DNA from: a virus
Length of the DNA stretch: 64,000 nt
Strand: one strand, 5' to 3'
Virus record (IMG/VR): IMGVR_UViG_3300044492_000149
Coordinates: 1 to 64,000 of that record
Notes under the pieces: model-generated
Told to the model about the DNA's origin: nothing
Databases searched by the model: none
What the model saw: the letters and a program-made list of their open reading frames with translations, nothing else
Made by a program: the position numbers and the translations under genes
Shown here: positions 1-64,000 of the stretch, piece after piece
Layout: each line of letters begins with the position of its first letter
Position numbering within the stretch: position 1 is the first letter of the stretch

Positions 1-120
1 AGCACGAAGGCTCTCCTCAGCATCCCTACCAACGAGAGCCCTTACTCAACCACCACAACCGGAAAGGCTGTAGTCCCTACAACCCACAACAAGAAAGGTT
101 GCAGTTATGCCATCCAATAA
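1..120 (+). CDS. possible C-terminal end of an upstream gene (partial)
   Basis: Frame 1 is open from the window edge to TAA at 118-120 and would encode a Thr/Ser/Lys-rich tail of 39 residues. It overlaps the primase start by 14 nt, as neighbouring genes here often overlap. There is no recognisable domain. It could equally be a non-coding leader, since the stretch is short and low in complexity. Confidence 0.3.
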   Translation, partial: STKALLSIPTNESPYSTTTTGKAVVPTTHNKKGCSYAIQ

Positions 121-2398
121 TCATTCCGCGGGTGGAAGTAAACCTTTAAGCCCAAACGGCCAAGCCGCCCTTTCGTACACTACTGTACAAAAATGGGCCG
201 TGTTCCCTGTCCCGCCGAACACCCGGGCGTCTTACCTGTCCAAGGGATCGAACGGCGAGCGCTGGGGCTGCACCCGCGATCCAGACAAAGTCAGAGAATA
301 CTGGACCAGGTTCCCCACCGCAGGCATTGGCCTGCCGATGGAGGAGAACAACCTGGTCACTGTGGACGCTGACACAGCGGAAGGCCACGTACGCGGCGGC
401 GGGCCGGAGGCCATGGCAGCCCTGGAGGCGCAACACGGCGCGCTGCCTGACACGCTACGGGCACGGACACCGTCAGGCGGCCGGCACTGGGTGTTCAACC
501 GGCCCGCCGGGGTCACGGTCATCAATGCCTCAGGCGTTCCCGTCGACGGCATCGACATCCGCGGCGACGGCGGCATGATCGTGATCGCCCCCACCAAGCG
601 CAAGGGCAAGGCCTATACCTGGGAAAACTTAGGGGTGAAGATAGCCGACGTGCCGCCGTGGCTGCTGGAGCTGATCACGCTGCGGCCGCGGGGGTCGTCA
701 GGCCGTCCTGCCTTCGGCAGCAACTACGAGCCCATGAGCGACGAGAAGCTGGAGGCCTGCGTCAAGGCCATCAAGAACCCTGCCGACCTGGGCCGCGACG
801 CTTGGACTAAGATCGCGATGGCGATCTACTCCGCCGACAGCGGCGACCTGGGCTTTCGGCTGTTCGACGACTTTTCCAAGCGCTGGGAGAAGCCCAACGG
901 CTACGACCCTGAGGCCACCCAGCAAAAATGGCGGCAGCTGCAGGGCAGTCCGCCCAGCAGGGTGACCGTGGGTACGCTGATCATGTTGGCCAACCAGGAC
1001 AGCCCAGGCTGGAACCCATCGCACCCACGGGGCTCTGGCGCAGTCCCAGGAGCCCCCGAGGACCAGGCTGAGATCCTGCCGGCTAAGTTAGCCCTGACGG
1101 ATTTCTGGGCTGACCACGAGGGCCATCGGTACATCTACGCCGGGACCAACCGGGGTTTCTCGGCGACGGTCGTTGACAACTACTTCGGCAAGGTCAAGGC
1201 TGGCGAGGACGCCGAGGGTGAGCCGATCATGGTTCGGGCGTCGGTCTGGCTGGACAACAACCGCAGCGTGCAGCAGGTTCTGTGGGCACCCGGCGAACCC
1301 ATGATCATCCAGGAGAAACACCTGCTGAGCGGCGGCTGGGTCGAGGCCAAGGACAAGCGGGCCTTTAACATGTACCAGCCGCGGCGAACCGTCAGTTGGC
1401 AGGGGCGCAGCGCTCAGCGGTGGGTGGACCACGTTCATCGGCTTTACCCTAACGAGGCTGATAGGATTATTCAGACGTTTGCGTACAAGGTGCAGAACCC
1501 TGGGGCCAAGGTCAACCACGCGCTGGTGTTTCTGGGCGACCAGGGCATCGGCAAGGATACCCTGATCGAGCCCATGCGTCACGCCGTCGGCAGCTGGAAC
1601 TTCGTCGAGATATCGCCGCACGACATTCAGTCCGCGTACAACGGCTACTTCCAGAACGTAGTCGTCTTGATCAACGAGATCCGGGACCTGGGCGACATCA
1701 ACCGGCCTCAGTTCTACGAAAGGACTAAGGTGCTGATCGCCGCCCCGCCCTCGACGATCCTCGTGAATGAAAAGTACATCCCGCATCGGTCAGTCTTGAA
1801 CTGCTGCCTGGTCCTGATGACGACTAACGACAAGGCGTCGCTGTGGCTGCCACCCAGCGACCGCAGGCACTACGTCCTGGACTCGCTCGTCATGCGCGGC
1901 GACATCGAGGATGGGTACTTCGAGGGGATCTGGGAATGGTACCGGACCGGTGGATTGGAAGACGTGGCTGAGTACCTGGAGACTTTGGACGTGAGCAGCT
2001 TCAGTCCCTACATCCCGCCGCCGCAGACCCAGGCGTTCTGGGAAATCGTTCAAGATTCGACGCCTTCCGAGGGGGCTGAGCTGGCCGGTTTGTTGATGCA
2101 GATCGGCGATCCGAAGGTGGTGACACGGGACATGATCATAGAAGCTACGAACGGGAACCCCGTTTTTCAAAGCATTCAAGTGTGGCTGGAGGACCGAAAG
2201 AACCTCCGGCTATTCCCCTCTAGGATGGACACAGCGGGCTACGCGAGGGTGAGAAACCCCAACAAGGCGGATGGTCTTTGGCCATTGCCGGGGTCGTCAC
2301 GGGGGGTAGTCGTCTATGCTAAGAAGGAACTTTCCCGCGAGGAAAGGGCCGCAGCGATTGCGGGGCTGGCGGGCCCTGGGTCGGCAGCGCACAATTAG
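107..2398 (+). CDS. bifunctional primase-polymerase / helicase replication protein
   Basis: 763 aa. The N-terminal part (about residues 20-185) looks like a prim-pol (archaeo-eukaryotic primase fold) domain: VDADT acidic motif near residue 85, SGGRHW near 124, and DIRGDGG near 149. A PriCT-like helical linker follows (about 205-300, with DAWTKIAMAIYSA). The C-terminal half carries a DUF5906/VirE-like helicase ATPase with P-loop FLGDQGIGKDT (about 476-486) and INEIRDL further on. Such fusions prime and unwind DNA at phage origins. SD-like AAAGG precedes the ATG. It lies directly upstream of a large inverted repeat that may be its origin. The assignment as replicative primase/helicase is firm by motif order; details of each activity are inferred. 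Confidence 0.92.
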   Translation: MPSNNHSAGGSKPLSPNGQAALSYTTVQKWAVFPVPPNTRASYLSKGSNGERWGCTRDPDKVREYWTRFPTAGIGLPMEENNLVTVDADTAEGHVRGGGPEAMAALEAQHGALPDTLRARTPSGGRHWVFNRPAGVTVINASGVPVDGIDIRGDGGMIVIAPTKRKGKAYTWENLGVKIADVPPWLLELITLRPRGSSGRPAFGSNYEPMSDEKLEACVKAIKNPADLGRDAWTKIAMAIYSADSGDLGFRLFDDFSKRWEKPNGYDPEATQQKWRQLQGSPPSRVTVGTLIMLANQDSPGWNPSHPRGSGAVPGAPEDQAEILPAKLALTDFWADHEGHRYIYAGTNRGFSATVVDNYFGKVKAGEDAEGEPIMVRASVWLDNNRSVQQVLWAPGEPMIIQEKHLLSGGWVEAKDKRAFNMYQPRRTVSWQGRSAQRWVDHVHRLYPNEADRIIQTFAYKVQNPGAKVNHALVFLGDQGIGKDTLIEPMRHAVGSWNFVEISPHDIQSAYNGYFQNVVVLINEIRDLGDINRPQFYERTKVLIAAPPSTILVNEKYIPHRSVLNCCLVLMTTNDKASLWLPPSDRRHYVLDSLVMRGDIEDGYFEGIWEWYRTGGLEDVAEYLETLDVSSFSPYIPPPQTQAFWEIVQDSTPSEGAELAGLLMQIGDPKVVTRDMIIEATNGNPVFQSIQVWLEDRKNLRLFPSRMDTAGYARVRNPNKADGLWPLPGSSRGVVVYAKKELSREERAAAIAGLAGPGSAAHN

Positions 2399-2400
2399 CC

Positions 2401-2574
2401 GACGGTGATAACGGTGATGGTTTGAACTCTCCGACGAAAAGTGAAAACCAATAACGGTCCCCCGCATGCTACTTAGATCAAAGTGAGAACATATAATGAA
2501 AACAACGGTTTGTGCCCCCTGCCGAGGAAACCGGTTTTCGCTGGAGAGTTCAAACCATCACCGTTATCACCGTC
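2401..2574. repeat. perfect 32-bp inverted repeat with 110-nt spacer
   Basis: Bases 2401-2432 (starting GACGGTGATAACGG) are the exact reverse complement of 2543-2574 (ending CCGTTATCACCGTC). With mismatches the pairing extends inwards about 17 bp more, through CGAAAA/TTTTCG. The arms contain tandem ACGGTGAT units. The spacer is AT-richer and holds a TATAAT box (2492-2497 region). It begins 2 nt after the primase-helicase stop codon. Possible roles are a replication origin or cruciform, a bidirectional transcription stop, or a protein-binding region. The symmetry is seen directly; the role is inferred. Confidence 0.9.
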
Positions 2575-2582
2575 GTGACAGC

Positions 2583-2599
2583 CCCGCAGGTCCTGCGGG
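2583..2599 (+). terminator. GC-rich hairpin, possible terminator of the primase gene
   Basis: CCCGCAGG-T-CCTGCGGG is a perfect dyad, giving about 6 bp with a 5-nt loop in RNA. There is no U-tract directly after it (TCTCAGACC), so an intrinsic terminator is only possible. The next T-run (CTTTTTTC near 2640) follows a weak ACGG/CCGT pairing. The 2399-2760 stretch holds no convincing gene; it contains this dyad and two inverted repeats. Confidence 0.35.
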
Positions 2600-2692
2600 T
2601 CTCAGACCAACCGACGGGAGACGGAAGCCGTGGAACTAGCTTTTTTCAAACGGACCACTGAATGCCTTTCAAGATGTTATCGAGGCCTACCA

Positions 2693-2737
2693 AGTTGGGA
2701 GAGTTGCCACCACGGATCGTCGCTAACTCTCCCAACT
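2693..2737. repeat. 13-bp inverted repeat upstream of TSCPD gene
   Basis: AGTTGGGAGAGTT (2693-2705) pairs perfectly with AACTCTCCCAACT (2725-2737) across a 19-nt loop. It lies 24 nt before the ATG at 2761 and just before SD AGGAGGAG. It could be an operator or an mRNA leader hairpin controlling the downstream pair of genes. Confidence 0.75.
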
Positions 2738-2760
2738 CCCAACGATTCTAGGAGGAGCAG

Positions 2761-3066
2761 ATGATGAAAGCGAGAGAGATCATGCCGGCTAGGCGCCGTA
2801 GTGAAAGCTTTGAATTGCCATTCGGCGGCTTCTTGACGCCACACAAGATAACGATCGGCTATTACTCCGACGGCCGGTTAGGCGAAGTGTTTATCACCAG
2901 CGGCAAGACGGGGGAAATGGTCGAGGCCATTGCCAGAGACGGCGCGATCCTTCTGTCGATCGCCCTTCAGCATGGCGCTACGCTCGACACGATCAAGAGC
3001 GCGATCACGCGCGATTCCTCAGGGTCGCCGACGTCGATCGTCGGGGCCGTTGTAGACAAGTTGTGA
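2761..3066 (+). CDS. TSCPD-domain protein
   Basis: 101 aa. The part from residue 30 to the end (DGRLGEVFITSGKTG, then ARDGAILLSIALQHGA and SPTSIVGAVVD) matches the TSCPD domain, normally found at the C-terminus of adenosylcobalamin-dependent ribonucleotide reductases (NrdJ) or as a stand-alone partner. The Cys residues that name the family are not present here. No ribonucleotide reductase is visible in the window. Strong SD AGGAGGAG is 2 nt before the ATG, with a second ATG directly after. The stop overlaps the next gene's GTG. The domain call is good; its function as an orphan is unknown. Confidence 0.75.
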   Translation: MMKAREIMPARRRSESFELPFGGFLTPHKITIGYYSDGRLGEVFITSGKTGEMVEAIARDGAILLSIALQHGATLDTIKSAITRDSSGSPTSIVGAVVDKL

Positions 3067-3461
3067 ATGCACCACGCGATGGCGGCCTGCCGAGGATGTT
3101 CCGCCAGAATCTCAGGCAAGCCCAATGGACCGCCATCGAAACAGGAGCGACCTCTCAGGGCGTGCCAGACCACGAGTACGTGTTCCCCGGCGGCCATCAG
3201 GGCTGGGTGGAATTCAAATCTACAAACGCTTGGGCAGTCCGGTTAAGGCCTGAGCAGATCGGCTGGCTGCTCCGACGCTCACGACTGGGCGGCCGGTGCT
3301 TCGTGGCTGTGGTTCGGCAGGGCCACGAGCTTTCGTTGATCGACGGCGCTAAGGCTGACGTCCTGGGGGCCTCAGGCCTTAAGGCCGTGGTGCCGGTTCT
3401 GTGGCTGCCTGAGTTGCCCTGGGACTGGAGCCAGATCCAGCGGGTGCTGACGGGGGTGTAG
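3063..3461 (+). CDS. PD-(D/E)XK nuclease, VRR-NUC/resolvase-like
   Basis: 132 aa, starting at GTG overlapping the previous TGA. The core motif is G-V-P-D at about residue 34 (metal-binding Asp) followed by GGHQGWVEFKS (about 43-53), i.e. PD...E-x-K. This is typical of small phage VRR-NUC/Holliday-junction-resolvase-like or recombination nucleases. The remainder (RPEQIGWLLRRSRLGGRCFVAV) fits the family's helix-strand elements. It is likely to act on branched or broken DNA during replication or packaging. The nuclease fold call is solid; the substrate is not determined. Confidence 0.8.
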   Translation: MNAPRDGGLPRMFRQNLRQAQWTAIETGATSQGVPDHEYVFPGGHQGWVEFKSTNAWAVRLRPEQIGWLLRRSRLGGRCFVAVVRQGHELSLIDGAKADVLGASGLKAVVPVLWLPELPWDWSQIQRVLTGV

Positions 3462-3482
3462 CAATATTTTGCAGATGAATGG

Positions 3483-3511
3483 TTTACTTCTTACGGGTAA
3501 GGATATATGCT
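3483..3511 (+). promoter_or_regulatory. putative early-type promoter with dyad operator
   Basis: TTTACT (3483-3488), a 17-bp spacer, then TATGCT (3506-3511). The spacer contains the dyad CTTACGGGTAAG (3490-3501). The same promoter/dyad arrangement recurs at 50.0, 50.4, 52.4, 53.5 and 55.6 kb. The ATG of the next gene is 30 nt downstream. Confidence 0.55.
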
Positions 3512-3540
3512 CACGACACTGAAACACAGGAAACCCTCTC

Positions 3541-3762
3541 ATGAAACGATTACTGATCGCCCTCGCCCTGTTAGGAACCTTGCCGGCTCACGGCGAAGAA
3601 GCTAAGATATGCGTCTGGGGCAAGCAGGTCACGTTGATAGAACGGATGGCTTCAGGCCGGCCGGGTTACGACGCGCTGTTCGTCGAGGCCAACGACAAGA
3701 CCCCGTTCTTTGTGCTGTTGCCCCATGACGCGCCCCTGTCAGCCGCCTGCCGGGTAAAATGA
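3541..3762 (+). CDS. small exported protein of unknown function
   Basis: 73 aa. There is a clear signal peptide: MKR, a hydrophobic core LLIALALLGTLP, then AHG near residue 18. The mature part (about 54 aa) has two Cys (residues about 24 and 70) that could form a disulfide in the periplasm. It is preceded by the putative promoter at 3483 and SD AGGAAA, and its stop overlaps the next ATG. Function not recognised. Confidence 0.7.
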   Translation: MKRLLIALALLGTLPAHGEEAKICVWGKQVTLIERMASGRPGYDALFVEANDKTPFFVLLPHDAPLSAACRVK

Positions 3763-3911
3763 GCATCTACAAGTACGGCGTAACACCGTCGTCGCAAAAA
3801 GCCGAGCGGGCTTTGGAGAGCCTTGATCGGAAAGATCCGCCTCCTAAGGTGAAAACGATCCCCCATGGCGTTTCGTCTTGCCCTGTGGTAGGACCCGATT
3901 CGTCGATTTAA
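3759..3911 (+). CDS. small hypothetical protein (50 aa)
   Basis: ATG overlaps the upstream stop (ATGA), a strong sign of translational coupling. It encodes 50 residues starting MSIYKYGVTP and ending at TAA 3909-3911. It is hydrophilic, Lys/Pro-rich in the middle, with one Cys. No family recognised. It fills the gap before the NusG-like gene, which begins 18 nt later. Confidence 0.5.
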   Translation: MSIYKYGVTPSSQKAERALESLDRKDPPPKVKTIPHGVSSCPVVGPDSSI

Positions 3912-3929
3912 GAGAGGGGCTCGTTTTGA

Positions 3930-4433
3930 ATGTCTCGGTCGGACAGTTGGGTAGCAGTATCCACAGAACCAGCGGCGGAATACACCGCCCAAGTCGAGCT
4001 GCTTCGCCTCGGTCTTCATCCCTATCTGCCGCAATTCCGTCGATCTTGGCTGCCTCAGAAGGCGACGAAGCCCTTGGTTCGGGCTAATCCCTTGTTCCCC
4101 CGGTATCTGTTCCTGCCGTTGCCTGAGGCACGGGTGCCGGGGGTTCACTATGCTCGGGGTCTGCGGCGGCCCAAGCCGATCTTGGCCGATGCCGAGGGCC
4201 GGCCGTGGCTAGCGCCCGGGGACGTCATCTTCGACCTGGCGCAGATGGAGCACCAAGGGGTTTTCGACGAAGGCTTAGCCGCCGGGGACCGTGTGCACCT
4301 CCGGTCAAAGGGGCCTTTGTCGGGGGTCGACATGTTCTTCGACCGGGCGGCCGCGGGCACGGCGGAGCTGTTCCTGCCGCTGTTCGGCGGCTGCCGCGGG
4401 GTGGCCTCGACCGAGAGCCTGGTCAAGGCCTGA
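3930..4433 (+). CDS. NusG/RfaH-like transcription antitermination factor
   Basis: 167 aa. Residues about 6-95 match an NGN domain: WVAVSTEPAAEYTA at the start (compare WY-V-T-P-E in NusG/RfaH), then LRLGLHPYLPQF and the hallmark NPLFPRYLFL at about 53-62. The C-terminal part (about 120-167, LAAGDRVHLRSKGPLSG ... GCRGVASTESLVKA) looks like a diverged KOW domain. NusG paralogs bind RNA polymerase and suppress pausing and termination of specific operons. The gene stops one base before the candidate late promoter, so it is well placed to act on the 39-kb late operon. SD GAGAGGGG lies about 12 nt before ATG. Fold call is good; antitermination of the late operon is inferred. Confidence 0.82.
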   Translation: MSRSDSWVAVSTEPAAEYTAQVELLRLGLHPYLPQFRRSWLPQKATKPLVRANPLFPRYLFLPLPEARVPGVHYARGLRRPKPILADAEGRPWLAPGDVIFDLAQMEHQGVFDEGLAAGDRVHLRSKGPLSGVDMFFDRAAAGTAELFLPLFGGCRGVASTESLVKA

Positions 4434-4462
4434 TTGGACAAATCGAAAAAACGGCCTTATCT
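4434..4462 (+). promoter_or_regulatory. putative sigma70-like late promoter
   Basis: TTGGAC (4434-4439), a 17-bp spacer containing an A-run, and TTATCT (4457-4462). It begins right after the TGA of the NusG-like gene and lies 122 nt upstream of the small terminase gene, the first gene of the structural operon. The 4434-4584 gap holds no convincing ORF. Different in sequence from the TTTAC-type early promoters. Confidence 0.5.
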
Positions 4463-4584
4463 TGCGCCCCCAACGTTGCCATGGCCAGGTTCCAGGCTAA
4501 TCGGCGGTTAGCTGGAGGCCATCGCAGGGGGCGCTGCTGGACGGATGCTCTCCGGGCCGGAATTAAAGGCTATGCTGACACGCC

Positions 4585-5091
4585 ATGACAGACAATGACG
4601 ATGAGGGTAAACGACTGCGCGACAACATTGTCCGCGAAGTCTTCACGTCGGTCCCGATGCCTAGGCCCAAGCCTAAGAAAAAACAGGCAAAGCTCAACGT
4701 CAACGAAGTCTGCAAGGTCATCGTCGAAGAACGGGGCCTGATCTCCCGCATCGCCGAGAAGCTCGGGACGACCCGGGCCAAGGTCAAGGCGTTCATCGTC
4801 AACCACGACAAGTGCGCCAAGATCCTGAAAGAGAATCGGGAGGCCCTCGGCGACTTGGCCGAGAAGAAATTGTACGAGCTGATCGAGAAAGGCGAGTACA
4901 AGGCGATCGTCTTCTACCTGACTGTCATGTGCAAGGACCGCGGCTTCGTCCTGCCGACGGGGATCTCGCCGATCTCAGGCGACACTAACACCATGACGGT
5001 CAACACGATCAACATCCTCGCCGTCCCGTCAGGCCGGTACTTGACGCCCGAAGAAATCGAAGCCCTGACGCCGGCTGACGATGCCGCCTGA
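4585..5091 (+). CDS. terS: terminase small subunit (putative)
   Basis: 168 aa. After a basic N-terminus, residues about 35-75 (VNEVCKVIVEERGLISRIAEKLGTTRAKVKAFI) form a helix-turn-helix. The next part (ALGDLAEKKLYELIEKGEYKAIVFYLTVMCKDRGF) is the oligomerisation-type helix pair ending in the K-DRGF/Y pattern seen in small terminases. It would recognise the packaging site and load the large subunit. Position directly before the large terminase supports the call. The C-terminus ends in an acidic LTPEEIEALTPADD motif, typical of contact with the large subunit. Confidence 0.75.
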   Translation: MTDNDDEGKRLRDNIVREVFTSVPMPRPKPKKKQAKLNVNEVCKVIVEERGLISRIAEKLGTTRAKVKAFIVNHDKCAKILKENREALGDLAEKKLYELIEKGEYKAIVFYLTVMCKDRGFVLPTGISPISGDTNTMTVNTINILAVPSGRYLTPEEIEALTPADDAA

Positions 5092-5375
5092 TGGCCAACC
5101 CTCTGACGTTTCGGCCTGGACCTGAGTCTGACGTCGATCACGATGGCAAGACGGCCGAGTGGGAAGATAACAAACTGTCGAACGCCCTAGCCTGGGCCTC
5201 GACAGTGTTCGTGCCGACCTGGTGCCAGAACGAGCAGCACTGGACCGCGCGGTTCGCCAATTCGCTGTTCACGACCTGTCCCTGCTGCATGATCTTCCGT
5301 GGCATCACGATCGGCGCCGCTGGAATGGCCCTGATCTCTGTAGCGATATTTGCCATGATTAGTCTCATAACATGA
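5091..5375 (+). CDS. small membrane protein, one C-terminal TM segment
   Basis: 94 aa. Residues about 71-93 (ITIGAAGMALISVAIFAMIS) form a membrane segment. The N-terminal part is soluble with CP/CC cysteines near residue 62. Its ATG overlaps the small terminase stop and its stop overlaps the large terminase ATG, so it is embedded in the packaging cluster. Function unknown. It might tether packaging to the membrane, but that is speculation. Confidence 0.65.
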   Translation: MANPLTFRPGPESDVDHDGKTAEWEDNKLSNALAWASTVFVPTWCQNEQHWTARFANSLFTTCPCCMIFRGITIGAAGMALISVAIFAMISLIT

Positions 5376-6601
5376 ACATCGCCGCCCCGCCACCGATCGT
5401 CATGGGGAAGAAGTTTGCCGACGCCCTGTTCACTGACGCCCGCCACAAGGCTTTCTACGGCGGCCGCGGCAGCGCCAAGTCCTGGTCCGTCGCCACGTAC
5501 CTGACGTCGACGGCAGCCCGCAAGAAGAAACGCATCGTCTGCGCCCGCCAGTTCCAGAACTCGATCCGAGACTCGTCGAAGGAACTGCTGGAGAAACGCA
5601 TTCGAGCCCTTGGCCTCAGCCGCCAGTACGCCACGACGGAGAGGTCGATCATTCATCTGGGGACAGGCAGCTCGTTCCTGTTCGTCGGCCTAGAACGCAA
5701 CGTCGAGTCGCTGAGATCCTTGGAAGGCGCCGACATCGTCTGGGTAGACGAGGCCCGCACGATCAAAGCCAAGTCCATGGAGATCCTCCTGCCGACGATT
5801 CGGCAACCAGGATCAGAGCTGATCTGGTGTTGGAACCCCGAGAAGCCGACCGACCCCGTCGACGCTTACTTCCGTGACGGCGATCCGCCGCCTCGCTCGA
5901 TCGTGGTTCGCGTGGACCACACGGACAATCCGTTCTTCGAGCAGACGGAGATGCCCCACGAGCTGGAGACCCTTAAGCGGGGCAACTTCAACCGCTACAA
6001 GCACGTCTGGCTAGGCGAGTACGACCTGTCGTTCGAGACGAAAGTATTCTCGAACGTGGAAATCGGCCACTGCTTCGTCCCCGACAACTGCCCGCCCCTG
6101 TACGGCATGGACTTTGGTTTCGGCAGCGATCCGTCTTTCGTCGTCAAGCTGTACGTGATCGAAGAGCGGAAAGAGATTTACATAGCCGCCGAGGCTAGTG
6201 GCCGGGTGCCCATGGTCCAGCTGCCGGCCATGGTCCGCAGCGTGGTCGGCGACACGGGCCACCTGATCAAGGCAGACTCAAGCCAGCCGGGGACGATCGA
6301 GTTCCTGGGGAATCAAGGCATCAATATCTACCCGGCGAAGAAGGGGCCGGGATCTGTCAAGTCGGGGATCTTGTGGCTGCAAGGGTACAAGATTTACATC
6401 AACCCGGACTGCGAGGCCATGCGGGAGGAAGCCCACATGTACTCCTGGATGACGGATAAGCTGACGGGCAAGGCGCTGTCTGTGCCGATCGACTCGAACA
6501 ACCATGGTTGGGACAGCGTTCGATACGCAACAGAGAGTGCTCAGACCGAGACGGGTAGCAGGGACGAAGACGGCGGGGTTTTGCAACTGAAGAGGTGGTA
6601 G
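5372..6601 (+). CDS. terL: terminase large subunit
   Basis: 409 aa, a usual length for PBSX/Terminase_3-type enzymes. ATPase: Walker A FYGGRGSAKSW (about 29-39) and Walker B DIVWVDEA (about 121-128). The coupling region follows (LIWCWNPEKPTDP). The nuclease half starts at MDFGFGSDP (about 247) with further acidic residues (IKADSSQPG near 305, NNHGWDSVRYA near 380), an RNase-H-like fold. It translocates DNA into the prohead and cuts it at the end of packaging. It overlaps the upstream gene by 4 nt. A GIY-YIG endonuclease gene follows. Confidence 0.95.
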   Translation: MNIAAPPPIVMGKKFADALFTDARHKAFYGGRGSAKSWSVATYLTSTAARKKKRIVCARQFQNSIRDSSKELLEKRIRALGLSRQYATTERSIIHLGTGSSFLFVGLERNVESLRSLEGADIVWVDEARTIKAKSMEILLPTIRQPGSELIWCWNPEKPTDPVDAYFRDGDPPPRSIVVRVDHTDNPFFEQTEMPHELETLKRGNFNRYKHVWLGEYDLSFETKVFSNVEIGHCFVPDNCPPLYGMDFGFGSDPSFVVKLYVIEERKEIYIAAEASGRVPMVQLPAMVRSVVGDTGHLIKADSSQPGTIEFLGNQGINIYPAKKGPGSVKSGILWLQGYKIYINPDCEAMREEAHMYSWMTDKLTGKALSVPIDSNNHGWDSVRYATESAQTETGSRDEDGGVLQLKRW

Positions 6602-6630
6602 GTATTTTTATTGCGGTGTACTAATGGCGA

Positions 6631-7308
6631 ATGAAACTGACGTTCGAAAACATCCGAAAGACGACTCGCAAAAGCGGAATCTACCTCATACAGGGTCCAA
6701 ATGGTCGCGTTTACATCGGGCAGAGTTACAACGTCGGCAGACGTTTGACCGTCCATTTGAGCCAACTGATAGCTGGGAAACATGGCAACGTTATATTGCA
6801 ACGTTCATGGTTAAAGAATGGTTCTGATGCTTTTGAGTTTCGGGTGTTGATGGAAGTCGAACGCTCCATGCTCACTCGGATGGAACAGTACTGGATGGAC
6901 CAGTTTAAGATCCAAGGGAAACTTTACAATTTGCATCCGACGGCAGGTTCTGCTCTTGGGTTCAAACAGCCAGAGTCGCAAAAATCTAAAGTAAGAGCGG
7001 CCTTGATAGGACGACCCCTAGATCCTGAGGCAGTTGCTAAGATGAGGGCAACTCTGACGGGTCGAACCCTTACGACGGAACACAAAGAAGCTATCGGAAG
7101 AGGAGGGAGGGGGTTAAAAAAATCTGCTAGTCACCGGGCCAAAATTGGCGCTGCACACGTTGGAATGAAACGAACAGCTGAAACCTGCGCCAATATCAGC
7201 AAGGCCGTACGAGCGGCAATGGCAGACCCCGAAGTACGGGCCAAGATCAGTAAGGCTGCCAGAAATCGAGGATGTGATGCCGGCCAGTCCAGGCTTTCCC
7301 CACGGTAA
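6631..7308 (+). CDS. GIY-YIG homing endonuclease
   Basis: 225 aa. GIY-YIG domain: SGIYLIQ near residue 15 and RVYIGQS near 26-32, Arg in VGRRL near 38, and the catalytic Glu in RMEQYWMD (about 84-91). C-terminal repeats of DNA-binding NUMOD3 type follow (PESQKSKVRAALIGRP, LTTEHKEAIGR, KSASHRAKIGAA). It has a weak ribosome site and lower GC than its neighbours. Its last 32 nt overlap the next gene in another frame. This looks like a free-standing mobile endonuclease inserted between the large terminase and a conserved small gene. The terminase ORF itself appears complete, so no intron is evident. Confidence 0.9.
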   Translation: MKLTFENIRKTTRKSGIYLIQGPNGRVYIGQSYNVGRRLTVHLSQLIAGKHGNVILQRSWLKNGSDAFEFRVLMEVERSMLTRMEQYWMDQFKIQGKLYNLHPTAGSALGFKQPESQKSKVRAALIGRPLDPEAVAKMRATLTGRTLTTEHKEAIGRGGRGLKKSASHRAKIGAAHVGMKRTAETCANISKAVRAAMADPEVRAKISKAARNRGCDAGQSRLSPR

Positions 7309-7453
7309 ATCTATAAAAAATCCCATCACGTACGAGGCCCTCAAGCGCAGCGGCATGAGCAAGACAAAGGCTGCCCGGATCAGCAACGGTGTCCTGAAGC
7401 GCGGCGTCGCCAAGGGCGTCCATTGCCGCGGGGGCCGGTGCCGGAGCCGCTGA
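7277..7453 (+). CDS. small basic conserved phage protein
   Basis: 58 aa, ATG at 7277, TGA 7451-7453. Contains KSIKNPITYEALKRSGMSKT then AARISNG (about residues 11-38), a pattern I recognise from small phage and bacterial proteins (NP-YEALR-GMSK-AARI-N) of unknown role. The C-terminus is Arg/Cys-rich. It starts inside the 3' end of the homing endonuclease gene and is followed 2 nt later by another small basic protein. Confidence 0.75.
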   Translation: MPASPGFPHGKSIKNPITYEALKRSGMSKTKAARISNGVLKRGVAKGVHCRGGRCRSR

Positions 7454-7454
7454 C

Positions 7455-7658
7455 ATGGCCAAGCTCACGAGCCGCCGGCGGAAGGGATTGCCGAAGAAGT
7501 CCTTCGCCATCCCTGGCAAGAGAAAGTACCCGATCCACGACAGAGCCCACGCCTCCAATGCCTTGGCGCGGGTGAGCCAGCATGGATCGTCGTCGCAGAA
7601 GAAAGTCGTCCGCGCAGCTGTCTGCCGGCGATACCCTGGTCTGCCAAGTTGTAAGTGA
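7455..7658 (+). CDS. small basic protein, DUF6582-like
   Basis: 67 aa, starts MAKLTSRRRKGLPKKSFAIP, then KRKYPIHDRAHASNALARV and QKKVVRAAVCRRYPGL. This arrangement (LP-SSFA-PGKR-YPI-D--HA-NALARVSQHG) is common to short phage or bacterial proteins annotated DUF6582; function unknown. Lys/Arg-rich and probably nucleic-acid associated. It is one of three small genes between terminase and portal. Confidence 0.75.
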   Translation: MAKLTSRRRKGLPKKSFAIPGKRKYPIHDRAHASNALARVSQHGSSSQKKVVRAAVCRRYPGLPSCK

Positions 7659-7668
7659 AATCGTGATC

Positions 7669-7704
7669 GTGCCGCCGTTCCGGGGGGTGTGGAAACGGCG
7701 GCAC
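7669..7704 (+). terminator. strong hairpin after small genes (terminator or attenuator)
   Basis: GTGCCGCCGTT (7669-7679) pairs with AACGGCGGCAC (7694-7704). No U-run follows (TTACACAA), so a partial or Rho-assisted stop, or an mRNA-end protector, is more likely than a strong intrinsic terminator. A second dyad CACCCAG-AGGGG-CTGGGTG lies at 7731-7749. No gene is seen in 7659-7807. Confidence 0.45.
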
Positions 7705-7730
7705 TTACACAACGGGTCGAGGGGTCGCGT

Positions 7731-7749
7731 CACCCAGAGGGGCTGGGTG
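7731..7749 (+). repeat. small hairpin CACCCAG/CTGGGTG
   Basis: A perfect 7-bp dyad with 5-nt loop in the leader between terminase and portal genes, 27 nt after the larger hairpin at 7669-7704. Possibly part of a structured 5' leader for the 7808 gene and portal. Confidence 0.4.
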
Positions 7750-7807
7750 CCAGCATAATTCACACCCCACAGGGGTTGTTCCACGGTAATCGGAAGGAAT
7801 TTTTGTC

Positions 7808-8014
7808 ATGGGTTGTGGTTGCGGTGGTCGGTCTTACGCTCCTCGGTCTGTCTTGCCGCCTAAGCGTCTGCAGGGGAATCACGCACCGATCTCGCAGCCG
7901 CCACGGATGGCGACGTCGCAGTCCCATGCGCCAGGATCTGCGCCCACCAACGTGGTCCAGTCCGCTAGCCTGCAGCAGCGCCGCGCTGCGGCTGCTAACC
8001 GCCGACAGGTCTGA
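7808..8014 (+). CDS. small hypothetical protein with Cys-Gly N-terminus
   Basis: 68 aa starting MGCGCGG, Pro/Ala/Arg/Gln-rich, no fold recognised. SD AAGGA precedes the ATG. It ends 10 nt before the portal start. The MGCGCGG start is found in other small phage head-module proteins I have seen, but no function is known. Confidence 0.55.
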   Translation: MGCGCGGRSYAPRSVLPPKRLQGNHAPISQPPRMATSQSHAPGSAPTNVVQSASLQQRRAAAANRRQV

Positions 8015-8023
8015 TAACATCCC

Positions 8024-9355
8024 ATGGGTATGCTTAGTTATCTGTTCAAGAAAGCTCCTGAACGGATCGCCAGCGATGAGCCGGTGTCGCCGATCTACTT
8101 CATGGCGGGGCAGCCGGTCCGGTTCCTTTCCTCTGCAGCAGCGATGACGGCTGAGATCGCAGTCCGTAAAGTGCCGCAGCTGTACCGCATCACGAACTTC
8201 GTCTCCAGTGCAATCCAATCGGTTCCTTGGTACTGCGAAGTCGACAACGACGTTGTCGCCATGGAACAGGCCGGCGCCAGCTCGATCAAGGCGATCAACT
8301 CCCTCTTGAAGAGCCCCAACGACAGCTTCACGGCGACGAACTTGCAGTACTGGATCGCTTTGAACCTGTTGCTGTACGCCCGCGCCCACTTCAAGGTCGG
8401 CGTCAGCTCTTCCGGCCTGCCCAACGGCATCTACCCGCTGGCCGCTAAGTACATCCGCGGCATCCTGAACAACCGCGGCACGGTCGAGAAATACGAGTAT
8501 GGCCTGAACGAGGAAAGCAAGTCGATCCTGCCGACGAGGCGGACCGCAGAGAAGACTGGCGGTGGCGTGGCTTACGCGGCTGAGATCAGTTTCCCGTCGA
8601 TCACGGGGTTGGTCGAGTACAACAAGACGCCCGCAGCGATCGAGAGCATTACCCTGCCGATCATGATCATTCAGGCTTTGATGCAGCGGGCTTTCGATAC
8701 CGCGTCCGGCCACCCGAACGTCAAGTACATTATCACGGCAGAGAAAACTCTGACGGTCCAGCAGAAAGAGGCCGTGAAGAAGCACTTGGAAGAAGCCGCT
8801 CCGGGCAACGAGGACAGCGGCAACATCCTGTTCTTGTACAACACGTCGATCACGGTCCACAAGCTCGACAATGACCTCAACGACATCCACTCGAAGCTGC
8901 CCCTCGACGACATGACCCGGCAGATCGCTGGCGTTTTTGGTGTCCCGATCGCTCTTCTAGGACTGGGGTCCGCCGACGCGGCTAAGTACGCGAACAATTA
9001 CGCGGAAAGCCGTCTGTCGTTTTGGCAAGACACGATCGTCCCGTGCTACCTGCGGCCCATCGCGACTGGGATGACAGCAGCTCTGTGCCCTGCGGGGGCG
9101 CGGATCTGTTTTGACCTCGACGATATCCCGGCCCTCTGGGAAGGCCGCGCCAAGTTGGGCCAAGTCCTCGGCACTGTGCCCTTTATGACGGACAACGAGA
9201 AGCGGGCTACGTTGGACTTCGAGCCGATCGCCGGCGGAGAGAATCTGCCGCCGCGGCCGCCGAAAGAAAGTCCAGCAACTGACACAACGGTCAAGCCTGA
9301 TGGCTCGGCTTACGCGCCCGACGACGGCGTCACGAACAGGAGGCCTCTCCAATGA
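8024..9355 (+). CDS. portal protein (HK97 type)
   Basis: 443 aa. Typical phage_portal features: VPQLYRITNFVSSAIQSVPW near residues 48-67, the LLKSPND motif near 93, a middle domain with YEYG, then LQALMQRAF-type helices and the MTRQIAGVFGVPIALLG motif near 300-317, followed by the SRLSFWQDTIVPCY helix. The dodecameric portal forms the packaging channel and the head-tail vertex. It overlaps the protease gene by 4 nt (ATGA). The C-terminus is Pro-rich and disordered. Confidence 0.93.
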   Translation: MGMLSYLFKKAPERIASDEPVSPIYFMAGQPVRFLSSAAAMTAEIAVRKVPQLYRITNFVSSAIQSVPWYCEVDNDVVAMEQAGASSIKAINSLLKSPNDSFTATNLQYWIALNLLLYARAHFKVGVSSSGLPNGIYPLAAKYIRGILNNRGTVEKYEYGLNEESKSILPTRRTAEKTGGGVAYAAEISFPSITGLVEYNKTPAAIESITLPIMIIQALMQRAFDTASGHPNVKYIITAEKTLTVQQKEAVKKHLEEAAPGNEDSGNILFLYNTSITVHKLDNDLNDIHSKLPLDDMTRQIAGVFGVPIALLGLGSADAAKYANNYAESRLSFWQDTIVPCYLRPIATGMTAALCPAGARICFDLDDIPALWEGRAKLGQVLGTVPFMTDNEKRATLDFEPIAGGENLPPRPPKESPATDTTVKPDGSAYAPDDGVTNRRPLQ

Positions 9356-10110
9356 CCAAGACCTGGCAAGCTGGCGATCGAATCGAGTGCGATCTGGCTT
9401 TCAACCCAGCGACGATGGCGGCCGGCGAAAATATTCCCGACGGCTTCATCAAGGGCATCGCGTCGACGCCAGCAACGGACGCTTACGGCCACAAGGTCCT
9501 GCCAGGGGCTTTCACGAAGTCGATCAACACCAAAGGCCTGAGCGGACCCCGCGGCATCAAGCTGCTGGCAGGCCACGACTGGCACAAGCCAGCAGGCGTC
9601 ATCAACCGTCTCGAGACTGTCGGTCAGGCGTTGCAGCTCGAAGCCCAGATGAATCTGAACGTGTCTTACGTCAAGGATCTGTACGAAGTCGCCAAGCAGA
9701 ACAACGGTTTGTCGTTTTCTGTCGGCTTTATCCTTGAAGATTTTGAGTTTGTCGACCAAGAAAAGGCCGTCGACAACGAGTTTTTGATCATAAAGAGCGG
9801 GGATTTGATGGAAGTTTCCATCGTCTGCTTCCCTGCCTGCGCCGAAGCTGAGATGAGTTTCATCAAGCAATCCCCGAATACTCTGGCAGAGTTCGAGAAG
9901 GCGCTGGTCGCCGAGGGCATCTGCAAGAGTCGGAACGAGGCGAACCGGATCACGCTGGCCGTGAAAAAGTCGGTTCACTTGTTTCATGGCAAGACGCCTC
10001 AGGAGGCGGCTCGCGTCATTGAACCGACCCATCCCTTGTTGGATGTTCACAAGCTAAGGGCCGCAACCGATCTTGCGATCAAGGCCAGGGCGTTGCTCAG
10101 CTCCCGGTGA
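9352..10110 (+). CDS. HK97-family prohead protease
   Basis: 252 aa. Peptidase U35/S78-like domain in residues about 10-165: DGFIKGIASTPATDAYGHKV, LLAGHDWHKPAGV (catalytic His near residue 76), NNGLSFSVGF (catalytic Ser near 122) and LMEVSIVCFPA. Cleaves scaffold and capsid N-termini during head maturation. The C-terminal 85 residues (ALVAEGICKSRNEANRI...) are an extra helical region that could act as scaffold. Sits between portal and capsid as in HK97. Confidence 0.92.
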   Translation: MTKTWQAGDRIECDLAFNPATMAAGENIPDGFIKGIASTPATDAYGHKVLPGAFTKSINTKGLSGPRGIKLLAGHDWHKPAGVINRLETVGQALQLEAQMNLNVSYVKDLYEVAKQNNGLSFSVGFILEDFEFVDQEKAVDNEFLIIKSGDLMEVSIVCFPACAEAEMSFIKQSPNTLAEFEKALVAEGICKSRNEANRITLAVKKSVHLFHGKTPQEAARVIEPTHPLLDVHKLRAATDLAIKARALLSSR

Positions 10111-10145
10111 GTTGACCCGCCGATCCACAATCAGGAAACACATCC

Positions 10146-11570
10146 ATGAACACCAGTCACTCACTCCTCCGAGGGACTTACCTCACGAAGGAAGCTCCTG
10201 CGGACGTCAAGGCCGCCGAGAAGGCCCTGGAGACTTTGACTCTCGAGCTTGGCAACATCACGACCGCCTTGGAAACTAACAGGAAAGAAGTGGACACCCA
10301 CTACAAGGACCTGACGACACACTTCAACGGCGTCAAGGCCGACACGGATGAGGTCAAGGAGTCTGTCAAGAAGCATGCCATCGAGTACGCTGCTCTCGTC
10401 ACCAAGCAGCAGGCGCTTGAGCAGACCATCGACAACATCAAGAAGGAGATGGACGCCCCGCTCCTCAAGGGCGGTTCGGATCTGGCTGACAACGACCGCA
10501 AGTCTGCCGTCGAGCTGCAGCGCCGCGCGTTCCTGTTCAAGGGCGGCAACGAGTTCGAGTTCAAGCCGGACATGGAGAACCTGGTCGATGCTTCGGCGTA
10601 TCGGTCGGCGGTTCGCAAGCTCATGAATGTGGGCATCGAGTCGAAGGCCAAGATTGTCCGCACGTTCACGGACATCGAGCGCAAGGCTTTCGACGGAGCT
10701 TCGCTTGACTCGGCCCTGTTCTCTCCGGAGATGCTCGGCATCGAGGTTGACTGCACGATCCTGTGCGCAGAGCTGCTCGACCTCTACGGCAATGCCACCG
10801 TCGGCAAGTCCACGTTCATGTACCCGCAGGTGCTCGACTACGGCGCCATCGGTCAGTACGACTGCGACGCCAAGTGCGACGCCGAGTACGGGCCTGAGGG
10901 CAACATCGTGTACAAGAACGGCAAGGTCAGCGACTTCCGTGGCGTCTTCTGCCTGGTCCGCAAGGTCCTGGCCGAGGCCAACTACGATCTGCTCGACTTC
11001 ATGTACCGGGCAGCGTCGCGGTCCTATCGGATCAATCGCAACCGCGCCTTGATCGCTGGCGACGGCATCAACGAGCCCCTCGGCTGGTTGACGGCGAACT
11101 GCTTCACCAAGATCAAGACCCCAACGGCGGCGTTCAATCACGTGGATTTCCGCCTGTTCTTCGCCTCAGCGCCGGTCGAGTATGGCCCGGTCGTGGCGAC
11201 GATGCACCAGAACATGTTCGCCTATCTGGCGGCCATGACTGACTCGGTCGGCCGGTTCATCTTCGGCGAAGGCCTGATGACCTACAGCCCTGACGACGTG
11301 CGGGAGCGCATCCGCATCTCGAACTGCCTGCCGGACGCCACGCATGGCTTGACGAAGGGTTCGGCAGCCGCCCCGTTCACCACCGGCGACTTCTTGTTCG
11401 CTGCCGGCGCTTGGAAGCAGGCGTACTACATGGTGAACAAGCGTCCCCTCTGGATCGAGCAGTGGGAAGGCCAGAGCTCGGCCTGGTGCGTCAAGTACCA
11501 GTTCGGTGCCGAGGACGGCGGCTTCACGGCCTGCTGCCCAGCAGCCCGCATCCTCATCGTTGGCCCTTGA
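10146..11570 (+). CDS. major capsid protein (HK97 fold)
   Basis: 474 aa. The N-terminal ~125 residues are a charged coiled coil (AEKALETLTLELGNITTALETN...) like the HK97 delta/scaffold domain removed by the protease. Then the capsid fold: ALFSPEMLGIEVDCTIL, RNRALIAGDGINEPLGW (about 302-318) and the TTGDFLFAAGAWKQAY region near 420. Contains about a dozen cysteines, more than usual, including DCDAKCDAEYG and ACCPA. Forms the icosahedral shell. Own SD region AATCAGGAAAC upstream. Confidence 0.93.
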   Translation: MNTSHSLLRGTYLTKEAPADVKAAEKALETLTLELGNITTALETNRKEVDTHYKDLTTHFNGVKADTDEVKESVKKHAIEYAALVTKQQALEQTIDNIKKEMDAPLLKGGSDLADNDRKSAVELQRRAFLFKGGNEFEFKPDMENLVDASAYRSAVRKLMNVGIESKAKIVRTFTDIERKAFDGASLDSALFSPEMLGIEVDCTILCAELLDLYGNATVGKSTFMYPQVLDYGAIGQYDCDAKCDAEYGPEGNIVYKNGKVSDFRGVFCLVRKVLAEANYDLLDFMYRAASRSYRINRNRALIAGDGINEPLGWLTANCFTKIKTPTAAFNHVDFRLFFASAPVEYGPVVATMHQNMFAYLAAMTDSVGRFIFGEGLMTYSPDDVRERIRISNCLPDATHGLTKGSAAAPFTTGDFLFAAGAWKQAYYMVNKRPLWIEQWEGQSSAWCVKYQFGAEDGGFTACCPAARILIVGP

Positions 11571-11606
11571 TCTGGGTCGGCATTTCCCCCACTGGAGACC
11601 AAGTCC

Positions 11607-11990
11607 ATGAACCTTAATCACGCTTCCCAGCACCAGGGTGTCGTTGCCTGGGACGGGACCGCCGCGCATCCGATTGATGTGCGTCATCACGTCAGCTTCT
11701 CCTTCACGTTCCGTCCTATCGCGGATCTGGCGGCAGATGCTGTCTTCACGATCAAGGCTGCGCCGGCGTCAGCCGGAGATCCTTGCGTGCCTGGCACGTT
11801 CGTCGATGTGCCTGAAGTCGTCCAGTGCGACGGCTTCGCAGTCGGGGCCGCCTCGACGGTCACGCTTCCAGCTGGAACGAAGGCGGGTTCTCTCTGCACG
11901 GCGACTTTGCCGTGCAAGCCCAATGCTTTCGTTGAAGTCACCGGTCCAGCTACCGCGACGGCGGTAGCCATTCTTTCGGGGCCGATGTGA
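11607..11990 (+). CDS. putative head decoration / capsid-associated protein
   Basis: 127 aa, beta-rich, no signal peptide; cysteines in DPCVPG, VQCDG and LCTATLPC. The position directly after the major capsid gene and the beta-rich composition (SFSFTFRPIADL..., TVTLPAGTKAG) fit a decoration or head-stabilising protein. No family hallmark seen, so the role is from context only. The next gene's GTG overlaps its TGA. Confidence 0.6.
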   Translation: MNLNHASQHQGVVAWDGTAAHPIDVRHHVSFSFTFRPIADLAADAVFTIKAAPASAGDPCVPGTFVDVPEVVQCDGFAVGAASTVTLPAGTKAGSLCTATLPCKPNAFVEVTGPATATAVAILSGPM

Positions 11991-12391
11991 GGGTTGCTAA
12001 CAACAAACCCATGAGGATCGAGCCCGGGGATCAAGTCGTGATCCGGGCTCGCCTGCCTGCCAAGTCCCAGCTTGGCAGGCTCTACGTCTTCGCCAAGGAA
12101 GCCCGCGGCGAGGATTTCTCGCCTTACGTGCCGCGGATGACGTCGTTCGAAGAGCCCAGCATGGCGACGCCGGTGTCCCTGCGGTTGATCGACTCTCATC
12201 CGGAGAAACGCGTCTCGTTCACGTCTGACATCGACGGCTACGTCTGCGTCATGCAGGAAGTGGACGATTTCCGCGACCCTTTGGCGCATGTTAATATGCG
12301 GCGGATCATCGACCGCAACCTGAATTGGCGGCGTCGCGCTGCTCGATTGATCAACGGGATGGTACCGTGGAAGAACTGGCAGAACCGCTGA
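11987..12391 (+). CDS. hypothetical head-module protein
   Basis: 134 aa from GTG at 11987. N-terminus MRIEPGDQVVIRARLPA looks like a beta-barrel element (residues about 10-26). C-terminus is basic (MRRIIDRNLNWRRRAARL). Function not recognised; head completion is inferred from position between capsid and connector genes. Overlaps the following gene by about 25 nt if that gene starts at GTG 12367. Confidence 0.65.
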   Translation: MRVANNKPMRIEPGDQVVIRARLPAKSQLGRLYVFAKEARGEDFSPYVPRMTSFEEPSMATPVSLRLIDSHPEKRVSFTSDIDGYVCVMQEVDDFRDPLAHVNMRRIIDRNLNWRRRAARLINGMVPWKNWQNR

Positions 12392-12726
12392 TCGAGACCC
12401 CAGACAAAGCCCCATCGACGGCCTCGGGCCTGATGGGTGTCGTCATGATTCACACTAGTGGTCAAGACGACGAGGTGCGATGGTTCGACTACAAGCCGAC
12501 TTTTTACGCCGACGCGATCCGGGTGGTCTGGGACCACGACACAATGGCGGTGGCGATCCCGGCCGAGACGGCAGATTACCTGCTGAAGAACGGCTACGCT
12601 CGGCCGATGACAGCCGACGAGGTTGCTGCTTACAACGAGCAGCTGAAGAAGCCCGAGACTGAGCCTGAGAAAGCCGAAAAGGTCACGGGGAAGTCGAAGT
12701 CAAAGAAGGAGAAAACTGATGATTAA
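12367..12726 (+). CDS. hypothetical protein with Lys-rich tail
   Basis: 119 aa if started at GTG 12367 (VEELAEPL...); the in-frame start at 12325 lies deeper in the previous gene and ATG 12433 is an alternative. The core (MIHTSGQDDEVRWFDYKPTF, then AETADYLLKNGYARPMTADE) resembles short head-module phage proteins of unknown role, with YLL-NGYARP typical of a single domain capped by a helix. The last 25 residues are a Lys/Glu/Ser tail. Confidence 0.65.
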   Translation: MEELAEPLIETPDKAPSTASGLMGVVMIHTSGQDDEVRWFDYKPTFYADAIRVVWDHDTMAVAIPAETADYLLKNGYARPMTADEVAAYNEQLKKPETEPEKAEKVTGKSKSKKEKTDD

Positions 12727-12802
12727 GGTACGCTGCACCAATGCTTGTACCCAGAACGCGGCGACGACTCTCGCACCGCCGCCGTGCTTTACGTGCACGT
12801 GA
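12719..12802 (+). CDS. Cys-rich microprotein (27 aa)
   Basis: ATG overlaps the end of the previous gene (GATGATTAA). Encodes MIKVRCTNACTQNAATTLAP followed by PPCFTCT and TGA. Four Cys in 27 residues (CxxxC and CxxC) could bind metal or be crosslinked. Too short for confident gene calling; supported only by start overlap and composition. Confidence 0.35.
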   Translation: MIKVRCTNACTQNAATTLAPPPCFTCT

Positions 12803-12833
12803 TCTAGACTCGTTGCGTGTGCGAAAGGGGAGA

Positions 12834-12861
12834 CTGGAGGGGTTTGCAACCGCTCCTCCAG
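12834..12861 (+). promoter_or_regulatory. mRNA hairpin upstream of Ig-like protein gene
   Basis: CTGGAGG-GGTT-TGC-AACC-GCT-CCTCCAG folds as an 11-bp stem with a 3-nt bulge. It is flanked by a direct repeat GATCTAGAC (12801 and 12883 regions). It lies in the 90-nt gap before the ATG at 12893. Without a U-run it may attenuate or protect mRNA rather than terminate. Confidence 0.45.
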
Positions 12862-12892
12862 ATCTTCTAATCCTTCTGAAAGGATCTAGACC

Positions 12893-13585
12893 ATGTACCA
12901 TTTCACGGTCGATCAAGCCGTCAGCGATGGCTGTCAGGTTTGCTGCTGCGAGAAGTTGTCCCTGAAGCCAGGGACCGTGAACAAGGTAACAGTCAGCTAC
13001 GTGCCGTGGGCAGCGCCGATCGGGCAGCTCCACTGCAACCCACAGTTCGTGCTGGAGCAGATGGAAACCTGCCCCGTGCCGATGACGGGCAACCTGCCGC
13101 CAAGCATTGTGGCTCCCGTCGAGTTCACGACGCCCATGAATACTCTGCTAGAAGGCGTCCTTGGCGACAAAGTCGCGGACCCTGAGTCAGCACCGACGAC
13201 GTTCAAGCTCTTGCCGTTGTACGGGCCGCAGCACGGCACCCTGATCTTGCACGAGACGGGGATGTTCGACTACACACCAGTGCCGAACTACAAAGGCCCG
13301 GACAGTTTCTACGCATCAGCCTCGGACGGCACCAACACGTTCGTCTTCGAGACTCGGATCGGAGTGGAGCAGGCCGCGTCGCCGCCCACGCCGTCCATCA
13401 GCATCATCAGCGAGGGAGTTCAGGTGGACCAGCGATACCACATGATCTCTTTCCCTGTGAAAGTGTCTCCAGGAGCGGGGCTCTGTGAGGTCTGGCGCCT
13501 GACTGTTTTACAGTCGGCGCTAGACTGCTCCTGTTTCTGCTTCAACCGCACCGACTGCTTCGACATTGGGATCGCCAAGTGCTGA
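12893..13585 (+). CDS. Cys-rich structural protein with cadherin/Ig-like domain
   Basis: 230 aa. Residues about 70-160 show the bacterial cadherin-like/Big_9 pattern: VEFTTPMNTLLEGVLGDKV, PLYGPQHGTLILHETGMFDY, then TPVPNYKGPDSFYASASDG. The N-terminus has CQVCCCEK and the C-terminus CSCFCFNRTDC, so this is a very Cys-rich protein (13 Cys). Such domains decorate virion surfaces. It sits between capsid and connector genes, so it may be a head or neck decoration. SD AAAGGATC is close to the ATG. Confidence 0.7.
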   Translation: MYHFTVDQAVSDGCQVCCCEKLSLKPGTVNKVTVSYVPWAAPIGQLHCNPQFVLEQMETCPVPMTGNLPPSIVAPVEFTTPMNTLLEGVLGDKVADPESAPTTFKLLPLYGPQHGTLILHETGMFDYTPVPNYKGPDSFYASASDGTNTFVFETRIGVEQAASPPTPSISIISEGVQVDQRYHMISFPVKVSPGAGLCEVWRLTVLQSALDCSCFCFNRTDCFDIGIAKC

Positions 13586-14289
13586 CACCTCGGGGATTGA
13601 TACCGATCCCGCGGCCCAGCAGCACGGACCTGCCGCCGCCACCGCCGCCGACGTCTTTCGATTGGTCTGCTCGATTGTCGATCGAGATGATCCGGCAGCA
13701 CACCAAGACGGAAGACGTGCCTGGAGTGACCGACGATCAGCTGATGCTGTATCGGTCAGCGGCGATCGAGGCGGCTGAACTCTACACGGGCATGCTCCTG
13801 TCAGGCCAGAAAAACATAATCGAGCCCGTTCAGGGACCGTCTCAGGTTCGCCGACCCGGCCACTACCACTACATCCACCGCCTGCGGTACCCGACGGCGG
13901 ATCAGTACGCTTACCTTTTTGGTTCGCCGTGGCCCACAGACAACATGACGTTCATGGTGCCCGTCGGTACCCGAACGATCAAGATCCCAGTTCGGACGGG
14001 GTACGTCGACACCCATAATTGCTGCGATCCCTGCTCTGAGCATCACCTCAACGCCGGCATGCAGTTGTCCTATCGGGCTGGGTTCACTTCGCCGGATCAG
14101 GTTCCCTCGGGCGTCATCATTGGCATCCTGCAGTTCATTGCTTGGGTCGTTCAGCATCCGGGCGACGAGTTGCTGACGATGAGAAACACGGAACAAGCCA
14201 GGACAGGTGGCGTTGGTGGCACGAACAACATCGCTATGGCCAGCGGCGCCCTCGAGTCTTGGCGCTTGTACAACCCGGAAGCGGTATGA
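13579..14289 (+). CDS. head-tail connector / adaptor protein (gp6-like)
   Basis: 236 aa from GTG at 13579, overlapping the previous stop. After a Pro-rich N-terminus, residues about 37-75 (IEMIRQHTKTEDVPGVTDDQ, then LMLYRSAAIEAAELYTG) match the helical HK97 gp6/SPP1 gp15-type adaptor. A beta-rich central part and a final helix (GIILQFIAWVVQHPGDELL-like) complete it. It is the first ring docking to the portal. Call by pattern and position. Confidence 0.7.
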   Translation: MLTPRGLIPIPRPSSTDLPPPPPPTSFDWSARLSIEMIRQHTKTEDVPGVTDDQLMLYRSAAIEAAELYTGMLLSGQKNIIEPVQGPSQVRRPGHYHYIHRLRYPTADQYAYLFGSPWPTDNMTFMVPVGTRTIKIPVRTGYVDTHNCCDPCSEHHLNAGMQLSYRAGFTSPDQVPSGVIIGILQFIAWVVQHPGDELLTMRNTEQARTGGVGGTNNIAMASGALESWRLYNPEAV

Positions 14290-14696
14290 ATATCTCGGAC
14301 TTACGCCACCGGATCAGGCTTTGCTCGGCCGACGACGTCGTCGTGGCGAACGGTGCTATGGAATTGTCTCGGCGAGAAGTCGTTACCTGCTGGGCGCACA
14401 TCAAGTCTCTCTCTAACTTACCCTCGTTTTTGTCGCGGATGGGCTACGCCATCAAAGAGGGGTTTGACCGGGAGACCCACGTGATTACGGTCCGGGCTCA
14501 TCTGGGCCTTTCAGTCACGAGCGCTGCCTGGGTGTACGAGGAGTTCAGGGTTTCCGAGCCACGCTGGTACAAGGTCATAGGTTTCTCAGAACAAGACAGT
14601 TGGCTGGCTTTGAGCTGTCATCTCGTCGAGCGGTCTGACCTGGCGCAACCACCGACAGGAGATCTCGTAGCTAAGGCTAGCGATATTCTCCTATGA
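14286..14696 (+). CDS. head closure / head-tail joining protein
   Basis: 136 aa from ATG 14286, overlapping the previous TGA (ATGA). N-terminus MNISDLRHRIRLCSADDV is the signature of phage head-tail joining (SPP1 gp16-like) proteins. The C-terminal WYKVIGFSEQD ... LALSCHLVER matches the closing strand of the barrel. Acts as the stopper under the adaptor ring. Confidence 0.78.
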   Translation: MNISDLRHRIRLCSADDVVVANGAMELSRREVVTCWAHIKSLSNLPSFLSRMGYAIKEGFDRETHVITVRAHLGLSVTSAAWVYEEFRVSEPRWYKVIGFSEQDSWLALSCHLVERSDLAQPPTGDLVAKASDILL

Positions 14697-15055
14697 TCGA
14701 GATCACGTTCCAGCCTTGGCGACCGTTCATAGCTCGGAAGAAACCTGACACGATCAGGAAGTGGTTGAGGGGCATCGGCGAGGCGTCTAAGCAAGCGTTC
14801 ACAGGCGGCATGGGTGGTTCACCGCCGTCGTCGCCTGGCGAGTACCCGGCCGTTCGAACAGGCCGATTGAAAGGATCTGTTTCGTTCACGACGACAAGCG
14901 ACTCAGTGACCATCGGCAGCAACATGCCTTACAGCATCTACCTGCGGATGGGCACGTACAAGATGGCCCGCCGGAAAATGAGCGACAACGCTCTTAAGGA
15001 AGGCGTGGAAAAGGCCGGCCGATTGAAAAAATGGGTGGAGTGGACACGGATTTAG
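14693..15055 (+). CDS. HK97 gp10-like neck/tail completion protein
   Basis: 120 aa. Contains SPPSSPGEYPAVRTGRLKGS (about 41-60) and NMPYSIYLRMGTYKMARRKM (about 78-97), the family motif of gp10-like proteins (P-RTG-L--S ... PYA-YLE-GT-KM--RP). It follows the head-tail joining gene with a 4-nt overlap, the usual order. Confidence 0.8.
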   Translation: MIEITFQPWRPFIARKKPDTIRKWLRGIGEASKQAFTGGMGGSPPSSPGEYPAVRTGRLKGSVSFTTTSDSVTIGSNMPYSIYLRMGTYKMARRKMSDNALKEGVEKAGRLKKWVEWTRI

Positions 15056-15058
15056 GTC

Positions 15059-15148
15059 GTGACTAACGAACTCTGGCCTTTTTTCCTTTTGATAGCGATA
15101 GCAGCGGTCCCGTGGCTGTCGATCATAATCATCATGACCATGCGATGA
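15059..15148 (+). CDS. single-TM microprotein (29 aa)
   Basis: GTG 15059 to TGA 15146-15148. Nearly all of it is one membrane helix (LWPFFLLIAIAAVPWLSIII). It fills the gap between two structural genes with 3-4 nt spacing on both sides, which supports coding. Function unknown. Confidence 0.4.
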   Translation: MTNELWPFFLLIAIAAVPWLSIIIIMTMR

Positions 15149-15152
15149 AAAA

Positions 15153-15737
15153 ATGGATGCCCAAACACCGAAGGAAGTTCTGCCTGAGCGGCGATTCCTC
15201 CCAGCTCTCGCAGAGGCCGTGGCCACCTGGTTCCCTGAACTGGGTGGCCGCGCGCTAGCTGTGTCAGAGGTCTCAGTCACGAAGGAAAACATCCCAACCC
15301 TGCCGCTTGCTATGGTCGCTTTTGCCCGCTCGACGTCAGAACAGCCGCTTCATCAGCGCAGCGAGATGTTCGAGATCCAAGACGCTTTCATCATCGAGTT
15401 CTGGATGGAGCCGTCGCGGTACAAGAAAGCGAATGGTTCAGAGACGCCGTTCTGGAGTTACTATGACTACGAGGCCGTCCGCGATACCCTGCTCGCCAAC
15501 ATCACGCAGTGGGAAACCCCCGGCGGCGAACGGATCGCTTTCCGTGGCCTGACGATCGACGCTGATCCGTTGGCCGTGACTCTGTCGTTCGCTTTCATCG
15601 CCAGCTTCCGCTGGTGCTCACCCGTCACCGAGTTCGGTATTCCTTTCACGATCAGCAGCAGGCTTTGCGCTCCAGCCATTACCTGCGTTCCGACTTGTCT
15701 GGAGGAGAATGAAGACGAATGTCACCCCTGTCCATAG
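15153..15737 (+). CDS. tail terminator / tail completion protein (putative)
   Basis: 194 aa, alpha/beta composition: LPALAEAVATWFPELG helix, strand-rich middle (FEIQDAFIIEFWMEP, AVTLSFAFIASFRWC) and Cys-rich end (CAPAITCVPTCLEENEDECHPCP, five Cys). Position after the gp10-like gene and before the sheath fits the tail-terminator ring. No sequence hallmark, so context-based. Confidence 0.55.
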   Translation: MDAQTPKEVLPERRFLPALAEAVATWFPELGGRALAVSEVSVTKENIPTLPLAMVAFARSTSEQPLHQRSEMFEIQDAFIIEFWMEPSRYKKANGSETPFWSYYDYEAVRDTLLANITQWETPGGERIAFRGLTIDADPLAVTLSFAFIASFRWCSPVTEFGIPFTISSRLCAPAITCVPTCLEENEDECHPCP

Positions 15738-15766
15738 GCTTCAGGACCCCGAAGAGGAGCTCTACA

Positions 15767-16027
15767 ATGTCCATGATTTATGTCAAGGCCAAACCCGACC
15801 GTCGCGCTTACTACGAGGGTCGCGTCATCCCTCAGGACAAGTTCATTCCTGTCGCTGACACGCCGTACATCCGGCGACTGATCGACCATCACGGCGATCT
15901 TGAAGTCGAGGGTGGCCGCGGCGGCGACAAGCCATCTCAGCAGGGGCGACGACCCCAGGCACCTGAGCAAGTTCAGAGACAGGATGCCCAGACTGCTGCG
16001 GACAATCGACCGAAGAAGGAAGTCTGA
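15767..16027 (+). CDS. DUF2635-like tail protein (Mu gp38-like)
   Basis: 86 aa from ATG 15767, chosen because AGGAGCT lies 6-7 nt upstream. MIYVKAKPDRRAYYEGRVIP followed by PYIRRLIDHHGDLEV matches the short DUF2635/Mu gp38 pattern (V-PA-G--V-DP-T---P--G--V---YW-RRL-DGDV). The C-terminal 35 residues are Gln/Arg-rich and disordered. In Mu-like phages this gene lies immediately before the sheath gene, as here. Confidence 0.65.
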   Translation: MSMIYVKAKPDRRAYYEGRVIPQDKFIPVADTPYIRRLIDHHGDLEVEGGRGGDKPSQQGRRPQAPEQVQRQDAQTAADNRPKKEV

Positions 16028-16066
16028 AACCCGGGAGCCCGCTCTCGTTCTTAACGGAGAAACATC

Positions 16067-17587
16067 ATGAGCATCGACTCACTGCGGAGCGGGGCAATTC
16101 GAATTTGCTTCGATCCTTCTTTGAATGCCTACCCTAACAAGTGCCGCATCTTGCTTGAGGGCCAGATGCTTACCACGGGCACGGCAGAACCAAACGCCCT
16201 GATCAAGATCCCGTCGCTGCGTGACGTCGATCTTCTCTTCGGCGAAGGCAGCGTCATCTCCAATGGCTTGAAAGTGGGCTTCGCTTGTTGCCCAGATCAG
16301 GTCATGGAGTTCTACGCCCTGCCGCGCAACGATCAGGATGTTGGTGCAACGGTAAAGGCCAAGTACACGATCACCTTTACTGGGACGGCTACGTCTGACG
16401 GTCGGGCCGATTTCTTCGTCGCCGATGGTCGCTGGAACACGTCGACTCGTATCACGGAAGGCATGACTCCCGATGAGGTTGCTGCGGCAGTCGCGGCGAA
16501 CATGGAAGTCGAGGCAGGCTTTCCGTTCGATCCAGTAGCTACGGCAGGCGTCATCACGCTGACAGCTAAGAACGCTGGCACGGTTGGCAACAACATCGGT
16601 ATCATCTACAACTGGCACCAGCGACGGGACTACGCACCTCTCGGTGTGGATGTGGTCGTTGCTCAGTCAGTCCAAGGGTTGCACGCTGGAGCCTTTGCCG
16701 CTCCTGACTACGCGGCCACCCTCGGCGAGTGCTGTTACTGCTGCATCGGCATGCTTTACGACAGCCCGGTATGGCAAGACTACATGATCGCTTACATTGC
16801 CGACGCCTGGTCTTGCGACAAGCCCCAGTGCTTCGGCCATGGTTACACTTACAACAGCGGTACCCTCGGCCAGATCTTGGCCACGGACACGAACTCGGCA
16901 GAGGTCAGCCGGATCGCCCACTGCACGACTGATCCGATCGCTGGCTACCTCGAGGTCGCCGCTTACGCTGCTCAATCCTGTTGCTTGACGGTGAACAACC
17001 CCGAGCTGAGCATCCAGGGACCAAACTTTGGTGTCCTGTCCTGCGTCTTGCAGCCGGAGTCGTGCTTCCAGTGCTTCACGTTCGAAGAGCAGCAGCTCCT
17101 GCAGGCCACGGGGTTCGTGGTCGTGGTGCCGCTCGCTGGTGGCGCCGGGTCCATGACTAGCCCGATGGTCGTGAATGACATCACGAACAACCGCTACGAC
17201 GAGGAAGGCAAGTTGAACGCCACCTGGTGGAATGTCAACTCTCGTCGTCTGGCGGCCGCTACAGCTGACGCTATGGCCATCCAGCTGGGTCAGGTCCTTG
17301 GTCTGGGACTGTTCACGAAGAACACGGCGATCCCCCGTGGCGTTCGCGGCACCAACCCCAAGCTGATCCTCGGGATGGTTCGGTCTTGGGCGAAGTCGAA
17401 CATCGGGGTCTTGTTCTCGGAGTTCGATGACATCGACAACGACATCGTGCTCATGACGGACTTCGAGAAAGCTCCTCGGTGCCAGGGCATTCCGGGCAAG
17501 CTGTGGCTCGATTTTACTTATCGGCCGCCAGTCCGTATCTCTAACATCATCATCAACGCCAAGCCGGCGCTGCTGAGCAACTGTTAA
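16067..17587 (+). CDS. contractile tail sheath protein (Mu gpL-like)
   Basis: 506 aa, a standard sheath length. Mu-type sheath features: start with PSLRDVDLLFGEGSVI near residue 48, the domain with AGTVGNNIGIIYNWH near 170, and the C-terminal part KLNATWWNVNSRRLAAATAD and TDFEKAPRCQGIPG with the closing VRISNIIINAKPALL strand. It contracts to drive the tube through the envelope. Odd: 18 cysteines (for example GECCYCCIG), far above usual for sheaths. Confidence 0.9.
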   Translation: MSIDSLRSGAIRICFDPSLNAYPNKCRILLEGQMLTTGTAEPNALIKIPSLRDVDLLFGEGSVISNGLKVGFACCPDQVMEFYALPRNDQDVGATVKAKYTITFTGTATSDGRADFFVADGRWNTSTRITEGMTPDEVAAAVAANMEVEAGFPFDPVATAGVITLTAKNAGTVGNNIGIIYNWHQRRDYAPLGVDVVVAQSVQGLHAGAFAAPDYAATLGECCYCCIGMLYDSPVWQDYMIAYIADAWSCDKPQCFGHGYTYNSGTLGQILATDTNSAEVSRIAHCTTDPIAGYLEVAAYAAQSCCLTVNNPELSIQGPNFGVLSCVLQPESCFQCFTFEEQQLLQATGFVVVVPLAGGAGSMTSPMVVNDITNNRYDEEGKLNATWWNVNSRRLAAATADAMAIQLGQVLGLGLFTKNTAIPRGVRGTNPKLILGMVRSWAKSNIGVLFSEFDDIDNDIVLMTDFEKAPRCQGIPGKLWLDFTYRPPVRISNIIINAKPALLSNC

Positions 17588-17626
17588 GTCCAATCACGGG
17601 GAAAGTGATCAACCAAGGAGAATATC

Positions 17627-18088
17627 ATGTTAGGTCTTATTATCCCGCTCGGCGTTCCGGGCGGTGGTAGCCCCGATCAGAGCTTGCCTGGTCAGCCCGG
17701 GCATCCGTCCAACGCGCTGCCCGGCGGCGGCCATGTATCGGGTCAGCCGGTTCCTGGCGGTGGTGGCGGCCGCCCCTCACAGGGCCTCCCCGGTCAGGGT
17801 GGCAGCGGCAGCACGTTGCCGACCGATGAAGCCTGGATTCTCGCCTATAGCCCGCGCAATGGCTACAGCTGGGTCAAGGCCAGCGATCTCGTTGGCAGTG
17901 GCCATCGTCCAGGACAGGAGCTTCCGGGCGGACCTCCCGGCCATGCATCCGGACAGCCCCTTCCTGGCGGTGAGCACGGTTCCACGCAGCCGGTGCCCGG
18001 TCAGCCGCCGCATGCATCCGGTCAGCCGGTGCCTGGGCAGCCGCCGCGTCCGGATAATCAGCCAAGTGGTGCCCAGCCGAAGAAGTAA
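17627..18088 (+). CDS. Gly/Pro/Gln repeat protein
   Basis: 153 aa of irregular units such as SGQPVPGQP, DQSLPGQPGH and GQELPGG on both sides of a short folded insert (DEAWILAYSPRNGYSWVKAS, about residues 66-85). Low complexity; AAGGAG SD. Located between sheath and tube genes and followed by a strong hairpin. Similar PDQxLPG-repeat proteins occur near sheath genes in related phages as far as I recall; function unknown. It could be an extended linker or virion surface protein. Confidence 0.7.
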   Translation: MLGLIIPLGVPGGGSPDQSLPGQPGHPSNALPGGGHVSGQPVPGGGGGRPSQGLPGQGGSGSTLPTDEAWILAYSPRNGYSWVKASDLVGSGHRPGQELPGGPPGHASGQPLPGGEHGSTQPVPGQPPHASGQPVPGQPPRPDNQPSGAQPKK

Positions 18089-18103
18089 GACGTCGAACGT
18101 CAG

Positions 18104-18130
18104 CGGTGGGGCTTCACTGCCCCACCGTTT
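18104..18130 (+). terminator. strong intrinsic-type hairpin after repeat protein
   Basis: CGGTGGGGC (18104-18112), loop TTCACT, GCCCCACCG (18119-18127), then TTT. A perfect 9-bp GC-rich stem, with only a short U-run. It would raise sheath and repeat-protein transcript levels relative to downstream genes, or need antitermination. Confidence 0.6.
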
Positions 18131-18145
18131 CATGAAGGTTTCGAA

Positions 18146-18367
18146 ATGAGCGACAAAACCGGTGAACCAGCTTACTCGTTCGACGCTTGCGTGTGCGGCG
18201 ATCCTGAGTGCGGTTCTCTCCATCTAGTTGCCCGACGGACCGACGGTTCAGCAATCTGTGAGCTCGTGATCGCCCGCGAGCAACTTCAGGGTCTGTTGCT
18301 GATGTCGATCGAGTCTGGTTTGCTCGAGGGCGAGGTCGAAATGATCCCCCGTAACAGAATTCAGTGA
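18146..18367 (+). CDS. small hypothetical protein with CxCxxxxC motif
   Basis: 73 aa. Residues about 13-35 hold VCGDPECGSLHLVARR (CVCGDPEC), like a small metal-binding knuckle. No family recognised. The C-terminus is helical. Located between sheath and tube genes. Confidence 0.6.
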   Translation: MSDKTGEPAYSFDACVCGDPECGSLHLVARRTDGSAICELVIAREQLQGLLLMSIESGLLEGEVEMIPRNRIQ

Positions 18368-18394
18368 GTTCATCTTGACGAAGGAGACGTAGAC

Positions 18395-18850
18395 ATGACT
18401 TGCGACAATCAGGTAGGCGTCAAGAACATTCTCTTGACGTTCAAGGACTGCGACACGGACGCAGTTTATGGGCCGATCTCTCACCTGTTGGCGACGGACA
18501 CGCTGCCGACCTGGAGGCTCTGCCCTTACAACAACGACACGTTGCCGCACGGTTACGTTACGCGCAAGCCCGCCTCGCCGGAGGTCGAGATCAACGTGAT
18601 CCGGGACTTGAGAATTCCCTTGTCGATGTATCAGGGGTGTAGTGACGTCAGTCTTCAGGTTGAGTACTACAACGGCCTCGTGTACTCGGCCCTTAAAGGA
18701 ACAGGCACCGGCGATGACAAGAGCAACACCCATGAAGTTGACATGAAGATCACCTTCAGGGAAATCGACGAGCTCCTGCCGAACGGCATCCTCGACCAGA
18801 ACGTGGCCGAGATCCCACCGACCTTCGCTCCGACAGCGCTGGCGGCGTAA
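18395..18850 (+). CDS. tail tube protein (putative)
   Basis: 151 aa. Size and position after the sheath fit a Mu gpM-like tube. Beta-rich core: EVEINVIRDLRIPLSMYQGC, then VSLQVEYYNGLVYSALKGTG and HEVDMKITFREIDELLP. Tube proteins of this group end with such a strand-helix pair. SD AAGGAGA is 7 nt before ATG. Call is mainly by context plus pattern. Confidence 0.75.
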   Translation: MTCDNQVGVKNILLTFKDCDTDAVYGPISHLLATDTLPTWRLCPYNNDTLPHGYVTRKPASPEVEINVIRDLRIPLSMYQGCSDVSLQVEYYNGLVYSALKGTGTGDDKSNTHEVDMKITFREIDELLPNGILDQNVAEIPPTFAPTALAA

Positions 18851-18854
18851 TCCT

Positions 18855-19481
18855 ATGGTTGAGGTTGCAAAACTCAACGGCGCCAAGATCCCGATCACTT
18901 TTGATCTAGGAGATCGGCACATCGACGGCGCCGTCATCAAACCGCTGACGTTTTCTACGTTTGCGGAATGTATCGCAGAAGCCCAGAGCATGCGTGGCCC
19001 TAAAACCTTTGATGCGCGACTTCGAAGGTTGCGGATGGTCAAGCAGGTGACGTACTACACCAATGGTTCTGTCGCTGTCGTCGGCATGGAAGACATTCTG
19101 AAGATGCCGATCCAGGCGGCGCGAACGATCGCCGGCAAACTGGACGACGACGATGAAGTTGCTGGCAAGGTCATTACGCCTGGCGACGGCATCGACAAGG
19201 CCATCGTTTATGAGTTGGGTAAGCCCATCCCGATGGGCCAAGGAAAGCCGCCCATCAAGGAGCTGGAGTTCTTGGCCAAGACCTACGGCGACATCGAAGA
19301 CGTCATGGCTGCCACTGATGCTATCTCGCAAACGGCCATGCTGATCTCTACAGTAGCGAAACCACTAGGAACGTCGCTGATTCAGTTGCCCAGCTGGGCT
19401 CTGACGCAGATCACGGTTGCTGACGGTGTTACGATATCGCGAGATATCTTACCGCTTTTTCTAGGGTCGCCAGCCGAGTGA
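18855..19481 (+). CDS. tail assembly chaperone (Mu gp41-like)
   Basis: 208 aa. N-terminus (ITFDLGDRHIDGAVIKPLTF near 16-35) resembles tail assembly chaperones, which coat the tape measure during tube growth. Position between tube and tape measure supports this. A GTG-started ORF in the -1 frame overlaps its stop (19478-19639), and the -1 frame is open from 19424, with CTTTTT at 19455-19460, so a frameshifted longer form is possible. Confidence 0.7.
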   Translation: MVEVAKLNGAKIPITFDLGDRHIDGAVIKPLTFSTFAECIAEAQSMRGPKTFDARLRRLRMVKQVTYYTNGSVAVVGMEDILKMPIQAARTIAGKLDDDDEVAGKVITPGDGIDKAIVYELGKPIPMGQGKPPIKELEFLAKTYGDIEDVMAATDAISQTAMLISTVAKPLGTSLIQLPSWALTQITVADGVTISRDILPLFLGSPAE

Positions 19482-19639
19482 TTGAGCGGGTGGAAGAATA
19501 CCGGTATTATTCCGCATCGGCAGGCGACTTACGACCGCTCAACATTCGCTTGTTGACTCTACGAGTTTTGACTTTCCAGACGATCCACAAGCAAGAATTC
19601 AAGAATCGGGTTGTCTTAGCAGGCGGAAAGCCAAAATAA
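19478..19639 (+). CDS. second tail assembly chaperone ORF (coupled or frameshift product)
   Basis: 53 aa from GTG 19478, overlapping TGA of the chaperone by 3 nt in the -1 frame. Basic/helical: VIERVEEYRYYSASAGDLRP followed by LNIRLLTLRVLTFQTIHK. In many tailed phages the chaperone's second part is made by ribosomal frameshifting at this place. Here it could be made by slippage at the T-run or by coupled reinitiation. No function is recognised apart from context. Confidence 0.55.
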   Translation: MIERVEEYRYYSASAGDLRPLNIRLLTLRVLTFQTIHKQEFKNRVVLAGGKPK

Positions 19640-19689
19640 TTCAAAAAACAGCAGGAACTTCTGCAGGAAGGTGGTGGTATAAGGGTTGG

Positions 19690-19709
19690 GAGTCAAAGGC
19701 CTTTGACTC
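19690..19709 (+). promoter_or_regulatory. 20-bp perfect palindrome before exported-protein genes
   Basis: GAGTCAAAGGCCTTTGACTC is self-complementary over all 20 bp and lies 24 nt before the ATG at 19734. It can be an operator for a dimeric regulator or form a hairpin in RNA. Another CAGCAGGAACTTCTGCAGG pairing sits just upstream. The 19640-19733 gap has no gene. Confidence 0.7.
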
Positions 19710-19733
19710 TTCAACCGACGGGAGCTCCCTCCT

Positions 19734-20471
19734 ATGCGAACTCTGCTGGCAGCCTCAGCGCTGCTCCTGACGGCGTCATGCTTGACGCCAGCTAATGCTG
19801 TTACTATCAATGCTGCTGACATCGGTCTGACTGGCACCACCGTGGTGCAGGGCATGGTCGATATCGGCAACACTCACACGGTCATTCCCGGTTTGACTGG
19901 GACGTTAGGACTGACTTTCCTTGGCAGAACCGGCACGTTGTGGAATTTTGCTTACACCGTGACGAATACTTCCAGCGGCAACGTCACCGGTTCTTCGATC
20001 AGTAACTTCGGTCTCAACGTCACGCCCGATCTGGCGCCGACGGGATCGACGGCTACTGGATTGTTTGGTGGTAGCGTGTCAACGCCCGGAAATGAACCAG
20101 TCGGCATTGGCAGCGTCGATTTTTGTGCCTCGACTGGCCCAAGCTGTCCTGGCGGTGCCAGCAACGGTGTTGACGAGGGTCTAAGTACGAGCGGGCTGTT
20201 CTCGCTTAACTTCACCAGTGTGCTAGGGTCGATCACGCTCGATTCGGCTGACATGCGCTGGCAGGAAATCACTGGTACCTTCAACGGACAAAGGCTTCCT
20301 GAGTCTGGTGCTGGTACTAACCCTAGCGTTTGTCCGGACTGCACGATCACTCCGGTCAACGCCGTACCGGGTCCTATTGCAGGAGCCGGTATTCCAGGAC
20401 TAATTGCTGCTTGTTTGACCTTGGTTGGTTTGGCTAAACGTCGACGGCAGCGATTGGCCGGTCTGGCGTAA
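19734..20471 (+). CDS. exported protein with PEP-CTERM-like C-terminal sorting tail
   Basis: 245 aa. Signal peptide MRTLLAASALLLTAS then Cys/Ala-rich cleavage region (ANA, about residue 22). The Thr/Ser/Gly/Asn-rich beta domain is like secreted surface proteins. The C-terminus has VPGPIAGAGIPGL (about 211-223), a hydrophobic helix (IAACLTLVGLA) and a basic end KRRRQR, the tripartite plan of PEP-CTERM/exosortase or related sorting substrates. It is paralogous in plan to the next gene. In a phage tail operon this is unexpected; likely displayed on the host envelope. Sorting is inferred. Confidence 0.8.
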   Translation: MRTLLAASALLLTASCLTPANAVTINAADIGLTGTTVVQGMVDIGNTHTVIPGLTGTLGLTFLGRTGTLWNFAYTVTNTSSGNVTGSSISNFGLNVTPDLAPTGSTATGLFGGSVSTPGNEPVGIGSVDFCASTGPSCPGGASNGVDEGLSTSGLFSLNFTSVLGSITLDSADMRWQEITGTFNGQRLPESGAGTNPSVCPDCTITPVNAVPGPIAGAGIPGLIAACLTLVGLAKRRRQRLAGLA

Positions 20472-20537
20472 GCCATTCCGGAGACGACCGCGCGCCGAGA
20501 CGTCGACGCGTGGAATGTTGATCAAGGAGACTAAAAA

Positions 20538-21197
20538 ATGAAGAGTCTACTCTACGCGTTTGCAGCAGTAGCGGCGTTGGCGGTCAGTCCCGCTCTCGCC
20601 GACACGATTACGGCCACGGCAACGGTCGATGGCGGTCTAACCCAGACCACCACCACCGTTAACGGCACGCTTAATATCATCGGTGGATCGATTGGAGCGT
20701 TCTCGTTTAACACTGTTAGTGCCAACTCGCAGACGACGCTGCCGGCTCCAGGGATTCTCACGACCAACTCCCTGAACTTGCAGCAGACGGCGGCAGGTGC
20801 GCACACGCTGGTGTTGGACATCACGGCATCGCAGCTCGTTGGCACCAACGCCCTGACCAACTTCCTCTCGACGTTCTCGGTTAGTGGCTTGACGGCGGGT
20901 TGGACGGCACAGGAACAGACCTTCATCAACGGCACGCTGTTGTCCTCTACCCCGGTGTTCACCACGGTATCGGGTTCGGCGAACGCCACGGTGGCCCGGT
21001 TGGAGACTAATCCGTTCTCGGCCGAGGTGCGTTACACCATCACCTCGAATGGTCCTGGTGGCTTCAATGGCGGTATCGACATTAGCGGTACTGCAGCTGT
21101 CCCTGGTCCGGTGGTCGGTGCTGGCTTCCCCGGTCTGGTCGCTCTGCTTGGCGGCATCTGGGGTTGGAAGAAACGTCGTCAGCTTTTGACGGCGTAA
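20538..21197 (+). CDS. second exported protein with PEP-CTERM-like tail
   Basis: 219 aa. Signal peptide (MKSLLYAFAAVAALAVSPALA, cleavage after ALA at about 21). Thr/Ser/Asn-rich beta domain with repeated TTT/NGT motifs. C-terminus VPGPVVGAGFPGLV followed by a TM helix and WGWKKRRQ. Same three-part tail as the neighbour at 19734 but with a different body. SD CAAGGAGA lies upstream. A strong terminator follows immediately, isolating the pair as a two-gene unit with the palindrome at 19690. Confidence 0.8.
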   Translation: MKSLLYAFAAVAALAVSPALADTITATATVDGGLTQTTTTVNGTLNIIGGSIGAFSFNTVSANSQTTLPAPGILTTNSLNLQQTAAGAHTLVLDITASQLVGTNALTNFLSTFSVSGLTAGWTAQEQTFINGTLLSSTPVFTTVSGSANATVARLETNPFSAEVRYTITSNGPGGFNGGIDISGTAAVPGPVVGAGFPGLVALLGGIWGWKKRRQLLTA

Positions 21198-21205
21198 TCT
21201 AAAGG

Positions 21206-21247
21206 GGGCCGTAGTGATCCGAGTCACTGCGGCCCTTCTCCGTTTTT
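21206..21247 (+). terminator. intrinsic terminator after exported-protein pair
   Basis: GGGCCGTAGTGA (21206-21217), loop TCCGAG, TCACTGCGGCCC (21224-21235; one G-U pair), then TTCTCCGTTTTT. A strong 12-bp stem with a U-rich tail inside the late operon. Readthrough would be needed for the tape measure and baseplate genes. Confidence 0.8.
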
Positions 21248-21264
21248 CCTGGAACGAGGCTACC

Positions 21265-21597
21265 GTGTTGCGCGCTAAGGAAGCCCTGTTTCTGCATCGC
21301 CAGGGTCAAAATTACCTGCAGATCGCTAACCGGTTCAAGCTCACGCGAGAGCGCGTTCGACAACTCATCAACATCGCGATCCAGCTTGAATCCCTCGAGG
21401 AAGCTCCCGACAACGGCCTGTCCGTTCGAACCCACAACGCTCTAGTCCGCGGGGGGATCGAAGAGATCTCGCCTGAGGCCGTCAAGACCCATTTCCCGAC
21501 CCTCGAACGGTTAGCTAGAATTCCCGGCATGGGAGAGAAAGCTATCGAGGAGTTGCAAGACTGGTTGGGTAAAAACGGGGCTGAAAAGATCCAATGA
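21265..21597 (+). CDS. regulator with sigma-region-4-like HTH and RNAP alpha-CTD-like domain
   Basis: 110 aa from GTG 21265 (SD ACGAGG, 4 nt spacing); an in-frame GTG at 21214 would lie inside the terminator hairpin and is less likely. Residues about 6-36: LFLHRQGQNYLQIANRFKLT followed by RERVRQLIN, the sigma70 region 4.2 HTH signature (TRER-RQ). Residues about 48-100: GLSVRTHNALVRGGI and RIPGMGEKAIEELQDWL align with the RNA polymerase alpha C-terminal domain (LTVRS-NCL ... LGKKSL-EI). Probably contacts DNA and host RNA polymerase. A chimera of this type is unusual. Placed right after the internal terminator. Confidence 0.75.
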   Translation: MLRAKEALFLHRQGQNYLQIANRFKLTRERVRQLINIAIQLESLEEAPDNGLSVRTHNALVRGGIEEISPEAVKTHFPTLERLARIPGMGEKAIEELQDWLGKNGAEKIQ

Positions 21598-21824
21598 ATT
21601 TTAAGATACCCTTGTTCGTCGTTCGGTCTTGGGACTGGTTTGAAGGCCAGATCAACAAAGACCTCATCTGGCGAATTCGGATCGTCGATGTTTTTCTTCT
21701 CGTAAGTTTTTTATTCTGCGTCGGGTATTACTGGTGGTTCTATAATTGGCAGTACGCAATCTACGCTGGCATCCTGTACGGCGTGATGATGTTAACCGGG
21801 TTCTTCCTCAGGGACTACGGCTAA
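21594..21824 (+). CDS. small membrane protein, two TM segments
   Basis: 76 aa, ATGA overlap with the previous gene. TM1 about 31-50 (VDVFLLVSFLFCVGYYWWFY) and TM2 about 54-72 (AIYAGILYGVMMLTGFFL). N-terminal part amphipathic. Located before the tape measure gene. Possibly a lysis or superinfection-related protein; function not recognised. Confidence 0.65.
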   Translation: MNFKIPLFVVRSWDWFEGQINKDLIWRIRIVDVFLLVSFLFCVGYYWWFYNWQYAIYAGILYGVMMLTGFFLRDYG

Positions 21825-21839
21825 AAACAGGGGGCCGTC

Positions 21840-24602
21840 ATCGCCTCTTTCGTCGAGCAAGCTACCCTCCAAGTAAGAGATCAGTCGACCGCTCAGATCA
21901 ATAAGATCAACGCGGCGTTGAAAACCCTTGCGACCACAGCGAAGTCCCTGAAGTCGATCAAGATCGACATCAAGGTCAACGACGCCAATGTAGACAAGGC
22001 CACGAGAGCCCTGCGAGCCTTGCGCAACGAGGTCAACGCCGCCAAGCGCGCACAGAACATCAACATCACTGCCAATACGGGTTCGGTTCGTCAAGCCCAG
22101 AACGCAGTTCGTGGTCTCACGCGAGACATCCGTGGTCTGAAGAACACCTCTACCGCAGCCCGCGTCAACATCAACACTAGCGCGATCTCCCAAGCCCGCC
22201 AGCAGTTGGCAGCGTTACGGTCAGCCGCTCGGCGGCCTATCAATGTTCCCTTTGTTAATGCTGGTGGCGGACCCGGTGCTGGTGCTGGTAGGCCTGGCCT
22301 TGGGGGCGGCCGTCCCGGCGGTGGCCGTCCTGGAGCCCCCGGTGCTGGTGGCGGAGGCGGTGGTGGTCGTGGTTTCATCGGTGCTGGACTTGGCGCTGCT
22401 GGTCGAGGTTTCAGTGCCGGTTTAGGCGGTGGCCTGGGTTTCCTTGGGATCAACCCAGCATTCATGGCGGTGACGGCGGCAGCTTATGCGGCAGCGGCTG
22501 CGTTGAAGGCCGTAACCGAGAGTGCTGCTACTCGTGATCGTACCAAGCTGCAAGCCGCTGTGGCAGCTACACCAGCGCAACAAGCTATCATTGATGCGAA
22601 CAACGCGGACAAGACAAAAGACCGTGGTCCCCTGCCTTACACTGACGACGAACGCAAGCAGCTGGTAACTTCGCTTCTTGGTGACGTCCAAGGCGAGGGC
22701 AAGACGCCGGAAGAACGGGGCGAGGCTAGAGCTAGGGCCGCTATCAACATCGCTGATCTCATGGAACGGGAAGTTCTACCCCGTCAGTATGCTTTAGGTG
22801 GTCCAGATAAATCACCGGAGGATGTTAAGGCAGGTGTTCGTAAGCTTGTTCAGGCCATGAACTTGGCCTCGACGGACATTACCGATGAAAAGGGCAACAT
22901 CACCAAAGAAGGTCGTCGTGTTCTAGAGGGTATTCAGATCGCCCAAGCGGCCGATCCGGAACTGACGCCCGGTATGATCAAGACTACGCTGGCGAACCTG
23001 AAGACCGCCGGCTACAGCTTTAGCGCCGATGCCATAGCCAAGACGTTGATGAACGCCGGTAACCGCGGCGTTCGGTCCGCCAACGAAGCTTATCGGGCAA
23101 TGTCGTCGGCCACAGGTACGATCGACAACAAGGCACTGAACGAAGGTCTGGCTAATCTTAAACTTCTAGAAGGTTTCGACCGTAAGGAAGTCGGAAAGAA
23201 AAGCAAGAAAAAAGGTTCCATTATTCCTGGCAGTGGCCACGCTGTCGATGAAGCGGGATTGTATGAAGATCCCTATATGTGGTATCAGCAACACGTCGTT
23301 CCAAAGATGCAGGAAGACATTGGCAAGACTAATGCCTCTAAGGAACGAATGCGAGCTGCTAAAGAGGCGGGTAAGACACAGGACGAAATTGCCGCTGCCG
23401 GTGAGGCGACCAACGCTGAAACGATAGCTTGGATTGGTAGAAACTTCAAAAACATGTCAGCCGCTGGCAAGCAGGGCGTCGCTGACATGATCCTTGGTAA
23501 CAAGCAGGCCCAGCAACAAGTCGAACAAGCTCGACTTTCGCTCAAACAAAACGTGCCAAACGCCATGGCCAAGTCCTGGACGGCGCAGTGGGCAAATCTA
23601 AAGACTGAATTGGAGAACCGTCGGGCGCAGATGGGCGACGCCATGTTTGAGAAAATGGGGCTCGCTGACAAGTTGAAGTACCTCACGGAGGCCATTAAAA
23701 ATCCGCAAGGCAAGGAAGCTCAAACTCTAACTGCTGGTGGACTGGACATATTCAAAGCAGGACTGGGACCGCTGGCTACGGCTGCTGAGGGTTTGATTCG
23801 AGGCGGTTCTTTGTTGATCGACGGTGCCACGGCTTTAGCCAACTGGTTTGGCGTCGGCAGTGCCCCCTCTAATCCCATCAGTAGTCAGACTCCAGAGCAG
23901 CAGACCGCTACCGCTTTGAAACTAGCCTTGGCTGATCTGGAAACGGCGAACCGTGGCACGATTTCGCCTTATCCGGAGGAACGATCCGCCGCCATCGCAG
24001 AAGTCGTTCGGTTGACGAAGGTCGTAAATCAGCTGGCGACTAACAAGGCTTACCAAGAAGGCATGATCAAGCCCGATTGGTTTGATCCGAAGAAATTCAT
24101 TCAGGTTCCGCCTGGCGGTAACTTCGAGAAGCCAACCGGTGCAGTTCCAGTACCAGCGCCAACCACAGAACGGCCGACGTGGCTGGATGACATAATTCGC
24201 AACCTGCCGAAGCCACCACCGGAGACTGATACAACGGTGGGAGGTGGTTTTGGTAAACCGTTGGACCCTTCCATTGGAATCACTCTCGATGCAGCAGCGA
24301 AGGGTGTCAATGACTCGTCAGTAAATCTCGCCAATTCCGTACTAGGTCTCAGTACTGCTAACAGCAACTTCAACACGACGTTTAACGCCTTTCCGCAAAA
24401 GGGCACTGAGGCTGGCACCAACGTCGGCAACAGTGCTATCGGGGTCATCCAAGGAGGAGCCGGCGGCGCTGGAGAGACCTTTGGCAACTCGGCGCTTGGC
24501 GTTATTCGTTCCGGCCTGTCCAACATCAGCATCAACGTCAATGCCAACGTCACTGGTGCTGGAGCGTCCGGTGACAAGGGCAGTCAGAAGGCCGCTGAGT
24601 AA
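21840..24602 (+). CDS. tail tape measure protein
   Basis: About 920 aa if started at ATC 21840; the first conventional start is TTG 21918 (894 aa). The upstream 26 codons (ASFVEQATLQVRDQSTAQIN...) look like a true tape-measure N-terminus, and AGGGGG lies 5 nt before the ATC, so near-cognate initiation is possible. Body: heptad-rich Ala/Gln helices, a Gly/Pro-rich hinge (about 145-180), a hydrophobic segment (about 190-220), helical C-terminal half. Sets tail length and is ejected with DNA. It is the largest tail gene after the chaperones. Product is sure, start is not. Confidence 0.87.
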   Translation: MASFVEQATLQVRDQSTAQINKINAALKTLATTAKSLKSIKIDIKVNDANVDKATRALRALRNEVNAAKRAQNINITANTGSVRQAQNAVRGLTRDIRGLKNTSTAARVNINTSAISQARQQLAALRSAARRPINVPFVNAGGGPGAGAGRPGLGGGRPGGGRPGAPGAGGGGGGGRGFIGAGLGAAGRGFSAGLGGGLGFLGINPAFMAVTAAAYAAAAALKAVTESAATRDRTKLQAAVAATPAQQAIIDANNADKTKDRGPLPYTDDERKQLVTSLLGDVQGEGKTPEERGEARARAAINIADLMEREVLPRQYALGGPDKSPEDVKAGVRKLVQAMNLASTDITDEKGNITKEGRRVLEGIQIAQAADPELTPGMIKTTLANLKTAGYSFSADAIAKTLMNAGNRGVRSANEAYRAMSSATGTIDNKALNEGLANLKLLEGFDRKEVGKKSKKKGSIIPGSGHAVDEAGLYEDPYMWYQQHVVPKMQEDIGKTNASKERMRAAKEAGKTQDEIAAAGEATNAETIAWIGRNFKNMSAAGKQGVADMILGNKQAQQQVEQARLSLKQNVPNAMAKSWTAQWANLKTELENRRAQMGDAMFEKMGLADKLKYLTEAIKNPQGKEAQTLTAGGLDIFKAGLGPLATAAEGLIRGGSLLIDGATALANWFGVGSAPSNPISSQTPEQQTATALKLALADLETANRGTISPYPEERSAAIAEVVRLTKVVNQLATNKAYQEGMIKPDWFDPKKFIQVPPGGNFEKPTGAVPVPAPTTERPTWLDDIIRNLPKPPPETDTTVGGGFGKPLDPSIGITLDAAAKGVNDSSVNLANSVLGLSTANSNFNTTFNAFPQKGTEAGTNVGNSAIGVIQGGAGGAGETFGNSALGVIRSGLSNISINVNANVTGAGASGDKGSQKAAE

Positions 24603-25792
24603 TGTCGCGAACGAACTGCGCCATTGGTAAGGACTACGCGCCCGCCTCGTTCAAGGGCGTGTCGTTCTTGTGCACGGAAGCCGACATCGAAGGCGGTCGT
24701 CGCGGCGCTGAAGGCGAGTTTCCGTTTGGTGAAAACACAGCGTACGCCGACTTAGGTCGGAAGATCCGAGTCTACCACCTGACGGCAGCGTTCCGAGAAG
24801 ACGATCACGTCAGCGACAGCCAAGCCCTGTTTGCCGTTTGCGAGTCTCCTGGTCCTGGCATCCTGGTTCACCCGACCCGCGGCAGCGTCATGGTGGCCTG
24901 CCGGTCGGCTAAGTTCAAGGATAGCATCGAGGATAAAGCGGGTGAGACGACGGCGGATCTGGAATTCGTCGAAGCTAATCCGATCAGCGGGCTCCTTGGT
25001 TCTCTGTTTGGCCTGATCTCGTCAGGCCTCAACACGGCGTCGAAGAATTCTTTCTTGCGGGACTATCGGCCTACTTTGGTGTCTCAGCCCTGGAGCAAAG
25101 ACATCATCGACCGGGCTCAGTTTCTCGTTGATCTGGTGGGCAAGACGTTTATCCGAACGATGGCGCCAGACGCCCCCGCTCAGGACTGGCGCGACGCTCT
25201 GAAGATCGAAGAGGTAGCCACCGATGACGGATTGGCAGCATCGGCTTCTAATGTGGACCGCGTTCTGGTTTCTGGTTTTCGCCATATATCTTCTAATGTG
25301 GTCGATCCAGCCAAAGCTTTTACTGTGATGAAGAAACTGGCCAATGCGGCTACGACCTCGTCGGACCTGCCGGCAGGGATCGCTGTCGAGAGCGAAGAAG
25401 CTGTCCTCAGCCGTCACCGGATCTTAGCGGCTACCGGCATGGCTGAAGCTGCGATGGGTAAGAAATACGCTTACATCGACGAAGCCCTGCAGGCGATGGA
25501 CGCCGTCCTGGCTGTTCTTGAAGACGAAGCCCAGGTCGCTTACAAGAACTGTGACAACACTCTGTTCTTGGAGTTGCGCAAGTACGCGACTGAGTTCGGC
25601 AAGATGATGAATGATCTGGCGTATCGCCTGCCAGGTCTCGTAGCTGTGAATTTCATGGGCGGGGTCCACCCGCTGGTCGCTGCTTACGCGATTTACAAAG
25701 ACGCCAAACGACACCGTGAGTTGGAGCAGCGAAACATCGTCGATGCTAATGGCCGCTTCCAGCCCGTGGTCGTCGGTGTTGCGCCAACGTAA
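24602..25792 (+). CDS. Mu gpN-like DNA circularisation / baseplate protein
   Basis: 396 aa. N-terminal ~95 residues (ASFKGVSFLCTEADIEGGRRG ... FPFGENTAYADLGRKIRVY) match the DNA_circ_N domain of Mu gpN. The middle has hydrophobic GLLGSLFGLISSG and the rest is helical (LEQRN near the end). In Mu-like tails this protein is part of the tail tip next to the tape measure. ATG overlaps the tape measure stop. Confidence 0.85.
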   Translation: MSRTNCAIGKDYAPASFKGVSFLCTEADIEGGRRGAEGEFPFGENTAYADLGRKIRVYHLTAAFREDDHVSDSQALFAVCESPGPGILVHPTRGSVMVACRSAKFKDSIEDKAGETTADLEFVEANPISGLLGSLFGLISSGLNTASKNSFLRDYRPTLVSQPWSKDIIDRAQFLVDLVGKTFIRTMAPDAPAQDWRDALKIEEVATDDGLAASASNVDRVLVSGFRHISSNVVDPAKAFTVMKKLANAATTSSDLPAGIAVESEEAVLSRHRILAATGMAEAAMGKKYAYIDEALQAMDAVLAVLEDEAQVAYKNCDNTLFLELRKYATEFGKMMNDLAYRLPGLVAVNFMGGVHPLVAAYAIYKDAKRHRELEQRNIVDANGRFQPVVVGVAPT

Positions 25793-25795
25793 GTC

Positions 25796-27127
25796 ATGAA
25801 ACCTGTTGTCATTACTATTGGCGGCGGCGAACTGACGAACTGGACGGAGATGACTCTTCAGCGGAGCAAAGATGAGCTGACGGGTTCCCTTTCAGTGTCG
25901 ATCTTCGCCGGCGCCATGCCACCGTCGCCTTTGATCCGCCAGGCCAAGGCTGGCGCGGAGATCCAGGTCTACATCGCCGGTCAGTTGGCCTTCACAGGGA
26001 GCATAGATAAGCGCCAGGGCAGTGGTGCTAAGAAGGGGGAGAAAGGGACCAGGGCAGGCGGCGAGGACAACCACGGTGGTTCTATGAGCGTCAGCATCGG
26101 TCCTAACGAGTACACCATCAAGCTGTCAGCTCGCGGCAAGACTAAGCGGCTGATCGACTCGAGCCACCAGCACCCGACGACGAACATGCTGAAGCCCACG
26201 ACTAAAGAGGTCGTGGAGAAACTGGTCGAGCCGTGGAAAACTCAGGTCGAGTGGAAAGGCGAGGTGATCAAGCTTGATAAACAGCGATTTCGTGACGGGG
26301 CAAGAGTGGTCGACGAGCTGCACCGAGTTGCGCTGGAAAATTGTTACTTCATGTATGAGACCCGTGACGGCAAGCTGCGCGTCACGGATGGTGTCGGATC
26401 GGAAAGCGGTGGCGGCGACGCCCTCATCCTCGGCCAGAACATCCTGACGTTCTCTGCCGAACAGTCAGAGGATGAAGCCAAGAGCAAAGTCAAGGTCAAG
26501 GGACAGCGGAGCGACAAAGACAAGTGGGGCGAGGAAGCCCTGCTCAAGACGTTCAAGGAAGTTCAAGATAGCTGGGTTAAGGACTTCGTGCCGCTGACCG
26601 TTCAGCACTACGGTGACGCTGACGATAAAACTCTGGAACGTCGCGCCCGTTTTGAGATGAACAAGCGAAGCACGGAAAGCAAGAAGATCACGATCGACGT
26701 CTTTCACGTTCAGACTCCTAGCGGCCAGCCCTGGGATATTGGCAACACCCATTACGTCGAGGTCCCGCCCGAAGGTATCTTTGACGTCTTCGAATGCACG
26801 GAACTGACCTACCACGTCAACGCTGAAAAGGAATTGAAGACGACTCTGACGCTATCGCCACCGCCGTCAGGCGGCTCCGGCGGCAGCGGCGGCGGCTTCG
26901 GCCTCTCCTCGCTGCCTCTGAACATGGGACAGGCCAGGAGAAATCAGTCTGGTGTAACCATGGTCGCGGATCAGTTTCCGGCTCCTTGGTCGTCTCCGAT
27001 GTTGGGAGATCTGCCGCTGATGACCTTGGTCGAAGCCGCTGCTCTGCCACCGAAGGAAGAAACAGAAGAGCCACCACGGCAGCCGCCGCTGGTCTTACCA
27101 CCATGGTTTGGGGAGGAAACGTCATGA
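25796..27127 (+). CDS. Mu gpP-like baseplate hub / late control D-type protein
   Basis: 443 aa. Starts KPVVITIGGGELTNWTEMTL, with early beta barrel (IQVYIAGQLAFTGSIDKR), then KTKRLIDSSHQHPTTNML and the GARVVDELHRVALEN pattern typical of gpD/gpP hub proteins (family of T4 gp27). A Gly-Ser-rich linker (about 357-366) precedes a Pro-rich tail. Binds spike and tube. Overlaps the next gene by 4 nt. Confidence 0.82.
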   Translation: MKPVVITIGGGELTNWTEMTLQRSKDELTGSLSVSIFAGAMPPSPLIRQAKAGAEIQVYIAGQLAFTGSIDKRQGSGAKKGEKGTRAGGEDNHGGSMSVSIGPNEYTIKLSARGKTKRLIDSSHQHPTTNMLKPTTKEVVEKLVEPWKTQVEWKGEVIKLDKQRFRDGARVVDELHRVALENCYFMYETRDGKLRVTDGVGSESGGGDALILGQNILTFSAEQSEDEAKSKVKVKGQRSDKDKWGEEALLKTFKEVQDSWVKDFVPLTVQHYGDADDKTLERRARFEMNKRSTESKKITIDVFHVQTPSGQPWDIGNTHYVEVPPEGIFDVFECTELTYHVNAEKELKTTLTLSPPPSGGSGGSGGGFGLSSLPLNMGQARRNQSGVTMVADQFPAPWSSPMLGDLPLMTLVEAAALPPKEETEEPPRQPPLVLPPWFGEETS

Positions 27128-27717
27128 GCTTTACCCGGTATCGAGAGAGAACCCGAGACGTTCAGGACGGCATCGAGCGGCACGTCTGGGGCAAGCAAAA
27201 ATACACGGGCAAGGGCTCGATCATCAAAGTCCGTGGCACGGACAGCGAGGACCAAGAAGCCATGGTCCTGGTCGGCGGAGTTTCTTTCAACGTCAAGGAA
27301 AAGTTCAACACCGAGGTCATGCTCCTGTCCTCGTCGTCGGATACCCAGCTGAAAATGGCGCTGCTGACTATCCCCAAGGACAAGCAGCGACGGTGGATGG
27401 AGGGATCAGGTGGGGTTCAACATCCCACCGACGGCGAGTTTGCCTTGGATTTCTCGGACAAACTGGCCCACATCACTAAGAACAAGTTCGCCGTGGGGGA
27501 AAAGGGCGAATTTGAGGTCAAAGGTGACCAAGGTGTGTTTAGGGTCAAGAAATTGATCGTCGATGGCGAACTGGTCGTCAACAAGCGGATCAAGACCCCG
27601 CAGGTCATTCAGGGCAGCGAGAAGCCGCCCAGCTTCGAAGGCAGCAAGCAAGCCGAGATCGAGAAAGATGACCAGCCGAAGACGACGGCCCAGCTCGAGA
27701 TGGACCTCGACCGATGA
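27124..27717 (+). CDS. Mu gp45-like baseplate spike protein
   Basis: 197 aa from ATG 27124 (ATGA overlap). Starts TRYRERTRDVQDGIERHVW; then beta-rich OB-like region (MVLVGGVSFNVKEKFN, EVMLLSSSSDTQLKMALLTI) and repeated strands in the C-terminal half (FEVKGDQGVFRVKKLIVDGE) compatible with a beta-helix spike. Mu gp45/gpV family pierces the outer membrane. Last 30 residues charged. Confidence 0.78.
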   Translation: MSFTRYRERTRDVQDGIERHVWGKQKYTGKGSIIKVRGTDSEDQEAMVLVGGVSFNVKEKFNTEVMLLSSSSDTQLKMALLTIPKDKQRRWMEGSGGVQHPTDGEFALDFSDKLAHITKNKFAVGEKGEFEVKGDQGVFRVKKLIVDGELVVNKRIKTPQVIQGSEKPPSFEGSKQAEIEKDDQPKTTAQLEMDLDR

Positions 27718-28256
27718 TCGAACAGCCGTGCGCCGACCGGAACTCCGGCCGCCGGCGGATCTTCTGGACGACGCGGCAGGGCGCTTGCGGCGACTACAGT
27801 GTATGTGGCACACAGTGTGCTATCCCTGGGCTCCAGTATGTCGAGGAAGCCGACGACGGCCGAACGATCAGGAACGATGAGTGGTTGGAGAGCCTGATCC
27901 TCAATATTCTCAACACCCGGGCCAGAACCGACGCCAAGTGTCCTTCGCCTGCTGCCGTCTACGGCCACTGGTCTGAGTCTTACCGCGGCGATGGTTTGTA
28001 CATCGGCTCGAAGATGTGGAACGCTGCGACTAAGCCGTACATCCGAACGGCTGATGCTGTCAAGGCGATCAACGCTGCCGTGACTGCCGATGTTAGCAAG
28101 CTCGTCGCTCAAGGACTTGCCAACAGCGTCGACGTCGAGACCGTTTATCGTAGCCACAACCGAGTCGACATCATCATCACAGCGACGGTGATGAACGCGA
28201 GTCACACTCTCAATCTGTCAGGCAGCCTGTCTTCAGGTAACTGGTTCTGGCACTGA
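27714..28256 (+). CDS. Mu gp46-like baseplate wedge protein
   Basis: 180 aa. Pattern of gp46/gpW-lysozyme-like wedge proteins: DEWLESLILNILNTRARTDA (about 55-74), PSPAAVYGHWSESYRGDG and then a strand-rich end with VYRSHNRVDIIITATVMN. Forms the baseplate wedge with gp47. Cys-rich N-terminus (CGDYSVCGTQC). 4-nt overlap with the spike gene. Confidence 0.8.
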   Translation: MIEQPCADRNSGRRRIFWTTRQGACGDYSVCGTQCAIPGLQYVEEADDGRTIRNDEWLESLILNILNTRARTDAKCPSPAAVYGHWSESYRGDGLYIGSKMWNAATKPYIRTADAVKAINAAVTADVSKLVAQGLANSVDVETVYRSHNRVDIIITATVMNASHTLNLSGSLSSGNWFWH

Positions 28257-28269
28257 GCGGGTCCATGAA

Positions 28270-29493
28270 ATGTCATGCACTATTCTGAGACCCGACCCAC
28301 AGGCGCTGTTTGATCAGCTCCGAAGTATGTTTTCCTCCACTGTCTTGGGTGGTGGCAAAATCATACCGGAGTCGAACGAATGGTATGTCCTGACGAATGA
28401 CTACGCGATGGCAGAGCAATTCTACGCTGTCGCAGATCAGATGTGGCGGGAAACTGATCCTGCCACAGCTTGTTGCGATAATCTCTACGCCATGGCGGCT
28501 CAACATGGGGTGTTTCCTAACCCGGCGTCGCACTCTGAGGGTTACGCTAAATTGACAGGGACGGCAGGCTCGCCCATTCCGCCGTCGCTGGAGATCAGCA
28601 CGAGCCAGGGGACTTACATCTCCGTCGGTACGATCCCCTTGACGATGCCAGACAGCAACAGCATCGTGATCCGGATCAGAGCCTTGACTCCTGGACCGGC
28701 CATGAACTCGGCGGGGACGATAACGACTGGGACTCTGACGACTCCTGCCCCCGGGATCGACGCTGCTGTGCAAATCTGCGGTGGCACGTTCTGTGGCGGC
28801 GCCGACGCAGAGACCTGTGAGGAATTTCGCAAGCGGTACATAGAGCGGTTGGCCTATCAGCCGCGGGCGACTCTTTCGTGGATAAAGCAAAAACTCTTGG
28901 AGTTCCCTTGTTCCACGCGAGTATGCGTTCGAGAGGGTAGCTGTTGCAAATGCGAGCCAGAATGCGGAGAGTGCGGTTGTAAGAACTGTGGGACCAAGAT
29001 GGAGTTCTACGTTCTGTTCGACGACACCTTCCCGTGCGGTATTCCGCCGGCCAACGTTGTCGAAGACATCACGAATTGGATATTCGGTGAGCACCAGGGC
29101 TACGGCGAGGGGCAGGTAGAAATTGGCGTTTGCGGTAAGATTTACCAGCCAATTCCTTTGCTGTTGGATGTTTACATCGACATCGTGGGTTGCCCGTCTT
29201 CAACACAGAAACAAATAATCGAGGATCAAGTGCGGGCTATGTTCCGGCGGATTTGCCCGTCGATGCCCCTAAGGATCAAACAGTTCGAGTTGATCGTAGC
29301 GTCTGTCCTTGGCGTCGAGACAAACGCTTCGGTTCGGTTCTCTATCGTTGGCTGGGAAGACACGCCGCCGTTCTACCCTCGAGATCTGACTTGGATGACA
29401 GCCTGCGGCGACTTGGAGCCTGAGTGCGACGTGCTGCCGTGCCTGAACAAGGTGATTTTCATCGGTCCTGCTCAAGTGAAACCGCCATGCTGA
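28270..29493 (+). CDS. baseplate J-like protein (Mu gp47) with Cys-rich insertion
   Basis: 407 aa. Baseplate_J pattern: AMAAQHGVFPNPASHSEGYA (about 76-95), SQGTYISVGTIPLTMP, then ETCEEFRKRYIERLAYQPR (about 180-198). Between residues about 215 and 240 is a dense cluster: nine Cys within about 28 residues (CCKCEPECGECGCKNCG). That resembles a metal-binding or disulfide knob and is absent from ordinary members. Wedge component carrying fibres. Confidence 0.88.
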   Translation: MSCTILRPDPQALFDQLRSMFSSTVLGGGKIIPESNEWYVLTNDYAMAEQFYAVADQMWRETDPATACCDNLYAMAAQHGVFPNPASHSEGYAKLTGTAGSPIPPSLEISTSQGTYISVGTIPLTMPDSNSIVIRIRALTPGPAMNSAGTITTGTLTTPAPGIDAAVQICGGTFCGGADAETCEEFRKRYIERLAYQPRATLSWIKQKLLEFPCSTRVCVREGSCCKCEPECGECGCKNCGTKMEFYVLFDDTFPCGIPPANVVEDITNWIFGEHQGYGEGQVEIGVCGKIYQPIPLLLDVYIDIVGCPSSTQKQIIEDQVRAMFRRICPSMPLRIKQFELIVASVLGVETNASVRFSIVGWEDTPPFYPRDLTWMTACGDLEPECDVLPCLNKVIFIGPAQVKPPC

Positions 29494-30359
29494 CTGCTGA
29501 TGGCTGTCAGGTTGTTCTAGAGCCGGAACCCGAAGGATGCTGCCCGCCGCCTCTGTGTGGCAACGACTTGTGCTGCACGATGGTGGCGTTCATGAACATC
29601 CTGCCGTCCGGGCCTTTGTGGGACTACTGGAAGGCGGCTGCTATCAGTTACTTCGAGAGGTCTGATGATCCCCTGGAGTGTCCGCTTTTAACCGATCCAG
29701 CGTGCCCCTCCTTAGTTCTGCACGCCATCTACTGTGTCCTGAAGCTCAAGGGTCTGGTCCACGGCGCCCTCTGGCCAGCAATCCGGGAAAGCAACCCTTA
29801 TACAGCGGTCACGACCTTGGACGACCACTTGGCCCGCCTGCAGTGGGAAGATTGCTACAACCAACACTGCCGTTCAGTTTTGCTGGGTGAGCTGACGCCG
29901 TACGAGATCTGGACCGAGTGCGGACCGCTGTTCTGTCCGCCTAATTTTCCTCCGGATCTGGAGTGTGCTGTCAAAAGGGGCGTGGCGATCGCCCTGACGA
30001 GAGCTAACATGGGGATAATCAAGAACCTGTGCAGCATCAACTGGATCGTCGAACCCTTGGGAGCTGAGATCATCATCGTCCCTCCAACGGGAGCGCCGTC
30101 GACTGATCCTTGCAGCTTGTGTTTAGAGAATACTCAGTTCATCGTCCACACGACACGAGATTGGATCGAAGGCTGTGGTTCTGGAGAACTGTGCGATACC
30201 CAGAAACCGTTGCCCCAGATCCCGGCTTACTGGGATTGGGGTTGTGACAAGCCAGCTGGCTTACCTGACACGGTTTGGCCCGGACTTCTGGCAGCCGAGT
30301 GCATCATCAGGTCGATGATGCCGTCGAACTGTCCAAGCAACATTACGAGGGCTTGCTAA
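29487..30359 (+). CDS. Mu gp48-like tail protein, extremely Cys-rich
   Basis: 290 aa from ATG 29487, overlapping the gp47 stop. Size, order and the pattern FMNILPSGPLWDYW (about 34-47) fit DUF2313/Mu gp48. It carries 23 Cys (about 8 percent), for example EGCCPPPLCGNDLCC, TECGPLFCPP and DPCSLC. Likely links the baseplate to tail fibres. The cysteine content is unlike Mu gp48. Confidence 0.8.
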   Translation: MLTADGCQVVLEPEPEGCCPPPLCGNDLCCTMVAFMNILPSGPLWDYWKAAAISYFERSDDPLECPLLTDPACPSLVLHAIYCVLKLKGLVHGALWPAIRESNPYTAVTTLDDHLARLQWEDCYNQHCRSVLLGELTPYEIWTECGPLFCPPNFPPDLECAVKRGVAIALTRANMGIIKNLCSINWIVEPLGAEIIIVPPTGAPSTDPCSLCLENTQFIVHTTRDWIEGCGSGELCDTQKPLPQIPAYWDWGCDKPAGLPDTVWPGLLAAECIIRSMMPSNCPSNITRAC

Positions 30360-30886
30360 TGGCAACAGGTATTTTTCCAGAAAGCGTTGCCGGCGGTCTT
30401 GTCATTCGTGATGCTGCCGGCAATCCAACTGGCGTACTGAACGTCAACAATGCCTATGTTCCGTCGCCGGCATTTATATCAAGCTGTTTGCTGACGGCGC
30501 TGCCGTCGGATTGCACGGCGCGCATCGAAGCGCGACAGATCAACGCCATCGTGTCCGAGTTGGTTCATTTTGCTGAATGTCTGGATGCTAACGGACCGTG
30601 GAACTGTAACTCGTTGAACAATCTCTGCGCGGCGTTCGCGCAGTGGGCTTACGTCAACATCATTCCAACGATCATCTCTGACACGCCACCGCCGGTGCCG
30701 AAGCACAATCAGTTCTGGTGGGAGAGCGACACCGGACTGCTTTTCATCTGGTACGACGACGGCAACAGTCAGCAGTGGGTTCAAGTGACACCAGGGCCAG
30801 TGGTCGTCGACGGTGTCTCCATTGTTGGCGGCGGCGTCAAGACCGATCCGCTCAGAGTGGGTCTGGTGGACTGCGGAACCTACTGA
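30359..30886 (+). CDS. tail fibre-associated protein (hypothetical)
   Basis: 175 aa from ATG 30359 (TAATG overlap). Starts [20 protein letters not shown]. The central part holds cysteines ([20 protein letters not shown]) and the C-terminal half has [20 protein letters not shown] (about 118-137), a pattern common in fibre/adhesin proteins, followed by a DGVSIVGGG-type end. Precedes and overlaps the first large fibre gene. Confidence 0.7.
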
Positions 30887-33765
30887 TGGGCATTCCACAG
30901 ATCTTCCCGCTGGCGCGGCTGAACATTGATCCTGAAACCGGCAAGCCGATTCAGGAAGTGATGTTCACCAACAGCAACGACCAGATGGTCGTTGTCACCG
31001 ACGGCAAGACGCTGGTCGGGCGCAGCGAGACTGATCGCGGCACCTCGACTGGGATCAAGATTCAAGAGCCGCTGTTTCTTTCCAACGGCGTGCTCGGCAG
31101 CTACGGCGGCACCGGCGGTGGCGAAGCAGGGCCACCCGGGCCGCCTGGGCCGGCGGGTCCGCAAGGGCCGGCAGGTCCAGCATCGACTGTGCCGGGACCG
31201 CCGGGAGCTACTGGTCCACAGGGTCCGGCGGGACCGACTGGAGCGGCCTCGACTGTGCCCGGGCCACAAGGGCCACAGGGGCCGGTAGGGCCACAGGGCG
31301 TCAAGGGTGACACGGGTGCTGCGTCCACTGTGCCAGGACCAGTCGGGCCGACTGGGCCACAGGGCGCCAAAGGCGACACCGGCGTGCAGGGGCCACAGGG
31401 TGTCAAGGGAGATCAGGGCACGCAGGGTGTCCAGGGGCCAAAAGGCGATCAGGGGGTGGAAGGACCCCAGGGCATCCAAGGCCCTATAGGGCCACAGGGC
31501 GCGACGGGCAGCGGCATTACGATGCAGGGGTCCGTACCTACGGAAGCTGACCTGCCGGCCACCGGCAACGCCCAGGGGGACGCCTACATCGTTCAGGCTG
31601 ACGACAGTTTGTGGATATGGGACAGCTCGGCGTGGGTCTCCGGCGGTTCGATCCAAGGTCCGCCCGGGTCACAGGGTCCACAGGGCACGGTCGGCCCACA
31701 AGGTCCGGCTGGTCCACAGGGCGATCAGGGCATCCAGGGCGCGCAAGGTGTCCAGGGTCCGATCGGCGCCACGGGGGCCGATAGCACGGTGCCAGGACCG
31801 GCCGGTCCTGCCGGACCGAAGGGCGACACGGGCGCAACAGGTGCGACGGGAGCCGACAGCACTGTTCCTGGGCCGCAAGGTCCGAAAGGTGATCCTGGCA
31901 CGACAGGAGCTACGGGTCCGCAAGGACCAGCCGGTGCGACTGGAGCTACTGGTGCAACGGGTCCGCAAGGGCCACAAGGTGTGCCTGGTGTAAACGCCGA
32001 TCCGAGTCTTTATGTCGCCAAGGCCGGCGATACGATGACCGGCGGGTTGGGCGTTGTTGGGCAAATCGCTAACCCGCCATCCGCTTCTGGCGTCTATAGC
32101 GGCACAGCCAGCAACTACGGCCAGATCAAAATTATGGGCCAGACCACCACTGGCTCGATCATCGACTTCATGGAGCCTGGGGACGGGTTAGTTTTCAAAG
32201 CGCGCATCATCTACACCGCCTCGATCAGTACGCTTGGCATTTCTGCTCCAAACCTCTCCTTCAGTGGCCCAGCGACCTTCAACAATGCTGTGGCGATGAC
32301 TGGCAACCTTACTGTCAGCGGAACGTCTACGCAGACCGGAACAGCATCATTCGCCAATGGTATTTCGCTGGGATCAGTTGCGGTTGCCAGTGGCACCGAC
32401 CTAAGCAAGCACATCAATCTCTATGGCAGCAACAGTTACGGCTTCAGCGTTACTGGCGGAACCCTGAACATTGTCGCCAGCAATGTCCTCGCAGCAACGC
32501 TGACTGGCACTCTTTCCACATTTAATGGAAACATGACTGTCAGCGGGGGAAACCTGACTGTCATCGGTAGCGCAGTCATCCAAGGTGCCCTCAATCTTGG
32601 ATCAGCCAACGGCCCGACGCGCGCCCTCTCGTTGGACGGCGCGAACATCTATATGTCGTTTAACACTGCTGGTGCCGAAGGTTTTCTAATCGGCAAGGAG
32701 GGCGACAACTCTACTGGTCGGTTGCTGATCTATAAGGCTGGCGTCTACACGATGACGATGAGCGCGGCTGGCCATACGGTGTGGTCCGGCAACATGACGG
32801 TTAGTGGCAACTTCAACACTAACCTTATCTCCGGAAGCCAGTTGAATACGACCGGCTATGTCATGCTCGGAAACAGCGATTACGGTCTTCTTTATTTCGG
32901 CAACACGGGTGGTCGTTATCTTCAGTACACAGGCGGCCAACTGAACTATGTCGGGCTTGGCACGCTCAACATGGGCGGCAATGCGATCACCGGCGTTGCT
33001 GGGTATAACGGCGGCGCGATCACTTGCACGACCATCAATACCCAAGGCAACACGATCACCGCTGGGTCGATCAACGGCACCACGCTCTCTGGTGGTACAG
33101 TATATATGCCTGATGCTAATAACTATCTCGTCAGCGACGGCAGCAACATAATCCTGCGATCCACCGGCGGTATGTTTTTCCAAAGTGTCGGTGGCATCAA
33201 TGATCGTCCGATTTATTGCGGATCGTTTACGACTTACGGCGGCGGTTTTGCTATGGCAGCCTCTGGTGGCGGCATCGCCTCTGATGGTGTGATCCAGACG
33301 GCAGCCTACGGCCAATGCCCAGGCGGTGGTGCTTGGCGCGACACTTCCGACGAGCGCATCAAAATTGTTCTGGGAGATTACAAGCACGGATTGAGCGAGA
33401 TCCTGGCCTTGCAGCCAAAGCGGTATCTGTTCAAGGGCAACGATACAATTAAGCCACCAGCGAATTCATCTGACAAAGCACTGGAGCAGGACGCTTCGGC
33501 TCCGGTTCTGCCGTACCGCAACTCAAATCATTACGACGCTGCTGTCGCCCAACAAGAATACGTCGGCCTCATTGCGCAAGAAGCCGAAGTGCCGATGCCG
33601 GAGCTGGTCACCTATCACGAAGGCTACGTTGACGGCGACAAGGTCGAGGATCTTCGCATCCTTGATAATTCGGCCCTGGTCTACGCCCTGGTCAACGCCG
33701 TCAAATCGCTGGCTGCCACCAACACCGCACTGGAAGCCCGCATCGCTGCCTTAGAAGGAGCCTGA
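30886..33765 (+). CDS. tail fibre with collagen-like repeats and S74 chaperone domain
   Basis: 959 aa from ATG 30886. N-terminal attachment region (1-80), two collagen-like Gly-X-Y blocks (about 82-205 and 260-365) split by a globular insert ([20 protein letters not shown]), then a long repetitive beta region. The C-terminus holds a peptidase S74 intramolecular chaperone ([10 protein letters not shown], Ser about 821, then [11 protein letters not shown]). Self-cleavage at that Ser would release about 138 residues after trimerisation. Receptor-binding fibre. Confidence 0.88.
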
Positions 33766-33766
33766 C

Positions 33767-34096
33767 ATGGCTTACGATTTTCCGGCCAATCCGACCGTCG
33801 ATCAAGTCTACATCACCAATACGCGGATCTACATTTGGAGCGGCTACGCTTGGATTAGCTCCGGCTCGACCAACGCTGTCGAGGATGTGTTCGTCAAGAA
33901 AGACGGCGACACTATGCGGGGAACGCTGGTGTTGAATGCCGATCCTGCCAATCCAATGGTCGCCGCCACTAAGCAATACGTCGATAACGAGATCGAAGCG
34001 TCCGTCCCATCAACTGGATTACCCGGTCAAGCTTTGGTGAAGAACGCTAGCAATGCGCCGACTTGGGGCTACCCGATCGACGGCGGAGAGGTCTAA
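33767..34096 (+). CDS. small fibre-associated protein
   Basis: 109 aa. Contains VYITNTRIYIWSGYAWIS (about 14-31), the ITNT-RIY-W-G-AW pattern of fibre N-terminal modules, and VFVKKDGDTMRGTLVLNADP (fibre linker motif KAGDTMTG-L). Probably a short attachment or assembly module between two large fibres. Confidence 0.7.
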   Translation: MAYDFPANPTVDQVYITNTRIYIWSGYAWISSGSTNAVEDVFVKKDGDTMRGTLVLNADPANPMVAATKQYVDNEIEASVPSTGLPGQALVKNASNAPTWGYPIDGGEV

Positions 34097-34100
34097 TTCC

Positions 34101-36665
34101 ATGACGCAGACTATTCAAATCAAGCGACGCATCACTGCCGCGGGTCAGCCGGACACCCTTGCGCCCGGTGAGTTGTTCCACAACAACATGGATAAGACGC
34201 TATCGGTTGGCGACTCAACTGGCGTTCCACAGCTCCTCGTCGGCTCCACGCGACAGGTCGAGATCGAAGGTACACAGACGATCAATGGCGTCAAGACGAT
34301 TCCGGTAGCAAACCTGAGGCTCCCTGGCGGCACCGCCAATCAATTCCTGAAGACCGACGGCATCGGCAACGTCAGCTTTGCGACCATTCCGCCGCCGATC
34401 CCGCCAATTCCAGCGACGCCGCCGGAGATGGATGCGGGCACGCGCAACGACGTTTACGGCACGCCAGCCAATACCCGAAGCCTGATCGGCGCCAGCGTCG
34501 CCACGTTGCAGACTACGGCCAAGACCGTGGTGCCAGCCATCAACGAGTTGCAGTCAGCTATTTCCCAGATGGGCACCGGCAATATTTTCGTTGGCCAATT
34601 CAGTGCTGCCGCAGGCACTATCACCTGGACCGCAGCTTCGGGCGCCAGCGGCAACACCCTGCCGGCCCCGGTCTCTGCTAACAAAGGTTGGCAGTTGATC
34701 TGCAACGTCAGCGGCGCGGTGCCGCCCGGTGGCGCTCCGGCTGGAACGTACTCCAGCAACGATTGGCTGCTCAGTGACGGCACCGCCTGGAATCACTTGG
34801 CGTTCGGCGGTTCTAGTACAATCTTGGCAGCGAACGTCACTGTCTCGCCCGCTGTCGCTGGCGGTAACAATGTTCAGGCATCGTTGGAGGGCCTGCAGAA
34901 CAACAAGGTCAATCGCGCTGGCGATACCATGACCGGACCGTTGACCGTTCCATCTTTCAACATATCTCCTCCTGCTGGTAATTATTCCGAACAGTATTTT
35001 TATTCTGGTGGTGTTGCGCGTTGGTTGCTCAGAGGCGGCGACCCGACCAACACGGCTAATCTTGAGATTCATCGCTACAATTCTGTCGGTGGGTATCTCG
35101 GCGCTGCGTTTAGCATCAACAACGCCACCGGAGCGATAACAGGCTACGGCGCGACAACCATCAACGGCACGTTGACGGCCAGCGGCAATATCACAAGCAG
35201 TGCGGCTGTGGTTGCCTACGGTGCGGTTTACTCTGGTCAAGGCGGCGTCGGCGGCACCGTTTATCTCGGCAACACCGGCACCCATTATCTGACGTTTGAC
35301 GGGACGCAATACGTCCTGGCGAATGCAAACTTGTCTACCGGCAACATCAGTTGCGGCTCGATCACAAATTCGGGCACCATGTATTTCGTCAACGGCAACA
35401 ATTACCTCATCACCGACGGCACCAACCTGATCGCACGGACGATCGGTTCGTTCTACGTCCAGAATACCGCTGGTGCGCTGGGTAACTTGATTACAGGATC
35501 GGCCAATCTAGGCGCTATTATTACAACTACGATCAACATGCAGGGCAATACGCTTACCGCAGGCCCGGTCAATTGTGGCTCTGTCACGGCCACCGGTAAT
35601 GTCGCTTCTTCAGGTTTTTTGAATGTTGGTTACACCACCGACTACGGCCTGATCTATTTCGGTAATACGGCTGGACGTTACATTGAACAGAACGGCGCGC
35701 AGTTTACCTTCGTCGGCGGCCGGCTCAACTGCAACAGCGACATCCACGCCGTCGGCAATCTGCACGCCGACGGCGGCAACATCTTCCTGGCCGGTCAAAA
35801 CTCGCTAACGCGAGCGGCCCCATACACCAATATCTATTCCGGTGGCAACATCTGTCTCATCGCTGGCGATGCTGGCGAGCCATCGAATTACTACCGCAAC
35901 TCGCGGCACATGCTTCAGAGCACGGCGGGAGCCGATTTTCTAACGGTGGATGGTTCTGGCTGCACGTCTTCTGGCTTTCTGAACGCTAATGGTAACATCA
36001 CCACCAACGGCCAATTGCGAGTGGGGGCAACCGCTGACAGCGGTCTGATCCATTTCGGCAGTACAAGCACTCGCTACATCTCGCAGAACGGTTCCGACGT
36101 TCAGTGGTACAATATCAATTTCACCGTTCCGCAAGGTAGTCTGCGTGCCGGCGGTGCTTTGTTTTGCAACGACACCGACTTCAGCAACGGCTGTTATATC
36201 TCTGCCGGTCTCGGCTACCAACCCGGCGGCGGTTCTTGGCGAGACAGCTCAGACGCTCGCATCAAGAACATCGTTGGCGACTACGCGCACGGCTTAGATG
36301 AAATACTGAGGCTGCAACCGAAGATATTCACCTACAAAGGCAACGACACCCGCACAGAACCTTCGAACATATCTGACGTTGAAGCCTCCCTTGGTAATTC
36401 TGCTGAAAGCCAGCCCGTCGTCAGTGTGCCTTACGGCAACTCGCCGCATCACAAAGCTGCCGTGGCGGGCAAAGAATTCATTGGCCTGATCGCGCAAGAG
36501 GCTGAAGGGCCGATGCCGGAGATGGTAGAGAATATCGTCGGCTACATCGACGGTATGTCAGTCGACGATCTGCGCAGCCTCGACACGACACCGTTGATTT
36601 TTGCCCTCGTCAACGCCGTCAAGACGCTGGCTGCTAGGGTTGAGGCTTTGGAGACTGGGACATGA
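34101..36665 (+). CDS. second large tail fibre with S74 chaperone domain
   Basis: 854 aa from ATG 34101. MTQTIQIKRRITAAGQPDTL start is an attachment domain shared with the next fibre (KVQILRTETANAPPSNLLPG). Then AGDTMTGPLTVPSF linker (about 272) and repetitive beta stalk. C-terminal S74 domain: WRDSSDARIK with Ser about 717, LQPKIFTYKGN, close paralog of the 30886 fibre's domain. Last residues form a short coiled coil (LAARVEALETG). Confidence 0.88.
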   Translation: MTQTIQIKRRITAAGQPDTLAPGELFHNNMDKTLSVGDSTGVPQLLVGSTRQVEIEGTQTINGVKTIPVANLRLPGGTANQFLKTDGIGNVSFATIPPPIPPIPATPPEMDAGTRNDVYGTPANTRSLIGASVATLQTTAKTVVPAINELQSAISQMGTGNIFVGQFSAAAGTITWTAASGASGNTLPAPVSANKGWQLICNVSGAVPPGGAPAGTYSSNDWLLSDGTAWNHLAFGGSSTILAANVTVSPAVAGGNNVQASLEGLQNNKVNRAGDTMTGPLTVPSFNISPPAGNYSEQYFYSGGVARWLLRGGDPTNTANLEIHRYNSVGGYLGAAFSINNATGAITGYGATTINGTLTASGNITSSAAVVAYGAVYSGQGGVGGTVYLGNTGTHYLTFDGTQYVLANANLSTGNISCGSITNSGTMYFVNGNNYLITDGTNLIARTIGSFYVQNTAGALGNLITGSANLGAIITTTINMQGNTLTAGPVNCGSVTATGNVASSGFLNVGYTTDYGLIYFGNTAGRYIEQNGAQFTFVGGRLNCNSDIHAVGNLHADGGNIFLAGQNSLTRAAPYTNIYSGGNICLIAGDAGEPSNYYRNSRHMLQSTAGADFLTVDGSGCTSSGFLNANGNITTNGQLRVGATADSGLIHFGSTSTRYISQNGSDVQWYNINFTVPQGSLRAGGALFCNDTDFSNGCYISAGLGYQPGGGSWRDSSDARIKNIVGDYAHGLDEILRLQPKIFTYKGNDTRTEPSNISDVEASLGNSAESQPVVSVPYGNSPHHKAAVAGKEFIGLIAQEAEGPMPEMVENIVGYIDGMSVDDLRSLDTTPLIFALVNAVKTLAARVEALETGT

Positions 36666-37900
36666 CCGGAAAAGTTCAGATCCTGCGAACTGAAACTGCC
36701 AACGCCCCGCCGTCTAACTTGCTGCCGGGCGAGCTGTGCATCGAAATGGCCGTGCCGACGCGGCTCTGGGTCGGCGTTCCAAATTACCTGGATGGCTCGG
36801 GCAAGAAGCTCTTGTTCGACAGCAGCAACACCCTGAACAACTACTACACCAAACCAGAATCGGATGCTCGCTTCGTCAAGATCCCCGGCGATACTATGAC
36901 CGGTACGCTGACGATCAACGCTGACCTTCGGCTCTGGGATGCGGGTGCTACTTATTACGGCACGCTCGGCCACCGGATCGCCCGCATACCCGACACCGGG
37001 CGGCTGCTGATCGGCGGCGGCCAGGACATCATCGAGTTCGATGCAGCCAATCCTATCAAGGCAATGAACTCACTCTACGTCGATCTGGACATCACCGCCA
37101 AAGGCAACATCGTTGCCGCCAAAGCGGTGAACGCCCTGGAGTCGATGTATTGCGGCGGTGCCATCTACAGCACCAATGGCAACATCATCAGTCAGGCCGA
37201 TCCGCTTTACGACCGCGCACAGTTTCTCATAACCGACGAGAACAAAGTCGTCCGAGTGGCGTTCTTCTGGCACCGCGCCGATAATCTTTTTGTCCTGCGC
37301 AACCAGTCGGCCGGATCGAACCCTGGTATAGATTTCAACGATTTCGTTTATTATGGCGTTGGCGCTTCCATCGTCCCCGGTCTTGGCATCAACGGCCGTG
37401 CTGGCACCGCCAGCGGGTCCATCGCGTCGGTCAACAATTTTGCTTGGGACGGTGCAAACCTAGGCGCTTACGTCGACGCTACTTTCATCGGCAACGTCAC
37501 CGTCAGCTCAGACTACCGCATTAAGAAAGACGTCCTGCCGTTGCCCTCGATGTGGGCAGCCGTAAAGGCGCTTAAGCCGATCAGCTACACGCATCGGGAT
37601 TTCACGTCACCAGCTGACATCGCCTATCGCGCTGATCTCGACAACGTCGCCAGGGAACGCGGCCAAACATTATCCGAAGGCGAGCAACGGACAGCACCTG
37701 CGGTAGTCGCTGACGACATCGAACGCTGGGGTTTCGTCGCCCACGAACTGCAGGAGACCCTGATCGAAAGCGTCGCCACCGGCGTCAAAGATTCGCCTGA
37801 CGTCATCCAGTCTCCTAATCCATGGCCCGTGATCGCCTCTCTGACCAAGGCTCTGCAGGAAGCGATGGCGCGCATCGAAGCCCTCGAAGCGAAAGCTTAA
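36662..37900 (+). CDS. third tail fibre with divergent S74 domain
   Basis: 412 aa, ATG overlaps the previous TGA. Attachment domain as above, PGDTMTGTLTINADLRLW linker near 78-95, short stalk, then VTVSSDYRIKKDVLPLPSMW (Ser about 283) followed by ALKPISYTHRDF, the S74 catalytic Ser-Asp pair in a different context. C-terminal coiled coil (MARIEALEAK). Confidence 0.85.
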   Translation: MTGKVQILRTETANAPPSNLLPGELCIEMAVPTRLWVGVPNYLDGSGKKLLFDSSNTLNNYYTKPESDARFVKIPGDTMTGTLTINADLRLWDAGATYYGTLGHRIARIPDTGRLLIGGGQDIIEFDAANPIKAMNSLYVDLDITAKGNIVAAKAVNALESMYCGGAIYSTNGNIISQADPLYDRAQFLITDENKVVRVAFFWHRADNLFVLRNQSAGSNPGIDFNDFVYYGVGASIVPGLGINGRAGTASGSIASVNNFAWDGANLGAYVDATFIGNVTVSSDYRIKKDVLPLPSMWAAVKALKPISYTHRDFTSPADIAYRADLDNVARERGQTLSEGEQRTAPAVVADDIERWGFVAHELQETLIESVATGVKDSPDVIQSPNPWPVIASLTKALQEAMARIEALEAKA

Positions 37901-37903
37901 TCC

Positions 37904-39151
37904 ATGACAGCAATGTTTCCAGATTCTGGCGTCCCTCCGGCAGACGCCAGGAACTCGACTGATCCGGTAACAACAGGTTGCGACGAGCTGTGGTACTCCA
38001 CGGGCCGTTGCGAGCCGCGCTTCGATCCGGCCGCTGCCAATGCCATGCTGTCCGAGTTGACTGCGCTGATCAACGCGGGCGAGGTTGTCTACAACTGTGC
38101 CTCGCTTAGTCAGGTACAGCTGGCGGTACGATATCTGATCCAGCGTGGCCTGCCAAAAGGTGCCGCTTTGGCTGGTGGACCGTTTGATTACATCTGCGCT
38201 CTTGATCCGACGCTTACCCGCTACAATGATTTCCTAACTCTGGTCGTCGTCCCTAACGCCAACAATCAAGGTCCAGTCACGCTCAATGTCGACAGTCATG
38301 GACCGGCTCAAGTGCTGCGTCCTGACGGTCAGCAACTATCACCGGCAGATCTCAAAGCCGGCATCCCGACTGTCATGACCTATTACGGCGGCTTCTGGTA
38401 TCTCAGCGGCGGCCAAGGCATGCCAGGAACCCAAGGCCCTCCTGGGCCGCAAGGCCCAATGGGGCCTCCTGGATCGAGCGGCGGCGCGGGTGCGAGTGGC
38501 GGCATACCGGATGTTGTCGTGTTCTCGGTTCACGGATCTTACAACTGGAACGTGCCCGCTGGCGTCTCAAAAATCTGGGTCAGAGTCGTGGGTGCGGGCG
38601 GTGGTTCGTTTCCTGGAGGCATCCCACCGAGAATTTTTGATGTTGATGATGGACACCTTATACCCGGCTACGAAATCCAACCAACTCCTGGAGGCGGCGG
38701 TGGCGGTGGCGGTGGTTGGACCGAAGGACCGCTGCATGTAACTCCAGGTCAAGCATTCACCGTGCTCGTCGGTCAGGGTGGACTCGACGGTAACACCAAT
38801 CTGGCGAACACAGGTCAGGCTGTCGGTGGCAATGGTGGCACCAGTTCTTTTGCTGGGTTCAGTGCGACCGGCGGCGGCGGCTCTGCTCGTACATCTGCTT
38901 CATTTGAAAACGGCGTCGCCCTAGGCGGCGGTAGGTCCGGCATGGGTGCTGGTGGCCCGCTTGCCGGTGGCTTAGGCCACGGTGACAGTTCTGCGCTTTG
39001 CGCTGCGGTAAATAACGGCGGCGGCCCGCTTGGTCCCGGTCACGGCGGCGACAACGAATACAACACGACACCCGTTTCACCTCCTGGAGGAGTAGACGTG
39101 ACCGGTCGTTCGAATTCCGGCAACGATGGAATGGTTGCAATCTATTACTAG
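37904..39151 (+). CDS. Gly-rich tail fibre/adhesin with collagen-like hinge
   Basis: 415 aa. The first ~170 residues (ELWYSTGRCEPRFDPAAANA ... YLIQRGL ... PFDYIC) are paralogous to the 39394 protein. A short collagen-like stretch follows (TQGPPGPQGPMGPPG, about 177-191), then VVFSVHGSYNWNVPAGVSKI and WVRVVGAGGG, leading into a Gly-rich domain to the end, as in phage adhesins with polyglycine sandwich tips. Confidence 0.8.
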   Translation: MTAMFPDSGVPPADARNSTDPVTTGCDELWYSTGRCEPRFDPAAANAMLSELTALINAGEVVYNCASLSQVQLAVRYLIQRGLPKGAALAGGPFDYICALDPTLTRYNDFLTLVVVPNANNQGPVTLNVDSHGPAQVLRPDGQQLSPADLKAGIPTVMTYYGGFWYLSGGQGMPGTQGPPGPQGPMGPPGSSGGAGASGGIPDVVVFSVHGSYNWNVPAGVSKIWVRVVGAGGGSFPGGIPPRIFDVDDGHLIPGYEIQPTPGGGGGGGGGWTEGPLHVTPGQAFTVLVGQGGLDGNTNLANTGQAVGGNGGTSSFAGFSATGGGGSARTSASFENGVALGGGRSGMGAGGPLAGGLGHGDSSALCAAVNNGGGPLGPGHGGDNEYNTTPVSPPGGVDVTGRSNSGNDGMVAIYY

Positions 39152-39160
39152 GGGGCAACG

Positions 39161-39397
39161 GTGGCAGACAAAACCTATGTGAGAGTGCAAAGCGGTTACG
39201 TCCACGAGCGGATAGTCCTGGACGAATCGGTCGATACCGCAACGCTCTTTCATTCGACGATTTACAACCAATTGATTGACGTGACGGCAACCGATCCGCA
39301 GCCAGACCAGAATTGGATTTACGAGAACGGAGAATTCAGACCTCCGGAAAGAAGACGCCTTGTAGAAGCCTTTCCCACTAAAGGGTCAACGCTATGA
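39161..39397 (+). CDS. small tail fibre assembly-type protein
   Basis: 78 aa from GTG 39161. MADKTYVRVQSGYVHERIVL and ATDPQPDQNWIYENGEFRPP: similar in style to short fibre-linked proteins placed between adhesin genes, where the D--P--G--Y--G-F-P pattern is common. Could be an assembly chaperone. Overlaps the next gene by 4 nt. Confidence 0.65.
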   Translation: MADKTYVRVQSGYVHERIVLDESVDTATLFHSTIYNQLIDVTATDPQPDQNWIYENGEFRPPERRRLVEAFPTKGSTL

Positions 39398-40758
39398 CAG
39401 CGATGTTTCCGATCACAGGCGTGCATTACACCGACGCCGAAAACAGTCTGCCCGACCCCGATACGATTAACTGCAAAGAGCTGTGGTACTCCACGTCTCG
39501 GTGTCAGCCGCGCTTCGATCCAGCGGCGGCCAACGCCGTGCTGGCGGAGCTGGTCAACACCATCAACAAAGGCGAGGTCAGCTACAACTGCGCCTATCTC
39601 GATCAATTGCAGCTGGCGGTGCGTTACCTGATCCAGCGCGGCCTGACCACGGGCACGCAGCTGCAGGCTGGGCCGTTCGATTACATCTGCTACACCGACC
39701 CGCCGCTGACTCGATACAACGATTTCCTAACTCTGGTCGTCCTGCCGGGACAAAGCAATCAAGGCAACACCCGGATCAACGTCGATAACCATGGTCTGGT
39801 CCAGCTTCTGCGAAACGACGGCCAGCAACTGGAGTCGCAAGATCTCAAGGTTGGCATCCCGGCGCTGATCAGCTACTGGCAGGGCAACTGGTACCACGTC
39901 GGCCTGGTGCAGTCACAAGTGCCGATCCTCATTCGAGGTGGCGTCGATCTCTGGATCAGGACCGACGGCAGCGACGTCACGGGCGACGGCAGCGCCAACA
40001 GTCCCGACAAGGCGTTCCGAACTATTCAAGGTGCTTGGCTGAAAGCCGGCGGCCGGTATGCTGCCACGCCACTGTTCACGATGAACTTCCGGCTCGGCAT
40101 CCCGGGCACTTATGACGGCGCTAATCTCGGGCCGTTCGGTGGCAACGTCACGTTAACTGGCGACGAAAGCAATCGCAGCGCCTACCGCATCTCCAGCGTT
40201 GAGATCGGCAACACTCGCCACGCCTCTTTCTCTTGTCAGGGTCTGAGCACGATCTCGTTCTACGGCCTGACCCTGTTGTGCGACATCGCGCCTAATCAGA
40301 TGCAGTGCTTCTACATCGGCAATTCTCAGGTTAATATCCAAAGCGTCGATTTCGAGACGACGGTTGCTAACCCTAATGCGGCCTGGGTCATCATCGGCGG
40401 CGGCAGCTTTGCGACGCGAAACGGCGACTTCTATTTCCGCGGCAACAACCTGACCATGGGCGCCGCTTTTTACGCCAAGGAAGGTTCTAATCTATTCATT
40501 GGCGGCAACAACAACGGCTCCCTGCCGGTGCCGCGGTTCTTCTTCAACGACATGCAGTTGGGTGGCGGCGCGTTCTACATCGCTTCGCGTCTGGCGGTGA
40601 TCCAGCAGGCAGGTCCGTCCAACGGAATAATTATGCCTGTCAACATCGTAGGTCCGCAATACTCGGTTGACACCAACTCCATTCTCACTGGCGGCGGCGT
40701 GGCGTTCCCTGGCAGTTCTGCAGGAGCAGTTTACAGCGGCGGCCAAGTCGTTCCTTAA
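39394..40758 (+). CDS. tail fibre / tailspike with beta-helix region
   Basis: 454 aa. N-terminal ~175 residues paralogous to the 37904 adhesin (ELWYSTSRCQPRFDPAAANA). After GVDLWIRTDGSDVTGDGSAN and KAFRTIQGAWLKAGG (about 186-220), a tailspike-like opening, comes a right-handed beta-helix-like region (VTLTGDESNRSAYRI and similar). No S74 domain. Could be a depolymerase or a passive receptor-binding protein; catalytic residues cannot be assigned. Confidence 0.78.
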   Translation: MTAMFPITGVHYTDAENSLPDPDTINCKELWYSTSRCQPRFDPAAANAVLAELVNTINKGEVSYNCAYLDQLQLAVRYLIQRGLTTGTQLQAGPFDYICYTDPPLTRYNDFLTLVVLPGQSNQGNTRINVDNHGLVQLLRNDGQQLESQDLKVGIPALISYWQGNWYHVGLVQSQVPILIRGGVDLWIRTDGSDVTGDGSANSPDKAFRTIQGAWLKAGGRYAATPLFTMNFRLGIPGTYDGANLGPFGGNVTLTGDESNRSAYRISSVEIGNTRHASFSCQGLSTISFYGLTLLCDIAPNQMQCFYIGNSQVNIQSVDFETTVANPNAAWVIIGGGSFATRNGDFYFRGNNLTMGAAFYAKEGSNLFIGGNNNGSLPVPRFFFNDMQLGGGAFYIASRLAVIQQAGPSNGIIMPVNIVGPQYSVDTNSILTGGGVAFPGSSAGAVYSGGQVVP

Positions 40759-40770
40759 GGAGCAGATCCC

Positions 40771-40932
40771 ATGGCTACAGTCGAAGAGTTGCAGACATCG
40801 TTGGACGCGCTGCGCGCCGAGTTCGAAGAATTCAAAGCCTATGCCATGCCAGTGATTGCTGGTCATCAGCCTGGGATAGCGCCCACGGCTAGTAAGTTCG
40901 ACAACCCGCCGACCCCCGAACCAAAACAATGA
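40771..40932 (+). CDS. small coiled-coil protein
   Basis: 53 aa, ATG 40771 with SD AAGGAG. VEELQTSLDALRAEFEEFKA is a short coiled coil; the C-terminal half is Pro-rich (PPTPEPKQ). Its stop overlaps the next ATG (CAATGA). Probably a fibre or lysis accessory; unknown. Confidence 0.6.
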   Translation: MATVEELQTSLDALRAEFEEFKAYAMPVIAGHQPGIAPTASKFDNPPTPEPKQ

Positions 40933-41108
40933 ACATCAAGTCCGTCGCCGGCGACGTCATCAGCGGCCTGAAGGGCGAACCAATCCTCCTGGTCGTCCTG
41001 TTGTTGAATGTCATCTTGGTCGGCGGCTTGGGTTACTTCCTGATCAAGTTTGGCGAAGCCAATGCTGAGCGCATGCAGCTGATCCTGAAAAGCTGCCTGC
41101 CAAACTAG
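40929..41108 (+). CDS. single-TM protein, candidate holin/lysis protein
   Basis: 59 aa. One TM helix about 19-39 (ILLVVLLLNVILVGGLGYFL), short charged C-terminus with one Cys. It sits 11 nt upstream of the endolysin gene and overlaps the previous gene, the usual place for a holin or pinholin. Function inferred from position and topology. Confidence 0.65.
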   Translation: MNIKSVAGDVISGLKGEPILLVVLLLNVILVGGLGYFLIKFGEANAERMQLILKSCLPN

Positions 41109-41119
41109 GAGTCACCACT

Positions 41120-42097
41120 ATGCACATCGTCATCTCGTCTGGCCACAGCAAATACGTCGGTGGCGCTAGCGACATCCTCGACGAAGTGACCGAGGCCCGC
41201 AAAGTGGTCGAGGAAGTGGCCAACGAGCTGCGCCTGCGCGGCGTCGAAACGACCACGTTCCACGACAACACCTCCCATGACCAGGACACCAACCTCAAGA
41301 CCATCGTCGATTTTCACAACGGTCGTAAACGCGATCTCGACATCTCGGTGCACTTCAATGCCTACGAGCACACGAACAATCCCCGCGGCACTGAGGTGTT
41401 TTACGGCAGCCCCGAGCAGTTGGCAGCCGAGGTCTCAGCAGCGATCGCCGAAGCTGGTGGGTTCATCGACCGCGGCGCTAAGGACGGCGGCAACTTGTAT
41501 TTCTGCAACAACACTGACATGCCGGCTCTGCTGATCGAGGTTTGCTTCGTCGATAGCGAGGCCGACGCCAGTTGCTACGTCATGAACTTTGAGACCATCT
41601 GTGAGTCTATCGCTGACGTGTTCGGCGATCGCGAGACGATCGAGGTTCCTGATCGACCCGAGCGGCCTGAGCCGCCCGAAGAAGTTGCCGGCGGCGAAGT
41701 GACCACGGGCAAGTGTTCTTGGTTCGGCGGTCCCGATGACGACGGCGTCGATCCTGATGAAGGTCTGGCCTTCATTTACGACGTCGATGACGCCCCGCAC
41801 CTGTTCCTGCCGGACCAGCCGAAAGGCACCACAGGGCTGGCGCGGCGGCTGAACCCCTATGTCCATTACTTCGCGATGCGGTTCGACTACGACGAGATCC
41901 CGAAGAGCGAGCTGCTCCGCCACGTCGGCCTGATCCGCAATCCCAAGACCGGCTTCGCCCTGGAGGCGTTCCCGGCCGATTGGGGACCGCACGAGGACAC
42001 AGGCCGGGTGGTCGACGTCAGCCCGGGCCTCCTGCTCGATCTTGGGCTGGCGACTGACGACGAAGTCGAAGTGATCTTCCCATACAAGGATGCATGA
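41120..42097 (+). CDS. endolysin: N-acetylmuramoyl-L-alanine amidase with C-terminal domain
   Basis: 325 aa. Amidase_3 zinc enzyme in residues 1-175: ISSGHS (His about 9), Glu about 25 (DEVTEAR), ISVHFNAYEH (zinc His near 77) and LLIEVCFVD (catalytic Glu near 139). The C-terminal ~125 residues (GKCSWFGGPDDDGVDPDEGL ... EAFPADWGPHEDTG ... VVDVSPGLLLDLG) look like an RlpA/double-psi-barrel-type wall-associated domain. SD TAGGAGT. Cuts peptidoglycan to release progeny. Confidence 0.88.
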   Translation: MHIVISSGHSKYVGGASDILDEVTEARKVVEEVANELRLRGVETTTFHDNTSHDQDTNLKTIVDFHNGRKRDLDISVHFNAYEHTNNPRGTEVFYGSPEQLAAEVSAAIAEAGGFIDRGAKDGGNLYFCNNTDMPALLIEVCFVDSEADASCYVMNFETICESIADVFGDRETIEVPDRPERPEPPEEVAGGEVTTGKCSWFGGPDDDGVDPDEGLAFIYDVDDAPHLFLPDQPKGTTGLARRLNPYVHYFAMRFDYDEIPKSELLRHVGLIRNPKTGFALEAFPADWGPHEDTGRVVDVSPGLLLDLGLATDDEVEVIFPYKDA

Positions 42098-43287
42098 CCA
42101 TGACGATCTGGCTCTCCTGTGGTGGTTGCAGTGCCAACCAGCCTACCTACCTGCCGGCTTACCCGCCGTCCTGGGACTCTGGCATCACCCCGCCAGCAGC
42201 GCCTGCGCCCACGGTGACTGGGCTGATCCCGTCCTCGTTGCCATACGGCGGTCCTGCCGCATACCTGGAAGTGATCGGCACGGGCTTCGACGGCAGCTCT
42301 ACGATCCTCTTGGATGCCGTACCGGTGCCGACTGAGCGACTCGGCAGCACCAGGTTGCGGACTTTGATTCAACCCGATCTAGTAACTGCGGCGACGCCTG
42401 TGGTGGTAACAGTCCACAACGGTTCGGTGGCAGCCGTTGGCTCTAAGACGTTCAACTACACGGACCCGCCCACGATTGTGGTGACGCCCCACATCACGGG
42501 GGTCAATCCGACTGGCATGGAAACCGACGACCCAGACACCACAGTGCACATCATGGGCACTGGCTTCACCGACACCACGGAGGTCTACGTCAACGGCACG
42601 CCGGTCGAGACCACCCACGTCTCTGACACTGAGCTAACCTACGTGGCTTTGGGTGATTCCGTTGGCGCCCACACGGTCACGGTTGGGGCACCGACGATGC
42701 GCTCTGGTAGTGCTGTCTTTACGGTGACAGCGCCAGCGGCACCGGCACTCACGCTCACGGATTTGATTCCACGGACTGCAGTGGATGGCACGCCGACGCA
42801 AGTTAGGATCATCGGCACTGGCTTCACACCAGCCACAACGGTGACGGCAAGCCTGGAGCCGATTGCCGCTACTTTCGTGTCAGACACCGAACTGACTTAT
42901 CTGGCACCGACCAGCGGTACCGGGATTTTCGCCATCGAAGTCCAAGAAAGTGGTGCCAGGGCCGGGCCGATCTCGTTCATCGTGAGTGCGCCGCCGGCAC
43001 CAGCCGCACCTGTCGTCACATCGATGACGCCGAACACAGTTAGCAGAGCAGAGCCACCGGCGACGATCACGCTCATCGGCACTGGATTTACATCTGACTG
43101 TGTCGTGCTTTGCGATACCAAAACGCCGCCTGAATATGGCGGCACTTACGTCGATGCTACAACTGTCACGTTCGTTGTAACGCCGGCAACTGACACTTGG
43201 CTACTGGGTTCCAACAACATCAGCGTCCGCAACGGTCCCACGGGAAGTCCGCAATCTAGCGCGTTTGTCCTCACGGTTGTTGGTTAG
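42094..43287 (+). CDS. IPT/TIG-repeat protein
   Basis: 397 aa, overlapping the endolysin stop. About four tandem IPT/TIG Ig-like domains, each beginning with a VTGL-P or ITGVNP-type strand and the IGTGF / IMGTGFTDTTEVYVNG motif (about residues 61, 145, 233 and 325). N-terminus MTMTIWLSCGGCSAN holds Cys but is not a clear signal. Such domains decorate tails or bind surface sugars. Position after the lysin is unusual. Confidence 0.8.
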   Translation: MTMTIWLSCGGCSANQPTYLPAYPPSWDSGITPPAAPAPTVTGLIPSSLPYGGPAAYLEVIGTGFDGSSTILLDAVPVPTERLGSTRLRTLIQPDLVTAATPVVVTVHNGSVAAVGSKTFNYTDPPTIVVTPHITGVNPTGMETDDPDTTVHIMGTGFTDTTEVYVNGTPVETTHVSDTELTYVALGDSVGAHTVTVGAPTMRSGSAVFTVTAPAAPALTLTDLIPRTAVDGTPTQVRIIGTGFTPATTVTASLEPIAATFVSDTELTYLAPTSGTGIFAIEVQESGARAGPISFIVSAPPAPAAPVVTSMTPNTVSRAEPPATITLIGTGFTSDCVVLCDTKTPPEYGGTYVDATTVTFVVTPATDTWLLGSNNISVRNGPTGSPQSSAFVLTVVG

Positions 43288-43291
43288 ACCG

Positions 43292-43459
43292 ATGATCGAC
43301 GTCTCGGAGCTGCGCAAGCGCGAGATCGCGGACCAGTTCGCTGATCTGGTGCGTGACAGCGTTTCGGTATTCGAGGCGGCTGACATCTTGGCCACTAAGT
43401 ACGGTATGTCGCGGCCGGAGATCCTCGCGATCGTCAAGGAGATCAAAGGGAGCTTATGA
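43292..43459 (+). CDS. small helical protein
   Basis: 55 aa from ATG 43292; the TTG-started longer form at 43265 overlaps the previous gene and is less likely. Helical: ELRKREIADQFADLVRDSVS, then AADILATKYGMSRPEILAIV resembles a short HTH-like pair. Immediately before a two-TM protein. Confidence 0.6.
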   Translation: MIDVSELRKREIADQFADLVRDSVSVFEAADILATKYGMSRPEILAIVKEIKGSL

Positions 43460-43460
43460 C

Positions 43461-43637
43461 ATGGGCGCAAACATCTGGTTCTGGATCATCTACGTTCTCA
43501 CGCTGGTGTTCGGAGTTTGGGGCATGAACCCTTGGAGGCCGGCCAATCAGCCGTGGGCACCATTCGGCGGCTGGCTGATCCTGTTCATTCTGGTTGGCAT
43601 CCTCGGCATCGCGGTATTTGGCTCTCCAATACGGTAG
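43461..43637 (+). CDS. two-TM membrane protein, holin candidate
   Basis: 58 aa from ATG 43461. TM1 about 4-21 (IWFWIIYVLTLVFGVWG), TM2 about 36-54 (GWLILFILVGILGIAVFG). Last gene of the late operon, with the terminator about 100 nt on. A class II holin-like topology; an alternative to the single-TM protein at 40929. Gap 43638-43740 holds only dyads such as CCCGGC-CCT-GCCGGG. Confidence 0.6.
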   Translation: MGANIWFWIIYVLTLVFGVWGMNPWRPANQPWAPFGGWLILFILVGILGIAVFGSPIR

Positions 43638-43737
43638 CCGAGTGAGCCGTTTCCCGGCCCTGCCGGGAGGCGTCCCGCCCATCAATATCTGCCGCGACTC
43701 GGCCGGCGAACGCTGTTGATACTCAAACTGGTTCTAC

Positions 43738-43920
43738 TCAAACCCCGGGCACTCCCGCCTGGGGTTCTTTTTTGTCCTTTTCAAGGTGCTGCCACCCTAT
43801 CGAAACGAGCTCAAGCGAGGGGGCGCGTTTGCCGTAGTTCGTTTCGGTCCACCATCGTTGCTTGAATTTTATCGGCAGGTGCTGCCATTCTTCGTGAGTG
43901 AACACCGGCTCGTAGGTCAA
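43738..43920 (-). CDS. small hypothetical protein
   Basis: 60 aa on the minus strand. Starts MTYEPVFTHEEWQHLPIKFK then QRWWTETNYGKRAPS; Trp/Lys/Glu-rich, soluble. Last gene of the leftward block; its 3' end runs through the late terminator region. No family recognised. Confidence 0.55.
   Translation of the reverse strand: MTYEPVFTHEEWQHLPIKFKQRWWTETNYGKRAPSLELVSIGWQHLEKDKKEPQAGVPGV
43741..43772 (+). terminator. late operon intrinsic terminator
   Basis: AACCCCGGGC (43741-43750), loop ACTCCC, GCCTGGGGTT (43757-43766; one G-U pair), then CTTTTTT. Strong stem with U-run, at the convergence of the rightward late operon and the leftward gene block. Confidence 0.88.
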
Positions 43921-43923
43921 GAC

Positions 43924-44274
43924 TCACTCCTTGAACCTGTGCATGATCCCGGCCACGTTCGCCAGCGCCGCCTCGGCCGCCTCCAGTCTCCGGCGCAGCT
44001 GCTCGACGTAGTCATCCAACGGCATCTGCGTGATCGCGCGCAGCCGCTCAGTCTCGGCGCGCAGTCGCTCAATCTCAGCACAATAGTGCTTATGTCGAAT
44101 TTCGTGGCGAGCCTCAATCTCTCGCACATGAATTGCGTGTTGCTCACCGTCGATACCAAATAACTCGCGCAGCCGCTCAATCTCGTCGGCGGCCTCGTTC
44201 AGCATTGGCGCAATCTCCGTGGTGTGTGCGTTGGGATGGGTATAGGCGCGCAACTGCTCAATAATGTCTGTCAT
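43924..44274 (-). CDS. coiled-coil protein, MTDIIEQLR family
   Basis: 116 aa from ATG 44274, chosen for the strong SD AGAGGAAACC before it; a GTG at 44301 is in-frame but lies within the upstream microprotein. MTDIIEQLRAY, then NEAADEIERLRELFGIDGEQ and long charged heptads (EIERLRAETERLRA...). Common small phage protein type with an EAADEIERLR motif. Function unknown. Confidence 0.7.
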   Translation of the reverse strand: MTDIIEQLRAYTHPNAHTTEIAPMLNEAADEIERLRELFGIDGEQHAIHVREIEARHEIRHKHYCAEIERLRAETERLRAITQMPLDDYVEQLRRRLEAAEAALANVAGIMHRFKE

Positions 44275-44282
44275 GGTTTCCT

Positions 44283-44366
44283 CTACCGCATCAACAGCCA
44301 CGCAATGGCGGTACCGACGGCAAGATAAATAAAGACGGCGATGACCAGTATTTCGATCCAGCTCAT
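44283..44366 (-). CDS. single-TM microprotein (27 aa)
   Basis: ATG 44366 overlaps the upstream gene's TGA (CAATGAG). Encodes MSWIEILVIAVFIYLAVGTA then IAWLLMR, nearly all membrane helix. Coupled starts on both sides argue for real coding. Confidence 0.45.
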   Translation of the reverse strand: MSWIEILVIAVFIYLAVGTAIAWLLMR

Positions 44367-44494
44367 TGGCTCAGCTTCTTGACGGTGCGCATGATGGCGT
44401 GACGCATCCGACGGTGGCACTGATCCTCGCGCATCACTTGCGCCAGCAGGCGCAATAGAACGCGAAGCTCATGGCGTAATTCGCGCTTGGTCAT
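44363..44494 (-). CDS. small basic protein (43 aa)
   Basis: ATG 44494 overlaps the upstream stop (TAATG). Arg/Leu-rich helix: MTKRELRHELRVLLRLLAQV then MREDQCHRRMRHAIMRTVKK. Amphipathic and basic; might bind nucleic acid or membrane. Not recognised. Confidence 0.45.
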   Translation of the reverse strand: MTKRELRHELRVLLRLLAQVMREDQCHRRMRHAIMRTVKKLSQ

Positions 44495-44772
44495 TAGCTC
44501 GCCCTATGGAAAACTAGCTTGCCGTTTTCCTCCGACACCGTACCAGTGACCTTGCCGCTGGGATCGCGGACGATGCGACTGCCGTCTTCCAGCAGCTCGA
44601 CCATGCCGACCAGCTCACCCTTGGCATCGCGCAAATAGATCATGTTGCCAAGCTTGGTGGCGGTGCCGGCTTTGACACCGTCGCTGGTCATGACGTCGGT
44701 AGTTTCAGGCATCTGTGCCGCCGCAACCGACGTCATTGCGATCAGGGCGATCACGCTTACAAGATTTCTCAT
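44494..44772 (-). CDS. small periplasmic protein with signal peptide
   Basis: 92 aa. Signal peptide MRNLVSVIALIAMTSVAAAQ, cleavage after AAA (about 19). Mature domain has repeated strand motifs (GNMIYLRDAKGELVGMVELL, RIVRDPSGKVTGTVSEENGK), like a small beta sheet. No Cys. Overlaps its neighbours on both sides. Function unknown. Confidence 0.65.
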   Translation of the reverse strand: MRNLVSVIALIAMTSVAAAQMPETTDVMTSDGVKAGTATKLGNMIYLRDAKGELVGMVELLEDGSRIVRDPSGKVTGTVSEENGKLVFHRAS

Positions 44773-45065
44773 TCTCGGTGCTCCTCTCGTCGTTTCATCA
44801 ATAGTTCTCGTAACCGCTTGATCTCAGCGGTATCAAATTTGCGTAGTTCGCGGCAGGTATCCAACGCATCTTGCAGCCGCTGAATTTCAGCAAGCAGATC
44901 GACGTTCCTCTGCCGGACGTCTTCCCACTGCTTGCGCTGCTGCTCGACCTCAGAACGAAGAGCTAAAACCTCGGCCTCGGCGCTCTTGGCTATCGAGCGA
45001 TATAGTTTGCCACCAGTGTTACGGCCATTGTCCATTTGTTCGGCGGCCTCATCTTTGTCAGTCAT
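44769..45065 (-). CDS. coiled-coil protein
   Basis: 98 aa, SD GGGAGGAAG before ATG. Heptad-rich middle: EAEVLALRSEVEQQRKQWED then NVDLLAEIQRLQDALDTCRE, ending basic (LMKRREEHRE). Probably dimeric. Function unknown. Confidence 0.65.
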   Translation of the reverse strand: MTDKDEAAEQMDNGRNTGGKLYRSIAKSAEAEVLALRSEVEQQRKQWEDVRQRNVDLLAEIQRLQDALDTCRELRKFDTAEIKRLRELLMKRREEHRE

Positions 45066-45087
45066 GCTTGTCTTCCTCCCGGCCCCC

Positions 45088-45228
45088 TCAACGATACGGT
45101 CCCCATGACCGGATCAGCGATATTCGCCACCCCCATTTCCGCGACGGAGGGAACGTGATCTGCCACCAGTTTGGTCCGCGCGTTAACAGACGGCTGGTGT
45201 GACCCTGGTATCCAAAAATCAATCGCAT
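45088..45228 (-). CDS. small basic Trp-rich protein (46 aa)
   Basis: ATG 45228 with SD AGGAGAG 5-6 nt upstream; ends at TGA 45088-45090. MRLIFGYQGHTSRLLTRGPN then WWQITFPPSRKWGWRISLIR. Five Trp and many Arg. SD support is good; no homolog recognised. Confidence 0.55.
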   Translation of the reverse strand: MRLIFGYQGHTSRLLTRGPNWWQITFPPSRKWGWRISLIRSWGPYR

Positions 45229-45259
45229 TTGACTCTCCTGTTCTTACGGGGTTGGAGCT

Positions 45260-45598
45260 TTAGAGCACGCCGACGAACCGACCGTGGCATTCATACGAAC
45301 AGAAGGCATAGTTGCCTTCTATGTCGGCATCGTCCTCGCTCATCGACTTCCCGCAGTTCGAGCACTCGATTGTCCCGTCAAACTCGACGTATTCGCCAAT
45401 ACCGCGCGACGGAAACTGATCCTTGGTCGGATCAACGATTTCCCCGTTCGGACGCTTGGCCCACCAATGAGGTTGTTCACCCCACATCGGACAATGATAG
45501 TGACCTTGGACAAGGGTTAGGCTGGGGTCGGCGGCTATCAGTGCCTCGGACATCTCCTTGCACTTGCCGCGATACCGTTCGTAGTCTGTGGTTGTCAT
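45260..45598 (-). CDS. zinc-ribbon-like hypothetical protein
   Basis: 112 aa from ATG 45598 (GGGAGGGTGG upstream; ATGA overlap with the previous microprotein). The N-terminal half is helical (RGKCKEMSEALIAADPSLTL), then GHYHCPMWGEQPHWWAKRPN, and the C-terminal part has IECSNCGKSMSEDDADIEGN then YAFCSYECH (two CxxC pairs), likely one zinc site. Function unknown. Confidence 0.68.
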   Translation of the reverse strand: MTTTDYERYRGKCKEMSEALIAADPSLTLVQGHYHCPMWGEQPHWWAKRPNGEIVDPTKDQFPSRGIGEYVEFDGTIECSNCGKSMSEDDADIEGNYAFCSYECHGRFVGVL

Positions 45599-45678
45599 GA
45601 CCCACCCTCCCACTTGGCGCGGTATAATGCCTCCTTTAGCCTCAACTGGGCGCGCAGCCGCTCAACAATGTCTGTCAT
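45595..45678 (-). CDS. microprotein (27 aa), MTDIVERLR type
   Basis: ATG 45678 to TGA 45595-45597, overlapping both neighbours' start/stop codons. MTDIVERLRAQLRLKEALYR then AKWEGGS. Its N-terminus is closely related to MTDIIEQLRAY of the 43924-44274 protein, suggesting a duplicated short leader domain. Confidence 0.5.
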   Translation of the reverse strand: MTDIVERLRAQLRLKEALYRAKWEGGS

Positions 45679-45875
45679 AGCCACGTGAACCTTTTCGCCT
45701 TAGCGACTTCCTCAGGCATCGTCCAGTTGCCTTGGGCGGTCTGCCGCACGACGCTCTTCCGAACCCAGGCCTTGACGTCGCCGTGAACCAGGCAGACGGC
45801 AGCGTCTGTCTCCTTCACGACTAGGGCCACCACCTCTACTTGCCGGCCGGGGGACCGTTTCACTGCCATGACCAT
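45675..45875 (-). CDS. small hypothetical protein
   Basis: 66 aa, SD AGGAG upstream; ATG at 45875 or 45869. Beta-rich: RQVEVVALVVKETDAAVCLV then HGDVKAWVRKSVVRQTAQGN. Could be a small beta barrel. Function unknown. Confidence 0.6.
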   Translation of the reverse strand: MVMAVKRSPGRQVEVVALVVKETDAAVCLVHGDVKAWVRKSVVRQTAQGNWTMPEEVAKAKRFTWL

Positions 45876-45878
45876 AAC

Positions 45879-46415
45879 CTAAGCTCCTGTCATCGAGTCG
45901 AATATCTCTTTAGCTGAATGGGGTTTGACGATGTTGATGTTCGTCCGGATCTCGTGCCACTGACCATCCTCGCAGAATGGCGGGGCGAGCAGCAGGAACG
46001 CGTCTCGGGAGCCAGTCCGAACAAGGGTACCTATACCGTCCTGCGCCCGTCGGGCCACCCACTCGCGAAGGGCGGAGTCTCTATGGGCCTCCGGGTACCG
46101 CGGGTCGATCCAGACCTGGACGACCGTCATGTTTTTCTTAGTCCCCGTGGCGTTGTCTTCCATCGTGATGAAGTCTGGCAGAATGTCGAGGACGTAGTGG
46201 GACCGATCGGGCCGCGACAGATCCGAAGCGTCGTCGTTGATCAACCAACGGCAGTTCCAGAGGCCACACTCGACGGGGAACTCCGCCGTGTGATAGACCG
46301 TGCAGCCCTTGTGGAATTTCTGGAACCTGCAGGTCGTGTTGGCCGGCTTGTCGATCCCGTTCACGGGCAAAAGCTTGCAGCACAGTTGACAGTCGCCACA
46401 GTACCGGCGAGTCAT
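45879..46415 (-). CDS. YkgJ-like Cys-cluster protein
   Basis: 178 aa. N-terminal CGDCQLCCKLLPV (residues about 6-18) followed by CRFQKFHKGCTVY and VECGLWNCRWL: the CxxCxxCC pattern of YkgJ/UPF0153-type proteins, which probably bind Zn or Fe-S. The rest (PDFITMEDNATGTKKNMTVV) is the family's C-terminal half. Rarely phage-borne; role unknown. Overlaps the upstream gene by 4 nt. Confidence 0.78.
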   Translation of the reverse strand: MTRRYCGDCQLCCKLLPVNGIDKPANTTCRFQKFHKGCTVYHTAEFPVECGLWNCRWLINDDASDLSRPDRSHYVLDILPDFITMEDNATGTKKNMTVVQVWIDPRYPEAHRDSALREWVARRAQDGIGTLVRTGSRDAFLLLAPPFCEDGQWHEIRTNINIVKPHSAKEIFDSMTGA

Positions 46416-46651
46416 TTCGGTTCTCCAACGCTGATGGCAACGACGGGGTGGACTTGACCTTTGATGTGCAAGTGGACAGGCATGCCAGCGTTGAGTCGTT
46501 TCAGTTCTGTCTCAGTCGGTATCCAGGCTGATATCATCCAGCCGTCCCGGTCCAGGATCTCCAGCGTGTGGCAGATCCCGAGCTCCTCATGGTCCCATTC
46601 CACGGGAGCGCCAAGACGACGCGTGTGGCCTTCTAAGGGCGAGGCTTTCAT
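46412..46651 (-). CDS. small hypothetical protein
   Basis: 79 aa, ATGA overlap on both ends. DHEELGICHTLEILDRDGWM then RLNAGMPVHLHIKGQVHPVV, mostly beta strands; unknown. Confidence 0.6.
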   Translation of the reverse strand: MKASPLEGHTRRLGAPVEWDHEELGICHTLEILDRDGWMISAWIPTETELKRLNAGMPVHLHIKGQVHPVVAISVGEPK

Positions 46652-46926
46652 GCTGTCCCCTTCATTTCCGGCTGACCTTCGAAGCGGGCGATCATCTCTT
46701 TCATCAGCACCACGACGTCTTTGCGGTCAGCACCATTGGAGATGTAGTTGCAGCGTGTATCGCCCGCGTTGAATTCCTCATACGGAAACACCATCAGCAC
46801 AAAGCCAGTCTTGCGCGCTTTGCCTTTGACCTCGCCATTGAAGATGACGTCAAGATGTCGCGCCACCTCATTCATCATCTTGTAGTATTCTGGCTGGATC
46901 GGTTGATCGCCCAAGCGCTCAGTCAT
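46648..46926 (-). CDS. small conserved phage-type protein
   Basis: 92 aa from ATG 46926, overlapping the upstream TGA; an in-frame ATG at 46983 lies inside the upstream gene. FNAGDTRCNYISNGADRKDV then LMKEMIARFEGQPEMKG are motifs I recognise from phage hypothetical proteins; helical C-terminus. Function unknown. Confidence 0.65.
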   Translation of the reverse strand: MTERLGDQPIQPEYYKMMNEVARHLDVIFNGEVKGKARKTGFVLMVFPYEEFNAGDTRCNYISNGADRKDVVVLMKEMIARFEGQPEMKGTA

Positions 46927-47309
46927 CGGTTGCATCTCCAGGATTTGCCGCCATTGATGTAGTACCGACCTTTGCCGCGGCAAATGTCGTGCTGCCGAGC
47001 CTCGCGCTGCCGGGTCCGTTTCTTCTTGACTGGTGTCGACACGGGTGTCGACACCGGTTCAGGCTCTTCGACGATCGCCACGGTCTCGATAGGTTTAATA
47101 GATTCAACAGGTTTGGGTCTGACGATTTCGATGGTCCTGATGGCCGTCGCCGGTTTCCACTGATCGTTGAACGTAAGAGGAGCCACGACCTCAGGTTTCT
47201 TGGTTGGTATTGCCCGGTCCGTTTTCTTCGCAGCTGGAGAACCCTGGCTCAGGACCAGGATCACCAGAGCGATGACCAGAAAGGTCTTCTTGATCTGCAG
47301 AAGCGTCAT
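46923..47309 (-). CDS. membrane-anchored Pro-rich periplasmic protein
   Basis: 128 aa from ATG 47309 (overlaps upstream TGA). N-terminal TM or uncleaved signal (TFLVIALVILVLSQGSPA, about 9-26), Pro/Lys/Val-rich extended linker (PEPVSTPVSTPVKKK), then a C-terminal knot DICRGKGRYYINGGKSWRCN with two Cys. TonB-like or spanin-like architecture but no clear partner. A possible envelope-spanning accessory. Confidence 0.6.
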   Translation of the reverse strand: MTLLQIKKTFLVIALVILVLSQGSPAAKKTDRAIPTKKPEVVAPLTFNDQWKPATAIRTIEIVRPKPVESIKPIETVAIVEEPEPVSTPVSTPVKKKRTRQREARQHDICRGKGRYYINGGKSWRCNR

Positions 47310-47683
47310 GCGGGGTACAGGCCAATGTAGCACGTGCCGCTCGACGAGAGCTGGGGCGTGATGTAGTGCTTGCCTTGCTTGCACATGAAGTACAGATCAC
47401 CTTTGTTATCGACCTGCAATTCCTGCCGGTCGCCGATGCTGCAATCGAACCCGCCGTCGAGCTCGACGACGACCCCGGGCTTAGCCTCAGCCGCCAATAG
47501 GTAAACGCGGCCGTTTACGTCCGAGAGGGACTTTTCCTCGGTCTCCCAGCGGCGGGAGAAGTTCAAGAGCCAGACCCGTTGGTCCAGGGTCAGGTTGTCG
47601 TCGAACAGATGCTCATCGGCAGATCCCAGGTTGAGCCCCTGGGCCTCGTTCCACTCTTTGTATTCCTCGATCAATTTTTCCAT
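47306..47683 (-). CDS. hypothetical protein
   Basis: 125 aa from ATG 47683; the longer ORF to 47833 runs through a terminator hairpin and is unlikely. MEKLIEEYKEWNEAQGLNLG helix, then RVWLLNFSRRWETEEKSLSD and beta-rich end. Only CKQGKHYITP-type loops with 3 Cys. Function unknown. First gene after the terminator at 47.7 kb. Confidence 0.6.
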   Translation of the reverse strand: MEKLIEEYKEWNEAQGLNLGSADEHLFDDNLTLDQRVWLLNFSRRWETEEKSLSDVNGRVYLLAAEAKPGVVVELDGGFDCSIGDRQELQVDNKGDLYFMCKQGKHYITPQLSSSGTCYIGLYPA

Positions 47684-47697
47684 GACAGGTCCTCGTT

Positions 47698-47737
47698 TGA
47701 AAAAGCCCACCAGGGACGCAATACCTTGCCCGGTGGG
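47698..47737 (-). terminator. intrinsic terminator of polymerase operon
   Basis: Minus strand CCCACCGGG ... CCCTGGTGGG with a single-base bulge, then CTTTTTC. Ends the leftward transcript of DNA polymerase and its partner; the accessory block below needs its own promoter or readthrough. Confidence 0.75.
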
Positions 47738-47744
47738 GGTGGTC

Positions 47745-48143
47745 TCAGCTGGCCTCAGGCACGGGTGCTGGGCGGAGGGGTGTAACCCTATGGTCCGAGG
47801 GGTTTTGCGCGCTCCTGAACGCCCTGTGGGCAAAGCTCGGGGACTGTGGCGGCAGGAACTCCGTCAGCAGCTGGGCCAGGCTAAGGATCAGGGTCTCGTA
47901 GGCCACCCGGGCCGCATCAGATTTCCGAGCAGTTTCCTCGGCCCGGACCAGCCGCTCCTGAGTATCGTGGGAGGTCAGGCGCAGATGGTCAAGTTCCATC
48001 GTGGTCATCTTGAGCTCTTCCTTGATCGCCTCCAGCTCCTGCCGGCGGGCTTCTGAGAGCTCGACCACAGCCCGGTGGGCGGCCGTCGCAGCTTCGATCT
48101 GGCGGATGGAGTCGTCAGACAGGTTCGGGTGGTTTTCGTTCAT
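47745..48143 (-). CDS. coiled-coil protein downstream of DNA polymerase
   Basis: 132 aa from ATG 48143, overlapping the polymerase TGA. Long coiled coil (about 15-85): IEAATAAHRAVVELSEARRQ then ELEAIKEELKMTTMELDHLR. C-terminal third is Pro/Arg-rich. Possibly a polymerase or replication accessory by coupling; unknown. Confidence 0.65.
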   Translation of the reverse strand: MNENHPNLSDDSIRQIEAATAAHRAVVELSEARRQELEAIKEELKMTTMELDHLRLTSHDTQERLVRAEETARKSDAARVAYETLILSLAQLLTEFLPPQSPSFAHRAFRSAQNPSDHRVTPLRPAPVPEAS

Positions 48144-49969
48144 TCCGTGTTTCCCCAATTCTTTCCAATGCCAATGTCGACTTTCAACGGGACCGTCAGG
48201 GCCACGCAAGTCTCCATGATGTGGCCAACTTCCTTGATGGCCTCCCGCCCAGCTTTACCGGGCGGAATACTGAAGTCGAGTTCGTCATGAACCGTCAGGT
48301 GTGGCACGCCCAAAACGTCACATACCCCTGACTCGACGGTGTCGACCATAGCTTTTTTCATGATATCAGCCGCGCTGCCCTGGATGCGGGCGTTCAAGGC
48401 TTTGTGCAAGAAAGCCCGCTGCGATCCAGGGAACCGGTGCGGCAGGACTAGATAATCGCCGTTCGGCTGACGTTTACCCCACATGTTAAAACGGCGCTTG
48501 CGGTTCATGAGGGTGCTAACCTCGGCCGCGGCGTTAGCCATGTTTGACATGAGCTGGGCCAGGGGCCGGATGAATGGCGCTTTGCTGTGGTACTTCAACA
48601 AGAGGGCCTCAGCCTGCGGCCGTGACAGCTTCAGCTGCATAGCCAGCTTGTCGACGCCTTCGCCGTAGGCCAGGCCGAAGTTGATCGTTTTGGCGCTCTG
48701 CCGCTCCAGGCCCGTCATGTCAGCTACGACTTCGTGGAAGTCCGTCGTCGGGTCTGTGGAGTAGCGATGCACCACTTCGTCCGCCCCGCGGAGGCCCGCC
48801 GAGGCTGCGTCGTGGACGATCAGGCGATACTCGATCTGGCTGAAGTCGAGCTTGCCCCACTTCTGGCCGGGGTCTGAGAGGAACGCTGCTCGGACTTTCT
48901 TAGACTCTTCGGTTCGCGTCGGGATGAATTGCAGATTCGGCAGACTCGAGGAGAACCTGCCCGTGACGGTGCCGCCTTCCTCAGACTTCAGCTGGTTGAA
49001 CTGGGAGTGGACACGACCTTCGTGATGGCCCTCGAGAATGCATCCCTGCAGGAAAGTGCCCCGCATCTTGTCTAGCCAGCGAGCCCGTCGGAGGTTCGCG
49101 GCAAAGGGATGGTCCACCAGATCCAAAGACGTCGCCGTGAACGAAGGCTTCTTCGTCTTTGGCGTCAGGGGGTACTTCAGGCCCAAGTGATTGAAGACTT
49201 TGGCGATCGACTCGGCCGCCCAGACTTGGACGTCGATCCCTGTGTCGCGCTTCATGTTCGTCAGTAGACCGTTGTACTCGGTCTCGTACATCTGGTCAAG
49301 GGCTTCGGTAGCTTTCAGATCGACCCGAACGCCGCGGAGATGCATGCGGGCCAACAGCTCAACCAGTTTGCTCTCCATCAGGAACAGGTCCCAGAGATTT
49401 TGCTTCTCCAATTCCTTTCGTTGCAACGGGAAGATCCGCAGGGGCAGGTCCACGTCGCCTATAGCATAAGGGCCAACGATTTCAGGAGGGGCGCGCCAGA
49501 TGTTGTTGCGGGGGTTCTTCTTGCCGAAGTTCTGAACCAGGAAGTCGTCGAGCTCCTTGCCCTTTTTGCCGGTGTTGAGATACTGCAGGCTGATGCGGTC
49601 CAGGGAAAACGTGTATTGGTTCTCGTCCAGTAGGGGTTCGGCGACCTGAACGTCGTAGAACGGCCCGACGAAGGGGACTCCAGCTTTGATCAGGAACCCT
49701 AAGTCGTAGACCAGCCGAGCACCGATCTTGGGAACGGGCAGCTTCAGTTGCTGGCCCAACCACTTCAGGACTTTCTTGCGATCCATGTTCTCGCCGGCTT
49801 CGTGGGCGATCGGCAGGTAAGCCCGGAAACCTGCCTCAGTCCCTATGGCCACACCGCAAATGAAGCCGCCCCGGTGAGGACCAGGGCCGCGGGTCTTTAG
49901 ATCCACGTCGCAAGTCTCGAGGTCGATGCCGATCGCCCCTTGACCTTTCAGCGAGTCAGGTAATTCCAT
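48140..49969 (-). CDS. DNA polymerase I (family A) with 3'-5' exonuclease
   Basis: 609 aa. N-terminal DEDDy-type exonuclease: GIDLET (Asp/Glu about 16-18), RLVYDLGFLI and YAIGDVDLPL. Polymerase motif A DFSQIEYRL (about 372-380), motif B RQSAKTINFGLAYGEG (about 421-436) and motif C VHDELD (about 561-565). The O-helix has Phe (NFGLAYG), as in T7-like enzymes. No 5' nuclease domain, as usual for phage. Replicates phage DNA with the prim-pol. Upstream is the divergent palindromic promoter region. Confidence 0.95.
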   Translation of the reverse strand: MELPDSLKGQGAIGIDLETCDVDLKTRGPGPHRGGFICGVAIGTEAGFRAYLPIAHEAGENMDRKKVLKWLGQQLKLPVPKIGARLVYDLGFLIKAGVPFVGPFYDVQVAEPLLDENQYTFSLDRISLQYLNTGKKGKELDDFLVQNFGKKNPRNNIWRAPPEIVGPYAIGDVDLPLRIFPLQRKELEKQNLWDLFLMESKLVELLARMHLRGVRVDLKATEALDQMYETEYNGLLTNMKRDTGIDVQVWAAESIAKVFNHLGLKYPLTPKTKKPSFTATSLDLVDHPFAANLRRARWLDKMRGTFLQGCILEGHHEGRVHSQFNQLKSEEGGTVTGRFSSSLPNLQFIPTRTEESKKVRAAFLSDPGQKWGKLDFSQIEYRLIVHDAASAGLRGADEVVHRYSTDPTTDFHEVVADMTGLERQSAKTINFGLAYGEGVDKLAMQLKLSRPQAEALLLKYHSKAPFIRPLAQLMSNMANAAAEVSTLMNRKRRFNMWGKRQPNGDYLVLPHRFPGSQRAFLHKALNARIQGSAADIMKKAMVDTVESGVCDVLGVPHLTVHDELDFSIPPGKAGREAIKEVGHIMETCVALTVPLKVDIGIGKNWGNTE

Positions 49970-49976
49970 GGCGGTG

Positions 49977-50005
49977 ACCCTACCCTCGTAGTTTGTTGAA
50001 GTAAA
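49977..50005 (-). promoter_or_regulatory. possible leftward promoter for polymerase
   Basis: On the minus strand TTTACT (50000-50005), 17 bp, TAGGGT (49977-49982). The -35 is shared with the palindrome at 50001-50014. The -10 lies only 8 nt from the polymerase ATG, so the transcript would be near-leaderless; weak support. Confidence 0.35.
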
Positions 50006-50045
50006 CTAGTTTACGGTTTACAATGTACCACAAATTGATTATTTC
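50001..50045 (+). promoter_or_regulatory. rightward promoter with GTAAACTAGTTTAC palindrome
   Basis: A perfect 14-bp palindrome (50001-50014) precedes TTTACA (50017-50022), 17-bp spacer, TATTTC (50040-50045). Drives the 50077 gene. It is one of the TTTAC-type early promoters, and the palindrome could be a shared divergent operator. Confidence 0.55.
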
Positions 50046-50076
50046 ACATCGGATGTGAATGAAGGAGCAAAGAGAT

Positions 50077-50277
50077 ATGTCACGAGCGATCAAGATCCTC
50101 GCAAAGGAGAACCCCCATCGTAAGGCGTCAGCGTCTTACCGGTTCTTTGCGACGGCCCAGAAGTCTAAGGACGTGGAATCGTACCTGAAGAAGTTTCGCG
50201 ACGAAAAGGACCGCCGCAACGCTCAGCTGTATCTGTCGATCAGCCGCCGGAAGGGCCACGTCAAAATCGCTGCCTGA
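50077..50277 (+). CDS. small basic protein
   Basis: 66 aa from ATG 50077 (SD AAGGAG); an in-frame ATG at 50059 precedes the SD. Lys/Arg-rich helices: IKILAKENPHRKASASYRFF then SYLKKFRDEKDRRNAQLYLS. Followed by a strong terminator, so a monocistronic early transcript, possibly abundant. Likely DNA- or RNA-binding; unknown. Confidence 0.7.
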   Translation: MSRAIKILAKENPHRKASASYRFFATAQKSKDVESYLKKFRDEKDRRNAQLYLSISRRKGHVKIAA

Positions 50278-50301
50278 TACCGCCGCGCCCTGCCGGGTGA
50301 A

Positions 50302-50331
50302 AGAGGTCCGCTTCGGCGGGCCTCTTTTTTT
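50302..50331 (+). terminator. intrinsic terminator with UUCG loop
   Basis: AGAGGTCCGC (50302-50311), TTCG tetraloop, GCGGGCCTCT (50316-50325; one G-U pair), then TTTTTT. Very stable classic terminator for the 50077 gene. Confidence 0.92.
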
Positions 50332-50380
50332 GTGACCAAATTATTTTTGCATCTTTTTTAGTTCTACCCGTAAAAAGGGG

Positions 50381-50420
50381 TTTACAAATCTAGTAGTTCC
50401 TTTACAACCTTACCTGTAAG
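50381..50420 (+). promoter_or_regulatory. early promoter with dyad operator (amidoligase operon)
   Basis: GGGG-TTTACA (50381-50386), 16-bp spacer, TACAAC (50403-50408), then the dyad CTTACCTGTAAG (50409-50420) just downstream of the -10. The ATG is at 50444. Matches the recurring early pattern. Confidence 0.65.
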
Positions 50421-50443
50421 AACAGATCCTCAGGAGATTTCAG

Positions 50444-51412
50444 ATGGCTTCCGTCCTTCGAGAGCTACAGGCGCAGTGGAACTCCCTGGTCCCGATGGCC
50501 CAGGCCCGTGGCATCAAGCGGGTCAAGCTGCTGGGCCAGGGCGACGTCCTGCGGGCTCCTCTCGAGCCGATCGCCTACCGACGGGCGAAGCTGGAATGGC
50601 TGCAGGCCCTTCTGGGCGGCACCAGCATGGCAGGCCTCGAAGGCGTGCAGTTCGGCGTCGAGATTGAAGTCATCCTGCCTCGGGGCGTGTCCAAGTCCAA
50701 CGCGGCGGCCCAGATCGCAGCCGCCGGCGTCCCCTGCCAGGAAGAGCTTTACGGCCACAGCGTGCCGCGGGGTCAGTGGAAGGTGGTGACCGATGGTTCC
50801 CTCGGCTACGCCCAGGGCGCTGAGTTCGTTTCCCCGCCCATGCGTGGCGAAGAAGGGTTCCGCCAGATGGAAACCGTCTGCCAGGTGCTGACCCGGATGG
50901 GCGCCAAGATCACGAGCAAGTGCGGCTTCCACGTCCACATCGACGTGGGTTCTGAGCCCGTCGATTTTTTCAAGAACTTGATCCGCCTGTACACTTCGGC
51001 AGAAAGACCCTTAGACACCGTGATGCCCATGTCCCGCCGCGGTACCACCAACCCCTATTGCTACCCCCTGCGGATCGACCAGAACGCCCTGACCGCGGCC
51101 ACGACCGTGAACAGCGTCATCCGGGCGATCGGCCAGAACCCTGACGTGCCGCGCAGCAGCACCCGGTTCCGGAAGATCAACCTGCAGTCGTTCAAGGCCT
51201 ACGGCACGGTCGAATTTCGCCACCACGGCGGCACCTGCGATGCTCAGAAGGCGTCCCACTGGGTGCGGCTGTGCATGCGGATGGTCCTGACCGCCCGGGC
51301 GGGAGAAAAAACCGTCACCACCCTCGAGGACCTGCTTGACACCGTCGGTTCCAACGAACTCGAGAAATCTTACTTCCAGGGCCGCCGGCAGTATTTTGGA
51401 AACAGGCCATGA
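50444..51412 (+). CDS. amidoligase-family enzyme
   Basis: 322 aa. Residues about 60-290 match the Amidoligase_2 family (carboxylate-amine ligase, GCS-like fold): VQFGVEIEVILPRG (about 67-80), WKVVTDGSLGYAQGAEFVSP (about 108-127), TSKCGFHVHIDVG (about 160-172) and YGTVEFRHHGGTCD (about 254-267). The conserved Glu, Asp and His residues of the ATP/metal site are visible. It would form an amide/isopeptide bond from a carboxylate and an amine. Directly followed, with 4-nt overlap, by a gamma-glutamylcyclotransferase-like gene, which suggests glutamyl-type substrates. Target unknown. Confidence 0.85.
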   Translation: MASVLRELQAQWNSLVPMAQARGIKRVKLLGQGDVLRAPLEPIAYRRAKLEWLQALLGGTSMAGLEGVQFGVEIEVILPRGVSKSNAAAQIAAAGVPCQEELYGHSVPRGQWKVVTDGSLGYAQGAEFVSPPMRGEEGFRQMETVCQVLTRMGAKITSKCGFHVHIDVGSEPVDFFKNLIRLYTSAERPLDTVMPMSRRGTTNPYCYPLRIDQNALTAATTVNSVIRAIGQNPDVPRSSTRFRKINLQSFKAYGTVEFRHHGGTCDAQKASHWVRLCMRMVLTARAGEKTVTTLEDLLDTVGSNELEKSYFQGRRQYFGNRP

Positions 51413-52020
51413 CCGAACTGAAGATCCCACAGCAATCCCTCCGGTGGACCCGCAGTCAGGTCCGCCGGCGGCGGGCTCTGTACCTGGCTTATGGCTCGAA
51501 CCTGAGCATGGCTCAGATGGACCAGCGGTGCCCGGGGGCTGATCCCATCGGCCCGGTCCTGGTTGGTCCTATGTCGCTGGTGTTCCGCGGCGTCGCCGAC
51601 GCTGTCCATCGCCCTGGCGGCAAGCTGGCCGGCGGCCTTTGGCGGATCAGTGACGAGAACGAGTTGACGCTGGACCGCCTCGAAGGGGTCCGTAGCCGGT
51701 TTTACCTGAAGCGGTACTTCACGGTCCTGGTCGACGGCCGGCCGGAGGATGCGTTGCTGTACCAGCTGAACATGACCCGCGGCGTGATGCCGCCCAGCGA
51801 GGAATACCTGGGCATGATCGTCCAGGGGTACCACGACTTCGGCCTCAAGCTGAAGTACCTGGACCGGGCGTTAGCTGAGTCGTGGAACGACAAGAAAGTG
51901 ACCTGGCGCCTGCAACAGCGCCACGACAATCGAGGCCGGCCAAAGCTGGCCAAGAAGAGACGACGGCAGGAATTCGTCCTGACGGAAGATGAACTTAGAC
52001 AAGCAGGAGCAAGACCATGA
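51409..52020 (+). CDS. gamma-glutamylcyclotransferase-like protein
   Basis: 203 aa. GGCT fold: LYLAYGSNLSMAQMDQRCPG (about 24-43), VLVGPMSLVFRGVADAVH, AGGLWRISDENELTLDRLEG (about 76-95; acidic Glu/Asp at the active site), FYLKRYFTVLV. The C-terminal ~60 residues are basic. GGCTs release gamma-glutamyl groups as 5-oxoproline, the reverse or trimming of glutamyl amide bonds. Coupled to the amidoligase by overlapping start and stop. Joint pathway is inferred. Confidence 0.83.
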   Translation: MTELKIPQQSLRWTRSQVRRRRALYLAYGSNLSMAQMDQRCPGADPIGPVLVGPMSLVFRGVADAVHRPGGKLAGGLWRISDENELTLDRLEGVRSRFYLKRYFTVLVDGRPEDALLYQLNMTRGVMPPSEEYLGMIVQGYHDFGLKLKYLDRALAESWNDKKVTWRLQQRHDNRGRPKLAKKRRRQEFVLTEDELRQAGARP

Positions 52021-52244
52021 AAGTCCAGTATGGCGACCACGTGATCGAAGCCAACGACGCCACCAAGATGCTGCAGGAAATGAAGAAAACCTCGCCATTT
52101 GAACAGGAGAAATCCATGGCTCAGTATGCCTTGGACCTGGCCCAGCGGGCGAAAATGTCGACGGGCAAAAAGGTCCGCATCCGGCCCATCGAAGCCCTGA
52201 TCAACGACCTGGCCGCAGCAGGTGTCCTGAAGGTGCTGCCATGA
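52017..52244 (+). CDS. small hypothetical protein
   Basis: 75 aa, coupled to the upstream gene (ATGA). HVIEANDATKMLQEMKKTSP then KKVRIRPIEALINDLAAAGV, helical. Unknown; same operon as the amidoligase pair. Confidence 0.65.
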   Translation: MKVQYGDHVIEANDATKMLQEMKKTSPFEQEKSMAQYALDLAQRAKMSTGKKVRIRPIEALINDLAAAGVLKVLP

Positions 52245-52420
52245 CCGAGTATGAAATCGAACGGACCGCCGAGCGGCGGATGGATGCCGTGGACATGCTG
52301 CTGATGAAAGGCAGCATTTCCCAAGATACCTACGACGCAGCCGTCAAGGACATTGACGATTGGGCCGTGAAGAAATATGTAGAACTTTGTAGCAAAAGGG
52401 GTTTACTATCCTACAGGTAG
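52241..52420 (+). CDS. small hypothetical protein (59 aa)
   Basis: ATG 52241 overlaps the previous TGA; ends TAG 52418-52420. MTEYEIERTAERRMDAVDML then GSISQDTYDAAVKDIDDWAV: helical, a pattern also seen in small phage proteins with Q-YD--VKDID-W. The promoter at 52402 lies inside its 3' end. Confidence 0.6.
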   Translation: MTEYEIERTAERRMDAVDMLLMKGSISQDTYDAAVKDIDDWAVKKYVELCSKRGLLSYR

Positions 52421-52430
52421 ACCGTACATG
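52402..52430 (+). promoter_or_regulatory. early promoter with dyad (52.4 kb)
   Basis: GGGG-TTTACT (52402-52407), 17-bp spacer, TACATG (52425-52430); the spacer holds CCTACAGGTAG (52410-52420), a variant of the dyad. ATG of the next gene at 52459. Confidence 0.6.
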
Positions 52431-52458
52431 TGCGGTGTAACCTAACGGAGAAACCCAG

Positions 52459-52734
52459 ATGAATAACCTTGCTACTGTTATCGACGCCTTCGGTGCCCAC
52501 AAAGCTGCGATGGCTGAGCTGAAGAAGAAAGAGGACGAGCTCAAGGCCGCCCTCGCTGACTTAGCCCCCGGTGCTTACGAGGGCACGCTGTTCCGCCTGT
52601 CGATTTCCAAGTCTGAACGCGAAACCCTGGACATGGAAGCGGTCCGCGAGAAGCTCAGCCCGCAGTTCATTCGGGCTCACACTAACGTCACCGAAGTCCG
52701 CACCCTGCGGGTGTCGGCGCGGAAGGCCGCCTGA
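52459..52734 (+). CDS. small conserved phage-type protein
   Basis: 91 aa. Short coiled coil (AAMAELKKKEDELKAALADL) then YEGTLFRLSISKSERETLDM and LSPQFIRAHTNVTEVRTLRV: motifs I recognise from phage hypotheticals of unknown function. Has its own early promoter. Overlaps the next ATG. Confidence 0.7.
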   Translation: MNNLATVIDAFGAHKAAMAELKKKEDELKAALADLAPGAYEGTLFRLSISKSERETLDMEAVREKLSPQFIRAHTNVTEVRTLRVSARKAA

Positions 52735-52865
52735 TGCGGACCTTCCTGATCCTGTTGCTCATGGTCTCCCCGGCGATAGCCGGGGGACGGAGCAAGGTCA
52801 CGGTCTGCAAGTCGTCCACGAACATCACGGGTACGACGACCACGACCTGCACGACGAAGAAATAA
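52734..52865 (+). CDS. small exported Thr-rich protein (43 aa)
   Basis: ATG 52734 overlaps the previous TGA. Signal peptide MRTFLILLLMVSPAIAGG, cleavage after AIA (about 16); mature 27 residues with two Cys and a Thr run (NITGTTTTTCTTKK). Export supported by the signal; role unknown. Confidence 0.55.
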   Translation: MRTFLILLLMVSPAIAGGRSKVTVCKSSTNITGTTTTTCTTKK

Positions 52866-52866
52866 A

Positions 52867-53079
52867 ATGGTACCAACCCTAACGACGAACCAGCTCAAGA
52901 ACCTGCTCCGAGTGATCGGGGTCATTTTCTTGCTGCTCTTTTTGATCCGCTTCCCCGAGTTCCTGCCGATCGTTCTCGTCGTTTTCGCGATCCGAATGAT
53001 CTTCTATTGGCTCGGTATCCGCCAGTACTTACCCTGGTTCTGTTTTGTCTTCTTCATGTCGTTGTTCCGCGGGAGGTAA
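52867..53079 (+). CDS. small membrane protein
   Basis: 70 aa. Hydrophobic segments about 16-40 (VIGVIFLLLFLIRFPEFLPI) and about 48-65. Two or three short TM helices. Early gene, so a host-membrane effector is possible but unproven. Confidence 0.6.
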   Translation: MVPTLTTNQLKNLLRVIGVIFLLLFLIRFPEFLPIVLVVFAIRMIFYWLGIRQYLPWFCFVFFMSLFRGR

Positions 53080-53080
53080 C

Positions 53081-53389
53081 ATGACGATCCAGATCAACAT
53101 TATCCACCCACGGGCGCACCTGTCGGACCTTGGACTCTTGCCCAGTTTCTTAAACGAGAACGATCCACGGCCAGCTGCGGAGCAGTTCAACGACCGATAC
53201 ATGTTCGGGGGCTGGCACCCCATGGCAGGGTTCAAGATGAACGGCCGGCGGCTGAAGTACCCCGGAGACCCAGCCCTCTTGCCGTGGGCTGAGATCCACT
53301 TCCGCGACGAGCTGATCCTGGTCTACCCTGGCGACTGGGTAGCAATCGTCCAACCCGACAAGTCTTTCGAGGTGTGTAGAATGGATTAG
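53081..53389 (+). CDS. hypothetical protein
   Basis: 102 aa from ATG 53081 (SD GGGAGG). IIHPRAHLSDLGLLPSFLNE, then AAEQFNDRYMFGGWHPMAGF and GDWVAIVQPDKSFEVCRMD. A compact mixed fold of phage-hypothetical type; unknown. Gap 53390-53528 after it holds no gene; a tRNA-like D-arm there does not complete a cloverleaf. Confidence 0.65.
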   Translation: MTIQINIIHPRAHLSDLGLLPSFLNENDPRPAAEQFNDRYMFGGWHPMAGFKMNGRRLKYPGDPALLPWAEIHFRDELILVYPGDWVAIVQPDKSFEVCRMD

Positions 53390-53528
53390 TCAACGCAGGC
53401 GTAGTGGTCAGCGCGCGTGAGGTGAGTAAACTCCGCCTCGACAAGGTAGGGTTCGGTTTTGCTGTTCTCCCGTGAAACCCTATTAGACCACCCCAAGAAA
53501 TAAATCTACATTTTTGATCCTAGTGGGG

Positions 53529-53569
53529 TTTACTTACCTGTAGATCTTCCTTACATTCTTACGTGTAAG
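53529..53569 (+). promoter_or_regulatory. early promoter with two dyads (helicase operon)
   Basis: GGGG-TTTACT (53529-53534), 17-bp spacer with CTTACCTGTAG (53533-53543), TACATT (53552-53557), then CTTACGTGTAAG (53558-53569). The best example of the early promoter/dyad pattern. SD AGGAGAG and ATG 53581 follow closely. Confidence 0.7.
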
Positions 53570-53580
53570 GAGAGAACCCC

Positions 53581-55065
53581 ATGACCCCGACCGTTCAGCA
53601 AGCTGCCTTCATCACCGCCCTGGTCACCAGCACGAGCAACATCGCCCTGGTAGCTAGGGCGGGCACGGGCAAGACCACGACCATTCTGCAGGGTGTGGCT
53701 GCCTACCACGAGAAGTTCCCCCACCAGGAAATCGTAGTCTGCGCCTTCAACAAGGCGATCGCAGACGAAGTCAAGGAAAAGCTGGTGGCTGCCGGGTATC
53801 CCTGGCAGAAGGTCCAGGGCTCCACGATCCACGCCCTCGGCCTCGGCCTGGTCCGCCCTGTGTTCAAGCCCAAGGTCGACGCCAACAAGGTGCGGGACCT
53901 GATCCGCGGCCGCAACGAGCTGGTGTTCCAGCAGTATGGCGCTCAGATCGGCGACCTGGTTCGGTACGCCAAGAGCATGGGCTTCGGCTTCTTCCCCGAC
54001 GTTCAGATCGGCGACACCAAGGCCTGGTACGATCTGGCCGACCACTACGACGTAAACGGCTTCGACGACACGAGTGAAATGGACTTCGTGGTCGCAGCTG
54101 CTCAGGACATCTACCGCGCCTCCCTGGCGCAGACCGACGTCGTCGACTTCGACGACATGATCCTCTTCCCCCTGGTCAAGAACCTGCGGGTCCGGTTCCC
54201 GAAGGATCTCATCATCCTCGACGAAGCCCAGGACCTCAGCCGGGTCCGCCAGGCGCTGGCCAAGAAATTCATGAACCCCCTGACGGGGCGCATGATCATC
54301 GTCGGCGACGATCGCCAGGCGATCTACGGCTTCTCGGGCGCTGACGCCCAGGCCCTGCAGAACCTGACGACGGAACTGCAGGCCATTACCCTGCCGCTGA
54401 CGGTAACCTGGCGTTGCCCGAAGAAGGTAATCGCCGAGGCCCAGCGGATCGTCTCAGACATCGTGTCCGCCAAGGACGAGGACGGCGAGGTACTGCACCT
54501 GGACGACTTGCCTGAGGACCTGCAGGCCACGGACGCCATCCTCTGCCGCAACACGGCTCCCCTCATCAGCATCGCTTACTCCCTGATCCGCAAGGGCATC
54601 GCCTGCAAGGTCGAGGGGCGGGCGATCGGCGAAGGCCTCGTTCGGCTGGTGGACCGCTGGAAGATCACTACGGTCGACGCCTTCATTCGCCGCTTGGAAG
54701 ACTACAAGGCCCGCGAGATCCAAAAGGCCATGGCCAAGGGCAACGAGGCCAAGGTCGAGGAAGTCACGGACCGAGTGGAAACCCTCCTGCAGATCTGTCA
54801 GGCCGTGACGGCCAAGGGGCTCCACAGCCTCAACGACGTCCGTCAGTTCATCTTCGCCCTGTTCTCGGACGACGTGAAAGGGGTCCTGACCCTGGCCACG
54901 TATCACCGGTCGAAGGGTCGGGAGTGGACGCGGGTGTTCCTCTGGGAGCACAGCAAGCGCTGCCCGTCCCGAGCCGCTCGGCAGGAATGGCAGAAGCTTC
55001 AAGAGCAGAACCTGGCCTATGTGGCCATCACCCGCGCCAAACACACTTTGGCCTACGTAGGATGA
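53581..55065 (+). CDS. UvrD/PcrA-type SF1 DNA helicase
   Basis: 494 aa. Motif I ARAGTGKTT (about 25-33), Ia AFNKAIADE, motif II IILDEAQD (about 212-219), motif III VGDDRQAIYGFSGAD (about 242-256), IV VTWRCPKKV, V ATYHRSKGREW (about 440-450), VI NLAYVAITRAKHTL (about 478-491). 3'-5' DNA unwinding in replication or recombination. Strong early promoter directly upstream. Confidence 0.93.
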   Translation: MTPTVQQAAFITALVTSTSNIALVARAGTGKTTTILQGVAAYHEKFPHQEIVVCAFNKAIADEVKEKLVAAGYPWQKVQGSTIHALGLGLVRPVFKPKVDANKVRDLIRGRNELVFQQYGAQIGDLVRYAKSMGFGFFPDVQIGDTKAWYDLADHYDVNGFDDTSEMDFVVAAAQDIYRASLAQTDVVDFDDMILFPLVKNLRVRFPKDLIILDEAQDLSRVRQALAKKFMNPLTGRMIIVGDDRQAIYGFSGADAQALQNLTTELQAITLPLTVTWRCPKKVIAEAQRIVSDIVSAKDEDGEVLHLDDLPEDLQATDAILCRNTAPLISIAYSLIRKGIACKVEGRAIGEGLVRLVDRWKITTVDAFIRRLEDYKAREIQKAMAKGNEAKVEEVTDRVETLLQICQAVTAKGLHSLNDVRQFIFALFSDDVKGVLTLATYHRSKGREWTRVFLWEHSKRCPSRAARQEWQKLQEQNLAYVAITRAKHTLAYVG

Positions 55066-55448
55066 AAACGATGTTGATCTTCGTGTATGGAACCCTCAAG
55101 CGGGGTTACTGGAACCACGAGGCCTTCATGGAAGGCGCAGAGTTCCTGGGCGAGTGCCAGACTGTTTCTCCCTACGGCATGACTGGCCACGGCTTTCCGA
55201 TGATCTTCCGCGACCGCAAGGGCAAGCCCGTGACCGGCGAGCTGTTCGAGGTACCACGGGCTAACCTGCCTGAACTGGATCGCCTGGAGCAGCACTACGT
55301 CCGCATCCGCGGCAGGATCAGGATGGCCGATGGCCGGATCGTTTGGGCCAGCTACTACGTCGTCCGCCCCCGCCAATCCGGTTTTACTTTCCGCAGCAAC
55401 GATGAATGGGACAAAGGAGACGCGTTCACATGGCACCGTACCCCGTAA
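55062..55448 (+). CDS. AIG2/GGCT-like gamma-glutamylcyclotransferase
   Basis: 128 aa from ATG 55062 (overlap with helicase stop) or 55071. FVYGTLKRGYWNHEAFMEGA (about 7-26) is the GGCT/AIG2 signature YGTLxxG; GELFEVPRANLPELDRLEQH (about 64-83) carries the catalytic Glu region (LDRLE). Smaller than the first GGCT at 51409 and only distantly similar. Second member of the glutamyl-type set. Joint function inferred. Confidence 0.83.
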   Translation: MKTMLIFVYGTLKRGYWNHEAFMEGAEFLGECQTVSPYGMTGHGFPMIFRDRKGKPVTGELFEVPRANLPELDRLEQHYVRIRGRIRMADGRIVWASYYVVRPRQSGFTFRSNDEWDKGDAFTWHRTP

Positions 55449-55651
55449 AGCCCTATGCCTTCCCCGTCGGCACTGTCATCCCCGGCGAGGGAACAGTGAC
55501 CGCGACGCCAGGTCCCTACACGGTCGTGATCGACGGTCGTGTTTCTGTGCCTACTAGTTTACTTCTTCGTCACTTACCCGTACAAACAGAACACTCTGCC
55601 TCCGGACCCGGGCAGAGCACCACAGGTACCCACACGCGGTCCAAGGACTGA
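55430..55651 (+). CDS. small hypothetical protein
   Basis: 73 aa from ATG 55430 (AAAGGAG upstream), overlapping the previous gene by 19 nt. PYAFPVGTVIPGEGTVTATP then YTVVIDGRVSVPTSLLLRHL; the N-terminal half looks coding and the C-terminal half covers a promoter-like stretch at 55558. Moderate support. Confidence 0.45.
   Translation: MAPYPVKPYAFPVGTVIPGEGTVTATPGPYTVVIDGRVSVPTSLLLRHLPVQTEHSASGPGQSTTGTHTRSKD
55558..55586 (+). promoter_or_regulatory. early promoter with dyad (55.6 kb)
   Basis: AG-TTTACT (55558-55563), 17-bp spacer, TACAAA (55581-55586), with CTTACCCGTAC (55573-55583) overlapping the -10. Next ATG at 55657. Lies within the weak ORF 55430-55651. Confidence 0.55.
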
Positions 55652-55656
55652 ACCAC

Positions 55657-55878
55657 ATGGACTTTGTTATCTTCCATCAAGCTATCGACCCCCACGAGCT
55701 CACGGGGGAAGAGCACCAAGACACGGGCGCGCCCGTGGCTGTGAGCCGCAGCCAGATCCGCAGCTTCAACCCGCGCAAGAACGGCATGCCGGGAACCCGG
55801 ATCGCCTTCCTCAACGGCGCTGGCCTGCCGGTCAGCGAGACCTACGACGAAGTCCTCGCGGCCCTGAGAGGACAGTAG
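55657..55878 (+). CDS. small hypothetical protein
   Basis: 73 aa. VAVSRSQIRSFNPRKNGMPG then TRIAFLNGAGLPVSETYDEV: a short beta-alpha protein of the R-VFLNG-GLPV-E--DEV type known from phage hypotheticals. It stops right at the next ATG (TAGATG). Confidence 0.65.
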   Translation: MDFVIFHQAIDPHELTGEEHQDTGAPVAVSRSQIRSFNPRKNGMPGTRIAFLNGAGLPVSETYDEVLAALRGQ

Positions 55879-56382
55879 ATGAAGCAGCCCACCGGGACAG
55901 TTTGGGACACCCGCACCTCCCGGTGGGTTCTTTCCAGGGAACCGAAAACAGCAACGAAAACAGTGAGACAGATCATGAATGAGATATCAGGAAAACCAAA
56001 CTACGAGCAGATGAACGGTCAGCAATTACTAGATGCTTACAACGCCATGTCCCTGACCAAACGGAAATCTAAGTTCCAGACGAAGCAAGACGCCGTGAAA
56101 GCTTGCGAGCGGTTGTGGGCCGAGAAAGCGCCGCAGCCCGCCCCGAAGGCTCCCAGGGCTAGGCCCGTTCGAACGACCACTTCCCGCCTGCAGATGAAGA
56201 TCTACCCGGCAGGGGGCGACAAGACTCTGCGGCCCAACAGCGACGGTCAGAAGCATCTTGACAAGATGAAAGGCGAGCCGACGATCGGCGAGTACCTTTC
56301 TAAATTCTCGCCGGAGGCCCGCCGCACGGCCAGCCAATGGCTCTCCAATCTAATCCGCTACAACCTCGTGAGGGTGGAATGA
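55879..56382 (+). CDS. hypothetical protein with basic helical domains
   Basis: 167 aa. Residues about 44-76 (YEQMNGQQLLDAYNAMSLTK then SKFQTKQDAVKACERLWAEK) resemble the phage YN-MT-K-VK-F--K--A--RLW motif; Arg/Pro-rich linker; C-terminal winged-helix-like (GEYLSKFSPEARRTASQWLS). Possibly a DNA-binding regulator. An internal ATG 55975 is an alternative start. Confidence 0.62.
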   Translation: MKQPTGTVWDTRTSRWVLSREPKTATKTVRQIMNEISGKPNYEQMNGQQLLDAYNAMSLTKRKSKFQTKQDAVKACERLWAEKAPQPAPKAPRARPVRTTTSRLQMKIYPAGGDKTLRPNSDGQKHLDKMKGEPTIGEYLSKFSPEARRTASQWLSNLIRYNLVRVE

Positions 56383-56666
56383 AGAAAAGGAAGAAACGGG
56401 GCGGGGCTAGCTTGCCCTGCCCAGACTGCGGCCGGGACAGCCACGTCATCATCACTAACCGTGTCGGCGACGTCGTCGTCCGAAAGCGGGAGTGCCTGGT
56501 GAAGCGGGGTTCCCACACTTACAACTCCGTCGAAAGAGTCATCAGCGATGAAGATCTATCTGAGCTGCAAATTCAGCAAAAGGAGCATGATGAAAAAAAT
56601 CGTCCGGCCCGTCATCCAGGAACTCGGTCACGAAGTCGTGTCCCGGTGGGTGTGGCAGGACGATGA
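56379..56666 (+). CDS. zinc-ribbon (NrdR-like) small protein
   Basis: 95 aa from ATG 56379 (ATGA overlap). Near the start LPCPDCGRDSHVIITNRVGD then VVVRKRECL resembles the NrdR zinc ribbon (CPxCG ... RRRxCxxC), but the second Cys pair is incomplete (one Cys). The last ~40 codons overlap the next gene in another frame. Might regulate nucleotide genes; uncertain. Confidence 0.55.
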   Translation: MKKRKKRGGASLPCPDCGRDSHVIITNRVGDVVVRKRECLVKRGSHTYNSVERVISDEDLSELQIQQKEHDEKNRPARHPGTRSRSRVPVGVAGR

Positions 56667-56907
56667 CTCAGGTAGGGTTGCCGCCGGGATATGCATCGAG
56701 GACCTGAACCAGTCTGAGGCCCTGATCCTGTTCACGGACCCGATCGGTTCGATGAACCCCGGCGGCGGCCGCTGGTTCGAAGCCGGCTACGCCCACGCCC
56801 AAAACAAGAAACTCATCGTCGTCGGCAGTCGGGAGTGCGTGTTCTGCTGGCTGCCGTCGGTCGTCCAGTTCGAGGACTTGCACGGCTTAGTGGAGTATCT
56901 CCGATGA
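56548..56907 (+). CDS. nucleoside 2-deoxyribosyltransferase-like protein
   Basis: 119 aa. MKIYLSCKFSKRSMMKKIVR (Rossmann start), GHEVVSRWVWQDD, ALILFTDPIGSMNPGGGRWF then EAGYAHAQNKKLIVVG (about 70-93; catalytic Glu in FEAGYA) and ECVFCWLPSVVQFED. NDT-like enzymes cleave or swap nucleoside bases and appear in nucleotide-modification pathways. Overlaps the previous gene by 119 nt; strong family pattern gives priority to this frame. Confidence 0.8.
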   Translation: MKIYLSCKFSKRSMMKKIVRPVIQELGHEVVSRWVWQDDDSGRVAAGICIEDLNQSEALILFTDPIGSMNPGGGRWFEAGYAHAQNKKLIVVGSRECVFCWLPSVVQFEDLHGLVEYLR

Positions 56908-57599
56908 AGAAAGCAGACTACGAGTTAGTCGATTTCTGTTCCATCCAGATGGACAATGGTCACTTCAAGAGGGGCGCTAGCCTGGCCTGCAGCCACTGCA
57001 GCAAGAAAGAAGAAACGATAATCAACACCGTGAAAGGTCCAGTCGAAAGCGAAGTCGAAGAACGGATCATCATCCACAAATTCAAGAAACTAGGGTGGGT
57101 GATAGGAAAGACGAAGTCCCAGCATCTCTGCGGGACCTGTTTTCTCAGCAAGAAGGAAATCATCATCATGAAAGACGACAAATCAACGGTAATCCCTATG
57201 CAATCCACGACGGCCCTACAGTCTACCCTCACTAGCAAAACTGCCCCGCGGGCTATGACCCGAGACGAGCGATACCTGATCACTATGAAGATCAACGAAC
57301 ACTGGCTCGGGGAACAGGTCGGCTACGAAATGGGATGGAGCGACGAGCGGATCGCCACAGACTTAGGGACACCGCGGGCTTTCGTCAGCACGGTTCGGGA
57401 CGAGACTTTCGGCCCGGACATCAACGAGAAAGACTCCAAGGTAATCAACGAGGCCCAGGGTCTCTTGAACGAAATCAGGGAGTTCAGCAAGATCACACAG
57501 CCGATCGTTCAGCGCCTCACCGACTTGGCCGGCAGGGTCAAGTCAGTCGAGGAGCAGCTATCCGCGATAGGGATCAATCGGTTAAAATCACCACGGTAA
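56904..57599 (+). CDS. Zn-finger plus helical regulator-like protein
   Basis: 231 aa from ATG 56904 (ATGA overlap). N-terminal CSHCSKKEE ... CGTCFLSKK (two CxxC, about 29-32 and 75-78) as a zinc ribbon, a linker, then a winged-helix-like segment (ERIATDLGTPRAFVSTVRDE, about 150-169) and a C-terminal coiled coil. An internal ATG 57169 could give a C-terminal product alone. Probably DNA-binding. Its end overlaps the convergent dCMP deaminase gene by 26 nt. Confidence 0.65.
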   Translation: MKKADYELVDFCSIQMDNGHFKRGASLACSHCSKKEETIINTVKGPVESEVEERIIIHKFKKLGWVIGKTKSQHLCGTCFLSKKEIIIMKDDKSTVIPMQSTTALQSTLTSKTAPRAMTRDERYLITMKINEHWLGEQVGYEMGWSDERIATDLGTPRAFVSTVRDETFGPDINEKDSKVINEAQGLLNEIREFSKITQPIVQRLTDLAGRVKSVEEQLSAIGINRLKSPR

Positions 57600-58002
57600 T
57601 CCCGACTTCCTGGAACATCATCTGCGTCCAATCGGATGAAGACTTCCAAGGCTCTCGGTCCAGGGGCGGCGGCGTAACCACCCGCTTGATGCCCCTGGAC
57701 ACGATCGACTTAGCACACTCCTGGCAGGGGAACATCGTCGTCACCAGCGTGGCGCCTTCCAGATCGAACCGGGCAAAGTCCAGGGCATTACGCTCCGCGT
57801 GCTGCGTCAGGGCGTACTTGGTCGGCTTGTCAGCCAACCTCTCAGTCGTGTCCTTAACCCCCGGCGGGAAGCCATTGTAACCGAAGGCGATCAGCCTGCG
57901 GTCACGGCCGACGACGACAGCCCCCACCTGAGTGGACGGGTCACGGCTCCACTGAGACACGTGCTGGGCTAAGGCAAAGTAGCGGCGGTCCCAGTTGGTC
58001 AT
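57574..58002 (-). CDS. deoxycytidylate (dCMP) deaminase
   Basis: 142 aa. Zinc site HAE (68-70) and PCQEC (Cys 93, Cys 96) in the cytidine/dCMP deaminase order; AFGYNGFPPGV (about 39-49) is the dCMP-binding loop. Makes dUMP, the substrate for thymidylate or 5-hydroxymethyl-dUMP synthesis. No thymidylate synthase is visible in the window. Leftward three-gene group with MazG-like and helicase genes. Confidence 0.92.
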   Translation of the reverse strand: MTNWDRRYFALAQHVSQWSRDPSTQVGAVVVGRDRRLIAFGYNGFPPGVKDTTERLADKPTKYALTQHAERNALDFARFDLEGATLVTTMFPCQECAKSIVSRGIKRVVTPPPLDREPWKSSSDWTQMMFQEVGITVVILTD

Positions 58003-58370
58003 CGGGTTAAATCAGACAGGTCAGGAGCCGTCCAGCCCGCCGGCTTCACCACGTCGTACATGGACTGCCGGGCAGAGTCTGAACCGTCGGGCTGGGCGCG
58101 GACCTTCTTCATGTTGGCTTCGTGGACGCGACGCCAGGCCTCGTCGAAGTCGAAGCCGTAAAGGTACGCTGTCCCGAGGGCGACGTAGACGAGATCCACG
58201 AGGGCGTCGAGTTTCTTTTCCAGGCTTTCGGCGTCGCAGAACTCGTCGAGTTCTTCTTGCATGAACCGAGCCCGAAAATCCTCCAGGGCTCCGGCAATTT
58301 CCCGCGGCGGTCCTTTGTAGTCCAGACCGAACTTCTCGTGAAACTTACGTATATCATCGTACATTGTCAT
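57999..58370 (-). CDS. MazG-like nucleotide pyrophosphohydrolase
   Basis: 123 aa from ATG 58370 (TAATG overlap). RFMQEELDEFCDAESLEKKL (about 36-55; EELxEF metal motif) and DALVDLVYVALGTAYLYGFD (about 56-75), then EAWRRVHEANMKKV. All-alpha MazG/dUTPase-2 family, hydrolysing (d)NTPs. Together with the deaminase it would shape the dNTP pool. ATGA overlap with the deaminase. Confidence 0.87.
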   Translation of the reverse strand: MTMYDDIRKFHEKFGLDYKGPPREIAGALEDFRARFMQEELDEFCDAESLEKKLDALVDLVYVALGTAYLYGFDFDEAWRRVHEANMKKVRAQPDGSDSARQSMYDVVKPAGWTAPDLSDLTR

Positions 58371-59812
58371 TACACAACCCACTCCCTTTGGGGGTCCGAG
58401 AGGACCACAGTTGCCAGATCAATCTTCTTCCGCATAGCGTAGATAATCTTCCACTCGACGGTGTCGCGGGTCACGAAGTCAACGATCGTCACGCGATCCG
58501 TTTGCTGAATAGAAGACGCCCGTTCCTCGGATTGGTCTCTGTGTTCTAAGTTATCCGTGTTCGAGTAGTAAACAATTAAGTTGGCTTCGGACCAGTCACG
58601 GCCGCGGCCGCCTGATCCCGGCGTGGCGACGATGAACCGGCAGTCAGGATCGTTCTTGAACCTGTTGCTCGACTCTTCCCGGGTGTCGCGGTTCTGTCCC
58701 CAGAACGTCACGGTGGACTGCGCCCCGAACCGCCGCTCGAGGGAGGCCGCCACCTTCTGCAGGTCGCGGGTGTAACTGCACCAGACGATCGCCTTGCCGT
58801 CGTGGTCCTCCAGGAGCTCCAGGAGCGCGTTAGTCCGGTTCTCAGGGACCTGCTCAGTCGTCTTTGTTTCGTCGTCCGTAGCCCAGCCACAGCACAACTG
58901 GTGGAGTCGTAGAGTCGTCGTGATGCTGTGCTGGGAGGACATGAACACCCCGTCGCGGATCTCAGCCGTCGCGGTGGCTTCCATCTGCCGATAAAGCCGT
59001 TCCTGAACGGGCGTCATCTCGACTTCGCGGGTCACGTACAGCTTAGGCGGCACGTCAGCGCAGTCCTCGAGACGCTTGCGGTAGGACCAGGGTTCTAATT
59101 TAGACCACAGCTCGTCGATCTTGTCCGTGTACCGAACCACCAGCGGAATGTGAAACTTGCCGCCGACGATGATGTTCTTAACGATCGCGTATCGCTGCTG
59201 GAAGGCCTTGTACGAAATGAACCCCAGGAGACCTGGTTTCAGGAACTCGAATTGACCCCACAGGTCTAAGGGCGACCGCGGCGTAGGCAAGCCCGACAGG
59301 ATGCGGACCTTGCCGGCTAAGGGCCGCAGGTTGTGGATCGACTGCGCCCGATGCGATCCCTTGCCGCTTTGCTCCCACCGCAGGATCGTAGTGCTCTCGT
59401 CGATGACTAACATGGACTGGGGGTGCATCTGCAGGAGGGCAGCGCAGGCGTCCCGAACCTCTTGCACGACGCTGAAGGCCTCGATGTTCGCGATCAGGAT
59501 CTTAGGCCGCTTCGTGATCTGGAACAGCGGCGCGATGGACTTCATCTTCAGCTTGCTGTCCCACACGGCGACGATGGACCGCTCCAGCACCCCGTGTTCT
59601 AGGTGCTTGTTCAGTTCCGTTACCCAAACGCGGTAAACTCCTGCCGGTGCAGTGACGACCAGAACCCCGCCGGACCGGTCGAGGGATCTTTGCCAATCGT
59701 CGATCGTGACTTTGGTTTTGCCGGTCCGCATCGTCATCAAGAGAGCGAACGCGTCTTTGTTTTCCATTCGCTGGAGGGCTTCAACTTGGTGGGCGTAAGG
59801 TTTGAACGTCAC
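58370..59812 (-). CDS. SF2 (SNF2-like) DNA helicase
   Basis: 480 aa. Motif I LMTMRTGKTKV (about 25-35), Ia VLVVTAPAGVYRVW, II MLVIDEST (DEST, about 134-141), III ILSGLPTPRSP, then C-terminal domain with DGKAIVWCSYTRDLQKV, V GGRGRDWSEANLIVYYSNTD and VI EERASSIQQTDRV (about 431-443). Similar to phage SNF2-type helicases used in replication or recombination. Confidence 0.9.
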   Translation of the reverse strand: MTFKPYAHQVEALQRMENKDAFALLMTMRTGKTKVTIDDWQRSLDRSGGVLVVTAPAGVYRVWVTELNKHLEHGVLERSIVAVWDSKLKMKSIAPLFQITKRPKILIANIEAFSVVQEVRDACAALLQMHPQSMLVIDESTTILRWEQSGKGSHRAQSIHNLRPLAGKVRILSGLPTPRSPLDLWGQFEFLKPGLLGFISYKAFQQRYAIVKNIIVGGKFHIPLVVRYTDKIDELWSKLEPWSYRKRLEDCADVPPKLYVTREVEMTPVQERLYRQMEATATAEIRDGVFMSSQHSITTTLRLHQLCCGWATDDETKTTEQVPENRTNALLELLEDHDGKAIVWCSYTRDLQKVAASLERRFGAQSTVTFWGQNRDTREESSNRFKNDPDCRFIVATPGSGGRGRDWSEANLIVYYSNTDNLEHRDQSEERASSIQQTDRVTIVDFVTRDTVEWKIIYAMRKKIDLATVVLSDPQREWVV

Positions 59813-59906
59813 TGTTTTCTCCGTGGAAAAGAACCTCGGGTCTTTAATCTACCAGTATACAATACTACAAAACTATGGGATACAGGAATTTAATCATGGA
59901 GGTAAC
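59813..59906 (+). promoter_or_regulatory. divergent intergenic region, AT-rich
   Basis: 94 nt between divergent genes. Contains AGTATACAATACTACAAAACTATGGGATACAGG; no confident -35/-10 pair of the TTTAC type, but the AT-rich AGTATACA is repeated at 63.8 kb (CTAGTATACACG). Likely promoters for both directions. Confidence 0.35.
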
Positions 59907-60167
59907 ATGACGAGTCCGCTCGACGAGATACTCAAGCAGCGTGGCACTGTCCACGGCGACTTCACAGATGTTGCCGACGTCAGCCAGCAGCTTAAGGCTG
60001 TGCTCCAAACGGGCAAGTCCTGGAACGAGTTGACAGCGGTCCAAAAGGAAAGCCTGGAGATGATCATGCACAAGGCCGCCCGCATCGTTTCGGGAAACCC
60101 CAACCACCACGACCACTGGGATGACGTTGCCGGCTACGCCACGATCACATCCAAAAGGATCGTCTGA
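59907..60167 (+). CDS. DUF6378-like small protein
   Basis: 86 aa from ATG 59907 with perfect SD GGAGGT. ESLEMIMHKAARIVSGNPNH then HDHWDDVAGYATITSKRIV matches the C-terminal half of the phage DUF6378 family (KIARL--NP-H-D-W-DIAGYA). Helical; probably metal-binding via His/Asp. Function unknown. Confidence 0.72.
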   Translation: MTSPLDEILKQRGTVHGDFTDVADVSQQLKAVLQTGKSWNELTAVQKESLEMIMHKAARIVSGNPNHHDHWDDVAGYATITSKRIV

Positions 60168-60168
60168 C

Positions 60169-61533
60169 GTGTGCGGTTGGTTGGCCCAAGCAGGACCGAA
60201 ATCGAAGACCTTTGACAAGGCCCTCGAGAGCCTCAACCATCGGGGCATTCGAAAGAAAGTCATCAGCCACAGCTACGGCACAGTGGGCCATGTCCGCTTG
60301 CCGATCGTGGGATTGTCCACGGCAAACGACCAGCCCGTTCAAAAAGGCAACTGGACGATCGCCTTCGTCGGCGAGATCCTGGACTTCCGCGACAAAGATC
60401 CAAAAGCCGAGTGCGACCTGCCGATCGTCGTGGACCGCTGGATGACGGGCCTGACAGACCACGACGGCTTCTGGAGCATCGTGGCTCTGAAGAATAACGG
60501 CACGCTCCACGTGGTGTGCGATTACCTGGCGCAGAAGCCCACGTACTACCGAGCTGACGTGCGGGCCGCCGCGTCTGAGCTGAACGCCCTGACGATCCTG
60601 GCACCGACGCAGCCTGACGAGGTGTACCTGGCCGCTGTGATCAAGTGGGGCTACTGCCCTGAGGTCGAGCGAACTCCCTACCGCCAGATCAAGCACGTCC
60701 TGCCGGGGGAACACGTCCGCATCACTCCGTTCGGTTCTGTCCACCGGGAAATCATAGATCCACTTCATCCTGTTAAAGGCGACTTGAAAGCTGAGATCGA
60801 GGCGGCAGTCCGCCGGCGGGTCCTGGCCGCGGATGTGCCCGTGGCTTGTCTTTTGAGCGGGGGTTTGGACAGTTCCATTGTTTACACCCTAGCGCGTCGC
60901 CACGGCACCGTCATCCCTTACTACGCGGACCTCGGCGACGGCGACGCCATGGAGCACTTCCGGGTGTCCGCTGTCGCGGGCAAGCAAAAAGTAAACGAGG
61001 TCCACGGCTCCGTGGACGTAGACGACGACACCTGCCTGTCGTACCTGCAGGAGCCGATCGACTTAGGATCTTTGCGCCCTCAAATCGCCCTGGCTCGGGC
61101 CATCGGGGACAAGCAAACGGTGTGCCTGACTGGTGACGGCGCAGACGAAGGCTTCGGCGGCTACGGCCGAGCAATGCGGTACGACTCCCAGGGCTCAGAC
61201 TTGTTCCACGAACTGCCCGCGTGGCACCTGGTTCGCCTGGACCGAGTGATGATGCGCCACCGGATCGAAGTCCGCAGTCCGTTCCTGGCTCGTCAGGTGG
61301 TTCAGATTGCCCTTGGCCTGCCTTACGAGGAACGGCGCAACAAGAAAATCCTCCGCGATCTATTCCGCGACGACCTGCCGCCGGAGATCGCCGACCAACC
61401 TAAAAAACCCCTGCGGATCGAGGAGGACCGTGAAGAGCGGTCTCAAAATCTGGTCCGCCTGTTTCGACAAAAGGACGCAACATGGCACAGCTTACTTCAA
61501 TCGGGATCACCTGTGGCATTGGTAGTCTCCTGA
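60169..61533 (+). CDS. asparagine-synthetase-like class II amidotransferase
   Basis: 454 aa from GTG 60169, chosen because it puts Cys at residue 2 (CGWLAQ), the class II glutaminase nucleophile. GATase-like half: HRGIR, HVRLPIVGLSTANDQPV, but the oxyanion motif NGEI reads VGEI (IAFVGEILDF). Synthetase half: VACLLSGGLDSSIVY (PP-loop), TGDGADEGFGGYGRAMR (about 322-338), RHRIEVRSPF. Shorter than typical AsnB (550-650 aa). It may amidate a carboxylate other than aspartate. Overlaps the methyltransferase gene by 52 nt. Confidence 0.85.
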   Translation: MCGWLAQAGPKSKTFDKALESLNHRGIRKKVISHSYGTVGHVRLPIVGLSTANDQPVQKGNWTIAFVGEILDFRDKDPKAECDLPIVVDRWMTGLTDHDGFWSIVALKNNGTLHVVCDYLAQKPTYYRADVRAAASELNALTILAPTQPDEVYLAAVIKWGYCPEVERTPYRQIKHVLPGEHVRITPFGSVHREIIDPLHPVKGDLKAEIEAAVRRRVLAADVPVACLLSGGLDSSIVYTLARRHGTVIPYYADLGDGDAMEHFRVSAVAGKQKVNEVHGSVDVDDDTCLSYLQEPIDLGSLRPQIALARAIGDKQTVCLTGDGADEGFGGYGRAMRYDSQGSDLFHELPAWHLVRLDRVMMRHRIEVRSPFLARQVVQIALGLPYEERRNKKILRDLFRDDLPPEIADQPKKPLRIEEDREERSQNLVRLFRQKDATWHSLLQSGSPVALVVS

Positions 61534-62888
61534 TCGGTGCTCGGTCTGCAGGGTTCAAGGTCCTGGGCAACGTCGAGTGGCGGAAGTACTACCACGAGAA
61601 AGACTCGGACGGCCGCAACACTTTCCTGGAGAACTTTCCAGGGGCCGTGTTCCCCCACTCCGTCGAGCAGATGACGGAAGAAGAGTTCCGCCGATTTAGT
61701 AATCCCGACCTGGCCCTCGGCCACCCGGAGTGTGGAGCTTACAGCGCCCTCAGCGGGGCGAATAAGAACTTCAGGGAACGGGCCGCGACCGATCAGTCTG
61801 ACATTCCTTTGTTCGTGGAACTGGTGGCAAAGCTGAAGCCCCGCTACTTCGTCATGGACGATCTACCGAAGTCCCTGACCGCGTATCCTATGAAAGAATA
61901 CGCCGACGGTCTGCCTGAGTATGACCTTTACCCCGAGTGGGTCTCGAACTGGGGCTACGGCAACGTCCAGAAGAACCGCAAGCGCTTGTTCATGCTGGGC
62001 GCTCTGAAGAAAGAACGGTGGGTGTTCCGCCCTGGCGAAGCCGAGCACGCGTTGACCGTGGCCGACGTTCTGGGTGACCTGGGCAAGCCGCGGTCGCGAT
62101 CGAACATGCCGAACATGGACCCGTGCGACCTGTCGGCCGAATGCTTCCGAGCGCTGAACTTAGGCGGTTACCGAAAAAAGAACAGCTGGGGCGACGTCAA
62201 GAAGTACTTCGCCGACAAGAGGGCTGGCCACACTCTGCAGTACCCCACTAAAGAGGGCCGGCTGGTCAACCGGATCGGCTTCCTCAAGGGGCACTGGGAC
62301 GGTCCCAGCCATGTCCTGACCGGCCAGAACGCCACCCTCCATCACTTGCGGTGCGAGCCCTATACCATCCGGGAGCGCGCCCGCATCATGGGCTTCCCCG
62401 ACGATTTCATCTTTTATGGCACGATCCTGAACGCCAAAGGCGAGTGGAACCACGACGAGAACAGCCACATGGTCCGGCAGACGGGCAAGGCAATGCCCAT
62501 ACAGTTCGCCGAGTACGTGTCCCGGCAGATCGCGGCCCACATAGGGGGCAAGCCGTTTGCGTCGTCAGGCGTACGCCTGCTGCCGGCTAACCCCCACATA
62601 GACGAAGCCAAGCAGTGGTATTGCCAGAACGTGGGCTATGCCGACCAGCCGCAGGCCTGCGGCCAGTGCTGGCTGGCCCGGCGGTGTCAGATCCGTACCC
62701 GGAAGTACGGTTTACCCCCTGAGGGGGACGTAACTCCGGTCCCATCTAGGGACTTACGCCCTCCGGATTCTAAGTCTGAACCAAAGAAAACACGGACCCC
62801 CTCCCAAGTCCTTGTAAACAAAAAGAAAAAACACGGGTATCCTGATACCCATAAAACTTATCCCCCGCTCACAATAGAGGAATACTAG
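61482..62888 (+). CDS. cytosine-C5 DNA methyltransferase-like protein (altered motifs)
   Basis: 468 aa. Motif I TSIGITCGIGSLLIGARSAG (about 5-24), motif IV ALGHPECGAYS (about 81-91; PEC in place of PPC, Cys kept), motif VI RYFVMDDLPKSL (DDL instead of ENV), motif VIII QKNRKRLFMLG, motif X GKAMPIQFAEYV. A C-terminal extension of ~110 residues has CQNVGYADQPQACGQCWLARR then CQI (Cys cluster) and a Lys-rich tail. Fold is clear, but the changed ENV motif suggests a non-standard substrate or chemistry. Confidence 0.85.
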   Translation: MAQLTSIGITCGIGSLLIGARSAGFKVLGNVEWRKYYHEKDSDGRNTFLENFPGAVFPHSVEQMTEEEFRRFSNPDLALGHPECGAYSALSGANKNFRERAATDQSDIPLFVELVAKLKPRYFVMDDLPKSLTAYPMKEYADGLPEYDLYPEWVSNWGYGNVQKNRKRLFMLGALKKERWVFRPGEAEHALTVADVLGDLGKPRSRSNMPNMDPCDLSAECFRALNLGGYRKKNSWGDVKKYFADKRAGHTLQYPTKEGRLVNRIGFLKGHWDGPSHVLTGQNATLHHLRCEPYTIRERARIMGFPDDFIFYGTILNAKGEWNHDENSHMVRQTGKAMPIQFAEYVSRQIAAHIGGKPFASSGVRLLPANPHIDEAKQWYCQNVGYADQPQACGQCWLARRCQIRTRKYGLPPEGDVTPVPSRDLRPPDSKSEPKKTRTPSQVLVNKKKKHGYPDTHKTYPPLTIEEY

Positions 62889-62890
62889 AA

Positions 62891-63796
62891 ATGTATGGAG
62901 AACGAGTCAACCTGATCAAGGGCCAAGTGCCCGAGTTTTACCACTGCCGCTGCAAGTACTGCCAGAAGATCCTCGGCGAGCTCTTGCGGCCTGACGGCAG
63001 TTACTACAGCCGCTTGGAGCGGCGGCAATACTATGACCCTTCTGAGTCAGGATCTAAGAACGCTGACGGCAGTAAGAAGCATTCACACATCGCAAAATCT
63101 CCTCTTCACGTTTCTCGCTGGGCGATCCAGCAGTACACCAAACCCGACCAGTGGGTCCTCGACCCAACTTGTGGCGCGGGGACAACAATCGTCGAAGCCG
63201 TGACCCAGGGCCGGAACGCCGCCGGCATGGAGCTGGAGTACGGTGACATCCTGAAGGCGAACATCGCTAAGGCCAAGGAGATCAACAACCTGCCGATTGT
63301 CAAGATCGGCAATGGCGACGCCAGGGAAATCGCCACCTTCCTGGAAAAGGCTAAGGTGCCGCCAGTCCACTTGGTCCTGAACAATCCGCCGTACTCGGGC
63401 GACGTGTCCATGCCCAGCCCAAAGGGGAAGCTCCGCGGCAAGGAACACCGCGACCAGGAAATCACGTTCAAGTACGACAAGACCCTGCCCAATCTCGCTT
63501 TCCTGAAAGAGGGCGAGGAGTACTGGCAGACCATGATGGAGATCTACAAAGCCTGTGTAGGCCACTTGGTCAAGGGTGGTTTCTTAGTTCTTGGCATCAA
63601 GGACATGAGCAAGAACAAAGAGCCGTTCCTGCTGCACAAGATGTTCTGCGAGCAGATCGAGGACAGCCTGAAACTGAAGTTCGTCGGCACAGCGTTCCTG
63701 AAGCACCACCCGGGCACGCTGCATCTGAATAGCTGCATGAAGCGCCATGGCTTCGAGCCGCCGAAGCATCAGACCATTAGTGTGTTCAAGAAATAA
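62891..63796 (+). CDS. DNA amino-methyltransferase (NPPY type)
   Basis: 301 aa. N-terminal Cys knuckle HCRCKYCQK (about 18-26), motif I VLDPTCGAGTTIVEA (about 87-101) followed by AAGMELEYGD, motif IV NNPPYSGD (about 162-169), later KGGFLVLGIKD (about 226-236). Motif order I before IV (alpha/gamma-like). Probably methylates N6-adenine or N4-cytosine, for self-protection. Coupled to the upstream methyltransferase. Confidence 0.85.
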   Translation: MYGERVNLIKGQVPEFYHCRCKYCQKILGELLRPDGSYYSRLERRQYYDPSESGSKNADGSKKHSHIAKSPLHVSRWAIQQYTKPDQWVLDPTCGAGTTIVEAVTQGRNAAGMELEYGDILKANIAKAKEINNLPIVKIGNGDAREIATFLEKAKVPPVHLVLNNPPYSGDVSMPSPKGKLRGKEHRDQEITFKYDKTLPNLAFLKEGEEYWQTMMEIYKACVGHLVKGGFLVLGIKDMSKNKEPFLLHKMFCEQIEDSLKLKFVGTAFLKHHPGTLHLNSCMKRHGFEPPKHQTISVFKK

Positions 63797-63872
63797 TACT
63801 AGTATACACGGCTGAAGTTTTGTAGTTTATCTGTTGTACCGGCAATCACCGGAAAACAGAGGAACGAAAACG

Positions 63873-64000
63873 ATGCTGACGAAGACAAAAGAAGAGCCGA
63901 AGACGATCTTGACCATTAGCCCGCCGAACTTTCAGCTGGCTAAGGTCAAGATCATTGGCACTGCCCCCCTGGTCATGAACAAAATGTCCAGCGCAAACCG
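63873..64000 (+). CDS. start of a phage recombination/ssDNA-associated-type protein (partial)
   Basis: 42 codons before the window ends, from ATG 63873. ISPPNFQLAKVKIIGTAPLV then MNKMSSANR: the SPPNFQ--K--I-GTAPLV-NKF pattern opens a known family of uncharacterised phage proteins next to replication genes. Function not determined. The 63797-63872 gap has AT-rich CTAGTATACACGG and no gene. Confidence 0.7.
   Translation, partial: MLTKTKEEPKTILTISPPNFQLAKVKIIGTAPLVMNKMSSAN

Follow-up and report, generated by a model that had tools for sequence, protein, structure and literature searches.

Phage-Encoded Exported Proteins with a VPGP-GAG Sorting Tail as Probable Cargo of a Host Exosortase

Introduction

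Prophage-encoded LPXTG proteins are phage proteins that reach the surface of the host cell through a host anchoring pathway. The surface-exposed superinfection-exclusion lipoprotein Ltp is likewise a phage protein placed on the host surface by host anchoring (PMC3952083). Among sorting systems built around a C-terminal signal, the EpsH enzymes are described as having three characteristic motifs (Cys, NxxR and His) and an exopolysaccharide-locus setting (PMC1569441), and it has been reported that other bacteria require PEP-CTERM proteins to form flocs (PMC9012009; PMC12642866). MYXO-CTERM proteins with myxosortase, and GlyGly-CTERM proteins with rhombosortase, also combine a three-part C-terminal tag with surface sorting (PMC11980579, PMC3237569). 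In the open-access literature, we found no prior report of exosortase cargo encoded by a phage. An earlier note on a stretch of viral DNA (positions 1 to 64,000 of IMG/VR record IMGVR_UViG_3300044492_000149; hereafter the window, 64,000 nucleotides in length) proposed that two adjacent genes encode exported proteins with PEP-CTERM-like sorting tails, and that the phage displays them through a host sorting pathway. In this paper, we focus on these two proteins, P1 and P2, on the distribution of their tail in viruses and bacteria, and on the host enzyme with which the tail occurs.

The Window Phage and the P1–P2 Locus

The window belongs to a 69.6-kb record of a contractile-tailed phage, in which PHROG matches mark the terminase, portal, major head protein, DNA polymerase, helicases, primase, baseplate hub and tail sheath, while an integrase was not detected with the two profiles tried. 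A near-identical phage has been assembled from another sample (IMG/VR 3300043353_000045). The ORFs of P1 and P2 are present at the coordinates claimed for them (Table 1), and their placement inside the tail operon is correct, since they lie between the sheath gene on one side and a large ORF and the baseplate hub gene on the other. The 20-bp palindrome noted at 19690 is also there; it is perfect, and the window holds no second copy, three mismatches being allowed. As RNA, it folds no better than shuffles (z −0.85), and thus an operator is possible, whereas a role as terminator is not shown. On the other flank, the intrinsic terminator noted at 21206 spans 21204–21237, and its 15 pairs fold far better than shuffled sequences (z −4.3).

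Two small proteins of this phage have relatives that accompany sorting-tail genes elsewhere. In about nine dereplicated phage loci, homologs of the 76-aa two-helix membrane protein lie near sorting-tail genes and share their strand; the protein has no PHROG match, and may be either holin-like or a sorting helper. Homologs of the 92-aa exported protein stand directly beside sorting-tail genes in about eight dereplicated phage loci.

Several other ORFs of the window deserve mention in their own right. An ORF in the tail operon (21214–21597, +) resembles sigma region 4 followed by a helix-hairpin-helix or alpha-CTD-like end, and its real start is probably later than the listed GTG, which falls within the terminator. 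A repetitive Pro/Gly-rich ORF (17627–18088, +) lies 3' of the sheath gene, and a similar ORF, with PSHPIAPGG repeats, follows a putative capsid gene in an unrelated phage (L003, 11262–11711). At 50444–52020 (+), an amidoligase gene (phrog_2443, E 3e-40) is followed by an overlapping 203-codon gene, a pair that may possibly make a peptide or amide modification.

Table 1. Coordinates of the P1–P2 locus, of its neighbours in the window, and of a gene that follows the host enzyme gene.
Feature	Position	Strand	Description
Tail sheath gene	16067-17587		phrog_165; upstream of P1–P2
Palindrome GAGTCAAAGGCCTTTGACTC	19690..19709		Perfect, 20 bp; upstream of P1; candidate operator
P1	19734..20471	+	245-aa exported protein; cistern family PEP-CTERM protein
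P1 signal peptide MRTLLAASALLLTASCLTPANA			Read from sequence
P1 sorting tail VPGPIAGAGIPGLIAACLTLVGLAKRRRQRLAGLA	20364..20468	+	In common with P2 and 176 viral places
P2	20538..21197	+	219-aa exported protein; family in 8 phages (alignment A6)
P2 signal peptide MKSLLYAFAAVAALAVSPALA			Read from sequence
P2 sorting tail VPGPVVGAGFPGLVALLGGIWGWKKRRQLLTA	21099..21194	+	Same as P1 tail
Intrinsic terminator	21204..21237	+	15-pair stem and T run; ends the P1–P2 unit
Two-helix membrane protein	21594..21824	+	76 aa; companion of sorting-tail genes in other phages
Large ORF	21918-24602		Downstream flank of P1–P2
Baseplate hub gene	24602-25792		phrog_184
Endolysin gene	41120-42097		20 kb from P1/P2
Small exported protein	44494..44772	-	92 aa; pattern IGTATxxGNRxYLRDxNGE; 23 kb from P1/P2 here
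~160-codon gene (bacterial)	L187:1059-1580; L243:7968-8447; L252:8253-8771; also L186, L188, L189, L190		3' of the host enzyme gene

Tails and Bodies of P1 and P2

P1 and P2 end in the same plan, VPGP-[IV]-x-GAG-[IF]-PGL followed by a hydrophobic helix and an Arg/Lys basic end, and these two are the only ORFs of the window to contain the pattern VPGP..GAG.PG, of which composition would lead one to expect about 5e-6 occurrences. The observation that the bodies differ while the tails match is borne out by profile comparison (hhalign), in which the P2-family profile aligned with P1 over 34 tail columns only (E 1.9e-11, 50% identity) and the two bodies, which are unrelated, gave no alignment. P1 matches the NCBIfam model NF033947, 'cistern family PEP-CTERM protein', with E 1.6e-34 and 119.4 bits (cut-off 60), and does so over positions 1–195 of 195, tail included. 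P2 reaches the cut-off of no curated model and is not a member of NF033947, and none of the curated sorting-tail models matched the VPGP tail. With PF07589 (PEP-CTERM), the phage record gave no match and the control was silent as well; the motif is Pro-Gly-Pro, not Pro-Glu-Pro. The three-part plan is that of PEP-CTERM-type cargo, and P1 belongs to a PEP-CTERM family, but the motif of the tail is VPGP-GAGLP.

The P2 family comprises members in eight phages with 28 invariant columns, and is often the second of two sorting-tail genes of which the first partner varies. The structure model of P2 is beta-rich (pLDDT 63), and a fold search starting from this moderate model gave no significant structural match. 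Homologs of P1 and P2 were found neither among INPHARED phages nor, in the case of P2, among genome contigs, and the profile of the P2 body gave no match to host ORFs with the HMMER filters on.

The Sorting Tail in Other Phages

In the viral contigs of IMG/VR, the tail was confirmed at 91 places with a profile built from three tails and at 176 with one built from 17, the pattern VPGP[IV][VA]GAG having marked 198 stretches of which 176 were confirmed. Recurrence at 176 viral places indicates that the tail is a selected module, as had been proposed from P1 and P2. The loci fetched hold 85 distinct complete tail proteins in 13 body groups and reduce to 75 dereplicated loci, 11 of which contain two tails (seven of these pairs being adjacent and on one strand). 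The motif lies 30–41 residues from the C-terminus in all 85 proteins; an AxA-type signal peptide is present in 80 of 83 by a simple pattern test, a C-terminal helix in every one of the 83, and a basic end in 82. A few of the bodies match families already associated with exosortases, namely FxDxF PEP-CTERM (2.8e-10) and XDD4 exosortase-dependent (1e-5), and families A8 and A9 keep many conserved columns. The model of A9 folds well (pLDDT 85); its best PDB match is a flagellar sheath protein (E 7.5e-4), followed by carbohydrate-binding modules at E ~3e-3, with TM-scores of 0.3–0.45, which hints at a sandwich of the kind that binds sugars.

The recurrent neighbours of these genes among the 75 loci are endolysin (12), major head (9), terminase (8), portal (7) and RecE (6), together with integrases of two families (13 loci), and in several phages, the gap between the end of TerL and the tail gene is about 25 bp. 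At least one of endolysin, head, terminase, portal, integrase or RecE lies within 4.5 kb in 32 loci, and such neighbours indicate that the carriers of the tail are phages of many kinds. The most widely shared neighbour family is found in at most 12 of the 75 loci, and the head and tail-core genes of the window phage stand near a sorting-tail gene in no other locus except that of the near-identical contig; therefore, the module has moved among unrelated phages. The enzyme profile detected no exosortase in the ORFs of the viral loci, in the window or in the viral contigs scanned, and hence the phages would depend on an enzyme of the host.

The Sorting Tail and its Enzyme in Bacteria

A search of 257 Gb of genomes with VPGP[IV][VA]GAG gave 358 stretches, of which 14 were confirmed, in two Bradyrhizobium MAGs, two unclassified Alphaproteobacteria MAGs, Rhodoblastus acidophilus DSM 137, Chthonobacter, Siculibacillus and an Acidobacteriaceae MAG. 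The earlier note had named a lack of host homologs bearing the tail as one result that would refute it, and such homologs exist. Bacterial genomes with the tail are rare and belong mostly to Hyphomicrobiales, and the excess of tails in viral contigs partly reflects uncultured hosts, since viral and genome collections sample different habitats. Bradyrhizobium MAG G001 has nine tail proteins; of the 120 genomes of its family, 116 lack such proteins. Host tails beside the enzyme often read [AV]PxP..GxGLP and continue with Leu, Ala or Val, whereas phage tails read PGL, a form found among bacteria mainly in Bradyrhizobium and related MAGs. By this likeness of tails (GLPGLIAAC..RRRR), our best guess is that the window phage infects a Bradyrhizobium-like bacterium such as G001. 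The NF033947 family was not seen in 13 host genomes, a search in which no control rang.

The enzyme was at first read as absent, as PF09721 gave no match in eight tail-bearing genomes. That reading was rejected once TIGR04178, the exosortase/archaeosortase signature, exceeded its cut-off in five of seven tail-bearing genomes (four of six isolated proteins reach it), and the PF09721 result is therefore a miss of the model and not an absence. In six aligned host enzymes, Cys203, Asn246-x-x-Arg249 and His264 are invariant, residues that correspond to the EpsH motifs (PMC1569441), and all 35 related sequences aligned retain the Cys, NxxR and His. At their cut-offs, none of the named exosortase classes matches the host enzyme, which scores far below them and so forms a separate class within the limits of the model library. 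Its gene is surrounded by genes for Wzz, a glycosyltransferase, a Wzx/flippase-like protein and a pyruvyltransferase, a polysaccharide-locus setting like that of EpsH (PMC1569441). Directly 3' of it in nearly all carriers is a conserved gene about 160 codons long, in a position that recalls EpsI behind EpsH; the copies of this gene that were compared with Pfam and NCBIfam gave no match. Rhodoblastus acidophilus DSM 137, a strain in culture, has both enzyme and tail, its tail reading PAL after GAG-L where the phage tail has PGL.

Among 348 Hyphomicrobiales genomes, the tail is present in seven, and a strong enzyme match, defined as E<1e-59, in the same seven, three of which had seeded the enzyme profile. 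With the seeds left out, four of four tail genomes among 345 have the enzyme (p ~1.7e-9), and when all weaker enzyme matches are counted as well, p is 5.7e-7. A class-wide search added one further tail genome, which also has the enzyme, 160 bp from the tail gene. The two also adjoin each other: searching 3–4 kb around enzyme genes with the motif [VAM]PxPxx[GA]xGLP-helix-RRR, and without the phage profile, we found a short tailed ORF at 9 of 20 strong loci, a count that is descriptive since the motif was loosened after the first examples had been seen, and at 0 of 14 more distant exosortases and 0 of 680 shuffled loci, two controls that were not so chosen. Over all surveys, by our own count, 17 of 19 genomes with a strong enzyme have a tailed protein. 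Of seven Xanthobacteraceae with a strong enzyme, five lack a match to the phage tail profile, four of these having a variant tail beside the enzyme and one (G111) none that was seen; in addition, two genomes (G012 and G089) show weak tail matches with the enzyme absent. Such absences are soft, as the candidates of each genome were scored only in part, and contamination of MAGs is possible. Tail and enzyme are thus paired in bacteria, by co-occurrence as well as by adjacency, and the check proposed in the earlier note, on whether hosts encode an exosortase-like enzyme, turns up a class without a name that PF09721 misses.

At six loci (L197, L198, L199, L200, L243 and L255), very short tailed proteins stand directly beside the host exosortase gene, and consist essentially of a low-complexity stretch and the sorting tail, several being rich in Gly, His and Asn.

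Probable Sorting of Phage Cargo and Alternative Explanations

Many phages carry the tail, and bacteria that use it carry the enzyme; hence, phages probably place proteins of their own on the surface of the infected cell. We consider it likely that P1 and P2 are cargo that the phage supplies to an exosortase of its host, and that the infected cell then displays or releases them; sorting of such cargo by the host enzyme is strongly supported by genomics. The sorting part of the earlier note's interpretation gains from the placement of P1 in a PEP-CTERM cargo family, from the host tails and from the co-occurring and often adjacent enzyme, and calls for two corrections: the tail is VPGP-GAGLP instead of PEP, and the enzyme belongs to a class that TIGR04178 finds and PF09721 misses. 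On this reading, P1 and P2 would be expressed from a unit of their own inside the tail operon, and their signal peptides would lead them into export by Sec, after which the helix and Arg cluster would halt them in the inner membrane with VPGP-GAG-x-PG near the outer face, a step suggested by the architecture, as in other exosortase cargo. The Cys/Arg/His exosortase of the host, belonging to an alphaproteobacterial class encoded in exopolysaccharide loci, would then cut at or near the motif and presumably deliver the beta-rich bodies to the surface of the cell or to its matrix. In the last and weakest step, the displayed bodies might alter the surface or its EPS in such a way that rival phages adsorb less or the release of progeny is helped.

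The foremost alternative, though an unlikely one, is that the proteins are decoys, by which the phage floods the host exosortase, blocks the sorting of host surface and EPS proteins, and strips or loosens the matrix during infection, the tail then counting for more than the bodies. Only the tail is common across the different bodies, and late-gene positions such as that just after TerL would suit high late expression, both of which agree with a decoy; however, a decoy needs no conserved bodies, and those of the P2 family, A8 and A9 are conserved. It is less probable still that the tail is an uncleaved inner-membrane anchor for periplasmic proteins in which exosortase is not involved. A signal peptide, a C-terminal helix and a positive end would suffice for this, but an anchor has no need of an invariant VPGP..GAG.PG, and the bacterial occurrence of the tail tracks one enzyme class and adjoins its gene.

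That these are host cargo genes which phages acquired accidentally, and from which they gain nothing, appears very unlikely. In its favour, the body of the P2 family is weakly like that of a protein encoded on the same G001 contig as the exosortase (hhalign score 26.9; shuffles ≤17.2); against it, the genes have kept intact reading frames and are conserved across dozens of phages unrelated to one another, occur in pairs at several loci, have their own terminator in the window, and, in the P2 family, persist as second gene with different partners. We see hardly any room for lysis proteins, such as one-piece spanins joining the inner and outer membranes, which would accord with the endolysin family at 12 of 75 loci and the holin-like two-helix family at 9, always on the same strand, since the one-piece type needs an N-terminal lipobox and a strict lipobox is present in 0 of 83 tail proteins, a result on which spanin identity was rejected; moreover, the endolysin is not near in most loci, the window included, and some bodies match exosortase cargo families. 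Least probable of all are virion components, an assignment in keeping with the position of P1 and P2 between sheath and baseplate genes, but at odds with the signal peptides, with 0 of 83 tail proteins matching any PHROG (E<=0.001), and with positions that vary between phages whose neighbours are not in common.

Returning to sorting by a host exosortase, superinfection exclusion or a change of the matrix is a plausible benefit, and the most speculative part of the proposal; it agrees with the placing of the enzyme gene among EPS genes, with the integrases near tail genes in 13 of 75 loci and, weakly, with the sandwich fold of A9. In a broader form, which we advance tentatively and with some doubt, unrelated soil phages of Hyphomicrobiales-like hosts might carry exchangeable cargo cassettes, often with the two-helix or the small exported protein, that hijack one undescribed class of host exosortase in order to coat or remodel the polysaccharide surface against rivals.

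Significance and Comparison with Known Systems

A class of exosortase without a name is now paired, by genomics, with its recognition tail, and exosortase cargo would be encoded by phages and not only by bacteria. As Rhodoblastus acidophilus DSM 137 is cultured, sorting itself is directly testable, and so is any influence of the phage cargo on adsorption. The tail would also give a clue to the host of dozens of unassigned soil phages.

Of the systems that resemble this one, myxosortase and rhombosortase are proteases unrelated to the host enzyme and act with other motifs. LPXTG proteins and Ltp follow a Gram-positive sortase or lipoprotein route, and the likeness to them is one of function, with no homology claimed. 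With the models of XrtD (VPLPA-specific), XrtX, XrtR and archaeosortase D, the host enzyme gives weak scores that stay far under the cut-offs of these classes. PEP-CTERM/EpsH (PMC1569441) has in common with the present system a signal peptide, a C-terminal motif with helix and Arg cluster, many cargo proteins per enzyme, and a multi-pass Cys/Arg/His enzyme in exopolysaccharide loci; it differs in that the motif here is [VA]P[GA]P..G.GLP instead of PEP, in that the cargo is phage-encoded, and in that the host enzyme has CSS where the EpsH family has CxG and is missed by PF09721. On the side of the cargo, P1 matches the whole profile of the cistern family NF033947 at twice the cut-off, with its tail in the VPGP form.
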